DNA of 64,000 bases from Sphingobacterium sp. BN32. GTDB lineage: Bacteria > Bacteroidota > Bacteroidia > Sphingobacteriales > Sphingobacteriaceae. The notes under the pieces are model-generated. The model ran no database searches. It was given only the letters and a program-made list of their open reading frames with translations, and was not told the origin of the DNA. The DNA lies in contig NZ_CP129963.1 of the NCBI RefSeq assembly GCF_030503615.1, positions 496,001 to 560,000 on the forward strand. Reading direction: 5' to 3'. This document shows positions 1 through 64,000 of the stretch, piece after piece. Both the position numbers and the translations under genes were made by a program. Each line of letters opens with the position of its first letter. Position 1 is the first letter of the stretch.

Positions 1-45
1 AAGGACTATCCAAACGATTCCTAATAGTTTTTTTAGTGTTTCCAT
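1..45 (-). CDS. N-terminus of a small membrane protein (partial, runs off left edge)
   Basis: The minus strand opens an ATG at 45-43, one base after the stop codon of the MFS transporter. The 15 visible codons read METLKKLLGIVWIVL, a short basic start followed by a hydrophobic stretch, as at the beginning of a membrane helix. The tight spacing indicates co-transcription with the transporter. Small membrane proteins directly downstream of MHS-type transporters are common in Bacteroidota; this is probably one of them (possibly the DUF6814 type), but the rest of the gene lies outside the window. Confidence 0.6.
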   Translation of the reverse strand, partial: METLKKLLGIVWIVL

Positions 46-46
46 G

Positions 47-1588
47 TTAATCAAGATCTTTAGCTACCATGTTTTTGTTAATATACAACGCTCCGATAAT
101 AAAGCAGACTGCCGATATAATGATCGGATACCATAACCCCTCGAGATAGAAGGTGGGGTCGTTTGATAGTTTGGCATTGCTGGCTAAGTAGGTTGAAACG
201 GCCGGCAGGAGTCCTCCAAATATTCCGTTTCCGATGTGGTATGGCAGGGACATGGAGGTGTAGCGGATTTTCACCGGGAATATTTCGACTAAGAAAGCTG
301 CAATGGGTCCATAGACCAAAGTAATATAGATTACCTGGATAAAGATCAGAAATATGAGATAGAAATAATTAGTGCCTTCAATATGCACGGTATTTTTCAC
401 GACTGTATTCACACCTTCACTGTTATTGCGTTCCACACCATCCTGAAAGAAATGCGCTATTTCTGTTGTTTTTAAAACGGTTCCATCGCTGTATTTTGTT
501 ACGCTTGTTGTCGTTTTATCATATCCACCTTCTGTTGGCACTTGAACCGGCTCTGAAACGGTCGCCGGGCCAAGTTCTGTTTTCGTTTTCAGGTTAGTGA
601 CTTGATACATGGCTTCGTATATGGGGCGATAAGTCAAGACCGCGAGCAACATTCCGGTTAGCATGACCCATTTTCGACCTACACGGTCTGAGAGCTTACC
701 AAAGACCACAAAGAATGGAGTAGCAAAGAGCAGGGCAATTCCCAGTATCATGTCTGCTTGGTCTGAATCCAGGCTCATGACGGTCTTCATATAACTCATG
801 GAGTAGAACTGTCCCGTGTACCAAACAACACCTTGACCCATCGCGGCACCAAATAACGCAAGCAATACGAATTTAAGGTTGTATTTGTTTCCAAAGCTTT
901 CCTGAAGAGGGTTTTTAGACGTCTTTCCTTCGGATTTCGCTTTTTGGAACTCTGGCGATTCATCCATGTTTTTACGAATTAAGTAAGACACATAGACCAT
1001 CAGGATGGATAAGAGGAATGGGACACGCCATCCCCAGGTGTCAAACTGTGCCTCGGTGAGGAATGCGCGGGTTACCAGGATTACGACAAGGGATATAAAG
1101 AGTCCGAAGGTTGCGGTTGTTTGAATCCAGGAAGTCCAATAGCCACGCTCTCCTTTGGGGGCATGTTCTGCAACATAGGTCGCAGCTCCTCCATATTCTC
1201 CGCCTAGAGCGAGGCCTTGTAATAGCCTCAAGACGAGTACAATGGCAGGTGCAAAGTAGCCTATGCTATCATAGCTGGGAATACAGCCGATGAGGAAAGT
1301 GGCACCACCCATCAGCACCAGAGTGACCATAAAGGTGTATTTACGGCCGATCATGTCGCCGAGCCTACCAAAGAATAATGCGCCGAATGGCCTCACGACA
1401 AAGCCGGCGGCAAAGGTCGCTAGGGTGGATAGGAACGCTGCTGTGGGATTGTCTGATGGAAAAAACTTCGTCGATATGACGATGGATAAACTTCCGAAAA
1501 TGAAAAAGTCATACCATTCGATGAGGGTTCCTAAGGAGGACGCACCGATGACTTTCCAGATTCCTTTCTTACTTACTTGTTCTTGCAT
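47..1588 (-). CDS. MFS transporter, metabolite:H+ symporter (MHS/ProP-like) family
   Basis: This is a 513-residue inner-membrane secondary transporter of about 12 membrane helices. The MHS subfamily signature is clear: an N-terminal GTLIEWYDFFIFGS motif, the loop motif GRLGDMIGRKYTF after helix 2, and GGEYGGAATYVAEH in the fourth-helix area. Family members import small carboxylates, proline/betaine or similar metabolites with protons; the substrate cannot be read from the sequence. It is unusual in having a hydrophilic insertion of about 85 residues (roughly 322-405), rich in Thr, Glu and Val, between two membrane helices in the C-terminal half, probably facing the periplasm. A tiny membrane protein begins one base downstream, which suggests a two-gene unit. 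The ATG at 1588 precedes the conserved N-terminus by a normal distance. Confidence 0.88.
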   Translation of the reverse strand: MQEQVSKKGIWKVIGASSLGTLIEWYDFFIFGSLSIVISTKFFPSDNPTAAFLSTLATFAAGFVVRPFGALFFGRLGDMIGRKYTFMVTLVLMGGATFLIGCIPSYDSIGYFAPAIVLVLRLLQGLALGGEYGGAATYVAEHAPKGERGYWTSWIQTTATFGLFISLVVILVTRAFLTEAQFDTWGWRVPFLLSILMVYVSYLIRKNMDESPEFQKAKSEGKTSKNPLQESFGNKYNLKFVLLALFGAAMGQGVVWYTGQFYSMSYMKTVMSLDSDQADMILGIALLFATPFFVVFGKLSDRVGRKWVMLTGMLLAVLTYRPIYEAMYQVTNLKTKTELGPATVSEPVQVPTEGGYDKTTTSVTKYSDGTVLKTTEIAHFFQDGVERNNSEGVNTVVKNTVHIEGTNYFYLIFLIFIQVIYITLVYGPIAAFLVEIFPVKIRYTSMSLPYHIGNGIFGGLLPAVSTYLASNAKLSNDPTFYLEGLWYPIIISAVCFIIGALYINKNMVAKDLD

Positions 1589-1620
1589 TTTAGTTTAGGT
1601 TTATTAGGTATTATTTGTTG

Positions 1621-2718
1621 TTAGTTGTTTTTGTACACTTTTCCGGGGAGAGCGACGATATGTCCGGCCATTTCCATTTCGAGGAGCACGATAGCGAGTT
1701 TGCTTTGTGGCCAATCGCTATGAAAGGCTATCTCATCGACACTGGCCTCATCGCTTTCGCGGAGAAACTCATGGACGATGCGTTGATCCTCGGAGAGATC
1801 GGGCAGTAAGGAGAGTTGTATGCCTTTGTCCTTGTTGCCTTCCTGGTTATGCCATTGCATCAGATCGAGCAGGTCCTGACTATTTCGAATGAGGTGTGCC
1901 TGGTTATTTTTGATAAGCTGGTTGCATCCTGCAGAGTACAATTGATCTACCGCGCCTGGGTAAGCACAGACATCGCGATTATAGTCGTTTGCCAGCCCTG
2001 CAGTAATCAAGGCTCCTCCTTTCTCTCCTGCCTCAACCACAACCGTGACATCCGCCAGACCTGCAATAATGCGATTGCGCATGGGGAAGTTGTTTTTATC
2101 GGGGATGGTGTTGAAGGTAAATTCGGTTAGTAATGCACCATGATGGATAATTTCACGGGAAACATCACGATGATGGGCAGGGTAGATTCTACTCAAGCCA
2201 TGTCCTAATACCGCAATGTTGCAGATATTGCGATGTATGCAGCCCATATGGGCCATTACATCGACCCCCATGGCAAGACCGCTTACGACCAAAGCATCTA
2301 AATCGCTAATGCCGTCCAGTAGCTCATCGATGATGCGCTTGCCATAATGTGTGGCGTTTCGGGTTCCGACAATACTGACTATTTTTTGTTTGTTGTAATC
2401 GGCATGGCCATAGCTATAAAGCACCAATGGGGCATCCTCACAGTGCCTTAAGCGTTGCGGATAGGCTTTGTCTTCTAACCAAAGTAAATCAATGCCGTGT
2501 TTCTCGATATGATAGAGTTCATCCTCCGCCTCCTTAAAGACGGCCTTCGATTGGATCTGCTGAATTACAGCGCTACTAAGTCCGGGGATAGATTTTAGTT
2601 CTTGGGTTGAGCTGGCGAAAAGGTCTGCTACATTGCCGAAATAAGCCAACAGAAGTCGGCTATATTTAGGGCCAATGCCCTTGATTTTGGTCAAAGCAAT
2701 CTTTTCTATTGCACTCAT
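1621..2718 (-). CDS. dprA: DNA-processing protein DprA
   Basis: DprA (Smf) binds incoming single-stranded DNA and loads RecA during natural transformation. The 365-residue protein has the full architecture. An N-terminal helix-hairpin-helix region contains KIKGIGPKYSRLLLAYFG. The Rossmann-like DprA core shows GTRNATHYG, GLAMGVDVMAHMG and the NNFPMRNRIIAGLAD stretch followed by VVEAGEKGGALITA. A C-terminal winged helix covers roughly residues 310-365. The length is normal for the family. It lies 32 bp upstream of the MFS gene on the same strand, but nothing links the functions. Competence in this organism is an inference from the presence of the gene. Confidence 0.95.
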   Translation of the reverse strand: MSAIEKIALTKIKGIGPKYSRLLLAYFGNVADLFASSTQELKSIPGLSSAVIQQIQSKAVFKEAEDELYHIEKHGIDLLWLEDKAYPQRLRHCEDAPLVLYSYGHADYNKQKIVSIVGTRNATHYGKRIIDELLDGISDLDALVVSGLAMGVDVMAHMGCIHRNICNIAVLGHGLSRIYPAHHRDVSREIIHHGALLTEFTFNTIPDKNNFPMRNRIIAGLADVTVVVEAGEKGGALITAGLANDYNRDVCAYPGAVDQLYSAGCNQLIKNNQAHLIRNSQDLLDLMQWHNQEGNKDKGIQLSLLPDLSEDQRIVHEFLRESDEASVDEIAFHSDWPQSKLAIVLLEMEMAGHIVALPGKVYKNN

Positions 2719-2787
2719 AAACGGTTAGTTCTGTTAAAGATAATTAATCAGGTTCCCTTCTGCAAGCCTCTTATTGAATTTTATAAT

Positions 2788-2795
2788 TAACTTTG
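2788..2795 (+). promoter_or_regulatory. -7 box TAACTTTG upstream of the 76-residue ORF
   Basis: The sequence matches the Bacteroidota housekeeping -7 consensus TANNTTTG exactly, 21 bp before the ATG at 2817. No good -33 TTTG is seen at the usual spacing, so this rests on one element. Confidence 0.4.
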
Positions 2796-2816
2796 TTTTG
2801 TATTAAATAGTTGATT

Positions 2817-3047
2817 ATGGAGTTACAAGAGCCTTTTGATATAGAAGTAGGAGAGATTACCTACTCGGTTTTCCCTGATGAGAAAGACACTTATACGGTT
2901 TTTAAAGACGGGAAAGAGTATGTGCAGATTATTAAAGATACTGACACTACTTGGCTAAAGCTGAACCCAGAGACGGGATTGCCGATGTTTGGGATGGATG
3001 AGGAGATTAACCTGATCGGAACAGCGATTAGCAAGAACTTAGGATAG
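2817..3047 (+). CDS. small conserved-looking acidic protein of unknown function
   Basis: I do not recognise a named family. The ORF gives a 76-residue, acidic, soluble protein with no signal peptide or membrane segment. Alternating charged and hydrophobic positions (for example ITYSVFPDEKDTYTVFKDGK) suggest a small beta-rich fold. I start at the ATG at 2817, not at an in-frame TTG six bases earlier, because a TANNTTTG promoter box sits 21 bp upstream of it. The 3' end overlaps a convergent 57-codon ORF by 9 bp. The gene stands alone between dprA and rsmG. Confidence 0.6.
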   Translation: MELQEPFDIEVGEITYSVFPDEKDTYTVFKDGKEYVQIIKDTDTTWLKLNPETGLPMFGMDEEINLIGTAISKNLG

Positions 3048-3212
3048 TTTTTTGAGCTCAATCTTGCAGCTTTTCATAAGTTCCATTGTTCTTCCTGGAA
3101 CACGGGATCTGTAGGAAACGTCTTTGATTAAATCAAGTTTCTTTTCAATATAGATCCCTGATAATAACTTCGGGGTATTATCCTGATTGCTATTGGATTT
3201 ATTGTTTTTCAT
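3039..3212 (-). CDS. putative 57-residue basic protein
   Basis: A minus-strand ATG at 3212-3210 opens 57 codons ending with TAA at 3041-3039. The product is lysine- and asparagine-rich, has no membrane segment, and begins MKNNKSNSNQDNTPKLL. Its last codons overlap the 3' end of the convergent acidic ORF by 9 bp. No family is recognised. Support is limited to a clean ATG-stop frame in a gap that would otherwise be 320 bp long, and codon choice similar to the neighbours. Confidence 0.4.
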   Translation of the reverse strand: MKNNKSNSNQDNTPKLLSGIYIEKKLDLIKDVSYRSRVPGRTMELMKSCKIELKKLS

Positions 3213-3370
3213 TTCGTTCTATATCTAAGTTTATCTAAATATGAACAAAAAGACGTTAAGTTCTTTTTAAGAAAAACTTTTATTCAGCCTCAGAAACTCT
3301 AACAGTAATTAATAGTCTTGATGGAGTTTGAAAACAGCATCTTTCATAAAAGCAGAAGTCCTAACAGGAC

Positions 3371-4006
3371 TTACATAGGCACATAGACCACATACTTTGT
3401 ATCAAAGAATTCGTCTTTAAAGTATGCAGAAAGCGGATGTAATTCGGCTTTCACCCTAGCTTCTTTGATCTCTTCTTTTAAGTCTCCACCTTTCAGGTAT
3501 AATATTCCATTCGGAATACCATTCTTATCTTGTTTTTCGAACTTATTTCTAATCCAAGGAATAAATTCAGCAAGTCTTGTTACGGCTCTGGAAACCACGA
3601 AATCGTATTTGTAGTCAATCTGTTCTGCACGCATGTGGTCTGCTTCGACATTCGTTAGTCCAATAGCCTCAGCGACTTCACGTACCACCTTAATTTTCTT
3701 GCCAATCGAATCGACCAGGTGAAACTCAACATGTGGAAACATAATGGCTAAGGGGATACCCGGGAATCCACCACCTGTACCCACATCTAAAACACGCGTT
3801 CCTGGCGTAAATTCAGTGACGAACTTGGCAATGCCTAGCGAGTGCAACACATGCTTTAGGTATAAACTTTCAATATCTTTTCTGGAAACAACATTGATTT
3901 GGTCATTCCAAAATGGATATACTTCCGCGAGTTTAGCAAATTGCTCTTTCTGAGTTTCCGTAAGGTGTGGAAAATGCTGATAGATTATGTCGACTGTTGG
4001 ATTCAC
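3371..4006 (-). CDS. rsmG: 16S rRNA (guanine527-N7)-methyltransferase RsmG
   Basis: RsmG (GidB) methylates N7 of G527 in 16S rRNA of the 30S subunit, using S-adenosylmethionine. The 211-residue protein matches the family length of about 205-215. The SAM-binding loop VLDVGTGGGFPG lies at residues 72-83, followed by the acidic position in FHLVDSIGKKIKVV and the family motif VVSRAVTRLAEF. An N-terminal helical region contains NDQINVVSRKD. The gene lies 17 bp downstream of the glycosyltransferase on the same strand and may share its transcript. No obvious terminator follows. Confidence 0.96.
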   Translation of the reverse strand: MNPTVDIIYQHFPHLTETQKEQFAKLAEVYPFWNDQINVVSRKDIESLYLKHVLHSLGIAKFVTEFTPGTRVLDVGTGGGFPGIPLAIMFPHVEFHLVDSIGKKIKVVREVAEAIGLTNVEADHMRAEQIDYKYDFVVSRAVTRLAEFIPWIRNKFEKQDKNGIPNGILYLKGGDLKEEIKEARVKAELHPLSAYFKDEFFDTKYVVYVPM

Positions 4007-4023
4007 GTTTTTTCAATTTGGTA

Positions 4024-5166
4024 TTATTTCCAACTCACCTGCTGCTTGGAACGATTGAACAGGCCGTTGAAACATATGTAAAAATAATAATATATATCTA
4101 GTATAGGTAGCCATATCAGAATGTCCAATACGGCGAGTTTCTTATAGATTGAATAGAACACGAGGAACTGACAGATCAGGCGAAGCAGATAGGCGCTAAG
4201 GCTGATATACCACAGACTCGGAAATAAGGCAACACAGACGAATAACGCGATATAAAACAGCAGCGCCGTAATCAGTTGGGTGGCCAGCATGCGCTTGTGC
4301 CTGCCTTTGTAAAGTACTGAGGCTCCTGCGTGTCTTGCTTTCTGTTTGTAATAGCTCTTCCAAGTGAGTTTCGGAGCGGAATAAACATGCGCGTCCGGGT
4401 GTATGGCAATATCTACGTTGGATTTGGTTGCATTCTGATTGATAAATAAATCATCATCGCCCGACTTGATATGCATATGTGCATTGAAGCCTTTACCTTT
4501 GAAAAACAATGCCTTTTTATAGGCTAGGTTTCTTCCCACTCCCATATAAGCGTTCCTTTTGAGAGCATAAGACAGATAGCTCATAGCCGTATGCGTGGTT
4601 TCAAAACGAATAAGCTTGTTCAAGAAGCCTTTATGCTTAAAGTATGGGGAATAGCCCAATACGATTTCTTTATGATCCTGGAAAGCACCTGCCATCTCTT
4701 TTATCCAATTCGGACTGTTCGGCTGGCAATCCGCATCGCACATGAGTAAGGTTTCATGTTTAGCGCCTTTTATGCCCATTGTCAGAGCAAACTTCTTGCT
4801 GTGCTTCAATTGCACATGTTCCTTAATCTCCACTACCCGCAAATGTGGATACTGCGCACAGAAATCCTTTAATATCCACTTGCTATCATCTTCGGAACAA
4901 TCATCAACAACGATGACCTCAAAGTCCGGGTAATCTTGCTCCAATATGCTCGGAAGGTATTCTTTGAGATTTTCTTGCTCGTTATGAGCACAGATGATAA
5001 GCGACACGGCAGGATATGCTTCTTTATCTTGATAAGATTTGACGCGATATCGCGCTAGTTTGCTGTAAACAAATAGAATGTAATAGAGCTGGAATAACAG
5101 GAGGATCGCTAAAATTCCGAGAGGAAAGTAGCTCATTATGATGTTTATGTACAATTCGGTGTCCAT
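4024..5166 (-). CDS. family 2 glycosyltransferase, membrane-associated
   Basis: This is a 380-residue GT-A fold glycosyltransferase that probably uses a nucleotide-sugar on the cytoplasmic face of the inner membrane. An N-terminal membrane helix covers about residues 12-34. The GT2 domain starts at about residue 53 (VSLIICAHNEQENL), with VIVVDDCSEDD and the metal-binding CDAD around residues 143-146, then GDDDLFI further on. Two or three membrane helices follow after about residue 290. This layout resembles polysaccharide synthases and lipid-linked sugar transferases; donor and acceptor are unknown. The gene is divergent from tgt. A TANNTTTG box sits only about 10 bp upstream of the ATG, so the transcript may be nearly leaderless. 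Confidence 0.85.
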   Translation of the reverse strand: MDTELYINIIMSYFPLGILAILLLFQLYYILFVYSKLARYRVKSYQDKEAYPAVSLIICAHNEQENLKEYLPSILEQDYPDFEVIVVDDCSEDDSKWILKDFCAQYPHLRVVEIKEHVQLKHSKKFALTMGIKGAKHETLLMCDADCQPNSPNWIKEMAGAFQDHKEIVLGYSPYFKHKGFLNKLIRFETTHTAMSYLSYALKRNAYMGVGRNLAYKKALFFKGKGFNAHMHIKSGDDDLFINQNATKSNVDIAIHPDAHVYSAPKLTWKSYYKQKARHAGASVLYKGRHKRMLATQLITALLFYIALFVCVALFPSLWYISLSAYLLRLICQFLVFYSIYKKLAVLDILIWLPILDIYYYFYICFNGLFNRSKQQVSWK

Positions 5167-5176
5167 AGAATAGCGA

Positions 5177-5184
5177 CAAAGATA
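5177..5184 (-). promoter_or_regulatory. -7 box TATCTTTG for the glycosyltransferase gene
   Basis: On the minus strand this is a perfect TANNTTTG. With a usual start about 7 bp downstream, transcription would begin near 5170, only about four bases before the ATG at 5166. A -33 element is not clear. Confidence 0.4.
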
Positions 5185-5268
5185 CGGTATATCCCTGCAA
5201 TTCTGTCGCCTGTATGTTAATAAATGCGAATTAAATGAGGCAAATGCATCACGCTCGAAATTTTATAG

Positions 5269-5276
5269 TATTTTTG
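5269..5276 (+). promoter_or_regulatory. -7 box TATTTTTG for the tgt operon
   Basis: A perfect TANNTTTG lies 19 bp before the tgt ATG, predicting a 5' leader of about 13 nt. The -33 region is weak. Confidence 0.4.
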
Positions 5277-5295
5277 CGCTTGATTAAGGATTAGT

Positions 5296-6426
5296 ATGAA
5301 ATTTACGCTTCAAGCACAAGATAAACTCTCGAGAGCCAGGGCAGGAGAGATCGAGACCGCCCATGGAACAATAAAAACACCGATTTTCATGCCAGTTGGT
5401 ACTGCTGGAACTGTCAAAGCGGTGCATCAGCACGAGCTTGTCAATGACATCCAAGCACAGATTATCTTGGGGAATACTTACCATTTGTATTTACGCCCGG
5501 GATTAGATGTTTTGAATAAGGCTGGCGGTTTACATAAGTTTATTAACTGGAACAGACCCATCTTAACAGATTCTGGAGGCTATCAAGTTTACTCTTTAAC
5601 TGAAGTTCGTAAAATCCGCGAGGAAGGCGTGACTTTTCGATCGCATATCGACGGCTCCAAGCATTTATTCACTCCGGAGAATGTCATGGATACTCAGCGC
5701 GTCATCGGTGCTGATATTATTATGGCTTTCGATGAATGTACTCCGTATCCTTGCGACTACCGCTATGCTCGTCGTTCCTTGGATATGACACACCGTTGGT
5801 TAAAACGTTGTTGCGATCGCTTTGATTCTACAGAACCGCTATATGGTTATGATCAAACCCTTTTCCCTATTGTTCAAGGTTCGGTATATAAAGATCTTCG
5901 TGAGAAGTCTGCAGAGACCATTGCTTCTTTCAACAGAGAAGGGAATGCAATCGGTGGACTTTCGGTGGGAGAGCCTGCAGAGGAGATGTATGCCATGACG
6001 GAAGTCGTAACGAATATCCTCCCTAAAGAAAAACCACGTTATTTAATGGGTGTCGGAACTCCTGTCAATATTCTGGAGAATATTGCACTGGGTATTGACA
6101 TGTTCGACTGCGTTATGCCAACTAGAAATGCGCGTAATGGGATGCTATTTACGCAGAATGGCATAATCAATATTAAAAACGAGAAGTGGAAAGACGACTT
6201 TAGTCCGATTGAAGCAGAGAGTGATCTACTAGTCGATCAGATTCATACAAAAGCATACCTTCGTCACTTAATCCGCTCTCAGGAAATCTTAGGAGCGCAG
6301 ATTGCTTCGCTTCATAACTTGCATTTCTACCTCTGGTTAGTCGATCAAGCACGTGAGAAAATTATTGATGGCACGTTCTATGATTGGAAAAATAAAATGG
6401 TTAAGATCTTAGGCCAACGCTTGTAA
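5296..6426 (+). CDS. tgt: queuine/preQ1 tRNA-guanine transglycosylase
   Basis: Tgt exchanges guanine 34 of tRNAs for Asp, Asn, His and Tyr with the queuosine precursor preQ1. The 376-residue protein shows the TIM-barrel active-site motifs: TDSGGYQVYSL with Asp92, FRSHIDGSKHLFTPE, MAFDECTPYP, and MFDCVMPTRNARNG with the likely nucleophile Asp271. The structural zinc site is missing. Where the usual CxCxxC stands, this protein has Ser309, Leu311 and Asp314, while the fourth ligand His340 (SLHNLHFY) is kept. From memory, other Bacteroidota Tgt proteins also lack these cysteines. The gene is first in a plus-strand run with the permease (8 bp gap) and the EamA transporter. Confidence 0.95.
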   Translation: MKFTLQAQDKLSRARAGEIETAHGTIKTPIFMPVGTAGTVKAVHQHELVNDIQAQIILGNTYHLYLRPGLDVLNKAGGLHKFINWNRPILTDSGGYQVYSLTEVRKIREEGVTFRSHIDGSKHLFTPENVMDTQRVIGADIIMAFDECTPYPCDYRYARRSLDMTHRWLKRCCDRFDSTEPLYGYDQTLFPIVQGSVYKDLREKSAETIASFNREGNAIGGLSVGEPAEEMYAMTEVVTNILPKEKPRYLMGVGTPVNILENIALGIDMFDCVMPTRNARNGMLFTQNGIINIKNEKWKDDFSPIEAESDLLVDQIHTKAYLRHLIRSQEILGAQIASLHNLHFYLWLVDQAREKIIDGTFYDWKNKMVKILGQRL

Positions 6427-6433
6427 TATTGTA

Positions 6434-7516
6434 ATGAACATCATTGATCGTTATATCATAAAGAAGTATCTGTCAACATTTGCGTTTACAGTAGCCATCT
6501 TTTGTGTGGTTATTGTGATCTTCGATGTTTCAGAGAAGATTGATGATTTCAACAAGTATAAGGCGCCGATGTCACGTGTATTTCTTGAATATTATGCACT
6601 CGGTAGCTTGCCTTTCTTTATCAATATGCTTACGCCACTGTTTAATTTCATTGCGGTAATCTTCTTTACATCGAAGATGGCAGATCAAACAGAAATTGTT
6701 CCGATCCTTAGCGGCGGTATGAGCTTCAATCGAATGCTTCGCCCGTATATGTTTTGCGCGGGACTAATCTTTGCGCTGACACTAGTTTCCAATATCTACA
6801 TTATTCCCTTTACCAATACCATCAAAGTAAATTTCGAGAATGTATATGTCAAGCCGGATAAAATCAGCACCTCATCTACCTCTACCCACATGCAAATCGA
6901 CTCCAATACCTATGTGTATATGGGCTCTTTCGATACGCAAGGGAAAGTAGGCTATAACTTCTCGCTGGAACGATTTGATGGAGACAAGATGGTAGAGAAG
7001 CTCATGGCGGATCGGATATCTTGGGATTCTGTTGCTAACAAATGGAGTGTACATGCTTATACCAATCGTATTATCGATGGGTTTAAGGAAACAATGGAAT
7101 CTGGAGAGAAGAGAGATACCACATTAGATATGCGACCTCAGGATTTCGAAGTATATGAAAATATCTTCACCACGATGAATCAGCTCGACTTGGAAGAGCG
7201 GATCGCCAAGGAAGAGATTCGAGGAACTGGCATGATGAACGATCTGTTGTTGGAGAAGTATAAGCGTCTGATCAACCCTTTTTCAGCCTTTATTTTGACC
7301 CTTATTGGTGTTTCCTTGTCATCGAAAAAGGTTCGTGGAGGGATTGGATTAAGCTTAGGACTTGGTATCGGGCTAAGCTGCGTCTATATTGTTCTTGAGC
7401 GTTTCTCGAGTATGTTCTCCTTAAAAGGCGGGCTAGATCCACTAATTTCCGTATTAATACCAAACGTTATTTTCTTATTACTGAGCTTTTATCTTCTGAA
7501 AAAGGCCCCTAAATAA
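6434..7516 (+). CDS. LptF/LptG (YjgP/YjgQ) family lipopolysaccharide export permease
   Basis: The protein is a 360-residue inner-membrane permease of the LPS export machine. In this family two such subunits pair with the LptB ATPase to extract LPS from the inner membrane. The N-terminus IIDRYIIKKYLSTFAFTVAIF is typical. Membrane helices lie at about residues 13-33, 55-80 and 100-122. A periplasmic jellyroll-like region covers roughly 130-265, and three further helices follow at about 275-355. A likely ATPase partner, lptB, is encoded at 57897-58631. The sequence does not clearly decide between LptF and LptG, so I give no symbol. The gene starts 8 bp after tgt. Confidence 0.87.
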   Translation: MNIIDRYIIKKYLSTFAFTVAIFCVVIVIFDVSEKIDDFNKYKAPMSRVFLEYYALGSLPFFINMLTPLFNFIAVIFFTSKMADQTEIVPILSGGMSFNRMLRPYMFCAGLIFALTLVSNIYIIPFTNTIKVNFENVYVKPDKISTSSTSTHMQIDSNTYVYMGSFDTQGKVGYNFSLERFDGDKMVEKLMADRISWDSVANKWSVHAYTNRIIDGFKETMESGEKRDTTLDMRPQDFEVYENIFTTMNQLDLEERIAKEEIRGTGMMNDLLLEKYKRLINPFSAFILTLIGVSLSSKKVRGGIGLSLGLGIGLSCVYIVLERFSSMFSLKGGLDPLISVLIPNVIFLLLSFYLLKKAPK

Positions 7517-7527
7517 TTTCTTAGGAT

Positions 7528-8406
7528 ATGTCAAAGTTGGCAATCAATCGCAATATCTTGATATTGCATTTCACTGTATTGATTTGGGGATTCACTGGTG
7601 TACTAGGTGAACTGATTTCTGTATCAGCTTTACATCTCGTTTGGTATAGAGTACTGATTGCTGCTATCTCCCTATGGGTTTACTTCCTGCTTACTAAAAA
7701 GCCAATTCTGGTCACCAAATCCCAGTTGTTTCAATACCTAGCCGTAGGAATGCTTGTAGGATTGCATTGGGTGCTGTTCTTCCATGCGATCAAGATTTCC
7801 ACCGTCTCGGTTACACTGGTTACCCTGTCATCCGTTACGTTGTTTACAGCGATTCTCGAACCTATGATAAATCGAAAGAAGATATCGATCGCTGATATCC
7901 TCATCGGGCTTGTTATTATTTTCGGAATCTATCTCATCTTTAAATTCGAATTTCAATACTTTTGGGGGATAGTCTTTGGCCTTTCATGTGCCTTCTGTGC
8001 GAGTATATTCTCTATATTCAATGCGCGGATGGTAAAAAAAGGGAGCCCGACTTCGATCACCTTTTATGAAATGATCGGCGCATTGATAGGAGTTTCTATC
8101 ATCATGCTCCTATCCGGACAGTTTGACGAGCAAATGATCTTAAGCCAGTCGGATTTGATGTATTTATTAGTCCTTGGGGTTGGATGCACGGCAATTGCTT
8201 ATGTGCTTGGAGTTGCCGTTATGAGAGAACTATCGGCCTTTACAGTAGCACTGACAACGAATATGGAGCCTGTTTACGGAATTATCCTCGCCTTACTGAT
8301 CTTTGGACAAAAAGAAGCGATGAGCACTGGGTTTTACTTCGGAGCAATTATTGTTCTTTTGGCAGTGTTCATTTATCCTTATCTGAAAACCAAGCTGAAA
8401 TTTTAG
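7528..8406 (+). CDS. EamA/DMT-superfamily transporter
   Basis: This 292-residue protein has ten predicted membrane helices arranged as two EamA repeats, the pattern of drug/metabolite transporters (RhaT/YdcZ-like exporters of amino acids or other metabolites). It opens with NILILHFTVLIWGFTGVLGELIS, the usual first-helix pattern. The second repeat starts near FWGIVFGLSCAFCASIFSIFNARM and ends with MEPVYGIILALLIFGQKEA, a strongly conserved position in the family. The gene starts 12 bp after the LptF/G permease and closes this plus-strand run. The substrate cannot be predicted. Confidence 0.85.
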   Translation: MSKLAINRNILILHFTVLIWGFTGVLGELISVSALHLVWYRVLIAAISLWVYFLLTKKPILVTKSQLFQYLAVGMLVGLHWVLFFHAIKISTVSVTLVTLSSVTLFTAILEPMINRKKISIADILIGLVIIFGIYLIFKFEFQYFWGIVFGLSCAFCASIFSIFNARMVKKGSPTSITFYEMIGALIGVSIIMLLSGQFDEQMILSQSDLMYLLVLGVGCTAIAYVLGVAVMRELSAFTVALTTNMEPVYGIILALLIFGQKEAMSTGFYFGAIIVLLAVFIYPYLKTKLKF

Positions 8407-8593
8407 AGCTTTCCCCCATTCCTTTTTTACCGATGCTATTAAGAATATCGACGAATTCGGGAGAGGTTCTTGCAAAACTAATTCCCAGCTCCGAATATTT
8501 TCTACTGCACTTTAAATTATTTAATTTTTCTTAACTCAATTCGAGTGTCGATGTAATGCTACAATTAGTTAATAATATCGTCACACCCACCCA

Positions 8594-8609
8594 ACGAAAT
8601 CGATTTCGT
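8594..8609. promoter_or_regulatory. 16 bp perfect palindrome ACGAAATCGATTTCGT
   Basis: The sequence is fully self-complementary with a central CG, as in LacI/GalR-type operators. Its right half, CGATTTCGTA, also occurs at 44477-44486 in the element before the GH2 gene. No regulator gene is nearby and no promoter box is clearly positioned next to it, so the target is unknown. Confidence 0.4.
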
Positions 8610-8971
8610 AATCTTTTATTCTTGGCGGGTAAGTGATTTCGCTGTATCTTTTTCAAAAAATTTACAAGAGTGGTTTTTTAGGGTTAAAAAAATAAGTAAA
8701 GACTGCCCTTGTAACTTGATATCTACTGCTGTTGCTGGATCTACGCTGGATAAATTAAATGACTTATGTCATTTTTCCACAATTAATAGTTTCGATAAAT
8801 AGTTTCCAGACAATTAATAACAGTAATATTACCATTGCTCGCTAAAACTTGCACGAAAGTTGCAATTAGTTTAAGAGAGTTTTAAAATGCAAAATGTAAA
8901 AACGGTTAATTTTTAAATCAACGGTTTTTATTCGATAGAATCTCTAACTATTAATTTTCAAAACGAGAAAT

Positions 8972-9005
8972 GAGGCTGCTTTTCACACAAGCAGCCTCTC
9001 TTTTT
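8972..9005 (+). terminator. intrinsic terminator without an obvious gene
   Basis: A perfect 10 bp stem GAGGCTGCTT/AAGCAGCCTC with a 7 nt loop is followed by TCTTTTT. It lies 566 bp downstream of the EamA stop codon and 150 bp upstream of der. Confidence 0.8.
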
Positions 9006-9087
9006 AAGTGCTTTTCCCGTTCTGTCATCGCCGAATAAATATTCCATTGATTTTTGTATTGTATCACCAAGATGTTTGATTAAATCG

Positions 9088-9095
9088 TAACTTTG
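9088..9095 (+). promoter_or_regulatory. -7 box TAACTTTG upstream of der
   Basis: An exact TANNTTTG match, 61 bp before the der ATG and downstream of the terminator at 8972-9005, so der probably starts its own transcript. The -33 element is not clear. Confidence 0.4.
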
Positions 9096-9155
9096 TACCT
9101 TTACAAAAAGCTGAAATAATAAGTTGCCGAGAGGGTAACGAATCAATAGAATAAT

Positions 9156-10457
9156 ATGGCAAATATCGTAGCAATTGTTGGAAGACCGAATGTTGGTAAA
9201 TCTACCTTATACAATCGATTAACAGAAAGTCGTAAGGCTATCGTGGATGACTTCAGTGGAGTAACCCGCGATCGTCATTATGGACAAGCCGAGTGGATCG
9301 GCAAGAAATTTACAGTAATAGATACTGGTGGTTTTGTACATGGTTCTGACGACGTATTTGAAGCGGCAATTCGTGAGCAAGTGCATATTGCTATCGAAGA
9401 AGCTTCTGTCATCTTGTTTGTCGTTGATGTAACAACGGGAATAACAGACTTGGATGATGAGATTGCCGATATCCTACGCCGTAGTAAGAAGCCGGTATAC
9501 ATTGTTGCTAACAAAGTAGACAGTGCAAAGCAGGCCAATGACTCGGCCGAGTTCTATTCTTTCGGTCTTGGCGAACCTTATGATATTTCATCGATGACCG
9601 GATCTGGAACAGGTGAGTTATTGGATGAGGTGGTTAGCCATTTCGAAGTGGAAGATGAAGAAGAGTCCACTCTACCTAAGTTCACCATTGTTGGTCGTCC
9701 GAACGTGGGCAAATCATCTTTAACGAATGCACTATTAGGTAAAGAGCGGAACATCGTGACGCCGATTGCAGGAACTACACGTGATGCCATCCGCATTCAT
9801 TATAATCAATTCGGACATGAATTCTTATTAGTTGATACCGCTGGTCTTCGCCGTAAGTCGAAGGTGAATGAGAACATCGAGTTCTATTCCGTAATGCGCA
9901 CAATTAAAGCTTTAGAGGATTCTGATGTTGTTATCTTGATGATCGATGCCAAGGATGGCATTGAAGCACAGGATATCAATATCTTCCACCTAGCAGAGAA
10001 AAACAAAAAAGGTATTGTTATTCTTGTTAACAAATGGGATACCATTGAGAAAGATCATAAAACAGCGAAGCAGTTCGAGGATACGATCCGTAAAAAGATC
10101 GCTCCTTTCTCCGATGTTCCTATCTTATTTACTTCCGTAACAGAGAAGCAACGTATCTTCAAGACCGTTGAGACTGCGATGGAAGTGTATAACAACAAGA
10201 CCAAGAAAATCCCTACGTCGAAACTAAACGACGTGATGTTGGATATCATCGAGAACTTTCCTCCACCATCCACCAAAGGGAAATACATCAAGATCAAGTA
10301 TGTAACACAGTTGCCAGGCAGATCTCCAATGTTTGCTTTCTTCTGTAATCTACCTCAGTATATCAAAGATCCATATAAGCGCTTTGTTGAAAACAAACTG
10401 CGCGAGAACTTTGATTTCTCAGGTGTTCCTATTCAAATATTCTTTAGACAAAAATAA
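9156..10457 (+). CDS. der: ribosome-assembly GTPase Der (EngA)
   Basis: Der is an essential GTPase with two G domains that acts in 50S subunit maturation. The 433-residue protein has both P-loops, GRPNVGKS near residue 8 and again at residues 180-187. Each domain has its DTGG/DTAG G3 motif and its NKVD or NKWD G4 motif. A C-terminal KH-like domain runs from about residue 350 and contains [11 protein letters not shown]. The length is normal (430-490). cysS follows after 16 bp and is probably co-transcribed. Confidence 0.97.
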
Positions 10458-10473
10458 GCTACCGTCAATCGCT

Positions 10474-11940
10474 ATGCAGCACAACTTAGTATTGTACAAT
10501 ACCCTGACTCGTAAGAAGGAGAAATTCGAACCTATACATCCCAACTTGGTTGGTATGTATGTTTGTGGTCCAACGGTTTACAGTGATGTACATTTAGGGA
10601 ACTGTAGAACCTTCGTGTCGTTTGATCTTATCTTTCGCTACCTGCTTCATCTAGGGTATAAAGTGCGTTATGTACGCAATATCACTGACGCAGGGCACTT
10701 AGAAGGTGACAATGATGAGGGCGATGATAAGTTTGCAAAGAAAGCGAAGTTAGAACAGCTGGAGCCAATGGAAATTGTACAAAAGTACACCATAGGCTTT
10801 CACGATGTCTTGCGCTTATTCAACACCTTACCTCCGAGTATTGAACCAACAGCGACCGGACATATTTCCGAGCAGATCGAAATGGTTCAACAGATCATAG
10901 CGAATGGATATGCTTATGAGGTGGATGGAACGGTTTATTTTGATGTTGAAAAATACGTTAAAGAACATAACTATACGATCCTAACGAATCGTAATCTAGA
11001 AGATCTATTAAATAATACACGCGAGCTGGGCGGACAAGACGAAAAACGTGGTCGCCTCGACTTTGCATTATGGATTAAGGCTAAACCGGAACATATTATG
11101 CGCTGGCCTTCGCCTTGGGGCGTAGGATTCCCAGGTTGGCATATCGAATGTTCGGCCATGAGCAGAAAATACTTAGGCGATCAGTTCGATATACATGGCG
11201 GTGGAATGGACTTGGCCGCTACTCACCATACCAACGAAATCGCACAATCGCAGGCTTGTAACCATACGACACCAGCGAAATACTGGATGCATACGAATAT
11301 GCTTACCGTGAATGGAGCGAGAATGTCGAAATCCGCAGGCAATGGATTTCTACCGGGCGAGCTCTTTACAGGAGACCATCCTTTATTGCAAAGAGGCTAT
11401 TCGCCAATGGCGGTACGCTTCTTCATGCTGCAAGCTCACTACAGAAGCACCTTAGACTTTTCAAATGAGGCTTTGGACGCTGCTGATAAAGGCTTCAAGC
11501 GCTTAATGACAGCAATTAGCTTACTCGATAAGATTACGGTATCCGCTAAATCTAACTTCGCGGATCTGAAGGCAATCAAAGAGAAATGCTACGCAGCGAT
11601 GGACGATGACTTCAATAGCCCTGTGCTTATCGCGGAATTATTTGAAGTGGTTCGTATCATCAACTCGATCTATGATGGTAAACTAACAATCAATCAGGCT
11701 GATCTTGAAGACTTGAAAAGCTTTGTTCATGCCTTCGTATTCGATATCCTAGGATTGAAGGATGATCAATTAGAAAACACAGACAACGTCGATGATTTGA
11801 TGCAGATCATTATTGATTTGCGTAATGACGCCAAGAAGAATAAAGACTTTGTTACCTCAGATCGAATTCGCGAACACCTAACTGCGATTGGTATTCAACT
11901 GAAAGACAGTAAGGATGGTACACTTTGGAATAAGATTTGA
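10474..11940 (+). CDS. cysS: cysteinyl-tRNA synthetase
   Basis: CysS charges tRNA-Cys in the cytoplasm. The 488-residue protein has the class I features: GMYVCGPTVYSDVHLGN with a zinc-ligand Cys and the HIGH-type HLGN, GWHIECSAMS with the second Cys ligand, and GGGMDLAATHHTNEIAQS with the His and Glu ligands. The KMSKS-type loop is ARMSKSAGN. The C-terminal anticodon-binding DALR-like domain ends with SDRIREHLTAIGIQLKDSKDGT. The frame is open further upstream into der, but the ATG at 10474 gives the normal N-terminus (MQHNLVLYNTLTRKKE), so I start there. Confidence 0.97.
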   Translation: MQHNLVLYNTLTRKKEKFEPIHPNLVGMYVCGPTVYSDVHLGNCRTFVSFDLIFRYLLHLGYKVRYVRNITDAGHLEGDNDEGDDKFAKKAKLEQLEPMEIVQKYTIGFHDVLRLFNTLPPSIEPTATGHISEQIEMVQQIIANGYAYEVDGTVYFDVEKYVKEHNYTILTNRNLEDLLNNTRELGGQDEKRGRLDFALWIKAKPEHIMRWPSPWGVGFPGWHIECSAMSRKYLGDQFDIHGGGMDLAATHHTNEIAQSQACNHTTPAKYWMHTNMLTVNGARMSKSAGNGFLPGELFTGDHPLLQRGYSPMAVRFFMLQAHYRSTLDFSNEALDAADKGFKRLMTAISLLDKITVSAKSNFADLKAIKEKCYAAMDDDFNSPVLIAELFEVVRIINSIYDGKLTINQADLEDLKSFVHAFVFDILGLKDDQLENTDNVDDLMQIIIDLRNDAKKNKDFVTSDRIREHLTAIGIQLKDSKDGTLWNKI

Positions 11941-11962
11941 TTACTAAGGTAAAATTTGTACA

Positions 11963-12823
11963 ATGATTAAAAAAAAGGCCTTTACTGTATTAACAACAGC
12001 ATTAATAGCCTTATCAAGTTATGGTCAGTTACCAGACAAGATAGGGGGACTGTTAACAGTAGATCGAACGGCAGCAAATCTTTCAAAAACAGTAAATCCA
12101 CACACCGGATTAAAATACATGGTAGACAAAGAGTCTACTTTCTTTGTGCCATCTCCGGTAAATGCGGTTAACTATTTAGATAATCGTCCGAATATTCCAG
12201 ATGTACTGACCTGGAATCCCAACTTCGTATTGGTATCCCGAAGTTTAGATTGGGGTGTAACGTCAGGTCCCTTGGAGTTTCAAAAAGTAGGGGCGATCAA
12301 ACGCTATGGCCAGTACCTAACGGTATGGAGAAGAGATAAGAAAGGTAACTGGAAGGCTCATATCCGTGCGGAAGTAGAAAACTTCGGAAAAGGGAAAGCA
12401 AGTCCTTTAGAATATTACGAACCAGATGATAAAACTTATCTTAAGCATCGCTCAGATAAACGCTTAGCACAGCGTGAAGAAGTCGTATTGCAAACGGATG
12501 AGTTGTTCTCGACGATCTTAAAAGCGGATACCAGAACCGGTTACAACGAGTTTATGGCAGACGACGCTCGCTTCTACTTTCCTTGGCAAGCAGAAATCGA
12601 AGGCAGAGACAAGATTCTCGCGTTCCTGAAGAAAGAGCGCATCGAGATCGATACGGATCCTACAGGAGTCGGGCGTGCCTACAGTGGCGAATTCGCCTAT
12701 ACCAACGGCACGGCGACCGTCGGTATGAAAGATAAGGTTGTGAAGTTTAACTACGTACGTATCTGGCAATTGAAAGAAGACTTCCAATGGAAAGTAATTT
12801 TAGAAATGATGTTCGAAAGATAA
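11963..12823 (+). CDS. secreted NTF2-like (SnoaL/DUF4440-type) domain protein
   Basis: The product is 286 residues with a Sec signal peptide (MIKKKAFTVLTTALIALSSY ending near residue 21). The second half, from about residue 170, looks like an NTF2-like cone fold: a first helix VLQTDELFSTILKADTRTGY, then a GRDKILAFLKKE helix and strands ending WQLKEDFQWKVILEM. In SnoaL/DUF4440 proteins this fold forms a ligand pocket or small enzyme, but the activity here is unknown. The first half also has WRRDKKGNWKAHI, resembling the closing strand of such a domain, so it may be a second, degenerate copy. The gene starts 22 bp after cysS and ends at a strong terminator. Confidence 0.65.
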   Translation: MIKKKAFTVLTTALIALSSYGQLPDKIGGLLTVDRTAANLSKTVNPHTGLKYMVDKESTFFVPSPVNAVNYLDNRPNIPDVLTWNPNFVLVSRSLDWGVTSGPLEFQKVGAIKRYGQYLTVWRRDKKGNWKAHIRAEVENFGKGKASPLEYYEPDDKTYLKHRSDKRLAQREEVVLQTDELFSTILKADTRTGYNEFMADDARFYFPWQAEIEGRDKILAFLKKERIEIDTDPTGVGRAYSGEFAYTNGTATVGMKDKVVKFNYVRIWQLKEDFQWKVILEMMFER

Positions 12824-12835
12824 TCGACAACAGAT

Positions 12836-12877
12836 AAAAAAAGAAAAGCGAACCAATCGGTTCGCTTTTCTTTTTTT
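12836..12877. terminator. bidirectional intrinsic terminator
   Basis: The inverted repeat AAAAGCGAACC/GGTTCGCTTTT is flanked by A-runs on the left and T-runs on the right. It can therefore end both the plus-strand der-cysS unit and the convergent peptidyl-prolyl isomerase gene. Confidence 0.85.
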
Positions 12878-12891
12878 ATGCTTTCAGGCGT

Positions 12892-14262
12892 TTACTTCGC
12901 TGCGATATCATTATCGGTAGGAGTAAGCCATACTTTCAATTCTTCACACTGATGGAAATCATCGCTGACGTGTACAAAGGTTGCCTTGGTCTTTTTCTCG
13001 AACCATTCGCTTAGCTTTCTACGCGTCTTATCCTCTTGCGCAGCCTCTTGTATCTTCGCGAAATCTTGCTCTAAACTAGCTTTATGCGGCGGTATACGCG
13101 TCTTTAAGTAGTTGAATTTATAGGCCACTTGTCCCGTTCTATCGGTAAACTGGAAGGGCTTTGAGTATTCGCCAGGTTGTAATGGATCAATCGCTACGAA
13201 TAATTCCTTCTCCAACATATCCACCGGGATTAGTGTCGTTCTGGATTGGGACTGTTCGTTGATCACCATACCACCGTTGAATTTTGTCTCTTTATTATCA
13301 GAGTATAAAGATGCAGCGGTATGGAATGGAAGCTTGCCGGACGACACTTTCTCATAGATACTGTCGATCTTCGCTTTCGTACGCTCTAAGCTCGCTGTGG
13401 TTGGCTTTGTTTTGATCAAGACGTGTCTTACATTCACCTCTTCACCACGGCGCTCTAATACCTGTAAAAAGTGAAATCCAAACTGTGTCTCAAATACGGG
13501 TGAAACTTCACCTTCTTTTAATTTGAAGGCCATTGCCGAGAATTCCTTCACATAGGCATCACGGGTTGCGAAACCTAACTCACCACCATAAGGGGCAGAA
13601 CCATCTTCAGAGTAGAAACGTGCAACCGTACCGAAGTCGGTTCCATCAATTACTTGCTTTCTATAACCCTCCGCTTTCTCACGGAATACATTTTTCTCTT
13701 CTTTCGTCAATACCGGGTTTACGACGATCTCGCCAATCTCCACCTCTGTATTGAAACTTGGTAAGCTATCCTGGTTCAAGCCCTCGAAATAGCGTTTTAC
13801 CTCTTGTGGTGTAATCGTGATTTTCTGAACGATCGTTCCTTGAAGCTTGTTAGCCTTCAATTGTTCAGAAAGAATTGGTCTCATCTCTTCTTTGTACTGT
13901 AACAAAGAACGTTTCAAGAAGCCTTCTAAGCGTTCCTGACTTCCCGCACGACGAACCATTTCGCGCATACGAGCATTCAATTGATCATCAACCTCCGATT
14001 CCGTCACTTCGACCGAGTCGATTACCGCTTGCTGCGCAAGCAATTTCGTCATAATCAATTGCTGCAAAGCCGTACACTTGAAATCATCATCCGGTGTCCC
14101 GCCGTTCGCAAGATACTGCATGTACTGATTGTCAATGTCGGATTGTAAGATAATGCCCGAGCCCACAGTTGCAACCACACGGTCAATAAGCCTTTCCTGA
14201 GCATTCACCCCGATGGAACAAAACGTCAGTAAAAGTGTTATTATAGTAAAAAGGTTCTTCAT
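12892..14262 (-). CDS. SurA-like periplasmic peptidyl-prolyl isomerase/chaperone
   Basis: This 456-residue parvulin-type protein probably guides outer-membrane proteins through the periplasm. A signal peptide ends at about residue 21 (CSIGVNAQ). An N-terminal SurA-like helical domain follows (LIDRVVATVGSGIILQSDID). There are two PpiC-type regions. The first, at about residues 175-275, has the motifs YSEDGSAPYGGELGF and FGFHFLQVLERR. The second, at about 278-390, begins NVRHVLIKTKP and includes FNGGMV. It faces the NTF2-like gene across a shared terminator. Outer-membrane clients could include the SusC receptors encoded in this window; that is inference. Confidence 0.88.
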   Translation of the reverse strand: MKNLFTIITLLLTFCSIGVNAQERLIDRVVATVGSGIILQSDIDNQYMQYLANGGTPDDDFKCTALQQLIMTKLLAQQAVIDSVEVTESEVDDQLNARMREMVRRAGSQERLEGFLKRSLLQYKEEMRPILSEQLKANKLQGTIVQKITITPQEVKRYFEGLNQDSLPSFNTEVEIGEIVVNPVLTKEEKNVFREKAEGYRKQVIDGTDFGTVARFYSEDGSAPYGGELGFATRDAYVKEFSAMAFKLKEGEVSPVFETQFGFHFLQVLERRGEEVNVRHVLIKTKPTTASLERTKAKIDSIYEKVSSGKLPFHTAASLYSDNKETKFNGGMVINEQSQSRTTLIPVDMLEKELFVAIDPLQPGEYSKPFQFTDRTGQVAYKFNYLKTRIPPHKASLEQDFAKIQEAAQEDKTRRKLSEWFEKKTKATFVHVSDDFHQCEELKVWLTPTDNDIAAK

Positions 14263-14434
14263 TCTTTTATAGTCAATCTAGATGAGATAGTCTAGGGGCA
14301 AAATTATTAAATATTATGCCTTTTTTCTACATTTATACCATAATAAATAATATAAAGTAAAAATACTATCCTCACACTGGCGCTAAAATACCTATTTGAA
14401 GATAAACTTACTGTGTTTTAACCATATTTAACAG

Positions 14435-15532
14435 ATGAAAAAAACTTGCCTGATCCTACTCATTTCGATAATGACTGCACACTTTACATATGCACAAAAT
14501 CAACTTGTTCCCCTGTTCGTAGGGACCTATACGTCGAAGGGCGGAAGCAAAGGAATCTCTTCTTATTTGTTCGATCAGGTCACTGGGAATTATGATTTGA
14601 TAAGTGAAGTGGAAACACCAAACCCATCTTTTTTAGCACGCACAGATAAGTTTTTGGTAGCAGTAAACGAGTTGGGCGACGGTAACCAATCCATCTCATC
14701 TTTTAATCTTGCTGATGAGACTTTGACTTTCGAGAATAAAGTTTCCACCAAGGGAGGAGCACCCTGCCACGTGCTATTGGGAGATAAAGGACGCTATGCA
14801 GTCGTTTCCAACTACTCCGGCGGTTCTTTAGCGTTATTTAGTATCGATGAGAATGGTCATATATCTGAAATGGACGATTACCGCGAGTTTAAAGGAAGCA
14901 GCGTTGATCCGAAACGCCAGAGCAAATCGCATATCCATTCAGCGTTTATGGGGCCTGATAAATCAATCTATGTCTCCGATCTGGGTGCCGATATGATCTA
15001 TGTCTTTGACGTCGTTAAAGACGGAACAAAGTATCAATTTAAAGAAAAAGAATCAATTGCTGTTACAAAGGGAGGTGGACCCAGACATATTGCATTCCAT
15101 CCTAAAGGAAAAACCATGTATTCCTTGCAGGAACTGACTGGAGATATCGTGGTTTTTAAGAAAGAAAAGAAGAGCTGGAAGCAATCGCAGATCATCAATA
15201 TGAATGGTGCCGATTTCAAAGGTCAACATGGCGCTGCAGACTTGAAAATATCGCCTGACGGCAAATTCCTTTACAGTACCAATCGCACTGATGCAAATAC
15301 CGTCTCGGTCTTTGCCATTAAAAGAGACGGTTCCCTAGAATTGAAACAAGTGATATCTGCCTTAGGGACTGGTCCTAGAAATTTAAATATAACGCCAAAC
15401 GGGAGGTATGTATTGGTTGCCAATCAATTGACAGATCAAATCGTGGTATTTGCGAGAGATTTAAAATCGGGCTTGCTGCGGGATCACGGTAGAAGAATCG
15501 AGCTGTCCAAACCGGTCTGCATTATCTTTTAA
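14435..15532 (+). CDS. secreted lactonase-like seven-bladed beta-propeller (6-phosphogluconolactonase/YbhE family)
   Basis: The 365-residue protein has a signal peptide (cleavage near residue 20, TYAQ). It opens with the family hallmark LFVGTYTSKGGSKGISSYLFD, followed by repeated blades such as GGAPCHVLLGDKGRYAVVSNYSGG, GGGPRHIAFHPKGKTMYSLQE and GTGPRNLNITPNGRYVLVANQ. Cytoplasmic relatives hydrolyse 6-phosphogluconolactone; the signal peptide here points to the periplasm, so a different lactone is likely. The 3' end overlaps the convergent mrpG stop by 4 bp, leaving no room for a separate terminator. Confidence 0.85.
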   Translation: MKKTCLILLISIMTAHFTYAQNQLVPLFVGTYTSKGGSKGISSYLFDQVTGNYDLISEVETPNPSFLARTDKFLVAVNELGDGNQSISSFNLADETLTFENKVSTKGGAPCHVLLGDKGRYAVVSNYSGGSLALFSIDENGHISEMDDYREFKGSSVDPKRQSKSHIHSAFMGPDKSIYVSDLGADMIYVFDVVKDGTKYQFKEKESIAVTKGGGPRHIAFHPKGKTMYSLQELTGDIVVFKKEKKSWKQSQIINMNGADFKGQHGAADLKISPDGKFLYSTNRTDANTVSVFAIKRDGSLELKQVISALGTGPRNLNITPNGRYVLVANQLTDQIVVFARDLKSGLLRDHGRRIELSKPVCIIF

Positions 15533-15945
15533 TCCGTAGCATCTTCGGTATCGGCGATATTGTCTTTTTCTGTCTTATCCGCTTTGCTAGGGTCGCTTTC
15601 TAGGATATTCTTCTCATGATTATACATGCCCTGCAGTTGATCGATGACAGTACCTTTCCAAAGTGGGGTGTCCGTCGTGTAAGCTGCACGGCCAATCATA
15701 TGGGCGGCGATCGGAGCAGTAAGAATCAAAAAGAAAATAATAGCGATAGACTTCGTCGTGACCGATACATCATCAGGGAACATAATGGCCGCGCAGATCA
15801 ACAATAAACCTACGCCCAAAGTCGATGCCTTGACCGTGACAGACAGGCGGAGATAAAAATCAGGCATCCGAAGGACACCGATCGATGCGAAGAGGATCGA
15901 CAATGCGCCCACTGTACTTAATACTGCTAAAATAATATCAATCAT
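15529..15945 (-). CDS. mrpG: Na+/H+ antiporter subunit MrpG
   Basis: MrpG is one of the small hydrophobic subunits of the multi-subunit Mrp antiporter in the inner membrane. The 138-residue protein has three membrane helices in the first 95 residues (motif ASIGVLRMPDFYLRLSVTVKASTLG, spanning about residues 20-44). A charged tail of about 40 residues is rich in Asp, Glu and Lys. It is the last gene of the mrpABCDEFG operon and overlaps mrpF by 8 bp. Confidence 0.93.
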   Translation of the reverse strand: MIDIILAVLSTVGALSILFASIGVLRMPDFYLRLSVTVKASTLGVGLLLICAAIMFPDDVSVTTKSIAIIFFLILTAPIAAHMIGRAAYTTDTPLWKGTVIDQLQGMYNHEKNILESDPSKADKTEKDNIADTEDATD

Positions 15946-16210
15946 CGCGTTGTTTTTCTATGTAATACGAAAAGGCGATTGTACCTAAAAAGGCAATAAG
16001 CGCCAAAATAATAGCTACGTCCAACAGAACTTCCTGCTCTTGTCGGATACTGTATACCGTGATAATCCCAATACCAATAGTGATGATAAGATCCAGCGCA
16101 ATCACGCGATCCACTACGGTAGGTCCTTTGAACAAACGGATAAAGACCAGCAAAACCGAAATGGTCAAGATGGGTAAAATCACAAAATCAAAATACGCTT
16201 CTAAACTCAT
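15938..16210 (-). CDS. mrpF: Na+/H+ antiporter subunit MrpF
   Basis: This 90-residue protein with three membrane helices has the MrpF motif FKGPTVVDRVIALDLI around residues 27-42. MrpF is a required small subunit of the seven-subunit Mrp complex. The gene overlaps mrpE by 4 bp upstream and mrpG by 8 bp downstream, indicating translational coupling. Confidence 0.95.
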   Translation of the reverse strand: MSLEAYFDFVILPILTISVLLVFIRLFKGPTVVDRVIALDLIITIGIGIITVYSIRQEQEVLLDVAIILALIAFLGTIAFSYYIEKQRDD

Positions 16211-16683
16211 CTTATGATCTCTAATAATCTTCGTTCAACCCCTGTTTTTAACTGTCTAATAAATTGCTGTTCATCCTTCAGATACATGACGTGGATGTAA
16301 ATAGCCTTTTTATCGTCGCTAATGTCGATAATCAGCGTTCCTGGTGTCAGTGAAATAAAAGTCGACAGCAAATTGATCTCAAAATCTGTCTTGGTATTCA
16401 CCGGATAACGGACGATGCCAGGTTTGAAGAAATACTTCGGTGTAACAACATCATAGGCTACCTGAATATTCGCTTTGAGCAACTCGTAAAGGAAATAGAA
16501 AAAGAAGGAAATAATCTTCGGCACCCGATAGAAGTAGCGCTGATCTGTTTCATTCCTGTTCATGATCCACAGCACGCCAAACCCTAATAAATAGCCAAAC
16601 AAAAAGTTTGAATATAAAAGGGAGCCCGATAGTGCTACCCAAATAAAGGATAGCAATAAGTTCATCAAGAAAAACTTAATCAT
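16207..16683 (-). CDS. mrpE: Na+/H+ antiporter subunit MrpE
   Basis: MrpE has 158 residues. Two or three membrane helices occupy the first half (FLMNLLLSFIWVALSG, FLFGYLLGFGVLWIMNR), followed by the characteristic soluble domain with STFISLTPGTLIIDISDD and IYIHVMYLKD. In the complex it is needed for assembly. The gene overlaps mrpD by 4 bp upstream and mrpF by 4 bp downstream. Confidence 0.95.
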   Translation of the reverse strand: MIKFFLMNLLLSFIWVALSGSLLYSNFLFGYLLGFGVLWIMNRNETDQRYFYRVPKIISFFFYFLYELLKANIQVAYDVVTPKYFFKPGIVRYPVNTKTDFEINLLSTFISLTPGTLIIDISDDKKAIYIHVMYLKDEQQFIRQLKTGVERRLLEIIR

Positions 16684-18197
16684 TTCTCAAAAACTTTATC
16701 ACCCAATACCGTACGTACGTATGAGCTTGTATCCAACAATTCGTTACTTATGCGATCTACAGCAATGACAATGTTCTCCGCATTTAAGCCGATATATAAA
16801 GTTACCGAACATAAAAGTAGAATCGGCATCACCAATAATAGTTTCTTGAAAGGAGGTAGCTCCTTAAACTTATCTTCCATCACGCTCTCATCAGGACATT
16901 TCTTCCAAAATACATCCGCCCACATCTTTGCGATGACATACATGGTTACTAAGCTTCCTACAATCAACGCTCCAACAAAGAAATAATGCTTCCCTACGAA
17001 AGCTTCCTGAAAAAGGTAGATTTTAGGCCAGAAGCCTGATAATGGCGGAACACCAACCAAAGAAAAAAGCACCAAAGCAATAATCAATGATATCAGCGGA
17101 TAGGAGGCGTATAATCCACCTAATCGATTCATGTCCATTGTCCCGCGCACCTGACGTATATACCCCGCAATCAAGAACATATTTGTTTTGACCATGATGT
17201 CATGGATTAAGTAGAATACTGCGCCCATCAATGCAGCTTTGGTAAACATCGCAATACCGCCTAACATAAAACCGATATGACAGACAATTAAATAAGAAAA
17301 CAAGCGACGGATATTGGTTTTGATCAGGGCGCCAAAGGCTCCTGTCAAAATGGTTAAAACCGCCATGACCATCAGCAGATTCTTCGTAAACTCATCCGGG
17401 ATGAACATCAAACTGAACACCCGTAAAATTGCGTAGACCCCGACTTTCGTTAATAAACCACCAAAGGTTGCAGCAACGGCAGAAGGAGGTGTATGATAGG
17501 AAGAAGGCAACCAATAATAAAGCGGAAATACCGCAGACTTAATACCAAAACCTAATAGAAAGAAAATCGCCGCAATATCAATTAATGACTGATTATGAAA
17601 TTCACGAATGCGGATTGAAAGATCAGCCATATTCAATGAGCCGGTGATTCCGTAAAGAATACCGATGCCTGTCAAAAAGAATGTCGAGGCTAGAATATTC
17701 ATCGCCATATACTTTACAGCACCTTCCAGCTGCGCTTTTCGGCCGCCCAGCGTCATCAACACAAAAGAAGAGATAATGATCACCTCAAACCAAACATACA
17801 GGTTGAAGATATCGCCTGTTAAAAACGCCCCATTCAGCCCCATCAATAGGAAATGGAAAATAGGGAAGTAGCCATACAACATCCTTTGGCGTGCAATGCC
17901 CACGGATGAAAAAATCGAAACAGCAAATCCGGCAATAGAGGTCAACAAAACCATACTGACCGCCAATAAGTCGGCAACAAAGACAATTCCAAAGGGTGCT
18001 TCCCAGTTGGAAGCATTCATGGATAAGGTGCCTTCCGTATAAACCTTCGCAAAAAGACGGATCGCAATCAATAGCCCAATAAAGGCACCTCCAACACTAA
18101 TAAAGCGCTGCGTTACGGTTTTCCGCCAGGCAATAAGCTGCAGAATAGCCGTGAACAGGTGGATAAAAACAGGAGCTAAAATGTGGTTATCAATCAT
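16680..18197 (-). CDS. mrpD: Na+/H+ antiporter subunit MrpD
   Basis: MrpD is a large 505-residue antiporter-type subunit of about 14 membrane helices, homologous to the NuoL/M/N subunits of complex I. The proton_antipo_M region contains FNLYVWFEVIIISSFVLMTLG (with the key helix-5 Glu), LGFGIKSAVFPLYYWLPSSY and the helix with FYLIHDIMVKTNMFLIAGYI. It forms part of the ion path together with MrpA. The gene overlaps mrpC and mrpE by 4 bp each. Confidence 0.96.
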   Translation of the reverse strand: MIDNHILAPVFIHLFTAILQLIAWRKTVTQRFISVGGAFIGLLIAIRLFAKVYTEGTLSMNASNWEAPFGIVFVADLLAVSMVLLTSIAGFAVSIFSSVGIARQRMLYGYFPIFHFLLMGLNGAFLTGDIFNLYVWFEVIIISSFVLMTLGGRKAQLEGAVKYMAMNILASTFFLTGIGILYGITGSLNMADLSIRIREFHNQSLIDIAAIFFLLGFGIKSAVFPLYYWLPSSYHTPPSAVAATFGGLLTKVGVYAILRVFSLMFIPDEFTKNLLMVMAVLTILTGAFGALIKTNIRRLFSYLIVCHIGFMLGGIAMFTKAALMGAVFYLIHDIMVKTNMFLIAGYIRQVRGTMDMNRLGGLYASYPLISLIIALVLFSLVGVPPLSGFWPKIYLFQEAFVGKHYFFVGALIVGSLVTMYVIAKMWADVFWKKCPDESVMEDKFKELPPFKKLLLVMPILLLCSVTLYIGLNAENIVIAVDRISNELLDTSSYVRTVLGDKVFEK

Positions 18198-18550
18198 ATA
18201 TCTTCTTCTTCCGGCGTATTTAAATCATCTAAATCGTCTGAATCAACTAAGGCATAAACCCTTTTCAATAGCACGATCGCAAAAGCCGTTAAAGCGAAAC
18301 TGATGACAATCGCCGTCAGAATCAAGGATTGCGGAATCGGATCTGCGTAAATATCTTCGAAAACATTGTGGTTCGGGTCAATAACTGGAGGCTTCCCCTT
18401 GGTAATGGTTCCTAAAAGGAAGATCAGGATATTCGTACCGTTGCCTAGGAGCATAATTCCTAAGAGCAATTTCACCATACTGCGGCGTAGAATTAAAAAG
18501 ATTCCCGCAGCATATAAAAAGCCTAAAACAACGACTAATAATAACTCCAT
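18194..18550 (-). CDS. mrpC: Na+/H+ antiporter subunit MrpC
   Basis: This 118-residue, three-helix subunit is homologous to NuoK of complex I. The family stretch LLGIMLLGNGTNILIFLLG lies at about residues 29-47, and the third helix follows after DPIPQSLILTAIVISFALTA. The C-terminal tail is strongly acidic (DSDDLDDLNTPEEEDI). The gene starts 4 bp after mrpB and overlaps mrpD by 4 bp. Confidence 0.95.
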   Translation of the reverse strand: MELLLVVVLGFLYAAGIFLILRRSMVKLLLGIMLLGNGTNILIFLLGTITKGKPPVIDPNHNVFEDIYADPIPQSLILTAIVISFALTAFAIVLLKRVYALVDSDDLDDLNTPEEEDI

Positions 18551-18554
18551 ATGC

Positions 18555-18968
18555 TTAGTCCTTGGTTAGTGAAATGGTAAACAATATTGTCAATACCACA
18601 CCGACAACGACCAGGTAAACTCCGAGGTCGAAGAATAGTGCCGAACCAATGGAGCCAATGACCGGAATTTTCTCCTCAAACCATAGGCCCGTCATGGGGG
18701 GGAGACCAAAAAAGGTAGGCGAGATAACAGCCAACGAGGCAACGCCAAGGCCGACAGGAATCAGTGATAAAGGTTTTCTTCCTAATAACTTCATGGTCTC
18801 TTCGGTCCCATGCGCAAAACTATGCAGCACAAAGGCAATTGATGCAACCAGGCCCCCAACGAAGCCCCCACCAGGAAAATAATGCCCTCTTAATAATAAA
18901 AAGAAAGAGAACAGCAACAAAATCGGTAGCAGATACCGCGTAGCGGTCTGTAAGATAATACTCTTCAT
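18555..18968 (-). CDS. mrpB: Na+/H+ antiporter subunit MrpB
   Basis: MrpB has 137 residues and four membrane helices. The MnhB domain motif [20 protein letters not shown] lies at about residues 21-40. It is separate from MrpA here rather than fused to it. The gene starts 3 bp after the mrpA stop. Confidence 0.95.
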
Positions 18969-18971
18969 AAA

Positions 18972-21281
18972 TTATTCTTTCTCCGACGACTTTAATCTCA
19001 ATTTTAACAAACTATAAACTCCGACCGCAGCAATACTCAATACCACCGTCTCAAACATCGTATCGATACCCCTAAAGTCTGCCAAGATCACGTTCACCAC
19101 ATTCTTTCCCTTCGCCAGAATATAGGCATTCTCGCCATAAAAATTCGAGGTGTCCTTGGACACAGGTTCGTAGAGCACTTTCAAGGCGATAATCGAAAGG
19201 ATAGCGCCGAAACCAAGCGCAACGAACATATCTCTGATTTTTTGCCTTGGAGATGCTAGACTCAGGAAAGATGGTAATTTATAGAGAACCAATACAAAAA
19301 GTACGGTCGTCAAGGTGTCAATAGTAAATTGCGTCATGGCCAAATCGGGCGCGCTGTAGAATACAAACATCAAACAGATACAATAGCCGATGACACTCAT
19401 GGAAACAACAGAGGTCAGCCTGGACGGGGTAATAATTACAATCAATAAAGCGCCAAGCAGGATGATAACAACTGCCACCTCATAGATGGTCAGCGGGGAA
19501 AGATGGTCGAAATTAATCTGTATAGGGCCGCTGAGCCATAACCTATAGATTAAAAGTGCCTCCGCAAATAAAATAATCTTTGAGTGGTACGATCGAAGAT
19601 AGCCGTTGTGTATCGTATTGGTGTACCAGGTTGAGAACCTGAATAAATCGTTGCTATACCTTGTTAAGACCGTTTGTGCGGAGAACGCATTCCACTTTTC
19701 TACTCGCTTCACTTTTGCCTCACTTGGCTTGTTGATCAGGTAAATTAGCGTACCAACGACTAAGGTAATTCCGCTTAACAATAAAACGGTATTGAAACCA
19801 TGCCATATCGCCAAGTGCATTGCTGTATCCTGCCCGAAAATGGCGTTGGCAGTTTGATAACTCAGCAAGTCGCCTACAATGCCCGGGAATACACCAAAAA
19901 GTACACACAAGATCCCTAGTATCAGTGGTGGAAGCCACATCGAGAGATAAGGCAAATGCAGTTTGCTATATTTCTCCGGCAGTTCGCCAAAGAAGGGTTT
20001 GAAACCCGCCATAAAACCTGCAGCGAGCAGACAGATATTCGTCACTAAGGCTAGTCCTGTCAATATCGTGCTCAAATGAGGGACGGCGTGTAAAGTAGAC
20101 TCATAGATCAGGTCCTTTCCGATAAAGCCAAAAGTCAAAGGCACGCCAGCGCTGGAAAGTGCAGCTAATCCTGCAGCAATACCGACCGGCAAAAGGACCT
20201 TCCGTAGCCCCGATAAAACAGTAATATCGCGGGTCCCGGTTTCATGGTCAATAATACCCGTCACAAGGAATAATGTCGCTTTGTATAGTGCATGCACCAG
20301 GATGAAAACGCTGGCAGCAATAATCGCTTCCTTCGTCCCGATGCCCAGTAGAAAAACTAATATACCGAGCGCAGAAATCGTCGTATAGGCCAAAATCGAC
20401 TTGAGGTCGATGCGGAATAAGGAATGTATTGCAGCGAAGAGCATGGTGAACCCACCGACGATCATCAATGGATAAGACCACATCTCCGTACCTCCCAAAA
20501 TTGGAAAGAAACGCGCAAGCAGGTAGATGCCCGCTTTTACCATCGTCGCAGAGTGCAGATAAGCCGATACCGGCGTCGGTGCCTTCATTGCGCCCGGCAG
20601 CCAGAAATGGAATGGGAACTGCGCGGATTTGGTAAAAGCGCCAATAAAAAGAAAACCTAAAATCAAGGGATACAGCTCATGCTCTATAATCATGCTGCGC
20701 TGTTCAACCAAAGCAGAGATAGAGTAAGTCCCCGCTATATTGCCGAGCAACACTAAGCCGGCAACCAGGAAGAAACCGCCCATACCGGTTATCGTAAGTG
20801 CCGTTAATGCGCTCTTTCTAGATTCCGCCTGCTCATTGTTGAAACCGATCAGGAAAAAGGAACTGATACTCGTGAGCTCCCAAAAAATGAAAAGTAACAG
20901 CAGGTTATCCGACAGGACGAGCCCCAGCATTGCCGACATGAATAGTAACAGATAGCCAAAGAAACGATCGAAATAGGGATGTCCCTTGAGATATGTACGC
21001 GCATAAAAAAAGATGCCCGTACCGATTCCGGTAATCAGTAGACTAAAAAGCAGGGAAAGACCGTCGAGTCGAAAATCAAAATTTATGTTCAAGGACGGAA
21101 CCCAGTCTATGTGTTGGATAAATGTACTCCCCGCGGATATCTTAGGAACGTAGCCCAGGTAGTACGCAAATAAACATGCCGGCACAATTGGTAGAATAAT
21201 ACTCCACTTCGATTTGATTTTTTTGCCAAACGGCACAAGAAATAAAGCAGTTATTAAACCAAATAAAATTGTAAAAAGCAT
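18972..21281 (-). CDS. mrpA: Na+/H+ antiporter subunit MrpA
   Basis: MrpA, 769 residues, is the largest subunit and first gene of the operon. The NuoL-like antiporter part has LFIFWELTSISSFFLIGF (key Glu in helix 5) and FHFWLPGAMKAPTPVSAYLH. The C-terminal MbhD/DUF4040-like region contains YSAPDLAMTQFTIDTLTTV, and a MbhE-like end contains VNVILADFRGIDTMFE. Seven-subunit Mrp systems expel Na+ in exchange for protons and support salt and alkali tolerance. The operon promoter probably lies in 21282-21427, shared with the divergent metallophosphoesterase; no clear TANNTTTG box stands out. Confidence 0.96.
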   Translation of the reverse strand: MLFTILFGLITALFLVPFGKKIKSKWSIILPIVPACLFAYYLGYVPKISAGSTFIQHIDWVPSLNINFDFRLDGLSLLFSLLITGIGTGIFFYARTYLKGHPYFDRFFGYLLLFMSAMLGLVLSDNLLLLFIFWELTSISSFFLIGFNNEQAESRKSALTALTITGMGGFFLVAGLVLLGNIAGTYSISALVEQRSMIIEHELYPLILGFLFIGAFTKSAQFPFHFWLPGAMKAPTPVSAYLHSATMVKAGIYLLARFFPILGGTEMWSYPLMIVGGFTMLFAAIHSLFRIDLKSILAYTTISALGILVFLLGIGTKEAIIAASVFILVHALYKATLFLVTGIIDHETGTRDITVLSGLRKVLLPVGIAAGLAALSSAGVPLTFGFIGKDLIYESTLHAVPHLSTILTGLALVTNICLLAAGFMAGFKPFFGELPEKYSKLHLPYLSMWLPPLILGILCVLFGVFPGIVGDLLSYQTANAIFGQDTAMHLAIWHGFNTVLLLSGITLVVGTLIYLINKPSEAKVKRVEKWNAFSAQTVLTRYSNDLFRFSTWYTNTIHNGYLRSYHSKIILFAEALLIYRLWLSGPIQINFDHLSPLTIYEVAVVIILLGALLIVIITPSRLTSVVSMSVIGYCICLMFVFYSAPDLAMTQFTIDTLTTVLFVLVLYKLPSFLSLASPRQKIRDMFVALGFGAILSIIALKVLYEPVSKDTSNFYGENAYILAKGKNVVNVILADFRGIDTMFETVVLSIAAVGVYSLLKLRLKSSEKE

Positions 21282-21427
21282 GAATTATATTATAGTTAAT
21301 TTGGGAATTGCCCTAAAAATAGTAAAAAACTACGATTTTTCCATGTAAAATTCAACCTAAAGATCAATTTAACTCGGAAAAGCTTACAATTATTATTAGC
21401 TTTAAACAATCAATTACTCGAATTGTT

Positions 21428-22507
21428 ATGAATAATCTACCTAGACTTATGCTAGGCCTCATCCTTGGCCTATTGATTTTTGCGTTGCCAACTTTTGCAC
21501 AGCAAGCCTACGTAAAACCGAAGCTTTCGAATCCCGAATCTTGGTCCTTTGTCCTCATCCCCGATCCGCAGACCTATATGAAATTCGAACGAAATCTAGG
21601 GACTTTTCACACCATGATTTCCTGGATTAAAGAAAATAAGGACTCCTTGAATACGCAGTTTGTCCTATGTACAGGTGATCTAGTCGAGCAAAACGATTTG
21701 CTGAACCCGAATGGAAAGCAAGCAAATCAAACCAGCAAACAGCAGTGGACAAGCATCAGCTCGGCTTTCCATCGCCTGAATGGTTTAGTACCTTACGTTC
21801 TTGCAACAGGAAACCATGATTACGGACATGTAAGCGCCGAATACCGCGCCACCCAATACGATAAATACTTCTCCCTAGAGCAAAATCCACTAAATGCAGC
21901 CGCAATCCGTGAGGTGGGCCCTAATCTGAATGGGGCATCAAGCGCTGTGAACGCGGTTTACGAATTTAAGACCCCACATCAGCAAAAGTTGTTGGTCATG
22001 GTTTTAGAGTTCGCTCCGCGCGATGAAGTCGTTGACTGGGCAAAAAAGACCTTAGATCAACCGAAATATGCAGACCATAGCGTTTTCCTCTTAACTCACA
22101 CCTATCTTAACAGAGATAGCAAGCATATGCCTAGAGAAGGTTACAAGATTGAAGATGCAAATTACGGCGAAGCCCTATTCGAGAAACTCGTAAAACCTTC
22201 CAAAAACATTCGTATGGTATTCTCCGGGCATATCGGCGCTCCAGATAACTGGGCCGGCCACCTCGGATTCAGAGAAGACAAGAATGCCGCAGGAAAATCC
22301 GTCGTACAAATGGCATTTAACGCCCAAGCAATGGGCGGCGGATGGCATGGAAACGGTGGCGACGGCTGGCTACGCTATCTGGAATTCCTCCCGGACGGCA
22401 AAACCGTTAAAGTGAAAACATTCTCACCACTATTCGCTATTTCTCCAGCAACAAGACACCTCGCTTTCGAAAGAAGCGCAACACAGGAGTTTGAGTTTAA
22501 ACTGTAA
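21428..22507 (+). CDS. secreted calcineurin-like metallophosphoesterase
   Basis: This 359-residue protein has a signal peptide (about residues 1-24, ending ALPTFAQ). The dimetal phosphoesterase motifs appear in order: LIPDPQTYMKF, LCTGDLVEQND, LATGNHDYG, LLTHTYLNR and VFSGHIGAPDN. DPQ at the first position resembles periplasmic DNA/phosphodiester or sugar-phosphate hydrolases, but the substrate is unknown. It stands alone, divergent from mrpA, and is followed by a composite inverted-repeat element. Confidence 0.86.
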   Translation: MNNLPRLMLGLILGLLIFALPTFAQQAYVKPKLSNPESWSFVLIPDPQTYMKFERNLGTFHTMISWIKENKDSLNTQFVLCTGDLVEQNDLLNPNGKQANQTSKQQWTSISSAFHRLNGLVPYVLATGNHDYGHVSAEYRATQYDKYFSLEQNPLNAAAIREVGPNLNGASSAVNAVYEFKTPHQQKLLVMVLEFAPRDEVVDWAKKTLDQPKYADHSVFLLTHTYLNRDSKHMPREGYKIEDANYGEALFEKLVKPSKNIRMVFSGHIGAPDNWAGHLGFREDKNAAGKSVVQMAFNAQAMGGGWHGNGGDGWLRYLEFLPDGKTVKVKTFSPLFAISPATRHLAFERSATQEFEFKL

Positions 22508-22632
22508 TAGTATTTAGTAGTTAGTACTTAGTATAAAGACCTTTGGCGCAAATACGCTAATATCTCACATCTAATATCTAAAATCTAATCCCGCCCTAGG
22601 TCTAATTACTAACTACTAACTACTAAATACTA
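22508..22632. repeat. imperfect palindrome with TAGTA-rich arms
   Basis: The left arm 22508-22533 (begins TAGTATTTAGTAGTTAGTA) is nearly the reverse complement of the right arm 22606-22632; the outer 19 bp match exactly. Between them are short TAATATCT/ATCTAATAT-like strings. It directly adjoins the 60 bp hairpin at 22633-22692. Together they look like a MITE- or REP-type intergenic element. Confidence 0.7.
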
Positions 22633-22692
22633 CCCAATGCATACCCCTATCAAACCCGCTTCCAAGCGGGTTTGATAGGGGTATGCATTGGG
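22633..22692. repeat. perfect 29 bp inverted repeat (hairpin), REP-like
   Basis: Two 29 bp arms match perfectly around a 2 bp centre; the left arm begins CCCAATGCATACCCCTATCA. The following bases to 22717, read on the minus strand, give AAAGCCCTTTCAAACCCC, and this plus the CCCAATG and ATCAAACCCGCT blocks recur at 56205-56257. There is no T-tract typical of a terminator. It lies between the metallophosphoesterase and acs. Confidence 0.85.
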
Positions 22693-22737
22693 TTTAAAAG
22701 GGGTTTGAAAGGGCTTTATGCAGAAGCAGACTCGAAC

Positions 22738-22768
22738 AAAAAAAGAGGCTAACCCCTGGTTAGCCTCT
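22738..22768 (-). terminator. intrinsic terminator of acs
   Basis: Read on the minus strand, an 11 bp stem AGAGGCTAACC/GGTTAGCCTCT with a 3 nt loop is followed by seven T residues, 25 bp past the acs stop codon. Confidence 0.9.
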
Positions 22769-22792
22769 GTACTATCTCTTTGTAATTCTTAC

Positions 22793-24715
22793 TTAGGATT
22801 GCGATCTGAATTCTTCTGCTCCTTTGATAATCGATTCCACTACGGTTGGATCTTGTAGAGTCGAGGTATCTCCGAGGTTATTTAATTCGCCTTCGGCGAT
22901 TTTTCTTAGGATTCGGCGCATAATCTTACCGGATCTTGTTTTCGGTAAATCTTGCACAAATTGGATGATATCCGGTTTTGCGATTGCTCCGATAATACGT
23001 TGAACAGTCTGCAAGATATCTTGGCGTGTTTTTTCAGCGTCGATATGGTGATTCGCAATGACATAAGCGTAGATGCCTTGTCCTTTTACAGGGTGTGGGT
23101 AGCCTACGATTGCTGACTCTACTACGTCGGCGTGCATGTTGATTGCGTTTTCCACTTCGGCGGTACCGATACGGTGTCCGGATACGTTCAATACATCATC
23201 CACACGGCCGGTAATGCGGTAATAACCTTCCGGGCTGCGGTAACAACCGTCGCCGGTGAAGTACATATTCTCGTATGTAGAGAAATAAGTTTGCTTACAA
23301 CGCTCGTGGTCGCCCCATGTCGTGCGTAGCATACCTGGCCAAGGGAACTTGATACATAAGTTGCCCGACACATCATTGCCTTGAATTTCTTCACCGTTTT
23401 CATCCATCAAGGTTGGTTGAACGCCCGGCAATGGCAACATGGCATAACCTGGAATTTCAGGTGTAATTCCTGCAATTGGCGTAATTAAGTGACCGCCGTT
23501 CTCTGTCTGCCACCAGGTATCGGCAATCGGACATTTGCCCTTGCCAACTTTGTTATGATACCATTCCCACGCTTCTTGGTTGATTGGCTCACCTACGGAT
23601 CCTAATACGCGAAGTGAAGAAAGGTCTTTATTTTCTACATACTCGTCACCAAATGCCATTAACGAACGTAGCGCTGTTGGTGCGGTATAAATGATATTTA
23701 CTTTATGCTTATCGACGATATCCCAGTAACGACCAGCGTCAGGGAAAGTCGGGATACCTTCAAACATGAGTGAGGTTGCCCCTTGTGATAATGGACCGTA
23801 GACGATGTAACTATGTCCGGTGATCCATCCGATGTCCGCTGTACAGAAATATACTTCACCCGGTTGGTACTGGAAAGTGTTTGCGAAGGTATAGCCGGTA
23901 TAAACCATATAACCTGCGGTTGTATGCACAACACCCTTTGGCTTACCCGTCGAACCCGAAGTGTACAGGATGAATAATACATCCTCTGCATCCATCTCTT
24001 CTGCCGGACAAGCAGGATTTCCTTGTGTTTCCACTTTTTTGATCTCATCTTCCCACCATACATCACGTCCTTTGATCATTGAAATTGGCGTGCGTGAGCG
24101 CGTCAATACGATTACTTTTTCTACCGACTTGCATTGCATCAATGCATCATCTACGATCGTTTTAAGTTCCAATACTTTTTTGCCGCGGAAGCCGCCGTCT
24201 GCCGTAATCACCAATTTACATTCCGCATCGTTGATACGATCGGCGATTGACTGTGCGGAGAATCCACCGAATACCACCGAGTGGATGGCACCGATACGTG
24301 CACAGGCAAGAACAGCAATCACAAGCTCAGGAACCATCGGTAGGTAGATACACACACGGTCGCCTTTGCGGATATTGTTGTTCTTTAATACATTCGCAAA
24401 CTGCTCTACCTTCTGTAGCAATTGCTTGTACGATAATACACGGTGTGCTTCGCTGGGGTCGTTAGGTTCCCAAATAATAGCCGGCTTATCGCCGTTCAAA
24501 TAGATATGACGATCTAAACAGTTTTCGGTGATATTTAATTTCCCACCTTCAAACCATTTTATCTTTGGCTCATCGAAATTCCAGTCAAGAACATTCGTCC
24601 ATTTTCTCTTCCAAAAGAAATTGTCGGCAATCTCTGCCCAGAATGCTTCAGGTTGTTCTACACTCTTCTTATAGGCATCTTGATACGCCTCAAAAGATTT
24701 AATTTGAAAACTCAT
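22793..24715 (-). CDS. acs: acetyl-CoA synthetase (AMP-forming)
   Basis: Acs activates acetate to acetyl-CoA with ATP through an acetyl-AMP intermediate. The 640-residue length is normal. The adenylate-forming motifs are present: YTSGSTGKPKGVVHT (P-loop-like), ADIGWITGHSYIVYGPL, DTWWQTENGG and YFTGDGCYRSPEGYY. The C-terminal PKTRSGKIMRRILRKIA contains the catalytic lysine that is often controlled by acetylation. The gene is monocistronic, with its own terminator, and divergent from the UbiA-like gene. Confidence 0.97.
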   Translation of the reverse strand: MSFQIKSFEAYQDAYKKSVEQPEAFWAEIADNFFWKRKWTNVLDWNFDEPKIKWFEGGKLNITENCLDRHIYLNGDKPAIIWEPNDPSEAHRVLSYKQLLQKVEQFANVLKNNNIRKGDRVCIYLPMVPELVIAVLACARIGAIHSVVFGGFSAQSIADRINDAECKLVITADGGFRGKKVLELKTIVDDALMQCKSVEKVIVLTRSRTPISMIKGRDVWWEDEIKKVETQGNPACPAEEMDAEDVLFILYTSGSTGKPKGVVHTTAGYMVYTGYTFANTFQYQPGEVYFCTADIGWITGHSYIVYGPLSQGATSLMFEGIPTFPDAGRYWDIVDKHKVNIIYTAPTALRSLMAFGDEYVENKDLSSLRVLGSVGEPINQEAWEWYHNKVGKGKCPIADTWWQTENGGHLITPIAGITPEIPGYAMLPLPGVQPTLMDENGEEIQGNDVSGNLCIKFPWPGMLRTTWGDHERCKQTYFSTYENMYFTGDGCYRSPEGYYRITGRVDDVLNVSGHRIGTAEVENAINMHADVVESAIVGYPHPVKGQGIYAYVIANHHIDAEKTRQDILQTVQRIIGAIAKPDIIQFVQDLPKTRSGKIMRRILRKIAEGELNNLGDTSTLQDPTVVESIIKGAEEFRSQS

Positions 24716-24745
24716 TTTTAATAAAAAAAAATTATAGGTCTACAT

Positions 24746-24753
24746 TATCTTTG
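24746..24753 (+). promoter_or_regulatory. -7 box TATCTTTG in the acs/UbiA-like divergent gap
   Basis: An exact TANNTTTG on the plus strand, 156 bp before the preferred start of the UbiA-like gene. No good -33 box is seen. Confidence 0.3.
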
Positions 24754-24901
24754 TCAGAGTTTTATTATTTTCGGTCAAATTGTTATTAAAAACGAAAAAA
24801 TAATACCTCTTTAGCACTAATCTACCGATTTTTGTGAAGATTTGCTAATTTTTGTGTTCGTGAATCAAACCGCCTTTATCAATTGTTTGCAAGAAAGAAC
24901 A

Positions 24902-25768
24902 TTGAAATACGTTAGAGCAACATATCATTTTTTCGTCCATAGCAACCTTCTGATTGCCCTTGCTGCGGTGGCTCAATGCGCGCTAACCTATTACGTGCTG
25001 GACTTCGATATTAATCCGGCTATTCTATGGATTGAAGGCTCGACGACGCTCTTGCTATACAATCTCAGTTTATATCTTTCGAAACCGTCCAATCCCCAAC
25101 AATCGCCATACTTAAGAACCCGTTGGGTTTTTAAATATGAATGGTTATTGTGGTTAAATAGTGTACTGGCAGTTCTGTTGCTTATTTACGCGCTTTTACA
25201 AATCCATCCCTATACCTTTTTTTATCTAGCCTTTGTCGGCTTAGTCAGTATGGCCTATGCAGTTCCTTTTGTTCGGATCAATGGGCAACGTCGGGGACTG
25301 CGATCAGTGCCCGGGCTTAAGCTCTTCTATATTGCGCTGGTATGGTCGCTCAGTAGTGTTGGTTTGCCTGTGCTGGAGCTTTACGTAGAAGGAGCGACGA
25401 TTGATTGGTTTACAGCGAATTATCTGGGATTGGTCAAGATTGTCTTTCTTCTGATCTGCACCCTTCCTTTTGACATTCGCGACATGGAGCAGGATAGCTA
25501 CTATAAACTCAAAACAGTGCCTACCATGCTCGGCGAGCCAGCGGCCATCAATCTTGCCTATATTCTTGGTATTGCCCATTTACTTCTTATCGCTTTCTCC
25601 CCCTACAGTATTCCGGTAAAAGCGGGGATGTTACTAACTACGCTGCTGATATTGCTGTTGATGAAATCGGTTGTTTTTACCAGAAAACGAAATTATCACA
25701 CCGTCTATTTATTGGATTTAGCACTTATTGTGCAGTGGTTTTTGGTGTTTTTGTTTCGCTTAGCCTAG
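24902..25768 (+). CDS. UbiA-like membrane protein, probably with a half-lost active site
   Basis: This is a polytopic membrane protein of 288 residues with about eight helices, resembling the UbiA prenyltransferase superfamily. The second Asp-rich motif is intact, DIRDMEQD starting at residue 191, followed by KLKTVPTMLG, as in true family members. The first motif, normally NDxxDxxxD, is replaced by NLSLYLSK and has no Asp. Catalysis of the usual Mg-dependent kind is therefore doubtful. There is no ATG start. The frame is open from a TTG at 24842 (308 residues) with a GTG at 24860. I prefer the TTG at 24902 (KYVRATYHFFVHSN) because it begins just before the first helix, as in relatives. Confidence 0.65.
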   Translation: MKYVRATYHFFVHSNLLIALAAVAQCALTYYVLDFDINPAILWIEGSTTLLLYNLSLYLSKPSNPQQSPYLRTRWVFKYEWLLWLNSVLAVLLLIYALLQIHPYTFFYLAFVGLVSMAYAVPFVRINGQRRGLRSVPGLKLFYIALVWSLSSVGLPVLELYVEGATIDWFTANYLGLVKIVFLLICTLPFDIRDMEQDSYYKLKTVPTMLGEPAAINLAYILGIAHLLLIAFSPYSIPVKAGMLLTTLLILLLMKSVVFTRKRNYHTVYLLDLALIVQWFLVFLFRLA

Positions 25769-25960
25769 CGTATCCATTGTAATAATTGTTTGAACTTCTC
25801 CGAATTTTTGTAATACAAAAATATTTTCCCTTATTTTGTTAAATAATTATTAATAATATCCTAGAATACGTCTATCGTTTTAGCGAATCACTTATTAATG
25901 CGGATCTGTATCAGTTTCTAAAGCTGATATAAGCTATGTTTAGTGATTTTTTTATGAATT

Positions 25961-26518
25961 ATGATTGAGATTGACTTATGGAATTTACTGCAGGAGGGAG
26001 ATGAAGAAGCTTTCGCGCAAGTGTATCAACAGCATGTTGATGCATTATATTCTTATGGTCTCAACTTAGGATACAGTCCGGATGACGTTCAGGATAGTAT
26101 TCACGATTTATTTGTTAATATATATAATAAACGTGGTCGATACACAGCCGTAAAAAATGTCAAGGTTTATCTGTTCATAGCTTTAAAAAATACCTTATTG
26201 AATCGCAGTTCCAAAATGGCGACGGTTTCTCTAAACCCGGAGGAGCATGATAGCGGTGAAGCAAGCGTTGAAGATTATTGGATCGCATCGGAAGCGGAAG
26301 GCGACTCGCGTGAACTGCTGAAACGTGGTATTGCGCAATTGAGCAGACGTCAGAAACAGGTGTTATATTTTCGATATTATAAAACCATGAGTTTTAAAGA
26401 AATTGCTGAACATCTGCACATCAACCCACAGTCTGCAAAGAACCTTGCCCAGTCTGCGGTCAAGAAATTAAGAGCATTTCTGATGATGATTTTGATTTTA
26501 GCCTTCCTCATTGCCTAA
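25961..26518 (+). CDS. ECF sigma-70 factor
   Basis: This 185-residue extracytoplasmic-function sigma factor has region 2 with DDVQDSIHDLFVNIYNKRGRY and region 4 with LSRRQKQVLYFRYYKTMSF leading into the helix-turn-helix EIAEHLHINPQSAKNLAQSAVKKLR. The last 13 residues (FLMMILILAFLIA) form an unusually hydrophobic tail. The gene is followed after 200 bp by fecR and then susC with an STN domain. In this arrangement substrate binding at the receptor releases the sigma factor from FecR to transcribe the transport operon. The locus has no cytoplasmic regulator other than this pair. Confidence 0.93.
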   Translation: MIEIDLWNLLQEGDEEAFAQVYQQHVDALYSYGLNLGYSPDDVQDSIHDLFVNIYNKRGRYTAVKNVKVYLFIALKNTLLNRSSKMATVSLNPEEHDSGEASVEDYWIASEAEGDSRELLKRGIAQLSRRQKQVLYFRYYKTMSFKEIAEHLHINPQSAKNLAQSAVKKLRAFLMMILILAFLIA

Positions 26519-26718
26519 TATTTTCTGAAACAGTCTGTTTTCAAAGGGCATCAAGTACTTTTCTTTAATGCTGTTCCAAGGGAAATATGATTTTTTTCTT
26601 CCTCTAAGTGCCTATCAACGCTGTTTTTAGAAAAAAGATAAAAAAATAACTTTTTTCATGAGTACCTTTTTGCAATTCTCATGTCCTTCCTATACCAGGC
26701 CGTAATGACCTTCTATTT

Positions 26719-27867
26719 ATGAACGTTAATAACTATAATAACCATACTACTGAAGCTGATTTGCTTCGCGACGATTTCTTTATCAGGTCGATGCTCGCAC
26801 CGACGGAAGAAACAGAGCGCTTTTGGCAACAGGTATTATTGGTAAATAATCTATCTGAAGAAGTTTTTGAGGGGGCAAAGCAAAAGCTATTGCAACCTGC
26901 CCATAGCATGAATCAGCATGCGAAGGATGCGCTATTTTCTCAGATCACGGAATCTACGCATACGCGCGTTCGTAAAATTTCCTACTATCGTTATGCTGCT
27001 GCAGCAATCCTCCTAGTACTCGGTATTTCATTTGCTCTTTTTCGGTATCAATCGAACGAAGTGCCTGTAAAGGAACTTGCAGAGAAGAGCCAAGCTGATA
27101 CAAGCGGTATCCTATTGGTTACAGGAGATGGGGAAACCGTCAATATTGAGGGGAAAGAAGCAGTGTTAGATTTCTCTAATGCCAATGCGGTAACCGTTAA
27201 TAAAAAGAAACTTGAGGTTGCGAGAATAAGTCAGGCTGTTCAACATGAAGTGCGTGTGCCGGTTGGCAAGCGTATATCGTTAATCCTTTCCGATGGGACC
27301 AAGATGTGGGTGAATGCAGGATCCATTGTTAAATTCCCAAGTCATTTTGATAAGAAGCAACGCGAGGTTTCAGTTGATGGGGAAGTATATGCGGATGTGG
27401 TGAAAAACCCGAAAAAACCTTTTGTATTCCATACGAAAGAATTCAATGTACAGGTATTGGGAACAAGTTTAAATATCCACGCCTATTCCGATGACCCGAA
27501 TCAGCAGGTAACCTTAGTAGAAGGAAAGGTAAAAGTAAAGAGCTCACAAGGGGAGCATTTCTTGAAACCGGATGAGTCGTATTTCGCGGATGGTAAAACG
27601 GAAGAGGTACGCGAGGTTGACGTGACATTCTTTACCTCCTGGAAAGATGGCTTTTATCGTTTCAAAGATCAGCAGTTAAAGGATGTGATCCAAAATTTAG
27701 AACGCTACTACGGTACCGATATCGAATGCTCACCGAAGATTGCTAAAATGACCTGTTCGGGATATCTGGATCTGAAAGATGATATCAATATGGTTTTGCG
27801 TGGGGTAGCCTTTTCGATGGATATCAAATTTAAAAAAGAAGAATCATCATATAAATTATACCAATAA
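26719..27867 (+). CDS. FecR-family anti-sigma factor
   Basis: The protein has 382 residues. A cytoplasmic N-terminal part (about 1-90) binds the sigma factor. One membrane helix lies near residues 93-111 (YAAAAILLVLGISFALF). The periplasmic FecR domain follows, with VRVPVGKRISLILSDGTKMW and DVVKNPKKPFVFHTKEFNVQVLGTSLNI. A C-terminal DUF4974-type domain (FYRFKDQQLKDVIQNLERYY) probably touches the STN domain of the SusC partner. The gene lies between the sigma factor and susC. The 123 bp to susC holds a likely antisense sRNA. Confidence 0.93.
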   Translation: MNVNNYNNHTTEADLLRDDFFIRSMLAPTEETERFWQQVLLVNNLSEEVFEGAKQKLLQPAHSMNQHAKDALFSQITESTHTRVRKISYYRYAAAAILLVLGISFALFRYQSNEVPVKELAEKSQADTSGILLVTGDGETVNIEGKEAVLDFSNANAVTVNKKKLEVARISQAVQHEVRVPVGKRISLILSDGTKMWVNAGSIVKFPSHFDKKQREVSVDGEVYADVVKNPKKPFVFHTKEFNVQVLGTSLNIHAYSDDPNQQVTLVEGKVKVKSSQGEHFLKPDESYFADGKTEEVREVDVTFFTSWKDGFYRFKDQQLKDVIQNLERYYGTDIECSPKIAKMTCSGYLDLKDDINMVLRGVAFSMDIKFKKEESSYKLYQ

Positions 27868-27906
27868 GCCTATGAATAGATAGTGAAATCTGATACTTAA
27901 TTAACC

Positions 27907-27978
27907 AAAAAAAAGGCAATACATAAAATGTATTGCCCCCAAAATGCGTTTGCCGCGCATCTTATTTAAATAACTCTG
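27907..27978 (-). ncRNA. candidate DonS-like antisense sRNA in the susC leader
   Basis: On the minus strand a perfect 10 bp stem GGCAATACAT/ATGTATTGCC (27915-27937) is followed by eight T residues (27907-27914), a textbook terminator pointing against the operon. Upstream on that strand lie a second small hairpin ATGCG/CGCAT (27944-27960) and a perfect -7 box TAAATTTG at 27991-27984. These predict a transcript of about 72 nt from near 27978. Antisense sRNAs of this size and place (DonS family) repress ECF/FecR-controlled PULs in Bacteroides. The exact start is inferred and no -33 box is clear. Confidence 0.6.
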
Positions 27979-27983
27979 ATTAA

Positions 27984-27991
27984 CAAATTTA
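27984..27991 (-). promoter_or_regulatory. -7 box TAAATTTG of the candidate antisense sRNA
   Basis: A perfect TANNTTTG on the minus strand, overlapping the first base of the susC start codon at 27991. It is placed to drive the short transcript ending at the terminator at 27907-27937. Confidence 0.45.
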
Positions 27992-30900
27992 TGAAAGAAT
28001 TTGAAAAGCTTCGCATTTCTCGATCAAAACAGTATTGCAGAAGCCTAGTATTAAGTTCGCTGCTTTTATTTTACGCAACGAACGAAACATTTGCCTCTCA
28101 ATTCGACAAGATTGATGCAGCCACGCCGAGAATTACCGTTCATATTGGTAACACCACTCTGGTAGAGGCATTTAAGAAACTTGAAAACCATGGTGTTTTA
28201 GTTTTTTATTCTAATAATATTGATAAACCGAACAAATCGGTGAACGTTCATGCCGACAATAAAACACTAAATGAAGTGTTTGATAATTTGTTGGCCGGGA
28301 CGAACAATACCTATTCTGTTGAAGGACGCCAGGTCTTTGTCAAGCGCAAAGGGGCTGCTGCTACCGGGCTCAGGCAAGGCAACGAAACGGCAAAACAAGA
28401 GCTAGAGGCTTCCGGACGTGTGTTCTCGGAGGACGGTAAACCTATTGGTGGTGCTTCGGTAACCGTAGTAGGGACCATGACTTCGGCAGCGACCGACGAC
28501 AGTGGACATTTTAAAATTAAAGTTCCTAATGGCAAGGCAAAGCTTTCCATTAGTTATGTTGGCTATGAAACGCAACAAGTAAATGCCGGTCTCGACATCC
28601 GTGTTAGCTTAACGAAAAAAGAGGATGTGATCGAAGAAGTGGTGGTGACGGGTGTGACGAAGATGGATAGACGTTTATTCACAGGTGCCGCTACGAAGCT
28701 GAACGCTGAAGACATGAAGATCGACGGTATGCCCGAGATCAGCCGTTCGCTAGAAGGCCGTGTTGCCGGGGTTTCTGTACAGAACGTTTCGGGAACATTT
28801 GGTACAGCGCCAAAGATTCGTGTTCGTGGTGCTACTTCCATTTATGGTAGCTCTAAACCTTTATGGGTTGTGGACGGGGTAATCATGGAAGATGTAACAG
28901 AGGTGAGCGCGGACGATCTATCGTCTGGAGATGCGGTTACTCTGATCAGTTCGGCGGTTGCTGGACTGAATGCGGATGACATCGAGAGTTTCCAAATTCT
29001 AAAGGATGGATCAGCAACGTCGATTTATGGTGCTCGTGCTATGGCGGGGGTAATCGTTGTAACAACCAAACGTGGTAAAGCCGGCGTTAGCCGTTTAAGC
29101 TATACTGGTGAGTACACCAACCGTCAGATTCCTAGCTATGGGGAATTCAATATCATGAACTCGCAAGAGCAAATGGGCGTGTACAAGGAGATGGAAAGCA
29201 AAGGTTGGTTGAACTTCGGTGAAACGTACCGTGCACAGAACTCCGGTGTATATGGTCATATGTATAAATTACTGAATACCTACGACGTAAGGACTGGGAT
29301 GTTCGGCTTAGCAAACACAGAAGAGCAAAAGCTTGCTTATTTACGTGCTGCTGAAATGCGCAATACGGACTGGTTTGATGTGTTGTTCAACAACAACTTA
29401 ATGCAAAACCATTCCTTGAGTATGACAAACGGTACGGAAAAGTCTACTTACTATGCTTCTATTTCTGCGATGACCGATCCAGGATGGACCAAGCAAAGTA
29501 AGACCAACCGCTATACGGCAAACTTGAACATGAGTTATAAGATATTGCCAGATTTGACATTGAATTTAATTTCCAATGCGTCTACACGTCAGCAAAAAGC
29601 ACCAGGTACTTTAAGTCAAGAGACCGACCCGGTATTTGGTGAGGTGAAGCGTAATTTTGATATCAACCCTTACAATTACGCAATGAATACATCGCGCGCA
29701 TTGGAGGAAAATACATTCTATACGCGTAACTACGCGCCATTTAACATTCTTCATGAATTAGAGAACAACTACATTGATATCAATGTAACGGGTTTGAAAT
29801 TCCAGGGAGAGGTGAAATGGAGAGCGATGCCTGGTTTAGAATTTACGGCTTTAGGTGCGTTCAAATATGAGAACAGTTCCCAACAGCACAATATATTGGA
29901 CGATGCTAACCAAGCTTTAGCGTACCGCGCAATGGGCGACGCAACGATTCGTGATCAGAATAGCTTCTTATATACTGATCCGAATAATCCATACGCACTA
30001 CCTATTTCGGTTCTTCCTGAAGGAGGTATCTATCGCCGTACGGATTATGGCATGTCGGGGCAGGATTTCCGTGTTTCCGGAGCTTACTCGAAAACTATTG
30101 CTGATAAGCACATCATCAATATGAACGTGGGCGGGGAGTACAACTCTTACGATAGAGATCGCTCTTTGTTTACGGGTTGGGGTATGCAGTATGCCCTAGG
30201 TGAAATTCCATTCTACGTTTATGAGTTCTTTAAACAAGGGATTGAAGCCGGTACTGACTATTATGCTTTGAACCATACGAGATCACGTAAGGTAGGTTTC
30301 TACGCAAACCCAACGTACTCTTATAAGCATAAATATATTCTGACCGGTACGGTTCGTTATGACGGTAGTAACCGTTTAGGATCTGCTAACTCAGCGAGAT
30401 GGCTACCAACCTGGAATATTGGCGCTTCATGGAATGCGCATGAGGAAGATTTCTTTACGCGCTTGTTCGTACCAACATTTTCACATTTTACCCTTCGTAC
30501 ATCCTACAGTTTAACGGGGGAGAGCGGTGTTGACTTCGTGAACAATGCGAACATGATCATCAACAGTTTCAACCCATGGCGTCCATTCTCGGATATGAAA
30601 GAAAGTGGTCTGAAGATCACCGAATTCCCGAATGATAACTTGACCTATGAGAAGAAGCATGAGTTGAATATCGGTGCTGACTTAGGGTTTCTTGACAACC
30701 GCATCAACTTTGTGGTGGATGCCTATACGCGTAATAACTTTGACTTGATTGGCCCGATCTACACCGATGGTGTTGCTGGTAAATCGTTGAAGTGGGGTAA
30801 CGTAGCGGCGATGAAGTCCAAAGGTATCGAGTTCACCCTATCCACACGCAACATTGTTCGTGAGGACTTCAACTGGGCATCTAGCTTTACGATGGCTTGG

Positions 30901-31656
30901 AACGAGACCAATATTACTCGTTTAGATGCGACATCGCGTGTGGTAGACTTAGTTAAAGGTACGGGATATGTGCAAGAAGGATATCCGGTTAGAGCGATTT
31001 TCTCTATTCCATTCGTAGGATTGGACAGAGAGGGTTTGCCGGTGTACATCAATCAAGATGGAATAGAAACCTCTTATGACATCGACTTCCAAGAGAATGC
31101 GCCGAATAAGATGAGTTTCTTGAAATACGAAGGTTCAGCCGATCCAAATACGATGGGTTCTTTTGGTAATATCTTCACATATAAAAATTTCCGCTTAAAT
31201 GTGTTTATGACTTACTCGTTTGGAAATGTGATTCGTTTGGATCAGGTTTTCAGAAACAAGTATGACGATATGCGTGCGATGCCACGTGAGTTTGCGAACC
31301 GTTGGACTTTACCTGGCGATGAGGCCTATACAACCATTCCGGCTTTGGTTAACCGTCGTGATTCAGACGATAACCCAGATATGAAGATCGCTTATAATGC
31401 CTACAACTTCTCAACGGAGCGTATTGCTGACGGTGGTTTCATTCGTATGAAAGAGATTTCTCTAGGCTATGATTTCCCTAAAGACTGGCTTGGTCCGCGT
31501 ATGAACAACCTTTCTGTTAAGTTACAAGCGACCAACCCATTCTTAATCTACGCAGATAAGAAGTTAAATGGTCAGGATCCAGAGTTCTTCCGTTCAGGCG
31601 GTGTTGCAGCTCCGGTACCAAGACAATACACTTTCACGGTGAGAGTTGGAATATAA
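27991..31656 (+). CDS. SusC/RagA TonB-dependent receptor with STN signalling domain
   Basis: This 1221-residue outer-membrane importer powered by TonB has, after a signal sequence, an STN (secretin/TonB short N-terminal) domain at about residues 48-110 (ITVHIGNTTLVEAFKKLENH). That domain talks to FecR. A carboxypeptidase-regulatory-like Ig domain follows at about 140-215 (ASGRVFSEDGKPIGGASVTV). The plug contains the SusC signature LWVVDGVIMEDV and DIESFQILKDGSATSIYGA. A 22-strand barrel ends with QYTFTVRVGI. It works with the SusD lipoprotein encoded 18 bp downstream. Imported substrates are usually glycans or peptides. The lack of glycoside hydrolases here and the metallohydrolase downstream favour a protein- or peptide-like substrate, which is inference. 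Confidence 0.95.
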   Translation: MKEFEKLRISRSKQYCRSLVLSSLLLFYATNETFASQFDKIDAATPRITVHIGNTTLVEAFKKLENHGVLVFYSNNIDKPNKSVNVHADNKTLNEVFDNLLAGTNNTYSVEGRQVFVKRKGAAATGLRQGNETAKQELEASGRVFSEDGKPIGGASVTVVGTMTSAATDDSGHFKIKVPNGKAKLSISYVGYETQQVNAGLDIRVSLTKKEDVIEEVVVTGVTKMDRRLFTGAATKLNAEDMKIDGMPEISRSLEGRVAGVSVQNVSGTFGTAPKIRVRGATSIYGSSKPLWVVDGVIMEDVTEVSADDLSSGDAVTLISSAVAGLNADDIESFQILKDGSATSIYGARAMAGVIVVTTKRGKAGVSRLSYTGEYTNRQIPSYGEFNIMNSQEQMGVYKEMESKGWLNFGETYRAQNSGVYGHMYKLLNTYDVRTGMFGLANTEEQKLAYLRAAEMRNTDWFDVLFNNNLMQNHSLSMTNGTEKSTYYASISAMTDPGWTKQSKTNRYTANLNMSYKILPDLTLNLISNASTRQQKAPGTLSQETDPVFGEVKRNFDINPYNYAMNTSRALEENTFYTRNYAPFNILHELENNYIDINVTGLKFQGEVKWRAMPGLEFTALGAFKYENSSQQHNILDDANQALAYRAMGDATIRDQNSFLYTDPNNPYALPISVLPEGGIYRRTDYGMSGQDFRVSGAYSKTIADKHIINMNVGGEYNSYDRDRSLFTGWGMQYALGEIPFYVYEFFKQGIEAGTDYYALNHTRSRKVGFYANPTYSYKHKYILTGTVRYDGSNRLGSANSARWLPTWNIGASWNAHEEDFFTRLFVPTFSHFTLRTSYSLTGESGVDFVNNANMIINSFNPWRPFSDMKESGLKITEFPNDNLTYEKKHELNIGADLGFLDNRINFVVDAYTRNNFDLIGPIYTDGVAGKSLKWGNVAAMKSKGIEFTLSTRNIVREDFNWASSFTMAWNETNITRLDATSRVVDLVKGTGYVQEGYPVRAIFSIPFVGLDREGLPVYINQDGIETSYDIDFQENAPNKMSFLKYEGSADPNTMGSFGNIFTYKNFRLNVFMTYSFGNVIRLDQVFRNKYDDMRAMPREFANRWTLPGDEAYTTIPALVNRRDSDDNPDMKIAYNAYNFSTERIADGGFIRMKEISLGYDFPKDWLGPRMNNLSVKLQATNPFLIYADKKLNGQDPEFFRSGGVAAPVPRQYTFTVRVGI

Positions 31657-31674
31657 TCTATAATTGAATATCAA

Positions 31675-33222
31675 ATGAAAAGAATATATAAATTATTATT
31701 AGTCTCTGTTTCTACTGTAGCATTCTTAGGTTCTTGTGATAAAACCTTAGATACACCTCCGGATTCAAGAACAGAGCTGGATACGCCCGAAAAGATTCAG
31801 AAATTACTGGTCTCTGCCTATCCCGCGGCGTCCACGTATTGGATGAACGAGATGTCTTCGGATAATGCGGATTATAACGGCGACGTATGGTTAGCTTACG
31901 ACCGCTTTCATGGACAGTCTTTCTTTTGGCAAGATATTACCGAAGCCTCCAATGATAATACCTATGAGATTTGGAGCAAACACTACGGCGCTATTGGTAC
32001 GGCCAATGCGGTATTAGAGGCGATCGAGAAGCTTGGAAATCCTAGTAACCTAGATGCGGCTCGAGGCGAAGCATTAATCTGTAGAGCCTACAGTCATTTT
32101 GTGTTAGTTAACACATTCTCGCATGCTTACAATAAAACGACGAGTCAAACGGATTTAGGGATCCCATATTCGGATAAGATCGAGAAGGAACTGATTACAG
32201 AACATGATCGTAGTACTGTTGCGAGAACTTACGAGTTGATTCAACAGGATATCGAAAAAGGACTGCCTTTAATCAGTGATTCGTACTATACACAACCAAA
32301 GTTCCACTTTAACATCAAAGCAGCACATGCTTTTGCTGCGCGCTTCTATTTGTATCATAGAGAATATGACAAGGCGATCGCTGCGGCGACAAAAGCTATT
32401 GGCACAGCCGGGAATGCAGATTTAAGAGATTGGAATGCGTTGCAGAAACTGAGCAACAATAATTTTATAAAACCCAATGCTTACATCAGTAAAGACGAAA
32501 AAGCAAATTACTTATTGATGGACGCGGTTTCAAGCTGGCCATATTGCCATGGTCCTTACCGAGGTGGCGGTCGTTACTCATTCAGTAAGTACATCTCTGA
32601 TAATGAGGCGAGCACTTCAAATGGGCCTTGGGGCGATTATGCATTGTTGAACTTTAGAGCATTAAACTACGACGCGAATGCGAAGAAGATGGTGGCTTAT
32701 AAAATCGCCGGCTACTTCGAGTATACCGATGTCATCAACAAGATTGGTTATGTGCATTCTGTACAGGCAATTTTTACAGCTGATGAAACGCTTTTGACGC
32801 GTGCAGAAGCTTATGCATTGAAGGGTGATGTGGATAATGCGGCAAAAGATATGTTGACATTTCTAGGGAATTATTCGGTAAAGCGTAATATCACGAAGCA
32901 GAGCATCCTAGATTTCTACAAAAACATTGATTATTACAAGTATGATGTTCCTACGCCTAAGAAAGCCTTCAATATTGACTTTTCTTTATCTCAAGATCAA
33001 GAGAACATGATTCACGCAATTTTACATAGCCGTCGCGTTCTAACGATGCACGAGGGGCAGCGTTGGAATGATATCAAGCGTTATGGTATCGTCATTTATA
33101 GACGCTTAGTCCAAAATAATGAGGTAGGCTTGCTGGATGAATTGAAACCAAATGACCCTCGTCGTGCTTACCAATTACCGAAAGAGATTTTAGGTGCTGG
33201 ATTACCAGGAAACCCAAGATAA
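31675..33222 (+). CDS. SusD/RagB-family surface lipoprotein
   Basis: This 515-residue lipoprotein has a type II signal peptide with lipobox LGSC (Cys near residue 21) and forms the lid of the SusC channel. The alpha-helical TPR-like SusD fold is recognisable from ARGEALICRAYSHFVLVNTF, FNIKAAHAFAARFYLYHREYDKA and RAEAYALKGDVDNA. It sits 18 bp after susC; the metallohydrolase gene follows within 5 bp. The substrate cannot be predicted. Confidence 0.93.
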   Translation: MKRIYKLLLVSVSTVAFLGSCDKTLDTPPDSRTELDTPEKIQKLLVSAYPAASTYWMNEMSSDNADYNGDVWLAYDRFHGQSFFWQDITEASNDNTYEIWSKHYGAIGTANAVLEAIEKLGNPSNLDAARGEALICRAYSHFVLVNTFSHAYNKTTSQTDLGIPYSDKIEKELITEHDRSTVARTYELIQQDIEKGLPLISDSYYTQPKFHFNIKAAHAFAARFYLYHREYDKAIAAATKAIGTAGNADLRDWNALQKLSNNNFIKPNAYISKDEKANYLLMDAVSSWPYCHGPYRGGGRYSFSKYISDNEASTSNGPWGDYALLNFRALNYDANAKKMVAYKIAGYFEYTDVINKIGYVHSVQAIFTADETLLTRAEAYALKGDVDNAAKDMLTFLGNYSVKRNITKQSILDFYKNIDYYKYDVPTPKKAFNIDFSLSQDQENMIHAILHSRRVLTMHEGQRWNDIKRYGIVIYRRLVQNNEVGLLDELKPNDPRRAYQLPKEILGAGLPGNPR

Positions 33223-33226
33223 TATT

Positions 33227-34111
33227 ATGAAAATGAAGAAATTAAATATACTCTATTTTATTGCTGTACTGGCAGTTCTTGTAACTTCATGTCGAAAGGA
33301 TGACCCTGTTGACAAAGATAACTCGATCTTCCAGCCTGCAGACCCGGCCACCGTTACGGAGTTCGATAACTGGCTAATCAAGAATATCGCCTATCCATAT
33401 AACATCGATATTCTATATAAATATAACGATATCAATACCGATCCTCGTTTTATCCTGGTCCCTGCAGATGTTAAGAAGTCGCAATTAGCGATTCAAGTAT
33501 TGAAGTACGCTTGGTTGGAAGCATACGACGAGGTCTTAGGTGTGGATTTCACCAGACAATATGCTCCTAAGCAATTTATGTTCGTAGGGTCTTCAGCGAT
33601 TGAAAGCGATAATACGAAAGTAATGGCTACCGCAGAGGGAGGGGTTAAGATTACTATGTACGAGGTGAATACCCTGGAATTGGACGCCGCTAAATTGAAT
33701 GACGGATATTTCCATATCATCCACCACGAGTTTAGCCACATTTTACACCAAACGAAAAACTACAGCACAGACTACCAAAAGATTTCGGAATCTGATTATA
33801 TCAAAGATGATTGGTGGTTGACTTCGGATGCTGACGCGAGAAAGAAAGGTTTTGTTTCTGCCTATTCGATGGTGGAGCCGAACGAGGATTTTGCGGAGGT
33901 GTATTCGATTTTTATCACTTCGACAGACGCGCAATGGAAATCAATCATCGCACAAGCAGGAACAGAGGGTGCGGAAAAAATCAATAAGAAGCTGAATATC
34001 ATTCGTGAATATGCGAAGAACTCTTGGGAATTTGATCTTGATGAATTACGCTCCGTAGTACTTCGTCGTTCGGAACGTGTTCCGGGTTTATCGTTTGTTG
34101 ACTTTAATTAA
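33227..34111 (+). CDS. substrate import-associated zinc metallohydrolase lipoprotein (HExxH)
   Basis: This 294-residue lipoprotein has lipobox VTSC (Cys about residue 22). It carries a gluzincin/metzincin-type HHEFSHILH motif with the zinc ligands His167 and His171 and the catalytic Glu168. It fits the family found only beside SusC/SusD pairs (LP_HExxH_w_tonB, overlapping the Peptidase_Mx1 family). A hydrolytic role on the cell surface or in the periplasm, preparing or trimming the imported substrate, is inferred. I start at the ATG at 33227, which gives MKMKKLNILYFIAVLAVL, a proper lipoprotein signal. An upstream TTG in the same frame would overlap susD. It lies 8 bp before the DUF4302 gene. 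Confidence 0.87.
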   Translation: MKMKKLNILYFIAVLAVLVTSCRKDDPVDKDNSIFQPADPATVTEFDNWLIKNIAYPYNIDILYKYNDINTDPRFILVPADVKKSQLAIQVLKYAWLEAYDEVLGVDFTRQYAPKQFMFVGSSAIESDNTKVMATAEGGVKITMYEVNTLELDAAKLNDGYFHIIHHEFSHILHQTKNYSTDYQKISESDYIKDDWWLTSDADARKKGFVSAYSMVEPNEDFAEVYSIFITSTDAQWKSIIAQAGTEGAEKINKKLNIIREYAKNSWEFDLDELRSVVLRRSERVPGLSFVDFN

Positions 34112-34119
34112 TTGAGAAA

Positions 34120-35427
34120 ATGAAAAACATAAATAAGATATTTCTTGCTTGTGCGCTTGCATTGACCTTTAGTAGCTGTAGCCGTTTCGAAGATCCTATC
34201 TTCGATGATTCCTCAGCACAAAGAATGAACGAAGCGTTCGCCGAGTATGATAAGACACTTCAGAGTGCACCATACGGTTGGAGTTTGGATTATTACTACG
34301 GTGATTCTAAGAACCCGCTTGGCGGTTATAAGATGCTTGCAAAGTTTAAGGAAGGTAAAGTGGAATTAGCGTCTGAGCTGACTACAAATAAAGTGAACGC
34401 GGGGACTTCCCAAACTTCGACTTACAGCTTTGTTTCTGACAATGGTCCAGTTTTGAGTTTTGATAGTTATAATCCTATTCTTCATTATTATTCAGAGGCG
34501 TCGCCATCCTCTCCAGATGGATTGGGTGGAGATTATGAATTTATTATGGAGTCCGTAACGGCGGAAAAAATTGTTATGCGCGGCAAGAAATTCGGCAACA
34601 CAATCGTTATGCGTCCGCTTAATGAGGAGAAGGACTTCGTAGCGTATGTGAATGAAATTAAAGAATTGAAAAATATCTTCAGTAAACTGATGCGTTTTGA
34701 TGTTCAAACTGCTGCTGGAACTACTGGTGGAGCCATTAACTTGGATCAAAGTAAATGGTACAACACTGAGAATCCGGAGAAAGTAACATATTATGCAGTT
34801 TCTGACGAAGGTATTGATTTGCAATTCCCCGTGACTCTAGATGGTAAAGAATACGATAGCTTTATCTTCAATAAGGATACAAAAACCTTTCATGCTAGAG
34901 GAAATACCGCTATTACGATTAAAAGCGTCCGCTTGGAATATGCAGATATTCCAGGAAGTTACAAGTTATCTTATATCAGTAATCGTGGTTCAAAGAACGA
35001 GATTGTTACTATAAAAGCTAAAGAAGAAGGTAAGTCCTATACATTGACCTCTGAGACGTTTATTCTCCCTATTCAGTTAGATTATGAAAATGGGAACTTA
35101 ATTTTCAAGCCACAAAATTTAGGTAGAACGCCTGACGGTTCTTCTGGCAACTTGTGGTTGACAGTGGGTTACGAAACGAATCTATTAGGCTATATCAGCC
35201 AAACTTACCAAAATACGCCAGAGCACATTATGGGAGGTTTATGGATGCAGGGCACGCGTGAGAAACCATCATTAACGGTTATGTCACAATACACAAAGCC
35301 AGGCATTTTTGGAGCATCGCCAATGAAATTTTTAGGCTTACATAAGATCGTTGGAACCACAAAAACATTTTACGATAATAAGGATGGGGTAAACTTCCTT
35401 TACAATATTAAACTCGTTAAGCAATAA
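34120..35427 (+). CDS. DUF4302 lipoprotein
   Basis: The product is 435 residues with lipobox FSSC (Cys about residue 20). The DUF4302 hallmarks are visible: SAPYGWSLDYYYGDSK near residue 52, GGYKMLAKFKEGKVELASEL, DNGPVLSFDSYNPILHYYSE, and GLGGDYEFIMESVTAEKIVM. The family is of unknown function and typically sits next to SusD and the HExxH lipoprotein. It is probably exposed on the surface as a substrate-binding component; that is inference. Confidence 0.82.
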   Translation: MKNINKIFLACALALTFSSCSRFEDPIFDDSSAQRMNEAFAEYDKTLQSAPYGWSLDYYYGDSKNPLGGYKMLAKFKEGKVELASELTTNKVNAGTSQTSTYSFVSDNGPVLSFDSYNPILHYYSEASPSSPDGLGGDYEFIMESVTAEKIVMRGKKFGNTIVMRPLNEEKDFVAYVNEIKELKNIFSKLMRFDVQTAAGTTGGAINLDQSKWYNTENPEKVTYYAVSDEGIDLQFPVTLDGKEYDSFIFNKDTKTFHARGNTAITIKSVRLEYADIPGSYKLSYISNRGSKNEIVTIKAKEEGKSYTLTSETFILPIQLDYENGNLIFKPQNLGRTPDGSSGNLWLTVGYETNLLGYISQTYQNTPEHIMGGLWMQGTREKPSLTVMSQYTKPGIFGASPMKFLGLHKIVGTTKTFYDNKDGVNFLYNIKLVKQ

Positions 35428-35432
35428 GAATA

Positions 35433-36584
35433 ATGACGATGAGAAATTTATTAAAATATATTTTCCTTTTAGGAGTCATGGCTACGGTCATGGTATCCTG
35501 TAAGAAGGATAATTCTGCGCCTGAATTGTCTGTTGTTGAGACAAAATTAGGAACTGGCCCCCTAGAAAATAAAGGGACCATCCAGCTAAGTTCAGCAGAT
35601 TACACCGCAACTGTCGAAGATGCATGGTGTAAAATTGAGCAAGATGGAAATATCATTCACATCACAGTTGAACAGAACGATGATAAGACGAATCGCTCAA
35701 CGCTGATCCACATCACATCGGGTGATGGCAAAATGCTAGTTGTTCCGATTACGCAGAGAGGGCTATTGTTTGATATAAACTCGCCCATTAAAGATTTGAA
35801 TTATTCATTCAAAGGAGGAGTTAAGAAGATCAATATCATCAGTAACGTGGACTACAAGGTGGAATTTGATCAGGATTGGTTGAGCTATAAAGTAGAAGGC
35901 GATACACTCTATATCACTGCGGATAGCTATCAGCCTGCTGACAAAAACACGAAGCGAACAGCGAAAGCGACAATCATCTACGGGACTGATGAGGCGGTTT
36001 TAGATTTGACACAGCTGAATATTTTGTCTTACGAAGAATTCCTGGGGCCTGGCCGCTTATCATTTATTGATAACGCTACGGTCAATGAAACTTATCGTAA
36101 AACACTGTCAGTAAATATTGTAGAGAAAGTAAATGGTTCTGTGTTTACTGTAGTGACCGGGCCAATAGCAACACTTAGCAACAGATCCATCAAAATCGAC
36201 GTCACGTATAACCCGGATGGGTCTATTCAGATTAATTCAGGACAATTGCTGTTTGAAGACTACTATGATGAAAGATCGACAGAGATTAACACGAACAAAT
36301 TAGTTCGAGTTTATGGTATGATGTACAATATCGCTGCTAAGACCTATAGCTCTAATTTCGATCCTTTGTTGAAGGCAATAGCTGAATCTTCAACGACGGG
36401 TATGGTTTATAGATTTAATGCGTTTAATAAATGGAACAATGGTTCTCCGCTTGAGATTTTATACAGAGAATACGCTGCAGACGGTATGGCGTTTCCTGCT
36501 TATAAGTTGAATACAACAACAATCAGTAGGTTTACCAACATCCCTCCATATGTTTATATGCTTGGGATGCGTTTAGAAAAGTAA
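35433..36584 (+). CDS. BACON-type domain surface lipoprotein
   Basis: This 383-residue lipoprotein has lipobox VMVSC (Cys near residue 23) and two N-terminal Ig-like domains of BACON type. The first reaches to about residue 112 and ends HITSGDGKMLVVPITQRG. The second reaches to about 200 (YKVEFDQDWLSYKVEGDTLYI, ending EAVLDLTQLN). BACON domains bind glycans or mucin-like ligands in other Bacteroidota. The remaining ~180 residues are beta-rich and unrecognised. It is the last gene of the locus, 5 bp after DUF4302 and before a strong terminator. Start at 35433 (MTMRN) or the second ATG at 35439. Confidence 0.7.
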   Translation: MTMRNLLKYIFLLGVMATVMVSCKKDNSAPELSVVETKLGTGPLENKGTIQLSSADYTATVEDAWCKIEQDGNIIHITVEQNDDKTNRSTLIHITSGDGKMLVVPITQRGLLFDINSPIKDLNYSFKGGVKKINIISNVDYKVEFDQDWLSYKVEGDTLYITADSYQPADKNTKRTAKATIIYGTDEAVLDLTQLNILSYEEFLGPGRLSFIDNATVNETYRKTLSVNIVEKVNGSVFTVVTGPIATLSNRSIKIDVTYNPDGSIQINSGQLLFEDYYDERSTEINTNKLVRVYGMMYNIAAKTYSSNFDPLLKAIAESSTTGMVYRFNAFNKWNNGSPLEILYREYAADGMAFPAYKLNTTTISRFTNIPPYVYMLGMRLEK

Positions 36585-36611
36585 TTTCATTGTTTAGTTA
36601 ATAATTGCTTA

Positions 36612-36643
36612 GAAGCTGCCCCTCGGGGCAGCTTCTTTTTTTT
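36612..36643 (+). terminator. intrinsic terminator of the ECF/SusCD locus
   Basis: An 11 bp GC-rich stem GAAGCTGCCCC/GGGGCAGCTTC with a 2 nt centre is followed by eight T residues, 27 bp after the last gene of the operon. Confidence 0.92.
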
Positions 36644-37015
36644 CTGAAAGCGTTTGTTTTCAACGGCCATCAAGAATTTTCATGTTTGTTGGTTTTATGG
36701 AAGTATGAAAGATTTTGTGTCTGATTGTTACAAAGGGGCAAGCTGTTTTTCATTTCAGTTGGGTACACAAGAAAGCTGGACTCAAAGTATCATACATTTA
36801 ATATTTGATTCATATTCTTTGGTATACAACTGAGTTAGTTTTGAAATATAAGAGGGATTAAATTGATGAGAAATAAAAATACACAGCATGCTGTTTGTCG
36901 TTCCGGGAGGAGTTGGCAAAACATGTTCTTTGACATCTTGATAGTGTGGGAATTAGGCTGTCTCCGTCCTTTCAAATAGACGGAGATTAAATGGGCTAGC
37001 TATAGCGGGAATCGC
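36644..37015. other. 372 bp gap with no recognised gene
   Basis: The longest open frames are below 40 codons. The only structure I can point to is CTCCGTC/GACGGAG (36960-36986, 10 nt loop), which lacks a T-tract in either direction. A GTTCTTTGACATCTTG string near 36922 resembles sequences seen upstream of Bacteroidota transcription units, but no gene follows on the plus strand. Confidence 0.4.
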
Positions 37016-37948
37016 TTACTTTTTGATGTAAGCGATGATTTTTTCTGCCAAGAAGCTCGATAGCTTGTAATAGCTTTCGAAGGTCCAACCTGCGACATGC
37101 GGACTTAATAATACATTGTCGCGGCTAATAAGATCTTTGTACCATGCTTGTTCAGCTAGCGTGGGGAATTTTTCAATGGGCAATACATCGAATGCTGCTC
37201 CTAATATTTTGCCTTGATCTAAATATTTCAATACCGCCGGGATCTGCGCTATTCCACCTCGTGCTCCCATCAAAAAGAAGATAGGCTTACGGAAATGGAA
37301 TAGGTACTCCTCGTCAACCATGCCTTTCGTTTCTCTCGTTAATGGGATGTGGAAGCTTAGTACATCGGCTAGCTTGACCACTTCTTCCATAGAGACTTCG
37401 CGGGCATACTGGTCGGAGAAGCCTGTTTTGTATTTGTCATAGGCAATGACCTTGACTTCAAAACCGGATAGTTTCTTTGCCATGGCCTGTCCGTTATGGC
37501 CATATCCTATGATCGCGACCGTACGTCCTTTGAGTTCGTAGCCACGGTTTTCTTCCCGCAACCATTTTTCCGAACGAACTTCCTGGTCGCCACGACGTAG
37601 GTTGTTCATAAGGGATAGCAACATGCCGATCATGTGCTCGCCGACCGCATCCTTATTTCCGTCGTTAGCACTGAATAAAGCGATGCCTTTGCTGTCGGCA
37701 TATGCTTCGTCGATATTGTCCATTCCTGCTCCGGAGCGACCAATAAGCTTTAGCTTGCTGCCCAGGTCGATAAAATCGGAGTCCACCTGAAACTTTGAAC
37801 GGATGACTAAGCCCTCGTATTCGGGAATCAACTGTTCTGCTTCTTCGCGCGTAATTTCAGGTTGATAGTTATAAGGAATCTTCGCTTGGTCTAATTTTTC
37901 TAAGAAGACTTCATGAAGGTCATCGACGATTAGAATATTCATTTGCAT
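37016..37948 (-). CDS. D-2-hydroxyacid dehydrogenase (phosphoglycerate dehydrogenase-like)
   Basis: This 310-residue NAD-dependent oxidoreductase of the D-isomer-specific family has a catalytic N-terminal part with GRSGAGMDNIDEAYADSKGI, a Rossmann fold starting at TVAIIGYGHNGQAMAKKL, and the C-terminal SPHVAGWTFESY with the active-site His. The conserved Arg of LFHFRKP is present. It is shorter than SerA proteins with regulatory ACT domains, so 3-phosphoglycerate or another 2-hydroxyacid could be the substrate. The start overlaps the stop of the FAD monooxygenase by one base (TAATG), a sign of translational coupling. A second ATG lies two codons in. Confidence 0.85.
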   Translation of the reverse strand: MQMNILIVDDLHEVFLEKLDQAKIPYNYQPEITREEAEQLIPEYEGLVIRSKFQVDSDFIDLGSKLKLIGRSGAGMDNIDEAYADSKGIALFSANDGNKDAVGEHMIGMLLSLMNNLRRGDQEVRSEKWLREENRGYELKGRTVAIIGYGHNGQAMAKKLSGFEVKVIAYDKYKTGFSDQYAREVSMEEVVKLADVLSFHIPLTRETKGMVDEEYLFHFRKPIFFLMGARGGIAQIPAVLKYLDQGKILGAAFDVLPIEKFPTLAEQAWYKDLISRDNVLLSPHVAGWTFESYYKLSSFLAEKIIAYIKK

Positions 37949-39111
37949 TAGGTGTTAAGAGTCATGAAATCTTGTTTGAAGAGCTTCTCCAAAGCTTTCT
38001 GATTTGCTTTGGCGGGAAGCATTTTCATCATCGTGTTTCGCACGCTGATCATAATGGGGTTTTCCCATTGTGACACTTGTCCGATCATCTTGGAGGTGTC
38101 GGTAATATATTTTGTTCGTGCCAGCCTTCTGTGTTCGAAAGACTTGAAGGCCGCAAGGACATCGGTTTTCTTTTTCAGTTCATCTTGCAGCACGACAACA
38201 TCCTCTAGGGCTTGACATGCGCCCTGTCCCATATTTGGGGTCGTGGCGTGTCCAGCGTCGCCTATCAGCAGGATATTGCCGTAGGCGAGGTTTTTCAATG
38301 GAGCTATATCGATGATGTCGCTCCAGATGAGGTCTTCATCGCGTGTATTTGCAAGGAGGGTTGGAATAGGATCGTGGTAGTCTGCAAATTGCTTTTGCAA
38401 ATCTGCCACGCGGTATTTGCTAAATGCAGGATGATTGCGCGGTCCGTTGATGCAAGCATACCAATAGATGCGGTTATTTACGAGCGGTGTCATCCCGAAT
38501 CTGCCGTCTTTTCCCCAGGTCTCTGTTCCTAAGCTAAGCTGGATTTCACTGTTGTCGATCGTTGCACGCCAGCAACTGTATCCCGCATAGCGAGGGCTAG
38601 AAGTGGGCACTAGCTGTTGACGAAGTGGCGACTTGACACCATCGGCAATGATAAGGTACTTGCATTCGTGCTTGCTGCCATCGGCAAAGGATAATAAGAT
38701 GCTATCGGATTTTTGTACTAGCTCGATGGCTTGTTTCCCTAGCTGCAAACGCTGAGCTTGCAATTTGCTTAATAGGTAAAGATGTAGATCTGCCCGATGT
38801 ATGGCGAAGTTCTGCTGTTGATACTTATCAGAAAGCGTGCTAGTATTGGGATTGACGAGGATGTTTCCACGTTGATCTAGTATGGCAAAGGAACCTAGGT
38901 AATAGCCTATTTTCTCTACTTCGGGGCGTAGTCCAAGAATTTCGAGGGCTCGCATGGCGTTGGCGGCTAAGCCGAAGCCGGCACCTATTCCTTTTACTTC
39001 TTTGGTTTGTTCAAAAAGGCAGAAGTCGCGACCCAGTTGTTCCAGAGCAATGCCAGCCGTTAAGCCGGCCACTCCGCCTCCTACGATCGCAAACTCACTT
39101 TTTGTTAGCAT
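37948..39111 (-). CDS. FAD-dependent aromatic-type monooxygenase (PHBH family)
   Basis: This 387-residue single-component flavin monooxygenase has the GxGxxG FAD fold in AIVGGGVAGLTAGIALEQLG (about residues 8-27), the DG motif in YLIIADGVKSPLR, and the GD motif in LLIGDAGHATTPNMGQGACQALED. Relatives hydroxylate aromatic rings, quinone precursors, kynurenine or tetracyclines. The substrate is not evident. It is the middle gene of rsmA-monooxygenase-dehydrogenase, with one base between it and rsmA. Confidence 0.85.
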   Translation of the reverse strand: MLTKSEFAIVGGGVAGLTAGIALEQLGRDFCLFEQTKEVKGIGAGFGLAANAMRALEILGLRPEVEKIGYYLGSFAILDQRGNILVNPNTSTLSDKYQQQNFAIHRADLHLYLLSKLQAQRLQLGKQAIELVQKSDSILLSFADGSKHECKYLIIADGVKSPLRQQLVPTSSPRYAGYSCWRATIDNSEIQLSLGTETWGKDGRFGMTPLVNNRIYWYACINGPRNHPAFSKYRVADLQKQFADYHDPIPTLLANTRDEDLIWSDIIDIAPLKNLAYGNILLIGDAGHATTPNMGQGACQALEDVVVLQDELKKKTDVLAAFKSFEHRRLARTKYITDTSKMIGQVSQWENPIMISVRNTMMKMLPAKANQKALEKLFKQDFMTLNT

Positions 39112-39112
39112 A

Positions 39113-39892
39113 TCATTTGGTATTCGAGATTTCGTTTGTTAGCAATTCAAAGTCAGCAACGCTCAGTCGCTCTGCGCGAAGCTCATATAGTGGATTATCG
39201 CTCATTTTGTCTTTCGGTACAACAGCGGATAATGCATTCCTCAAGGTCTTGCGACGTTGGTTAAAGCCTGCTTTTACTACACGCCAGAACAGTTTTTCGT
39301 CACAGTCCAGGGTTTCGCGATTGTTTCTGACCATGCGCATCACGCCCGAAAGTACTTTAGGCGGCGGGTTAAAAGCTCCTGCTTTGACCGTGAAGAGGTA
39401 GGAAACATCGTAATACGCTTGCAGAAATACGGAAAGTATGCCGTATTCTTTGTTGCCTGGCTTTGCCACGCAACGCTCGGCGACTTCTTTTTGAAACATA
39501 CCCACCATTTCCACAACGCGATTGCGTTCTTCCAATATCTTGAATAGGATCTGTGAAGAGATGTTGTAAGGGAAGTTTCCGATGACAGCCATCTTTGCGT
39601 CGAAATACTTGCTGAAATCCAGTTCTAAGAAGTCCCCATGGATCAATCGATCTCCCAATTGAGGGTATTTATCAGCAAGGAATTCAATGGATTCATCATC
39701 GACATCGATTAAGAAAGTCTCGTATTGTTCGTTTTGCAGTAAGAAATCGGATAGAACGCCCATTCCTGGCCCTACTTCCAATACCTGTTTAAAGCCTAAA
39801 CTCGGTGTTAGAGCATCTACAATGCGTTGGGCTGCATTCTTATCATTTAGAAAGTGTTGACCTAGGTGTTTCTTTGCGCGTACTGAACTCAT
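39113..39892 (-). CDS. rsmA: 16S rRNA dimethyladenosine transferase RsmA (KsgA)
   Basis: RsmA dimethylates A1518 and A1519 of 16S rRNA late in 30S assembly. The 259-residue protein begins KKHLGQHFLNDKNAAQRIVD, with the SAM motif VLEVGPGMGVLSDFL and the catalytic NFPYNISSQILFKILE (NxPY). The C-terminal helical domain contains KAGFNQRRKTLRNAL. The length is normal. It is first in a minus-strand unit with the two oxidoreductase genes, and divergent from pdxA. Confidence 0.97.
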   Translation of the reverse strand: MSSVRAKKHLGQHFLNDKNAAQRIVDALTPSLGFKQVLEVGPGMGVLSDFLLQNEQYETFLIDVDDESIEFLADKYPQLGDRLIHGDFLELDFSKYFDAKMAVIGNFPYNISSQILFKILEERNRVVEMVGMFQKEVAERCVAKPGNKEYGILSVFLQAYYDVSYLFTVKAGAFNPPPKVLSGVMRMVRNNRETLDCDEKLFWRVVKAGFNQRRKTLRNALSAVVPKDKMSDNPLYELRAERLSVADFELLTNEISNTK

Positions 39893-39908
39893 ACTGTAAA
39901 TTTATCAA

Positions 39909-39916
39909 CAAAGATA
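39909..39916 (-). promoter_or_regulatory. -7 box TATCTTTG for rsmA
   Basis: A perfect TANNTTTG on the minus strand, 16 bp before the ATG, which implies a leader of about 10 nt. No clear -33 box. Confidence 0.45.
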
Positions 39917-39996
39917 CTATTTTATGTCGGCTACTGTGATAGGTTACAAATAAGTATTTAAATAGGAATAGAAACTGCTCTTTTAGGTTTTTTTGT

Positions 39997-40004
39997 TATT
40001 TTTG
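39997..40004 (+). promoter_or_regulatory. -7 box TATTTTTG for pdxA
   Basis: A perfect TANNTTTG, 21 bp before the pdxA ATG, back to back with the rsmA promoter about 80 bp away. Confidence 0.42.
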
Positions 40005-40025
40005 ACATACTAAAGAGCTATTACG

Positions 40026-41081
40026 ATGAGTGAAAAGTTAAAAATTGGTATTTCGATAGGTGATATTAATGGGATTGGTTTAGAGGTGATTATTAAGTCT
40101 TTGCTGGATAATCGCGTACTGGACTTCTTTACACCGATTGTTTATGGAAATACAAAGGTTGCTTCTTTTCACCGTAAAGCGATTGGTGTTAACGACTTTA
40201 GCTTTAATGTCATTAACTCTGCAGATCAGGCGAATGCGAAGCGTCCGAACATGATCAACTGCTGGCAGGAGGATGTAAAGATCAGTCTGGGCGAGCAGAA
40301 CGAGATTGGCGGTAAATACGCGTTCCTTTCGTTGCAAAGAGCGACTGAAGATTTAAAAGCCGGCTTGATCGATGCTTTAGTAACGGCGCCTATCAATAAG
40401 CATAATATTCAGCAAGAAGGTTTCCATTTTCCTGGGCATACCGAGTATCTGCAGGCCGCTTTCGGGGCGAAGGATGTGTTGATGTTTATGGTGAGTGAAG
40501 ATCTTCGCGTAGGTGTAGTGACGGGGCATATTCCGGTAAAGGATGTTGCTGCGGCGATTACGGTAGATAGCATCTTGCATAAGCTACGCATGATGAATGA
40601 TAGCTTAAAGACGGACTTTTGGATTCAGAAACCGAAGATTGCTGTTCTGGGCTTGAACCCACATGCTGGCGATGACGGATTGATTGGAACAGAAGACCTG
40701 GAGATTATCCGTCCTGCGATTGAAAAAGCGAATGAAGAGGGTATTTTCTGTTTTGGACCTTATCCGGCAGATGGCTTCTTTGCGGCAGATGCTTATACGA
40801 AGTTTGATGCGGTATTAGCGATGTATCATGACCAAGGACTGATTCCATTTAAGCATATTGCTTCCCGGACGGGAATTAACTTTACTGCTGGATTGCCAGT
40901 CGTACGTACCTCTCCGGATCACGGAACCGGATATGATATTGCTGGGCAGAATCTTGCGTCGCATACTTCTTTTGTAGAGGCGATGTTTGAAGCGGTACAT
41001 ATTGTTAATCGCCGTAGAGAGCAGGCTATATTAACGGAGAATCCACTTTCTTTCCGTCGTTTATCGAAAGATAGAGATTAA
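40026..41081 (+). CDS. pdxA: 4-hydroxythreonine-4-phosphate dehydrogenase
   Basis: PdxA oxidises 4-phosphohydroxy-L-threonine in the DXP-independent branch of pyridoxal phosphate synthesis. The 351-residue protein opens with KIGISIGDINGIGLEVIIK. It carries DALVTAPINKHNIQQEGFHFPGHTEYL (about residues 116-142), the metal-site GLNPHAGDDG, and YHDQGLIPFKHIASRTGINFT toward the C-terminus, all diagnostic. The length is slightly above the usual 330. It starts its own transcript next to rsmA. Confidence 0.96.
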   Translation: MSEKLKIGISIGDINGIGLEVIIKSLLDNRVLDFFTPIVYGNTKVASFHRKAIGVNDFSFNVINSADQANAKRPNMINCWQEDVKISLGEQNEIGGKYAFLSLQRATEDLKAGLIDALVTAPINKHNIQQEGFHFPGHTEYLQAAFGAKDVLMFMVSEDLRVGVVTGHIPVKDVAAAITVDSILHKLRMMNDSLKTDFWIQKPKIAVLGLNPHAGDDGLIGTEDLEIIRPAIEKANEEGIFCFGPYPADGFFAADAYTKFDAVLAMYHDQGLIPFKHIASRTGINFTAGLPVVRTSPDHGTGYDIAGQNLASHTSFVEAMFEAVHIVNRRREQAILTENPLSFRRLSKDRD

Positions 41082-41132
41082 GAGATCTTTGTTTCCTGCT
41101 TATCGCAATAAGCATTTTCTTTTATTTTTCCT

Positions 41133-41140
41133 TACTTTTG
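41133..41140 (+). promoter_or_regulatory. -7 box TACTTTTG for the CCA-adding enzyme gene
   Basis: An exact TANNTTTG match 12 bp before the ATG at 41153, predicting an RNA start about six bases from the start codon. Confidence 0.42.
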
Positions 41141-41152
41141 CACTTTGTTGCT

Positions 41153-42565
41153 ATGAGTGAAGATTTAACACATCCCATATTTCCCATTATCAAAGATTTG
41201 GCCGAGGAACTACATGTTGCTTGCTATGTCATTGGTGGCTATGTGCGGGATAGATTGATGGGGCGTCCCTTCAAAGATGATGTCGATATATTGGTGCTGG
41301 GGAGTGGTATTGAGTTTGCTACGGCCTTGGGCGAAAAACTGCATACGAAGGTTGCTGTTTATAAATCCTTTGGCACGGCGATGTTGATCTATCAAGGGCT
41401 TCAGGTCGAGTTTGTGGGTGCTCGTAAAGAGTCTTACCGCTCGGAATCCAGAAAGCCTATTGTGGAAGATGGCACCTTGGCCGACGATCAGAATCGTCGC
41501 GACTTCACCATCAATGCGATGGCTTATTCGTTGAATGAGGCTAGCTATGGCGAGCTTGTTGATCCTTTCCAGGGACAAGAAGATATTGCGAATCGTATTA
41601 TCCGAACGCCCTTAGAACCGGGGATTACCTTCTCAGACGATCCTTTAAGGATGATGCGTGCTATTCGCTTTGCGACTCAATTAAACTTTAAGATTGATGC
41701 TGTTGCCCTGAATGCTATTCATGAGCAAGTGGAACGCATTAAGATCATCTCTAAAGAACGCATTGCCGATGAGCTTAATAAGATTATTCTTGCAGAAAAA
41801 CCTTCTATAGGTTTTAAGTACCTATTCGATACGGGTTTGCTGGAACACATATTTCCTGCAATGCAGCAATTGCATGGCGTTGAATACATTGATGGCAAAG
41901 GTCATAAGGACAACTTCTATCACACCTTAGAAGTGTTGGACAATGTTGCTGAACTGTCTGACGACTTGTGGCTGCGCTGGGCGGCAATTATGCATGATAT
42001 TGCAAAGCCTGCGACGAAGCGTTTTGACAAGAAGAGCGGATGGACCTTCCACGGTCATGAAGATAAGGGGGCGAAAATGGTCCCTAAGCTTTTTGCCGAG
42101 CTGAAACTTCCATTGAACGAAAAGATGAAGTTTGTGCAGAAGCTTGTGCTTCTTCATCTGCGACCTATCGTATTGGCGAAGGATATCGTAACGGATTCAG
42201 CGGTTAGAAGACTCTTATTCGAGGCGGGAGACGACATCGATGCCTTGATGATGCTATGCCATGCGGACGTAACGACTAAGAACGAGTTTAAGAAAAAGAA
42301 GTATCGGGAGAACTTCGAGCTAGTAAAGCAAAAGCTAAAGGATGTGGAAGAGCGAGATCATCTCCGCAACTGGCAGCCTCCTGTCGATGGGGATGACATT
42401 ATGAAAGCCTTTAATATAGGGCCAGGCAGACATGTCGGCATGATTAAGAATGCCATCCGTGAAGCGATTCTGGAAGGTGAAATCCCAAATACGAGAGACG
42501 CTGCTTTTGCGTTTATGATTGAGCGGGGCATAAGCTTAGGACTACAGCAGGTAGAGAAAGCGTAA
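41153..42565 (+). CDS. CCA tRNA nucleotidyltransferase / poly(A) polymerase family, with HD domain
   Basis: This 470-residue class II nucleotidyltransferase adds or repairs the 3' CCA of tRNA. The head shows VIGGYVRDRLMGRPFKDDVDIL with the metal-binding DVD, RRDFTINAMAYSL, and MRAIRFATQLNF. An HD phosphohydrolase domain contains FYHTLEVLDN and AAIMHDIAKPATKRF. CCA-adding and A-adding subtypes cannot be separated by eye. I start at the ATG 41153 (MSEDLTHPIFP), not at an upstream in-frame TTG that lies inside the promoter region. Confidence 0.9.
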   Translation: MSEDLTHPIFPIIKDLAEELHVACYVIGGYVRDRLMGRPFKDDVDILVLGSGIEFATALGEKLHTKVAVYKSFGTAMLIYQGLQVEFVGARKESYRSESRKPIVEDGTLADDQNRRDFTINAMAYSLNEASYGELVDPFQGQEDIANRIIRTPLEPGITFSDDPLRMMRAIRFATQLNFKIDAVALNAIHEQVERIKIISKERIADELNKIILAEKPSIGFKYLFDTGLLEHIFPAMQQLHGVEYIDGKGHKDNFYHTLEVLDNVAELSDDLWLRWAAIMHDIAKPATKRFDKKSGWTFHGHEDKGAKMVPKLFAELKLPLNEKMKFVQKLVLLHLRPIVLAKDIVTDSAVRRLLFEAGDDIDALMMLCHADVTTKNEFKKKKYRENFELVKQKLKDVEERDHLRNWQPPVDGDDIMKAFNIGPGRHVGMIKNAIREAILEGEIPNTRDAAFAFMIERGISLGLQQVEKA

Positions 42566-42626
42566 AAGCAAAAAAATTATTAACTTTAGCGGTTGAATTT
42601 AAACCACAGACAACTTTATATAAGAA

Positions 42627-43211
42627 ATGGCAATTTATAGATTTAGAATAACCTTTGAGGATTATGAGGATGTATATAGGGAAATAGATATGCCTTCGAA
42701 GAGCACATTCCTAGAATTACACCACGCAATACATACCGCTACAGGTTACGAAGTAGAGCGTTCATCTTCCTTCTATGTGAGTAATGATCAATGGAAAAAA
42801 GGAACGGAGATCGCTTATCTACCTAACGACCGTAAGAAAGCTGCCGGCGTATTGGAGATGGAGCTTATCAAAATGAGCAAGTTCATCGATGATCCGCATC
42901 AGAAATTCTATTATATCTATAATTTTGACCGCCCATATGATTTCCATGTGGAACTCATCAAAATCCTAAAAGAGGAAGACGGTAAATCCTATCCAGCGAT
43001 CTTCAAGTCTGTTGGTGAAGTTCCTAAGAACATCACGGCAGCGAACTTCCCTGTGGCAGGTGCGGATGAGGATGACGATGAGGAGTATGTAGATGAATCT
43101 GCTGAAGAGTACGGTGTAGACGAGGAGGATGATTACGATATGTTCGACGATGAAGAAGAGGCTGGAGAGGAAGACGGACAAAGCGAAAAAGGCATGAACG
43201 ACGACTATTAG
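42627..43211 (+). CDS. IS1096-passenger TnpR-like / pRiA4b ORF-3-like small protein with acidic tail
   Basis: The 194-residue protein has an N-terminal domain of about 145 residues (YRFRITFEDYEDVYREIDMP, FLELHHAIHTATGYE, FYYIYNFDRPYDFHVELIKI) that matches the pattern of the pRiA4b ORF-3-like family, also named after an IS1096 passenger gene. No transposase, resolvase active site or insertion-sequence ends are nearby, so the mobile-element name is probably only historical. The last 45 residues are almost all Asp and Glu. It sits between two tRNA-modifying genes (CCA-adding enzyme and miaA) and ends at its own terminator. Function unknown. Confidence 0.75.
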   Translation: MAIYRFRITFEDYEDVYREIDMPSKSTFLELHHAIHTATGYEVERSSSFYVSNDQWKKGTEIAYLPNDRKKAAGVLEMELIKMSKFIDDPHQKFYYIYNFDRPYDFHVELIKILKEEDGKSYPAIFKSVGEVPKNITAANFPVAGADEDDDEEYVDESAEEYGVDEEDDYDMFDDEEEAGEEDGQSEKGMNDDY

Positions 43212-43239
43212 TCGTAATAAAAATAAAGAACTATTTTGA

Positions 43240-43283
43240 GGAACTAGCGACTTTCTTTTATAGTTGCTAGTTCCTTAATTTTT
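43240..43283 (+). terminator. intrinsic terminator after the acidic-tail protein
   Basis: A 13 bp stem (GGAACTAGCGACT pairing with AGTTGCTAGTTCC, one G-U pair) is followed by TTAATTTTT. Confidence 0.8.
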
Positions 43284-43309
43284 AAAAAAGTATTTGTTTT
43301 CCCCTGCCA

Positions 43310-43340
43310 ATTTGAAGTGTTCTTCGGTTGCATTTCAAAT
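43310..43340 (+). promoter_or_regulatory. hairpin upstream of miaA
   Basis: ATTTGAAGTG and CATTTCAAAT pair over 10 bp (one G-U) around an 11 nt loop, 36 bp before the miaA start. It could be an operator or a 5' UTR structure; it has no T-tract. Confidence 0.3.
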
Positions 43341-43375
43341 GGAAAGATAAAACATATTTATACCCCAATTAAAGC

Positions 43376-44287
43376 ATGGAGTTTCCTAAATCCCTGATTG
43401 TCGTTGTTGGTCCTACGGCTGTCGGCAAGACGGCAATGGCTATTGCTTTAGCGAAGCATTATCAGACTTCCATTATATCAGCGGATTCCAGACAATTCTA
43501 TTGGGAGATGAGTATTGGCACAGCCAAGCCCTCAGCTCAGGAACTTCAGGAAGCCACACATTACTTCATCAATTCGCATTCTATTTCAGACGATTACTCG
43601 GCTGGCGACTTCGAGAGAGAGGCGCTGTTGCAAGTAGAAAAGCTGTTCGAGGAAAGCGACAAAGTAATCGTCGTGGGAGGCTCCGGCTTATTTGTTCGAG
43701 CGCTTTGCGAAGGGTTGGACGATCTTCCGAAAGCTCCAGAAGCGATCAGAGAAGCCTTGAATGCAGCTTTAGAGCGAGATGGATTGGCTGTATTACAAGA
43801 ACGCCTGCGGGCTATAGATCCAGATAACTATGAGCAGATGGATCATGATAACCCACAACGTGTGGTTCGTGCTTTAGAAGTTTATGAGGCTACTGGAAAG
43901 CCTATTTCCTATTATCAGAAAAACCAAAGAAGCAAGCGCAATTTCAATATCATTACGGTTGGATTAAATACCGACCGAGCGGTACTCTACGATAGAATCA
44001 ACAAGCGTGTTGATTTGATGATGCAAGAAGGTTTGTTGGAGGAGGTGAAGAGCCTCATTCCTTATCGGGCGAAGCCTGCCTTGCTGACGGTAGGATATGC
44101 TGAACTCTTCGATTACTTAGACGGCAATATCAGCTTAGCGCAAGCTATCGATAGTATCAAGCAAAACTCGAGGCGCTATGCCAAGCGACAGATCACCTGG
44201 TTTAAAAAATATGGCGGTACTACCTGGTTTGAACCCAAGCAGCTGGAAGATATTATCGAATTTATCGATAGCAAGACGAAGAAATAG
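43376..44287 (+). CDS. miaA: tRNA dimethylallyltransferase MiaA
   Basis: MiaA transfers a dimethylallyl group to N6 of A37 in tRNAs reading U-starting codons. The 303-residue protein has the P-loop VVGPTAVGKTAMAIALAK (about residues 9-26), IISADSRQFYWEMSIGTAKP, GGSGLFVRALCEGLDD, the DNPQRVVRALEV motif and the C-terminal KQNSRRYAKRQITWFKK. The length is normal. Confidence 0.97.
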   Translation: MEFPKSLIVVVGPTAVGKTAMAIALAKHYQTSIISADSRQFYWEMSIGTAKPSAQELQEATHYFINSHSISDDYSAGDFEREALLQVEKLFEESDKVIVVGGSGLFVRALCEGLDDLPKAPEAIREALNAALERDGLAVLQERLRAIDPDNYEQMDHDNPQRVVRALEVYEATGKPISYYQKNQRSKRNFNIITVGLNTDRAVLYDRINKRVDLMMQEGLLEEVKSLIPYRAKPALLTVGYAELFDYLDGNISLAQAIDSIKQNSRRYAKRQITWFKKYGGTTWFEPKQLEDIIEFIDSKTKK

Positions 44288-44474
44288 CAAAAGAGCCCAG
44301 CAAGTCTGCGCTATAATTGAACTAGCCTTTTTAGAAAACTAAGACAAACTTTAAGGATATACACAAGTGCTGTTTTATACCTAGCGGCCTGTTAAACTTC
44401 CTAAAAACAGGATGTTGATGAGGGACATGTTCTGTTAAAATACTTTATACGATTGTGTAAAAAATTAAGTGAAA

Positions 44475-44507
44475 AACGATTTCGTAGATTGTGCAATCGA
44501 TTGAATT
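44475..44507 (+). promoter_or_regulatory. 33 bp operator-like element before the GH2-GH29 operon
   Basis: It contains CGATTTCGTAGATTG and the perfect palindrome CAATCGATTG, plus GATTG-TG-CAATC. It lies 53-85 bp upstream of the GH2 start. The same element in 27 of 33 positions lies upstream of the susC gene at the other end of the locus (53996-54028, opposite strand). The central CG half-sites resemble LacI/GalR operators; the regulator is not in this window. Confidence 0.6.
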
Positions 44508-44559
44508 CCTTTAGGCTCGATTAAATGTTTATTTTAGAAGATTATAACCCAAATAATCT

Positions 44560-46656
44560 ATGAACAAATTTACTAGCCTGTTTGCGGTCGCAACTGCACT
44601 CCTACTAGGTAATCAATGCATCGCCCAATCTCGTGTAGTACAATCTTTTAACGACGATTGGAAGTTCTATAAAGCAAATAACTCCACATTCTTTACCGAT
44701 TTTGAGAATGGTCAGAAATACTTCGAAAGTCAAAGTCAATGGACGAAGCTTGAGGTGTGGGAAGATGTGACACTCCCACATACCTACAACCGTACGGATA
44801 TGCAAACCGACCGTAACTTCTTCGAAGGCAAAGCGGTCTATACCAAAACCTTCTCCGTAGATGCTGCCTCGAAAGATAAACGCACATTCATTAAGTTCGA
44901 AGGCGTAGGCGCAATTGCTAAGTTATACATCAATGATAATTTTATCGGCGAGCATAAAGGTGGTTACAGCATGTTCACTTACGAGATTACAAATTCAGTG
45001 AACTACGATAAACCTAATACCATCACGGTCATTGCCGATAATGCTTCTCGTAAAGATATCATTCCCATAAACCAGTTCTTATTTCCGGTATATGGTGGAA
45101 TTTACAGACCTGTCCACTTGATTACAACCAACAAAACCAGCTTTGTTGTAACCGATCGTGCTGCCCCGGGAATACAGATTCGCCAGCAGAACGTATCTGC
45201 GAAGAATGCTGATATTGAGGTTTCTGCAAAATTGGAAACCAAGGAAAAGACGGCACAAGCGGCAGAGCTATGGGTGGAGATTAGAGATTATGATGGCAAG
45301 CTTGTACAAACTGAGAAGCAACCCGTAAAGATTAGTCCTCAGGGAGTAACCTATGTGAAGCAAGCGGTAAAGATGAAATCACCACGCCTTTGGGACGGTA
45401 TCCGCGATCCTTATCTGTATTCCGTAACGGCAAAAATTATGTCGGGTGGCAAAGAACTGGATGCGGTAAAACAACCCTTAGGAGTTCGTAAAGTAGAGAT
45501 CAATGGAGGTCAGAATGTGTTGTTGAACGGAAAGCCTTATCCGATGTATGGTGTTTGTAGACATCAGGATCGTGAAGGTTTCGGATCAGCATTGAGTTTT
45601 GCACAACATAAAGAGGACATGTTGATGATTAAAGAAATGGGCGCCACGACGATTCGCTTAGCACATTATCAACAATCGCCGGAAATCTATTCTCTTGCTG
45701 ACACATTAGGTTTCCTCACATGGGCAGAAATCCCATTCGTTAATCGTGTGTCTTACTATGAAAATGACAATGCGAAACAACAGATGACGGAGCTTGTGAA
45801 GCAGAATATGAATCACCCCTCTATTTATATCTGGGGAGTTCACAATGAAGTTTATTCTAAAACAGCAGACGAACAAGTTCCGGTGCTTTCGCGCGAACTC
45901 AATGATATCGCGAAGACCTTAGACCCTGATCGTTATACAGTAGCCGTTACAGGATACAATGTTGTTGACCGACAAGAAAATTTAACTACGGATGTTCAAG
46001 GGATCAACCATTATTTCGGTTGGTACGGTGGCAAGATCGAAGATCTTGGTCCATGGGCTAAAAAAGTACAACAAGACTTCCCGGGATACAAAATCATGCT
46101 TTCCGAATACGGAGCAGACGGTAATATGGATATCGGTCAGGAGGAATTGAAGATGCCGGATAACGTAGTTTCGGGGAAGTCATTCCCGGAAAACTATCAG
46201 ACTGAGACGCATATTCAGCAATGGGCCGCTATTCAGCAGAATCCTATAATCGTGGCCTCTTATGTTTGGAATATGTTCGAATTTGCGGTACCTGCATGGA
46301 ATCGCGGAGGCGTGAATGCTCGAAACCTGAAAGGGTTAGTGAGCTTCGACCGCAAGCGCAAGAAAGATTCCTTCTACTGGTATAAAGCGAATTGGAATCC
46401 AGAGCCGATGATCTACCTAGCGAACAGAAGAGATAATGAGCGGACGAAGGCACAAGGCAAAGTACAGGTGTTCTCCAATCTAAAAGATGTGAAACTAGAA
46501 GTCAATGGTAAGAGCTATACAGCTAAACAGGGCGTAAATGATAAGCACTGGGTTGTTGAACAGGTCGATCTGAAGCAAGGTCAAAACACGATCGTTGCTG
46601 TTGGAAAAGATGGTTCAAAGGAACTCAGAGATGAGATGGTTTGGAACTTAAAATAA
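44560..46656 (+). CDS. GH2 family beta-galactosidase-like glycoside hydrolase
   Basis: This 698-residue periplasmic enzyme has a signal peptide ending near residue 23 (NQCIAQ). The GH2 N-terminal jelly-roll covers about 28-185 (TLPHTYNRTD, FEGVGAIAKLYINDNFIGEH), followed by an Ig-like domain. The TIM barrel starts near GKPYPMYGVCRHQDREGFG. The acid/base is Glu430 in GVHNEV and the likely nucleophile Glu516 in LSEYGADG. A C-terminal Ig-like part resembles DUF4982. Beta-galactosidase is the likeliest activity given the fucosidase beside it, but beta-glucuronidase or beta-mannosidase cannot be excluded. It starts the plus-strand half of the PUL; the fucosidase gene begins 8 bp later. Confidence 0.88.
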   Translation: MNKFTSLFAVATALLLGNQCIAQSRVVQSFNDDWKFYKANNSTFFTDFENGQKYFESQSQWTKLEVWEDVTLPHTYNRTDMQTDRNFFEGKAVYTKTFSVDAASKDKRTFIKFEGVGAIAKLYINDNFIGEHKGGYSMFTYEITNSVNYDKPNTITVIADNASRKDIIPINQFLFPVYGGIYRPVHLITTNKTSFVVTDRAAPGIQIRQQNVSAKNADIEVSAKLETKEKTAQAAELWVEIRDYDGKLVQTEKQPVKISPQGVTYVKQAVKMKSPRLWDGIRDPYLYSVTAKIMSGGKELDAVKQPLGVRKVEINGGQNVLLNGKPYPMYGVCRHQDREGFGSALSFAQHKEDMLMIKEMGATTIRLAHYQQSPEIYSLADTLGFLTWAEIPFVNRVSYYENDNAKQQMTELVKQNMNHPSIYIWGVHNEVYSKTADEQVPVLSRELNDIAKTLDPDRYTVAVTGYNVVDRQENLTTDVQGINHYFGWYGGKIEDLGPWAKKVQQDFPGYKIMLSEYGADGNMDIGQEELKMPDNVVSGKSFPENYQTETHIQQWAAIQQNPIIVASYVWNMFEFAVPAWNRGGVNARNLKGLVSFDRKRKKDSFYWYKANWNPEPMIYLANRRDNERTKAQGKVQVFSNLKDVKLEVNGKSYTAKQGVNDKHWVVEQVDLKQGQNTIVAVGKDGSKELRDEMVWNLK

Positions 46657-46664
46657 ACGAAGGA

Positions 46665-48167
46665 ATGAACGTACTAAAATATTCAATGCTAACCCTTTTA
46701 GGAATGGGCTTAGCGTCGGGACAAGTGTCAGCGCAATGGACGGGGCCAAAGCAGAAACCTGCAGAACGTAAAGAAGTGAAATTCGGGCCGATTACTCCAA
46801 AGAATCGAACCGATGCAAATATGGAAGCCTTCCGTAATTATGGCTTAGGACAATTTATTCACTGGGGATTGTATGCTATTCCTGGTAATGAGTGGGAGGG
46901 AGTTTCTGCGCGCAAAGGAGCGGCAGCATCCGAGTGGATTCGCACATGGTCTGGTCCTAACGCGCCGAAAAATTGGAAAGAAACTTATGACAACCTTTAC
47001 AAGCAGTTCGATCCAAAATCTTTCGATGCCAAAGCTTGGGCAAAACAGGCTAAAGATATGGGTGCGAAGTATATGATTTTCACCACGAAGCACCATGACG
47101 GATTTGCATTATGGCCGACACAGTATTCGGAATATGATGTTATGGCGTCGCCTTATAAAAAGGATATTGTAAAGGAAGTTGTCGATGCTTACACCGCGGA
47201 AGGTATTGATGTTTATCTATACTTCTCCGTTTTGGAATGGAATAATCCGGATTACCTGACGAAGGCACCGGTAACTGCCGAAGAAAAAGCGAAGTACAAT
47301 AAGTTCTTGCAGTACACGAAGAACCAATTAATGGAATTATTGACCAATTATCCACAGATTAAGGGCTTTTGGTTCGACGGTACTTGGGATCAATCCTGGG
47401 TACAGTCCTATGAGTTCACCTATAATCTGGAGAAAGAGCTAAGAGAAAAACATCCAGGATTAATCATCGGCTCTCGTTTTCGCAATGATGAATTCGGAAA
47501 ACGCCATTTTGATAGCAACGGTGATATCTTAGGCGATTACGAGCAAGGATGGGAGCGGAAGCTACCTCAGGCCTACGAATGGCTTGATGGCAACGACTGG
47601 GATGCGGTTATGACGATTCCTCCAAATGGTTGGGGCTATATGAAAGACTGGTCTGGATTATATACCAAAACAACAGACGATCTATTGGATATGTTAATGC
47701 AGTCCGTTTCGCTGAATGGAAACTTTGTATTGAACTTTGGACCTGATGGCCAAGGAAAGATGCATCCAGGAGAAGATAAGATTGCAAAAGAATTAGGCGC
47801 ATGGATGAAAGTCAATGGCGAGGCTGTACATGGCGCGCGTCATGCTGACCTTCCAGTCTCGAAGTTAGGATACTATACAGCAAAGGGAAATACACTTTAT
47901 CTATCCGTATTTAACCGCCCAGTCAATAATATCGCACGCATCGCTGTACCAAAGAACAGCAAACGCGTTCCTATATCTGCTCAGATTTTAGGAAATAAAG
48001 CGCAGTTGAAAGTCGTACATTCGGACATAGGCTTGGACTTGGATAAGAATACCTACTATGATGTAATAATTCCTAAAGGGTATAAAAGCGACAGAGCTTT
48101 TGTGATCAAAATGGAATTGGGCGAGCCAAGCAAAGCTACAGACAAGCTGATGGATGCTAAAATGTAA
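46665..48167 (+). CDS. GH29 family alpha-L-fucosidase
   Basis: This 500-residue retaining exo-fucosidase has a signal peptide ending near residue 24 (GQVSAQ). The GH29 barrel shows GLGQFIHWGLYAIPGNEWEG, TTKHHDGFALWPTQYS with the substrate-binding His pair, and FWFDGTWDQSW with the nucleophile Asp238. It should remove terminal alpha-fucose in the periplasm after import by the adjacent SusC/SusD pair. The linkage preference is not readable. The frame extends upstream into GH2, but the ATG at 46665 gives the signal peptide MNVLKYSMLTLLGMG. Confidence 0.92.
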   Translation: MNVLKYSMLTLLGMGLASGQVSAQWTGPKQKPAERKEVKFGPITPKNRTDANMEAFRNYGLGQFIHWGLYAIPGNEWEGVSARKGAAASEWIRTWSGPNAPKNWKETYDNLYKQFDPKSFDAKAWAKQAKDMGAKYMIFTTKHHDGFALWPTQYSEYDVMASPYKKDIVKEVVDAYTAEGIDVYLYFSVLEWNNPDYLTKAPVTAEEKAKYNKFLQYTKNQLMELLTNYPQIKGFWFDGTWDQSWVQSYEFTYNLEKELREKHPGLIIGSRFRNDEFGKRHFDSNGDILGDYEQGWERKLPQAYEWLDGNDWDAVMTIPPNGWGYMKDWSGLYTKTTDDLLDMLMQSVSLNGNFVLNFGPDGQGKMHPGEDKIAKELGAWMKVNGEAVHGARHADLPVSKLGYYTAKGNTLYLSVFNRPVNNIARIAVPKNSKRVPISAQILGNKAQLKVVHSDIGLDLDKNTYYDVIIPKGYKSDRAFVIKMELGEPSKATDKLMDAKM

Positions 48168-48189
48168 TAGCTAACATTAAAAATAAACT

Positions 48190-48229
48190 AAAAAAGCCAC
48201 CGCTCTTTTTTAGGGCGGTGGCTTTTTTT
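48190..48229. terminator. bidirectional intrinsic terminator between the two PUL arms
   Basis: The stem GCCACCGC/GCGGTGGC with flanking A-run and T-run can stop the plus-strand GH29 transcript and, from the other side, the minus-strand SusCD-Ig transcript. Confidence 0.88.
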
Positions 48230-48297
48230 GTGCTTAAAATATTTTTTTAAGCTAGATAGGCGATGAACATCTATCCAGCTTAACGATGTCTGCGATT

Positions 48298-48651
48298 TTA
48301 CTTTGTCACATTGACAACATACCATACTTGTAGGTTGCCCGATTTGATAACAACAGTATCCTTACCTACACTAACGCCAGTTACCAAACCAGCGTTAGAG
48401 AATGTAGCGATCTCCGGATGCTTGTTCGAATACGTTGCATCTGTTACGGTTCTGTTGCCAGGTGTAACAGCCAGATTTAATTGCAATGGTGTTCCGATCT
48501 TTACCGGAATCTGCATATTGCCTGCCGCATTCACAGCTTCTCTCGCTGTTAAACTCTCGCCAAAGTCTACCTTGTCTTTTTTACAAGAGTAAAGTAAGGA
48601 CATGCCGATTCCAGCAACGAGGAACAGGCGTGTAATATATTTAGTTTTCAT
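48298..48651 (-). CDS. small Ig-like (Big2-type) lipoprotein
   Basis: This 117-residue lipoprotein has lipobox LLYSC (Cys near 23). It forms one bacterial Ig-like domain: PLQLNLAVTPGNRTVTDATYS, then HPEIATFSNAGLVTGVSVGKDTVVI, the usual Big2 pattern, ending VVNVTK. It is last in the susC-susD-Ig unit and could be a minimal surface glycan-binding protein. It is very short for that role, so this is inference. Confidence 0.78.
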   Translation of the reverse strand: MKTKYITRLFLVAGIGMSLLYSCKKDKVDFGESLTAREAVNAAGNMQIPVKIGTPLQLNLAVTPGNRTVTDATYSNKHPEIATFSNAGLVTGVSVGKDTVVIKSGNLQVWYVVNVTK

Positions 48652-48677
48652 GATCTTTCTATTAATTGATAAACAAA

Positions 48678-50624
48678 TTACTCACCTAACCATCCTGGGT
48701 TCTGCTTCAACTGAGTGCCTTCCAATGAAAGTTCAAATAACGGAAGCGGCCAATAGTAACGGTAGTCGGACCAAAGGGCTTTCCCTTGAACAATATTCGG
48801 ACTTCTTGGATAAGCAATAATAAAGCCTTGAGCATCCACAAATACATCCTTATCAAGTTGTTCTTTTAACGCGATGATTGGCTTTTGTAGTTTGGTGCCA
48901 TCGTATAATTTTTGTTTTTCGGCAGTAAACTTCATTCCGCGGTAAGGGACAGTCAGGAATTTACCTGCTTTCCATCGCATTAAATCTTCATAGCGACGGT
49001 CTTCCAATACCATTTCTACTCGACGCTCACGTCTGATTTCGCGTAGAATAGGTGTTACCTCATAATCTAAAAATTGCGCATTGAGAGCATCCATACGTGG
49101 ATCTTTCGGAACATTCGCCAATTGTAGACGGCTGTTTGGATAAGCAGCGAAATCAAAACCCGCACGTTGTCTTAGCGCGTTGATCGTACGATCCAGGTCA
49201 TTTTGCGTCAAGGTACCTAAGATTGCTTTTGCTTCCGCTAACATCAATAATACCTCGCCATAACGAAACTCGATAGCAGTCTGTTGTCCACTTGTGGTTG
49301 CATCGTGCTCTTTCTTATCGCCCATCCAGTTTTTAATTGCCATGTATCCGGTAACCGTTGTTCTGTCAGCAACGTTATACGACAATCTAGGATAGGTTAT
49401 TCCATTCTCCGCAGCACTGGTCAAGTCGTTGTTCACATTGTAAATGGAACGGTTTTCTCCAGGAAAATTAATGGTTTGTTTTAGACGTGGATCTCTGTTC
49501 TCCAATTCTGTCCACATACCATCGTAGCCTTTGAATAGGGGATTTGCTGTGTAGCTGCCTTCCGAACCTGATAAATAGATCGGGCGTCCATCAATACATA
49601 AGTACTCATCGACTAAACTGCGTGTTGCTCCACCCGCTGGACGTGCGCCGCTGATACTGTTATTCTGCTGCCAATAACGCTGGGTAGCATGCCCAACTTT
49701 AACACCGTCATAAACACGCGCTAAAATCGCCTCTTTGTTCTGATCGGCTTCAGGATTGTTCTTAAATGTAAAGAGCTTCCAATATGGATTTGTTCCTGCA
49801 CTGTACAGTTGATATTTTCCGGAGCTGATGATCTTTTCACAAGCATCAACACATGCCTCTAAGAAAGGCGCTGCGGTACTCTTCAATTGCAATTCGCTAT
49901 GGTATGTTCTGAACGAACCCTCAAACAGGGCGATTCTTGCTTTCAGGAATAAGGCCATGTTCTGGTTAATACGACCGTCTGCGCGTCCGCTTACCCCCTC
50001 CAGTTTGTTGATAGACTGATTGATCGTGTACAACAATGAATCAGCTACCAAAGTCCGCTTGTCGCGCGCCTTGTACAAGTCTTCACTATCGATATTCATG
50101 GTGGAGTTGTACCATGGCACATCCCCGAATAATGTTAATTTTCTGTAGTAATCCCAGGATTTGAAAAATAAAGCCTCACCGACATATTTATCAAGCTTTT
50201 TAGAATCATTGTTAACCGACGGTAATGCATTTTTATAGTTTTCTAAGAAATAATGAACCGACCGTAGATCTTCCCATACCCAACCCACATCCGTTCCGTT
50301 AGTTGGCGTTTTGTATGTTTGGTCTTGGATACTATGTATATTTCCATACTTTACCATATTGTCGGTCATAAAATCACCGGCCAATAAGTGACTACCACCG
50401 GTAATGCTTGGACTCAATCTGGCGTCGCCCCAGCCATCAAAATGTCCTTTGATGTAACGTCCATAAAGGTTGTTCAAATACAGCGTTAACTCTGTTTCTG
50501 ACTGTAAAGAATTACCTACTGAAAGTTCCGTTTCCGGATTCAGGTTCAAGAAGTCTTTCTTGCAGGACTGCAGCAAACTAACCGCCACAACTCCTGATAA
50601 TATATATTTAAATGTTCTTTTCAT
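48678..50624 (-). CDS. SusD/RagB-family lipoprotein of the GH2/GH29 PUL
   Basis: This 648-residue lipoprotein has lipobox LLQSC (Cys near 21). It shows the SusD fold pattern: VGEALFFKSWDYYRKLTLFGDVPW, FRYGEVLLMLAEAKAILG (spanning parts of the second half), LNAQFLDYEVTPILREIRRERRVEM and EDLMRWKAGKFL. The conserved RRERR-type segment near the C-terminus is typical. It is on the long side for SusD (500-650). It pairs with the SusC encoded 11 bp upstream. Confidence 0.93.
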   Translation of the reverse strand: MKRTFKYILSGVVAVSLLQSCKKDFLNLNPETELSVGNSLQSETELTLYLNNLYGRYIKGHFDGWGDARLSPSITGGSHLLAGDFMTDNMVKYGNIHSIQDQTYKTPTNGTDVGWVWEDLRSVHYFLENYKNALPSVNNDSKKLDKYVGEALFFKSWDYYRKLTLFGDVPWYNSTMNIDSEDLYKARDKRTLVADSLLYTINQSINKLEGVSGRADGRINQNMALFLKARIALFEGSFRTYHSELQLKSTAAPFLEACVDACEKIISSGKYQLYSAGTNPYWKLFTFKNNPEADQNKEAILARVYDGVKVGHATQRYWQQNNSISGARPAGGATRSLVDEYLCIDGRPIYLSGSEGSYTANPLFKGYDGMWTELENRDPRLKQTINFPGENRSIYNVNNDLTSAAENGITYPRLSYNVADRTTVTGYMAIKNWMGDKKEHDATTSGQQTAIEFRYGEVLLMLAEAKAILGTLTQNDLDRTINALRQRAGFDFAAYPNSRLQLANVPKDPRMDALNAQFLDYEVTPILREIRRERRVEMVLEDRRYEDLMRWKAGKFLTVPYRGMKFTAEKQKLYDGTKLQKPIIALKEQLDKDVFVDAQGFIIAYPRSPNIVQGKALWSDYRYYWPLPLFELSLEGTQLKQNPGWLGE

Positions 50625-50635
50625 GATGTAGAAGA

Positions 50636-53600
50636 TTAAAAGGTAATCTGAGCACCGAAAGCAACCGAACGTTTTTGTGGGTATGTTGATGAAATTTGAT
50701 CCACATCAAATACATTCGGGATTTCTGAGATTTCAAATAAATTAAATCCAGAAAGCGTAAAGCGCAGGCGGTCTATTTTTAGTTTTTCAGTAAGCGTAGA
50801 AGGGAGAGTATATCCTAATACTGCCTGTTTTAAACGTAAGTAAGCGCCATTGATCAGATATTGATCATTAACCGATGGAGCTGCGCCATACATTGGAAAT
50901 TCTGCATTTGTACGCTCTGGCGTCCATGAACGCTCCAGCATCCAGCGCGATCCAGCGCCTCCGCCCCAGTATGCGGAACTACCCGTCCATACATCACGTT
51001 TAATAACCCCTTGCACCAATACATCTAAATCAAAGTTTTTGAATGCTACATTTCCAGTAATACCAAAACGATAGCGTGGCGTAGAATTTCCCAATACGAC
51101 TCTGTCGCCTGTGTTACCGATCTTATTTAAGCCAGCATCAATTTTTCCGTCAGGAAGACCATCAGGTCCACCGATATCCTGATAGCGCAAGAAACCCGGG
51201 TATAAGTTGCCTTGATATGGTCCCGAATAGATCCAATTTCCGTTTGCAGGGTTCTTACCGTTGAAATCCGATTCCTGTAAAATTCCGCCGCTCTTGTAAC
51301 CCCAAATCTCGCCAATCGTTTTTCCATCATACATAATCTCTCTGTTGTCGGCATTTGTGATGAGTAATCCTGAGTTTCCGGCATAATGCACCACCTTGGT
51401 TAAGTAGTCGGATAAATTAACACCGACGCGATAGCGAAGACCGTTGTCTAATGTTTCTTTCCAGCCAATAGCCAACTCCATACCTTTCGTTTCTAAAATT
51501 CCAGAGTTCACGTATGGTGCCAGCGTACCTAGCGTATTCGGGAATGTCGCATCTCCTCTCGTCAGAATATCCGTTGTTTTTCTGTTGTAGTACTCAAAAG
51601 TCACATCAAGCTTGTTCTGCAGGAATGCTGCATCCACACCAATGTTCCAGGTTCTAGCCTTCTCGAAAGTCAAATGTGGAGAAACTAAATTAGGGGGATT
51701 GATGTAGACAATTTGTTGTCCGTTGATTAGGAAAGCTGCACGACCAGATCCTAAAGTCGCTTGAAATGGATAAGCATCTCCTGGTTGGTTGCCTAATTTA
51801 CCCCAGCTTCCGCGGAGTTTTAGCTCATTCACCCAGTTGCTGAGGCCATCCATAAATGATTCTTTAGAGATTCTCCATCCCGCCGAAAAAGATGGGAAGG
51901 CAACGAAACGCTCATCTTTTGTGAATTTTGCATTTCCATCATAACGTAAATTGCTCTCTAGAAAATACTTCTCCGCATAATTATATGCGATTCGACCAAA
52001 CACGGCTCTTCCCGCTAAGGTCTCGGCATATCGAGTAGTTTCGTTTAAGGTAGGATCTTCTACCGCATTTGGATTCTGAATATTCGCGTTAATCAACCGG
52101 CGATACGTGTTCGTGAGCTGCTCATAAGTTGTTTGCTCTTGGTTGTAACCTAATACGGCAGAGAAATTATGCTTTTCTGCCCAGGTTTGCTGATAATCAG
52201 CATAGATATTGATCAGGTAATTATCGCGTTTATTATTGTCAAGGTAGGCTCTGTTTTCCTGTGCCTCTGTTTGGTTGGTTCCCAAGCTGCTCCAGGATTC
52301 CAGCACTTGCGCCATTTTTGGACTATATCTGTTCAAGCTATAGCTCTGTGGTTGGTAGGCCAAATCGGCTTTCACCTTCAATTTATTTGGAAGAATGATA
52401 AATTCTGGCGATGCTAATAAAGACATACGTCTATTCACCGATCTATTTCTTGCACCATAGCTAATCCACGATAGAATATTGTCGGTATACGCATTTGGAA
52501 GCGGATCATTTGGTCCGGTCATCAATGGCATATTAATGTTTCGGGCAGGATCCGTCATCATGGCTTCCCAAAGATTGCCTTTGCCACCCACTAAATAAGG
52601 AGTTTCGTAATGTGTTTGATCGAAACTTACCTTTCCAAATAAATTAAACCAGCTGGTAATTTTTGCATTGACATTGATCAATGCATTATAACGCTTGAAT
52701 TCATCGGTGTTAATCTTATACATCCCCGACTGATTTTGCAGACCTGTCGATATATAGTAATTTACCGCTTCGCCACCACCGCTGAAGTTTAAGGTATGCT
52801 TCTGCATAGGTGTCCATTTTTTTACTGCCGTTTCATAGGGATTCACATTGCCTACCCAAATAACTCTTCCGCCCTCCTCGTACCAAGCATTCTCAGGCGT
52901 CGGGTTATCCAGATATTTTTGGATCATGTTCAATTTGTTCTCTTCAGAATTGCTCACCGAACCATTTGTCCACAATGTACGATCCATCGATGCACGCTGG
53001 ATTTGATACGAATTTAATACGTCAGGTAATGCAGAAGGGGTGTCAAAGTTGGCGTCGAAGTTGTAAGATATTCTTCCTTTTTGATTGAATTCACCGGTTT
53101 TCGTACGAACCAAAATAACGCCGTATGCTGCCTTCGTACCATAAATAGCACCTGCGGAAGCATCTTTGATAAACGACATGTCTTTGATATCGTTTGGATT
53201 TAGCTGGTTCAACGCGGCTGTTGTATTTTCAACACCGTCGATAATGACTAGAGGGTCACCATTAACCGTTTCGAATTCTTTTGTATTTGCATTGTAGGCC
53301 ATTGAGGTTCCACCACGTAAGTTGAAACCCGGAGTCGTATTTGGTGCTCCATTTCCGAAGCTGATGTTCAAGTTGGGAACCAAACCCTGTAAGGCTTGAC
53401 CAATATTGGCAACCGGACGGTTCTCGAAAGCTTCTTTACCAACGTGTGCAATCGCACCTGTTAGATTAACCTTCTTCTGCGTCCCGAAACCTACGACTAC
53501 AACTTCCTCAATTTGATCTTCCGCCGCTTGCAAGCTAATGGATGAAGCCTCCATTGCTGGAACCTCTTTTTGTCCAAAACCTATCGAGCTAATAACAAGT

Positions 53601-53905
53601 ATAGAACTGCGCGATGACACCTGTAGCGTAAATGTACCATCAGCCGCACTCTGTGTGGTCTGATTCGTGTTTTTCTCGCGAATCGTTGCTCCTGCAACAG
53701 GATTTCCCTGATCGTCAACAATCTTACCCTTGATCTCTTCTTGGAAGCGACTCAGGTAGGAATCATTTAAAAACAGCGGCGATTCCGCGATAAGACTATG
53801 ACCGATTGTTCTTGTTTCGGCATAGGAGGGAAGGGAACTCATAAATGCTAGGCTATAACATAGGGGTATCCACTTCATCCTGGAATTTGTAAAGAAAATT
53901 CGCAT
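50636..53905 (-). CDS. SusC/RagA TonB-dependent receptor of the GH2/GH29 PUL
   Basis: This 1089-residue outer-membrane importer has a signal peptide (MKWIPLCYSLAFMSSLPSYA from the second ATG at 53878; the first ATG at 53905 adds nine residues). A carboxypeptidase-regulatory-like domain follows at about 57-135 (GKIVDDQGNPVAGATIREKN). The plug has EEVVVVGFGTQKKVNLTGAI and IKDMSFIKDASAGAIYGTKA. The barrel ends KRSVAFGAQITF. There is no STN domain, so signalling through an anti-sigma factor is not expected; the 33 bp element upstream suggests a cytoplasmic repressor or activator instead. The likely substrate is a fucosylated beta-galactoside oligosaccharide. Confidence 0.94.
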   Translation of the reverse strand: MRIFFTNSRMKWIPLCYSLAFMSSLPSYAETRTIGHSLIAESPLFLNDSYLSRFQEEIKGKIVDDQGNPVAGATIREKNTNQTTQSAADGTFTLQVSSRSSILVISSIGFGQKEVPAMEASSISLQAAEDQIEEVVVVGFGTQKKVNLTGAIAHVGKEAFENRPVANIGQALQGLVPNLNISFGNGAPNTTPGFNLRGGTSMAYNANTKEFETVNGDPLVIIDGVENTTAALNQLNPNDIKDMSFIKDASAGAIYGTKAAYGVILVRTKTGEFNQKGRISYNFDANFDTPSALPDVLNSYQIQRASMDRTLWTNGSVSNSEENKLNMIQKYLDNPTPENAWYEEGGRVIWVGNVNPYETAVKKWTPMQKHTLNFSGGGEAVNYYISTGLQNQSGMYKINTDEFKRYNALINVNAKITSWFNLFGKVSFDQTHYETPYLVGGKGNLWEAMMTDPARNINMPLMTGPNDPLPNAYTDNILSWISYGARNRSVNRRMSLLASPEFIILPNKLKVKADLAYQPQSYSLNRYSPKMAQVLESWSSLGTNQTEAQENRAYLDNNKRDNYLINIYADYQQTWAEKHNFSAVLGYNQEQTTYEQLTNTYRRLINANIQNPNAVEDPTLNETTRYAETLAGRAVFGRIAYNYAEKYFLESNLRYDGNAKFTKDERFVAFPSFSAGWRISKESFMDGLSNWVNELKLRGSWGKLGNQPGDAYPFQATLGSGRAAFLINGQQIVYINPPNLVSPHLTFEKARTWNIGVDAAFLQNKLDVTFEYYNRKTTDILTRGDATFPNTLGTLAPYVNSGILETKGMELAIGWKETLDNGLRYRVGVNLSDYLTKVVHYAGNSGLLITNADNREIMYDGKTIGEIWGYKSGGILQESDFNGKNPANGNWIYSGPYQGNLYPGFLRYQDIGGPDGLPDGKIDAGLNKIGNTGDRVVLGNSTPRYRFGITGNVAFKNFDLDVLVQGVIKRDVWTGSSAYWGGGAGSRWMLERSWTPERTNAEFPMYGAAPSVNDQYLINGAYLRLKQAVLGYTLPSTLTEKLKIDRLRFTLSGFNLFEISEIPNVFDVDQISSTYPQKRSVAFGAQITF

Positions 53906-54203
53906 GATTCGATGTTTTAAAAGTTATGATAGTTGTACCTATTGGTTATCGATGCGAATGTGACGAAAAAAGAGTCAGGTTGCATCTGAAAATGCAATGC
54001 AATCGTTTGAGCAATCTACGAAAACGATGTAAATTTATATACTGGGGATAATCTGTAAAAAAACTATCGGTTGAAAATTGTAACTAATAAAATGTGGGAT
54101 AGAAAGGAAAGATTTTCCACAAATATTCTTCTACAAAGTAGCTTTTTATGTGTTATGTTGCTGATTTTTAGCGAAATAAAAAATACCTCGAGTATGGTTT
54201 GAT
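53906..54203. other. non-coding leader and regulatory region of susC
   Basis: No gene is seen. The region holds the 33 bp operator-like element (53996-54028) and a susC 5' leader of up to about 90 nt. Beyond it is an AT-rich stretch to the ilvE terminator. Confidence 0.5.
53996..54028 (-). promoter_or_regulatory. 33 bp operator-like element before susC
   Basis: The reverse strand reads CGTTTTCGTAGATTG then CAAACGATTG, matching the element at 44475-44507 in 27 of 33 positions, including 12 consecutive identical bases (TTTCGTAGATTG). It lies 91-123 bp upstream of the susC start. Confidence 0.6.
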
Positions 54204-54248
54204 GAAAATAACAAAGGGGCTTTTTTGTTAAAAAAGCCCCTTTGTTAA
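54204..54248 (-). terminator. intrinsic terminator of ilvE
   Basis: A perfect 17 bp inverted repeat (AACAAAGGGGCTTTTTT and its complement, 54210-54246) around a 3 nt loop lies 23 bp past the ilvE stop. A- and T-runs inside the stem allow termination in both directions. Confidence 0.85.
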
Positions 54249-54270
54249 AATTCTTTATGACTATGGTAAA

Positions 54271-55341
54271 TTACTTTACAATTAAGTTCCAGCCGTGTGT
54301 ATCTTCGCTCTTTCCGTAGCGTAAATCGTTCAAGTAAGAAAGGACTTTTAACGAGAACTCTCTGCCTTCAACCGGAGGAAGTGTATAGTCTTGTCCTTCG
54401 AATCCGATGCGATCAATATGTGTAATTGTAGCAGCAGTTCCGGCAGCGAAAGCTTCTGTCACTGTTCCAGCTTTGATACCATCGATTAACTCTTGAACCG
54501 ACACTTTACGTTGCTCAGCTTTGTAACCCCACTCTTCTGCCAATTCCATAATCGTGCGGCGGGTAACACCATGAAGAATCGTATCGCCATGTGGTGTAAT
54601 AATGCTGTCGCCGATACGGAAAATTAAGTTTGCCGTACCTGCCTCTTCAATGTACTTATGCTCATTGGCATCTGTCCACATAATTTGGTCATAGCCTTCG
54701 TTGTTGGCTAATTGTGTTGGGTATAAAGATAAAGCGTAGTTACCTGCGTTTTTCGAGAAACCAACACCACCTTCAGCAGCACGTGTATAATGTGTTTCCA
54801 CTTTCAAACTGATGGGCTTGCTATAGTACGCACCAACAGGGCAAGTGATGATAATAAACTTATAGGATATTGATGGGTGCACGCCTAAGGCTGCTTCTGT
54901 CGCAAACATAAAAGGACGGATGTACAATGCGGTGCCTTCTGTTGATGGGATCCACTCACGATCAACATCCAATAACTTTTTCAAACCGTCCATGAAGATC
55001 TCTTCTGGAACTTCCGGCATCTGTAGACGCGCCGCTGATTTATTAAAACGCTCCCAGTTCTTATCTGGACGGAAGATACTTACGGTGCCATCTGCAAACT
55101 TATAACCTTTAATACCTTCAAAAATTGCTTGTCCGTAATGTAATGCAGACATGGAAGGGCTCAGGGTTAAATCGCCGTAAGGGACGATAGCCACATCTGT
55201 CCATTGTCCGTTCTCATAATTTGCGACCAGCATATGGTCCGACATGATCTGTCCAAATTTTAAGTTGTTGAAATCTACTTGCGAGAGTCTTGATGTTTTT
55301 GTTGGCTCTACGCGAATTGAGATTTGTTCTGTCGCGCTCAT
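54271..55341 (-). CDS. ilvE: branched-chain amino acid aminotransferase
   Basis: This PLP enzyme of fold type IV interconverts Val, Leu and Ile with their keto acids. The 356-residue length suits the longer (BCAT2-like) subgroup. Motifs include LHYGQAIFEGIKGYKFADGT near residue 66, the PLP-lysine region GVGFSKNAGNYALSLYPTQ, and EAGTANLIFRIGD. The C-terminal half has FAAGTAATITHIDRIG and the phosphate-binding HGVTRRTIMELA. It is a single-gene unit with its own terminator. Confidence 0.96.
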   Translation of the reverse strand: MSATEQISIRVEPTKTSRLSQVDFNNLKFGQIMSDHMLVANYENGQWTDVAIVPYGDLTLSPSMSALHYGQAIFEGIKGYKFADGTVSIFRPDKNWERFNKSAARLQMPEVPEEIFMDGLKKLLDVDREWIPSTEGTALYIRPFMFATEAALGVHPSISYKFIIITCPVGAYYSKPISLKVETHYTRAAEGGVGFSKNAGNYALSLYPTQLANNEGYDQIMWTDANEHKYIEEAGTANLIFRIGDSIITPHGDTILHGVTRRTIMELAEEWGYKAEQRKVSVQELIDGIKAGTVTEAFAAGTAATITHIDRIGFEGQDYTLPPVEGREFSLKVLSYLNDLRYGKSEDTHGWNLIVK

Positions 55342-55801
55342 ATCAATTGATTGTTTTTATGCCCGCAAGTTAGCAAAAAAATAAAAGCTAAGCTTTATAA
55401 CCCGCTAAAATTAATTAGCAAGAAGGCAAGCAAACGATAGCAAATGTTAAGTTAATGTTATGTGTTTCAACATTTAATATGAAGACTCTAACTGTGTTTT
55501 TACATTCTGTATGTTTTCCTATGCAATACTGTCTACTGTTTGCTATAGTAAAAAAAACGGGATATCAGTTAAGACCATGCTGGACGCAGATTCCGATTCT
55601 CGGTACTGTTATTGCATTCAGAGTACTGAATTTGTGGCAAGCAGTTCACAGATTTTTAACTAAAATATTGAAACAAGTCGTAGAAGTTTATTGATGATGT
55701 GGTTGGCTTTGCTGGATAAAAATTGCTTAGTAAAGCAATCCGGTTAAGAAAGAGTACTACAACTTGTCAATCAGTTTTTAAGTCAACCAAAGAAATAACT
55801 A

Positions 55802-55912
55802 ATGGAAAGAGAATTAGCAAACATCAGTACGCAAGAGACCAAACAAGTCGGCGTTTTTAAGTTTATCATCGGTTTTATCGTATTCTTGTATAAAACTGCT
55901 ATCCGCCCGTAA
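55802..55912 (+). CDS. candidate 36-residue membrane peptide
   Basis: ATG at 55802, TAA at 55910. The peptide begins MERELANISTQETKQVGVF and then has a hydrophobic stretch IIGFIVFLY followed by a basic end KTAIRP. This charged N-part, single helix and positive C-end is the layout of small inner-membrane proteins or secreted-peptide precursors. No family is recognised, and it stands alone in a 1 kb gap. Confidence 0.35.
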   Translation: MERELANISTQETKQVGVFKFIIGFIVFLYKTAIRP

Positions 55913-56175
55913 AAGGACGTTTACCCCGAAGAGGGCCTTCCCATCAAGATACTTTTGCGAGCGGAAAGTCTATCAACCTATGACCTGACGAGCATTTACC
56001 AATGCTCTTTGTCATCACGCTTATATTTCAAATTTCTTTTATTTGATAGGTTTTTCTTCTGAGCCTGTCCATCTCTAAATTGCAAAAAGAATTTCCTTTT
56101 TGTTGCTGTTTCCGTAGTAGCATCAATGTTTTTATCTTTGTATGAAGCTTGCTCGCGGTTTGAACAAGCACAGTT

Positions 56176-56257
56176 GAACTCTTGTTCAACTTAAAACCCT
56201 TTCAAAGCCCTTTCAAACCCAATGTAAAACCCAATCAAACCCGCTCTGAAAGGGCTA
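56176..56257. repeat. second copy of the REP-like intergenic repeat
   Basis: AAAGCCCTTTCAAACCC, AACCCAATG-type blocks and ATCAAACCCGCT occur in the same order as on the minus strand of 22645-22717. Here the outer arms AGCCCTTTCA/TGAAAGGGCT (56206-56256) form a 10 bp stem. A separate small hairpin AGTTGAAC-tctt-GTTCAACT precedes it. Confidence 0.65.
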
Positions 56258-56363
56258 TGATATGGTTAATAAAAGGCTTTGATTAAAGTATGTTTGCACG
56301 AAGGTAACAACGACTACCTTGTCGGTATAGCCGAATACAATAAATACAGAAATTTAGTGTCTC

Positions 56364-57875
56364 TTAAGAAAGAAGCTTCAAGATAGGGTCAAGGTATTCT
56401 CGACTATTTGCTAAACGCGGGACCTTATTCTGCCCGCCCAACTTACCTCTTGATTTCATCCATTGGTAGAAAGTATCTGTTGGGGCGTTGTGAATGACAG
56501 GTGCAGATAGAGCCATATTTTTATAGCGCTTGGCATCGTAGTCGGAGTTGATTTCGCGAAGGGTCTGATCTAGTATTTCACAAAACCTGTTGAAATCTTG
56601 GGGCTGTTTTTCGAATTCGATAACCCATTCATGCGCACCAGCGCCTTTGTCTTTAAAGTAGACCGGGCCGGCCGTATAGTCTTTGATACTAGCTTCAGTT
56701 GCTTTGCAGGCCGCTTCTAAAGCTTGATCGGCATTATCTACAATCACTTCCTCGCCAAATGTATTGATGTATTGTTTCGTGCGTCCGGATATTTGAAAAC
56801 GATATGGCGATAAGGAAGTGAATTTGATCGTGTCGCCGATTTTGTAGCGCCATAGGCCCGCATTGGTCGTAATGATCAAGGCATAGTTCTTTCCAATCTC
56901 TACCTCATGCAGACCCAAGGTTTTTGGATGTTCTTCATGCAGGTTCTCCATCGGTAGAAATTCATAATAGATTCCATAGTCCAACATCAGCAACAGGTCA
57001 TCCGAGTCTGAGCGATCCTGTAAACCGAAATAGCCTTCTGAAGCGTTATAATTCTCCAGGTAGTACATGTTGTCGGTTGGAATTAGTTTTTTGAATTGCT
57101 CACGGTATGGTTTAAAGCTAACACCACCATGGCTATAGAATTCTAGGTTAGGCCATACTTCCAATAGATTCTCCTTGCCTGTTATTTCTAGAATACGATT
57201 GGCCATAACCATGTTCCAGGTTGGAACGCCCGCAAGGCTCGTTACGTTTTCTTTCAATGTGATCTGACAGATCTGCTCGATCTTCTCCTCAAAATTAGGA
57301 TTCAAGGTTACTTCAATATTCGGTGTTCTTTTGAATTCTGCCCAAAAAGGAAGGTTGCGAATCAGGATAGATGATAAATCTCCGTAATAGGAGTCCGGGC
57401 TAAAGTTGTTGATCTGCGACGAACCGCCGATTACTACTGATTTTCCTGTAAATATTTTGTTTTCGGGTTTGTTGTGGCAGTAGATGGAAAGCATGTCTTT
57501 CCCGCCTTGGTAGTGACACTCTTCGAGGGCTTCGATACTGACCGGAATAAATTTGCTGCGGTCGGCTGTCGTGCCCGAAGATTTCGCAAACCATTTGATA
57601 TCCGAAGGCCATAGTACATTTTGTTCCCCTTTGATCATCCTGTCGATATATCCTTTCAGACTGTCATAATCTTGGATAGGGACTCTTTCTTTATATTGAT
57701 CGGGTGTTAGTATGCTGTTGTAGTCATACTTCTTGCCCCATTCCGTTGCTTCCGCTGCAGATATTAGACTTTGGAACCACTCTTCTTGTACGTCGTGCGG
57801 ATACTTCATGAAAAGGTCGATTTGGTGCATTCGCTTTTTCATAATCCACGTAAAGAGAGAATTTAGTAAGGCCAT
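56364..57875 (-). CDS. GH3-family acyl-adenylate/amido synthetase-like protein
   Basis: This 503-residue protein of the GH3 (auxin-responsive promoter) superfamily belongs to the firefly-luciferase-like adenylate-forming fold. Recognisable motifs are WFAKSSGTTADRSKFIPVS (P-loop-like, about residues 89-107), YYLENYNASEGYFGLQ, and ALIITTNAGLWRYKIGDTIKF followed by ISGRTKQYINTFGEEV. Plant members conjugate amino acids to hormones; the bacterial role and substrates are unknown. The gene lies 21 bp downstream of lptB, in a recJ-lptB-GH3 unit. Confidence 0.88.
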   Translation of the reverse strand: MALLNSLFTWIMKKRMHQIDLFMKYPHDVQEEWFQSLISAAEATEWGKKYDYNSILTPDQYKERVPIQDYDSLKGYIDRMIKGEQNVLWPSDIKWFAKSSGTTADRSKFIPVSIEALEECHYQGGKDMLSIYCHNKPENKIFTGKSVVIGGSSQINNFSPDSYYGDLSSILIRNLPFWAEFKRTPNIEVTLNPNFEEKIEQICQITLKENVTSLAGVPTWNMVMANRILEITGKENLLEVWPNLEFYSHGGVSFKPYREQFKKLIPTDNMYYLENYNASEGYFGLQDRSDSDDLLLMLDYGIYYEFLPMENLHEEHPKTLGLHEVEIGKNYALIITTNAGLWRYKIGDTIKFTSLSPYRFQISGRTKQYINTFGEEVIVDNADQALEAACKATEASIKDYTAGPVYFKDKGAGAHEWVIEFEKQPQDFNRFCEILDQTLREINSDYDAKRYKNMALSAPVIHNAPTDTFYQWMKSRGKLGGQNKVPRLANSREYLDPILKLLS

Positions 57876-57896
57876 ATGATTTGTAAAAACCTAAAT

Positions 57897-58631
57897 TTAA
57901 AACTTTTTACGTCTTAATTCAAAATGTCGACCTAGATAAAACTTGCGTGCAAGCTCATTATTGGCGATTTCCTCGGGTGTTCCTGTCAACATGATCTTTC
58001 CTTCCGTCAACAAATAAGCACGATCGGTAATGGATAAGGTTTCCTGTACGTTGTGGTCGGTAATTAGGATTCCGATGTTGCGTGTTTTAAGTTTAGCCAC
58101 GATGGTTTGGATTTCCTCCACCGCAATGGGGTCTACGCCGGCAAAGGGTTCATCTAAAAGGATAAAATGCGGGTTTGCCGCAAGCGCGCGTGCAATCTCA
58201 GTACGGCGTCTTTCACCTCCGGACAATAGGTCGCCTCGGTTCTTGCGAACACGGTGCAGACTAAATTCCGTTAATAGCTCTTCCAGTTTTTCTTTACGTT
58301 CTGCTTTATTCGGGTAGTGTATCTCGAGTACCGAAAGGATATTATTCTCTACGGATAACTTCCTAAAGACAGAGGCCTCCTGAGCGAGATAACCGATTCC
58401 GCGTTGAGCGCGACGATACATCGGGTCGTCCGTAATTTCTAGATCATCTAAATAGACGTTGCCCTCATTGGGTTTAATCAATCCCACGATCATATAGAAA
58501 GAAGTTGTTTTTCCGGCACCATTGGGGCCAAGCAATCCTACAATTTCTCCTTGTTCCACATAGAATGATACGTCGTTAACAACAGTACGTTGCTTATATT
58601 TCTTGATTAGATGTTCTGCTTTAAGAATCAT
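57897..58631 (-). CDS. lptB: LPS export ABC transporter ATP-binding protein LptB
   Basis: LptB powers extraction of lipopolysaccharide by LptF/LptG. The 244-residue ATPase has Walker [20 protein letters not shown], the Q-loop [20 protein letters not shown], the signature [17 protein letters not shown], Walker [20 protein letters not shown] and the switch His in [10 protein letters not shown]. The wording [12 protein letters not shown] is specific to LptB. I start at the ATG 58631 ([12 protein letters not shown]), since the upstream extension begins with TTG and adds residues absent from the family. It follows recJ. Confidence 0.95.
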
Positions 58632-58660
58632 GGGCTTAACCTTTCCTTGCAAATATATTT

Positions 58661-60361
58661 TTAAAATCGAATTGCTTTAATATTTAATTGCAAATTCTTC
58701 TTGCCGCGCCAGTTATTTTCCTCTATGCAATAGCATATATCGAATGGCTTTCCTTCATTTATTGCATTGACATGCTCGCCAAGACCGAAGCCAATACATT
58801 CGAAGGCGTAGGAATCTTCTTGCTTTACGCTGAACTTAAGATGCGTAGAGCCGACGATATAAGCCGTAGCTGCCGCCGTTACGCGCTTGGTCATGAAAAT
58901 TGGCGCTTCGTTTTGTGGGCCGAAGGGCTCAAACTGCTTCAATATGCGGTAGAACTTACTGTCAATGTCAATCAGGTTGATGTCTTTTTCGATAAGAACC
59001 TCCTGTTGCAACATCTCTGGTTTGATTGTTTTGCTGACAACTTCTTCGAAACGCTCCTGGAATAAGGCAACGTTGCTATGTTGCATGGTGAGTCCGGCAG
59101 CATACTTGTGCCCACCGTATTGATCTAGTAGATCGCTGCATTCGCTCAAGGCTTCATATAAGTCAAAACCTATCACAGATCGCGCCGATCCGGCAATATG
59201 TCCGTTGGTTTCCGTTAAGATAATCGTCGGGCGGTAATAACGCTCCGTCAGACGCGATGCGACGATACCAATGACGCCCTTATGCCAATCTGATTTATAG
59301 AGAACGGTTGTTTTCTTGCTGTGTTGCAATACGTCATTATCCAAAATGGATAATGCTTCTTCCGTAATGCGCAGGTCGAAATCTTTGCGAACATTGTTCT
59401 GGTCGTCGATATTGACGGAAAACTCCTTCGCATCCGACAGGGATTTTGCGATCAATAGCTGTACAGCGTCTTTCGCGTGGTCAATTCGCCCGGCAGCATT
59501 GATGCGTGGGCCTATCTGAAAAACGATATCATTAACGGAGAACTGTCCTGTTTTGTGCGACGATAGGTTGATTAATGCTTGTAATCCGCAGCTCGCATTG
59601 CCATTGAGCTTAATTAAGCCGTAATGTGCAAGAATGCGGTTTTCGCCGGTAATGGGGACAATATCGGAAGCTATACTTACCGCTACGAGATCCAGGTACT
59701 GATAGGCAAGCTCCATATCCATGCTGTTCTGCTTTATAAACGCCTGTATGATTTTAAATCCGATACCACAGCCTGAAAGCTCTTTGTAAGGGTATGAGCA
59801 ATCGGAACGCTTCGGGTCAAGAACAGCGACTGCCTCAGGGAGTTCATCACCCGGTAGGTGGTGGTCGCCAATGATAAAGTCAATGTTCTTGGAATTTGCA
59901 TAAGCAATCTTATCGTTGGCCTTGATACCGCAGTCTAGTGCAATAATAAGCGAAAATCCGTTGTCATGGGCGTAATCAATTCCAGCGGTCGAGATTCCAT
60001 ACCCCTCTTTGTAACGGTCGGGGATGTAATATTCGATTCTGGAATGGAAATCGCGGAAAAAACTATAGACGACAGCTACGGCGGTTGTACCGTCCACGTC
60101 ATAGTCACCATAAATCAGGATCTTTTCATTATTGCCGATTGCTTTCTCGATACGGGCAATTGCTATATCCATCCCTTTCATCAGGAACGGGTCGTGCAGA
60201 TAGTCTAAAGATGGTCTAAAAAAAATGCGTGCCTGCTCAAAAGTTTCAACGTCGCGATTTAATAATAACTCTGCAATAATACTATTGACGCCCAACTCAT
60301 CCCTCAATTTATTAATCTTTCCGACATCTTTTTTTGGTTTCAGCACCCACCTTTTTTGCAT
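58661..60361 (-). CDS. recJ: single-stranded-DNA-specific exonuclease RecJ
   Basis: RecJ degrades ssDNA 5'-3' in recombination and repair. The 566-residue protein has the DHH-family motifs [14 protein letters not shown] (about residues 79-92), [27 protein letters not shown], and the DHHA1 region with [14 protein letters not shown] and [13 protein letters not shown]-terminal OB fold ends in [10 protein letters not shown]. The length is normal. It is first in the minus-strand unit with lptB and the GH3-family gene. Confidence 0.96.
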
Positions 60362-60368
60362 ATCTTTG
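60361..60368 (+). promoter_or_regulatory. -7 box TATCTTTG in the recJ/MBL divergent gap
   Basis: An exact TANNTTTG on the plus strand, 109 bp before the MBL-hydrolase ATG. A TTTG lies 24 bp upstream, slightly too far for an ideal -33 element. Confidence 0.4.
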
Positions 60369-60476
60369 CATTAATTTTAACGTGTAAATATACATTTTAT
60401 AGCGCTACTAACCTAATAGGAGGGGGGCTATATGTGGGCACACTTACTTAACTCGCAAGTAAACAAATAAATAGAT

Positions 60477-61259
60477 ATGGTTAGCGCATATTCCCTTTAC
60501 GAGGGCTCTTATTCTGTAGATAAATCCAAGAAATTCATTCCGTTTGATCCGAAAAAAGACGATCCGAAGGATCGTCCGGGCTCTTTATTCATCCATGTTC
60601 ACCCTTTTTTGGTAGAGACCAAAGCGGGTTTAGTTTTGTTAGATACCGGGCTCGGCCGTCGTACAGATGATGATGAATTGATGATTCACGCGAACATCAA
60701 AAAGCTGGGTTTTGATATCGAAGACGTACGTTATGTATTGATGTCGCACTTGCATAAGGATCATGCCAATGGGATGGTTGATTTTAAAGATGGGACGAAG
60801 CGAGTAGCTTTTCCGAATGCCGAATATGTAATTCAGGAGCAGGAGTGGGAAGCCGCTTTCAGCACGGAGTCGCCTTCCTATCGTACCGATGTTTTTGAAG
60901 TGTTGCAGCGTAGTGGGAATCTATTGTTTGTTAATGGTGATGGTCGTTTAAATGATGAGATCCGTTATGAGCTTTCAGGGGGACACTCGGAGTTTCATCA
61001 GGTGTTCCATATCGGAACCGGTGAGGAGCATTTCTTCTTCGGTGGGGATGAATTGCCGGAGCCTGAGGAGATTTTCCGCAACTTTATTGCAAAGTATGAT
61101 TACGATGGTCGTCGTGCGAAGCAATTACGCGAGGAATACTGGGCGGCTGGTGCGCCAGAAGGCTGGGTATTCTTGTTCTATCATTCGAAAAGCATTGCTA
61201 TCGGGCGTCCCGAGCAGCGCGAAGATGGAACATACAAGATCATCGATGCCACGAAATAA
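60477..61259 (+). CDS. metallo-beta-lactamase-fold hydrolase
   Basis: This 260-residue cytoplasmic hydrolase has the dizinc motif H91xH93xD95H96 in LMSHLHKDHANGMV. A later His occurs in SGGHSEFHQVFHIG, and FFFGGDELPEPEEIF gives the bridging Asp. Relatives include lactonases (AHL/AttM type), glyoxalases and others, and the HxHxDH plus GGHSEFHQ context fits a lactonase- or hydrolase-like enzyme of unknown substrate. The antiporter pair begins 70 bp downstream on the same strand. Confidence 0.85.
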   Translation: MVSAYSLYEGSYSVDKSKKFIPFDPKKDDPKDRPGSLFIHVHPFLVETKAGLVLLDTGLGRRTDDDELMIHANIKKLGFDIEDVRYVLMSHLHKDHANGMVDFKDGTKRVAFPNAEYVIQEQEWEAAFSTESPSYRTDVFEVLQRSGNLLFVNGDGRLNDEIRYELSGGHSEFHQVFHIGTGEEHFFFGGDELPEPEEIFRNFIAKYDYDGRRAKQLREEYWAAGAPEGWVFLFYHSKSIAIGRPEQREDGTYKIIDATK

Positions 61260-61329
61260 AAGGAGAATTCTTATATTTGGGTGAGCCGTATTTTTAGAAA
61301 CTTAAGTTTTATTTAAATAGAAAGTTAAC

Positions 61330-61809
61330 ATGTCGATAGTTAGAGAAAGTGATCTAATAGGCATTGGGAAGAAATACCAGATTGAGACCGAAGCAGGTGA
61401 CAATATGGTTGTGGTTATTCATGATGATGGTCGTCGCGAGTTGTATCGCCACGAAGATGAAGACAACGAAACCCACTGTGTAATGACTTTGTCCGATGAG
61501 GAATCTAGACAGGTAGCGGGTATTTTAGGGGGATTGTCCTATAAGCCGAAAGCACTTGAAACGATTGAAGTTGCTTTAGACGATTTGCGTATAGAATGGT
61601 ATAAAGTAGAGTCATCGAATGATGGAGTCAACAAAAGCATCGGAGAACTGGAAGTACGACAGCGTACCGGAGCGTCAATCATTGCCGCTATTCGCGAGGA
61701 TGAAACCATTATTAACCCAGGTCCAGAATACATTATCCAACCTGGAGCGACACTAGTAATCGCTGGTAAGCTAAAAAATATCAAACTTTTAAAAGAAATC
61801 CTTCTGTAA
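61330..61809 (+). CDS. KhtT-like regulatory subunit of a cation antiporter (TrkA_C/RCK-C domain)
   Basis: This 159-residue soluble protein has an N-terminal part with SIVRESDLIGIGKKYQIETEAGD and a C-terminal TrkA_C domain at about residues 75-158 (SIGELEVRQRTGASIIAAIR, PGATLVIAGKLKNIKLLKEIL). In KhtT/KhtU systems this subunit binds a nucleotide such as cyclic-di-AMP and opens a K+/H+ antiporter. The antiporter gene starts 9 bp later. Which ligand is sensed here is unknown. Confidence 0.88.
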   Translation: MSIVRESDLIGIGKKYQIETEAGDNMVVVIHDDGRRELYRHEDEDNETHCVMTLSDEESRQVAGILGGLSYKPKALETIEVALDDLRIEWYKVESSNDGVNKSIGELEVRQRTGASIIAAIREDETIINPGPEYIIQPGATLVIAGKLKNIKLLKEILL

Positions 61810-61818
61810 TATTCGCCT

Positions 61819-63120
61819 ATGCCTAATACCATTATTATTGAAATTGGAATTGCCGTTTTACTAGTAGCCCTTGTTGGCCTGCTCGCCAACAGACTTCGTT
61901 TTTCAGTTATTCCCTTTTTTATTGTAATAGGTATGGTCTTGGGCAATGAGTCCTATCCAGGTTTTGTTGCCGATGGATTGGCGCGTATCGGAAATGAGGG
62001 TTTTACCCAAGCGGTCAACTCGGTTTGGAAGTTCTTTACTTTTACTGAAAGTAAACCTTTCATTGATTTTATGGGTAGGCTAGGGGTGTTGTTCTTGCTG
62101 TTTTATTTGGGCTTGGAGTTTTCAGTTGGCCGATTGATCAAGTCTGGGAAGTCCATTGTGGCTGGCGGGAGCTTTTATGTGGCTTTAAACTTTGTGTCCG
62201 GCCTTTTAGTCGGCTGGATGATGGACTTGCCTTTCAAGGAGACCATGGTACTCTGCGGTATTATGACTAGTTCTTCCACAGCAATTGTCGCGAAGGTGTT
62301 AACCGATCTGAAGCGTACTGCCAATCCGGAAACAGAGGTAATCATGGGGATGATCATGTTCGATGATCTTTTCATAGCGATGCATATCTCTTTCCTATCC
62401 GGTTTAATCCTGACAGGAAGCAGTTCGTTTTGGGCTGTAGCCGGTACCTCACTATTAGCACTAGGTTTTATACTGACTTTCCTCATTCTCGGGAGAAAAC
62501 TGATTCCATTTATTGATAAGATACTACAGGAGAAATCTTCTGAATTGTTCATTCTGATCATCTTCAGCTTGCTATTCACGATTGCGGGTTTTTCGGAAAC
62601 TATCCATGTCGCTGAAGCCATTGGGGCACTAATGGCGGGGTTGGTATTTGCGGATTCCAAGTATTTGAAGAAGATTGAGGGGATGGTATTGCCATTTAAA
62701 GATTTCTTTGGTGCCATGTTCTTCTTTAGCTTTGGGCTTTCTATTGATATGTATTCTTTAGGTGGTGCGGTCGGCTGGGCAGCATTTGCGGCTTTGATCA
62801 CCATTATCGGCAATGTCGCATCGGGTTATTTTGCAACTCGGTTCTCCAATTTGAAGCCTAAGAACTCGGTCGATATCGGATTTACTTTATCGGCGCGTGG
62901 TGAGTTTTCCATCATTATGGCAAACATCGGTAAGGCAGGTAAGCTATTGCCGGTGATACAATCCTTCGTGGTGGTCTATGTGTTGATCTTATCAATCGTT
63001 TCGCCGCTTCTAACGAAGGAATCCAGAAATATATGGAATAAGCTGTCGGGACAAAAAGAAGCTCCTAAGCGGGCTAAGAAAAAGCTTAGCGACTTAGAAG
63101 CTGCTGTGCAGGAATCGTAG
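61819..63120 (+). CDS. CPA2-type cation:proton antiporter (KhtU-like)
   Basis: This 433-residue inner-membrane antiporter of about 12 helices is of the Kef/CPA2 type. Conserved stretches are LGVLFLLFYLGLEFSVGRLIKSG, CGIMTSSSTAIVAKVLTDL, MIMFDDLFIAMHISFLSGL with the acidic pair expected in the transport helix, and HVAEAIGALMAGLVFADSKY. No fused RCK domain is present; regulation comes from the separate TrkA_C protein encoded just upstream. K+ efflux in exchange for protons is the likely activity. The C-terminal tail is basic. Confidence 0.9.
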   Translation: MPNTIIIEIGIAVLLVALVGLLANRLRFSVIPFFIVIGMVLGNESYPGFVADGLARIGNEGFTQAVNSVWKFFTFTESKPFIDFMGRLGVLFLLFYLGLEFSVGRLIKSGKSIVAGGSFYVALNFVSGLLVGWMMDLPFKETMVLCGIMTSSSTAIVAKVLTDLKRTANPETEVIMGMIMFDDLFIAMHISFLSGLILTGSSSFWAVAGTSLLALGFILTFLILGRKLIPFIDKILQEKSSELFILIIFSLLFTIAGFSETIHVAEAIGALMAGLVFADSKYLKKIEGMVLPFKDFFGAMFFFSFGLSIDMYSLGGAVGWAAFAALITIIGNVASGYFATRFSNLKPKNSVDIGFTLSARGEFSIIMANIGKAGKLLPVIQSFVVVYVLILSIVSPLLTKESRNIWNKLSGQKEAPKRAKKKLSDLEAAVQES

Positions 63121-63158
63121 GTTTCCTGTTTATCTTAATTTCGCGTTTCGCGAATGTC

Positions 63159-64000
63159 TTAATCGTCGTATCCGAAACGTTTCAGGTAGTTTTTCTTGCT
63201 TCGCCAATCCGGCAATACTTTGACGAACATTTCTAAGAATACTTTTCCTCCGATAAATTCTTCAATATCCTGGCGAGCGTAGGTTCCTACCTTTTTAATC
63301 ATCGCACCGGCTTTACCGATAATGATGTTCTTTTGAGAGTCACGCTCTACAATAATTTCTGCAGCAATGCGCGTAATCTTTGGCTCTTCTTTAAAAGAAG
63401 TGATGATTACTTCGGTACTGTATGGAATCTCTTTGTCGTATAATTTGAATACTTTTTCACGAATAATCTCTGAAACAAAGAAACGCATAGATTTATCGGT
63501 CAATTCATCTTTTTCGTAGTAGGCCGCATGCTCCGGTAATTTTTCTTTGATGTATGCCATAACAGACTCAACGTTGTAGCCTAATAAAGCAGAGATCGGG
63601 AAGATAACATCGGGATTGATTTTCTCTTTCCAGAATTCAATCTTCGCTTTAACTTCTTCTTCGCTGGATTTATCAACCTTGTTGATGACCACTGCAACGG
63701 GTGAGTTGGTATTACGAAGTTTTTCTAAAACGTCGTTTTCATCGTATTTTTCGTTGATGTCTGTAACAAATAAAAGAATGTCGGCGTCGATAATGGATCC
63801 CATTACGAAATTCATCATCGATTCTTGTAAGGAATAGTTCGGTTTGATCACTCCGGGGGTGTCTGAAAAGACAATTTGATGGTTTTCATCGTTGACAATT
63901 CCGATAATTCGGTGTCTGGTAGTTTGTGCCTTCGGCGTGATAATTGACATCTTTTCTCCCACTAACGCGTTCATTAGGGTAGATTTACCCGCGTTAGGTT
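63159..64000 (-). CDS. era: GTPase Era (partial; N-terminus beyond right edge)
   Basis: Era binds 16S rRNA and helps 30S maturation. The visible C-terminal part includes the end of the P-loop region (NAGKSTLMNALVGEK, reading into the window edge), the switch segments PKAQTTRHRIIGIV and FSDTPGV, NKVD for G4, and a C-terminal KH domain with SQKNIIIGKAGAMIKKVG and ending WRSKKNYLKRFGYDD. About the first ten residues are outside the window. It converges on the antiporter gene with 38 bp between stop codons. Confidence 0.96.
   Translation of the reverse strand, partial: PNAGKSTLMNALVGEKMSIITPKAQTTRHRIIGIVNDENHQIVFSDTPGVIKPNYSLQESMMNFVMGSIIDADILLFVTDINEKYDENDVLEKLRNTNSPVAVVINKVDKSSEEEVKAKIEFWKEKINPDVIFPISALLGYNVESVMAYIKEKLPEHAAYYEKDELTDKSMRFFVSEIIREKVFKLYDKEIPYSTEVIITSFKEEPKITRIAAEIIVERDSQKNIIIGKAGAMIKKVGTYARQDIEEFIGGKVFLEMFVKVLPDWRSKKNYLKRFGYDD

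Follow-up and report, generated by a model that had tools for sequence, protein, structure and literature searches.

The 123-bp gap between fecR and susC in an operon of Sphingobacterium sp. BN32 carries, on the minus strand, a candidate DonS-type cis-antisense RNA, which we consider likely to repress its own ECF/FecR-controlled susCD operon. Positions are those of the window, meaning here the whole 64,000-nucleotide stretch that was analysed. The same layout recurs at other FecR loci of this genome and of its relatives, and is probably a widespread off-switch of the kind known from gut Bacteroides.

In the proposed mechanism, a housekeeping-type promoter with its -7 box over the susC start codon would give rise to a 74-nt noncoding minus-strand RNA, and antisense transcription would stop at an intrinsic terminator within the gap. 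As long as the ECF sigma factor, which presumably drives susC, is held by FecR, this RNA and the polymerase firing from the susC start would damp leaky susC expression. Pairing of the RNA with the susC leader would either hinder translation or expose the leader to decay, with transcription interference possibly adding to the repression, and on release of the sigma factor sense transcription would override the antisense RNA. We infer that the element is transcribed and at which step it would act; the repression itself is carried over from Bacteroides.

The fecR-susC gap and the predicted RNA

The last base of the FecR frame is 27867 and the first of SusC is 27991. The features of the region are as follows.

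25961..26518, plus strand: ECF sigma factor gene (Sigma70_r2, r4; Pfam, with the NCBIfam TIGR02937 superfamily model above cut-off)
26719..27867, plus strand: fecR anti-sigma factor gene (FecR, FecR_C; Pfam)
27907..27980, minus strand: predicted antisense sRNA of ~74 nt, complementary to the susC leader (sequence, fold, family comparison)
27907..27939, minus strand: intrinsic terminator, with a perfect 10-bp stem (12 counting G-U pairs) and an eight-T run
27937-27928 and 27924-27915, minus strand: terminator stem arms GGCAATACAT and ATGTATTGCC, around a 3-nt loop (27927-27925) and followed by the eight T (27914-27907)
~27964-27940, minus strand: 5' (second) hairpin of the predicted sRNA (fold; kept in the ortholog of genome G122)
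27985..27992, minus strand: sigma-A type -7 box TAAATTTG (sequence; fixed register across loci)
27991..28008, plus strand: first six susC codons, overlapping the antisense promoter (DNA identical in the 87% ortholog)
27991..31656, plus strand: susC, the presumed target (Pfam; TIGR04056)
31675..36584, plus strand: susD, Peptidase_Mx1 lipoprotein, DUF4302 and BACON genes, 3' of susC (Pfam; TIGR04549)

A sequence-only reading of this DNA had described a wrong-way terminator in the gap, a second hairpin upstream of it on the minus strand and a -7 box overlapping the susC start codon. All three are there: the stem and its eight T can be read directly from the sequence, the second hairpin also appears in the computed fold, and the box at 27992-27985 has its first two bases in common with the susC ATG. 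Since a -7 box is placed at -12 to -5 relative to the start site in the accessible text of PMC9723704, the RNA is predicted to start at ~27980 and to be ~74 nt long, where the earlier reading gave ~72 nt. From 27980 to 27907 it is predicted to form two hairpins at -22.4 kcal/mol (z = -4.06, with 0 of 200 shuffles as good), and over its whole length its sequence is the complement of the susC leader, between ~11 and 84 nt before the ATG. No Rfam 15 family reached its gathering score in the window, and the weak matches seen fell far short of it.

Between 24000 and 34000 the terminator at 27907-27939 heads a list of 7 terminator-like sites, where shuffled sequence gives 8.3 +/- 2.8; the number of sites is thus ordinary, and it is the strength and the place of the gap terminator that are unusual. 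This chance-level count favours a chance reading, in which an unexpressed, A/T-rich gap would have acquired its terminator-like hairpin and its A/T-rich -7 word by accident, as does the frequency of the TAAATTTG word, which occurs 320 times in the genome, no more often than its reversed control word (also 320). Alone, the word is worthless as evidence, and its weight comes from its fixed register across loci. Against chance stands the recurrence of the layout in paralogs and orthologs of the gap, set beside matched controls and described below, on account of which a chance origin is very improbable indeed and was set aside.

The domains encoded in the operon are ECF sigma, FecR, SusC, SusD, Peptidase_Mx1, DUF4302 and BACON (Pfam), and NCBIfam places a zinc metallohydrolase lipoprotein (TIGR04549) in this neighbourhood. 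The locus had been read as one without glycoside hydrolases, and a Pfam scan agrees, with none among 8 proteins at 24842-36581, an absence that does not show what this SusCD pair imports. A GH2-type glycoside hydrolase gene adjoining an alpha-L-fucosidase gene is found at 44560-48167, ~8 kb past the studied operon, with opposite-strand genes in between.

Recurrence at FecR gaps and in relatives

The genome has 25 FecR_C matches, of which 4 inside SusC frames were dropped. The remaining 21 genes fall into 13 with a long gap (at least 95 bp from the FecR gene to the next large ORF) and 8 with a short one. With a terminator score cut-off of 9.5, a minus-strand terminator is present in 9 of the 13 long gaps and in none of the 8 short ones (Fisher p 0.002; this and the other p-values are indicative only, as the loci are related and the cut-off was chosen after the own-genome gaps had been viewed), and a plus-strand terminator in 0 of 21. 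Four of the 13 long gaps (L014, L015, L017 and L020) lie below the cut-off.

Two sets of controls were drawn from the same genome. Among 24 FecR-free susC leaders (the best 30 of 72 SusC signature matches, minus 6 that are FecR-linked), one has a minus-strand terminator. The 43 co-directional control gaps of 95-400 bp, taken from 400 kb with simple ORF calls, gave 6 minus-strand matches, and every one of these hairpins can also be read as a plus-strand terminator, five above the cut-off and one below. It is this recurrence at paralogous and orthologous gaps against matched controls that argues against chance.

Two FecR-free leaders deserve a separate word. The lone positive among these 24 (L312, also L337; G000:C1:952995, within 950000-955000) has both the terminator and a box in register. 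The minus-strand genes before it resemble, as we take it, a small toxin-antitoxin pair. In the window itself, the leader of a second, FecR-free susC (53906-54270) contains a strong hairpin that scores as a terminator in the direction of susC, with none on the opposite strand.

Among the matches listed, FecR loci were collected from the genus (7 genomes) and from other genera of the family (9 genomes), one part of the set being the loci given plus 20 further rows of a longer list; matches inside SusC frames were set aside, along with a small number of weak matches. Together with the own genome this gave 133 loci, one of which (L080) has no next ORF. A minus-strand terminator is found in 63 of 95 long gaps, against a plus-strand one in 3 of 95 (Fisher p 2e-22), and in 2 of 37 short gaps, all among the matches listed; 32 of these 95 long gaps miss the cut-off. 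The pattern extends to other families of the class, for which 70 loci (30 given, 40 fetched as stretches) were used out of a longer list; 3 of them have no ORF following, and the others give 43 long gaps and 24 short ones. In this set the minus-strand terminator occurs in 26 of 43 long gaps and 2 of 24 short ones, the plus-strand terminator in 0 of 43 long gaps, and 5 of the 7 families that have long gaps show positives. When named genomes were probed with FecR, 7 distant Bacteroidales loci were obtained, 4 of which have the minus-strand terminator (L035, L038, L039 and L040, all Tannerellaceae); it is absent from Bacteroides timonensis (L036, 142-bp gap), Prevotella (L037) and Tannerella (L041, 23-bp gap).

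With FecR as an ortholog probe at E <= 1e-60, the only match in 99 genomes was the own genome. A SusC probe found the closest relative in G122, at 87% identity. Its gap is of equal length, and terminator, second hairpin and -7 box are all kept; the part that holds the RNA and its promoter is little altered, and the FecR side of the gap differs. Loss of hairpin and box in orthologous gaps was one of the two outcomes that the sequence-only reading named as refuting it, and both are conserved here. Window and G122 agree letter for letter in susC codons 1 to 6, silent sites included, against only 7 of the next 34 codons. The RNA predicted for G122 also folds well (z -3.01, with 1 of 200 shuffles as good).

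This ortholog also bears on whether the minus-strand element might encode a small peptide instead of a regulatory RNA. A 19-codon frame does run through the hairpins from an ATG at ~27962, and in G122 it ends after 7 codons. The RNA is probably noncoding because this frame is lost, and a peptide, which we find scarcely credible, was set aside.

More widely in the genus, 52 SusC leaders were taken from ~130 places with SusC matches, picked for matches reaching near the N-terminus. Some of them recur in the FecR set: L023 and L174 both denote the window, and L062 and L205 stand for a single locus. Conservation among these 52 of ~130 places is of two grades: the terminator is there in 46, and an exact box in register is there in 22 of these and lacking in 30 of the 52. 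In ten distinct hairpin cores drawn from these SusC relatives every cell is paired (90 of 90), and G-C, A-U and G-U are all seen at one position; covariation in the core is modest, with a two-sided change in 1 of 9 pairs.

The eight further terminator-positive loci of the genome were read downstream for their target genes. Among 28 proteins scanned with Pfam (SusC and many distant genes excluded), none belongs to a glycoside hydrolase family; the neighbours include a sulfatase, an Exo_endo_phos protein, an FAD oxidoreductase, an aspartyl protease and thioredoxin-like proteins. The layout thus seems not to be confined to classic glycan loci, since no glycoside hydrolase is among the proteins scanned at the nine loci. 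One neighbourhood (L332, G000:C1:140571-155600) is a paralog of the window operon, with SusC, SusD, Peptidase_Mx1 and DUF4302, and comes with a FecR and a candidate antisense element belonging to it.

Strand of selection and the predicted antisense promoter

Every inverted repeat folds on the sense strand too, and the hairpin could in principle be a leader element of susC (an attenuator, a stabiliser or a protein site) whose minus-strand appearance is incidental; one gap, L055, scores above the terminator cut-off whichever strand is read. The two strands can be told apart by their wobble pairs, and stems were searched in a strand-neutral way, with G·U and A·C scored alike. Read on the minus strand, the stems of 68 gaps contain 68 G·U and 3 A·C (p 5e-17), and without the T-tail requirement 68 G·U and 5 A·C in 71 gaps. 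Ordinary gaps of the own genome served as the positive control: their plus-strand terminators, read on that strand, have 16 G·U and 0 A·C. Selection acts on the minus-strand RNA, because G·U far exceeds A·C there and selection on the sense strand would give the reverse. The excess of T-tailed hairpins on the minus strand (63 of 95 against 3 of 95, among the matches listed) and the fixed register of the minus-strand -7 boxes also speak against a sense-leader element, which is highly improbable and was set aside as largely refuted by the wobble count. The count of G·U against A·C in stems is a test for the strand of selection that can be used for other candidate antisense RNAs.

The promoter shows a corresponding regularity. 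Among the matches listed, 43 of 63 terminator gaps have minus-strand TAnnTTTG upstream of the terminator, where shuffles average 10 and never exceed 18; the plus strand has it in 1 of 63, and 20 of 63 are without the exact motif. It sits on the susC start in two registers, CAAANNTATG in 22 and CAAATGTA in 14 of the 63 terminator gaps among the matches listed, and the first of these, CAAANNTATG, is also present in 10 of the 32 long gaps without a terminator. A box at either ATG register is found in 46 of 95 long gaps and 0 of 37 short ones among the matches listed, against 1 of 298 control genes. The two registers rebuild the box and shift the ATG, which argues for selection on the box and not on translation context. 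A -33 TTTG is not general (5 of 46 at spacer 19, among the matches listed; shuffle mean 1.1, max 6), and none is seen in the window by inspection. This accords with the statement, in the available part of PMC7366714, that no -33 element is identifiable in Flavobacterium johnsoniae.

Such a promoter might also act by transcription alone, with antisense polymerase from the susC start colliding with sense polymerase, the terminator shielding fecR and the RNA a mere by-product. The overlap with the start codon fits, as antisense initiation would occupy the susC 5' end, and so does the short distance from the fecR stop to the terminator, whose median is 56 nt over 89 terminator gaps among the matches listed. 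The 5' part of the RNA and the second hairpin would not be needed for interference alone, and they are kept in G122. We regard interference as the sole mechanism as rather unlikely, though worth keeping in mind, and prefer a repressor RNA that pairs with the susC leader.

Two further motifs were seen in the gaps. Between hairpin and ATG, the plus strand has an excess of TTAACCA and AACCAAA (15 and 16 of 89 leaders, among the matches listed, against ~1 expected), so different antisense RNAs would share a G/U-rich 5' stretch, through which cross-talk between paralogs is conceivable. The sense ECF promoter was sought as k-mers common to the interval from FecR stop to hairpin; GCCTATG and TTAACC were prominent, and no common promoter could be placed there because several gaps leave 15 nt or less. 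GC[CT]TATG follows fecR in the window (27868-27883) and in 22 other gaps, 23 of 199 among the matches listed; of the 89 terminator gaps, 14 contain GCCTATG, the expectation being 0.1. A stop occurs at most 2 codons past the ATG in 17 of 23 of these motifs, against 74 of 308 other ATGs (among the matches listed). The motif may be a minimal start-stop frame or a piece of the sense ECF promoter.

Taking recurrence and promoter together, we lean towards a broader reading, in which an antisense RNA between fecR and susC would be a class-wide default layer of ECF/FecR control and not a speciality of Bacteroides, with the -7 box commonly overlying the start of susC in either of two registers and SusCD systems of many kinds served, including those without glycan enzymes. 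If this is true, the start codon of the transporter and the promoter of the repressor RNA are the same DNA, and changes near the first codons could remove the antisense promoter and leave the SusC protein unaltered. The data suggest that double control, by anti-sigma factor and antisense RNA, is common for FecR-governed SusCD transporters. One guessed RNA becomes a predicted regulon, with nine elements here and dozens in relatives, each with its target, promoter and end.

Comparison with DonS, FopS and other known systems

DonS and the DonS-like antisense RNAs of Bacteroides PULs were reportedly described by Cao and colleagues in 2016. In the accessible part of PMC7366714, DonS-like RNAs are cis-antisense, 78-128 nt long and divergent to susC homologues, and DonS represses its own PUL in B. 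fragilis, 'albeit through an unknown mechanism' (PMC11697453, as far as its text is available). The available portions of further sources report for B. theta five DonS-like RNAs visible on Northern blots (PMC11697453, PMC7366714) and first ten, later 32 in number (PMC7366714, PMC11697453, PMC10994844), a sigma-A type promoter for about half of cis-antisense RNAs in general (PMC7366714, PMC11697453, PMC10994844), and anti-correlation of some antisense/target pairs (PMC7366714, PMC10994844). A search of the literature that took in only a minority of subscription papers, and so does not prove absence, found no paper on such susC-leader RNAs in Sphingobacterium and its relatives.

The window element matches the DonS-like layout, which the earlier reading had claimed for it, in place and orientation, being antisense and divergent to a susC homologue, and nearly in size: with predicted ends, it is 74 nt long, and the 36 terminator gaps with a box in register give 74-125 nt (among the matches listed), against 78-128 nt in the accessible source. 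It has a sigma-A type promoter and an intrinsic terminator as sequence features and is tied to an ECF/anti-sigma susCD system by gene neighbourhood, and, as far as the available sources describe DonS-like RNAs, there are many copies per genome there and here. The elements differ in that those found here stand at SusCD operons without detected glycoside hydrolases, and in the place of the -7 box, which lies over the start of susC at two fixed registers, a feature that the accessible texts do not describe for DonS. In the parts of the sources available we did not find this fixed overlap, or its spread over several families, described. By place and parts, and nearly by size, the window element would work like DonS; it is likened to it by description, not by sequence.

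FopS of B. thetaiotaomicron, which comes from a study of polysaccharide use, is likewise a family of paralogous sRNAs with some antisense members; in the available text 4 of 14 are antisense and 9 of 14 intergenic (PMC11697453). FopS is thus mostly intergenic by that account, whereas each element here is bound to its own fecR-susC gap. Cis-regulatory leader RNAs share with the present elements a hairpin within the 5' leader, and they differ in the strand concerned, as both the wobble pairs and the T tails found here indicate the minus strand.
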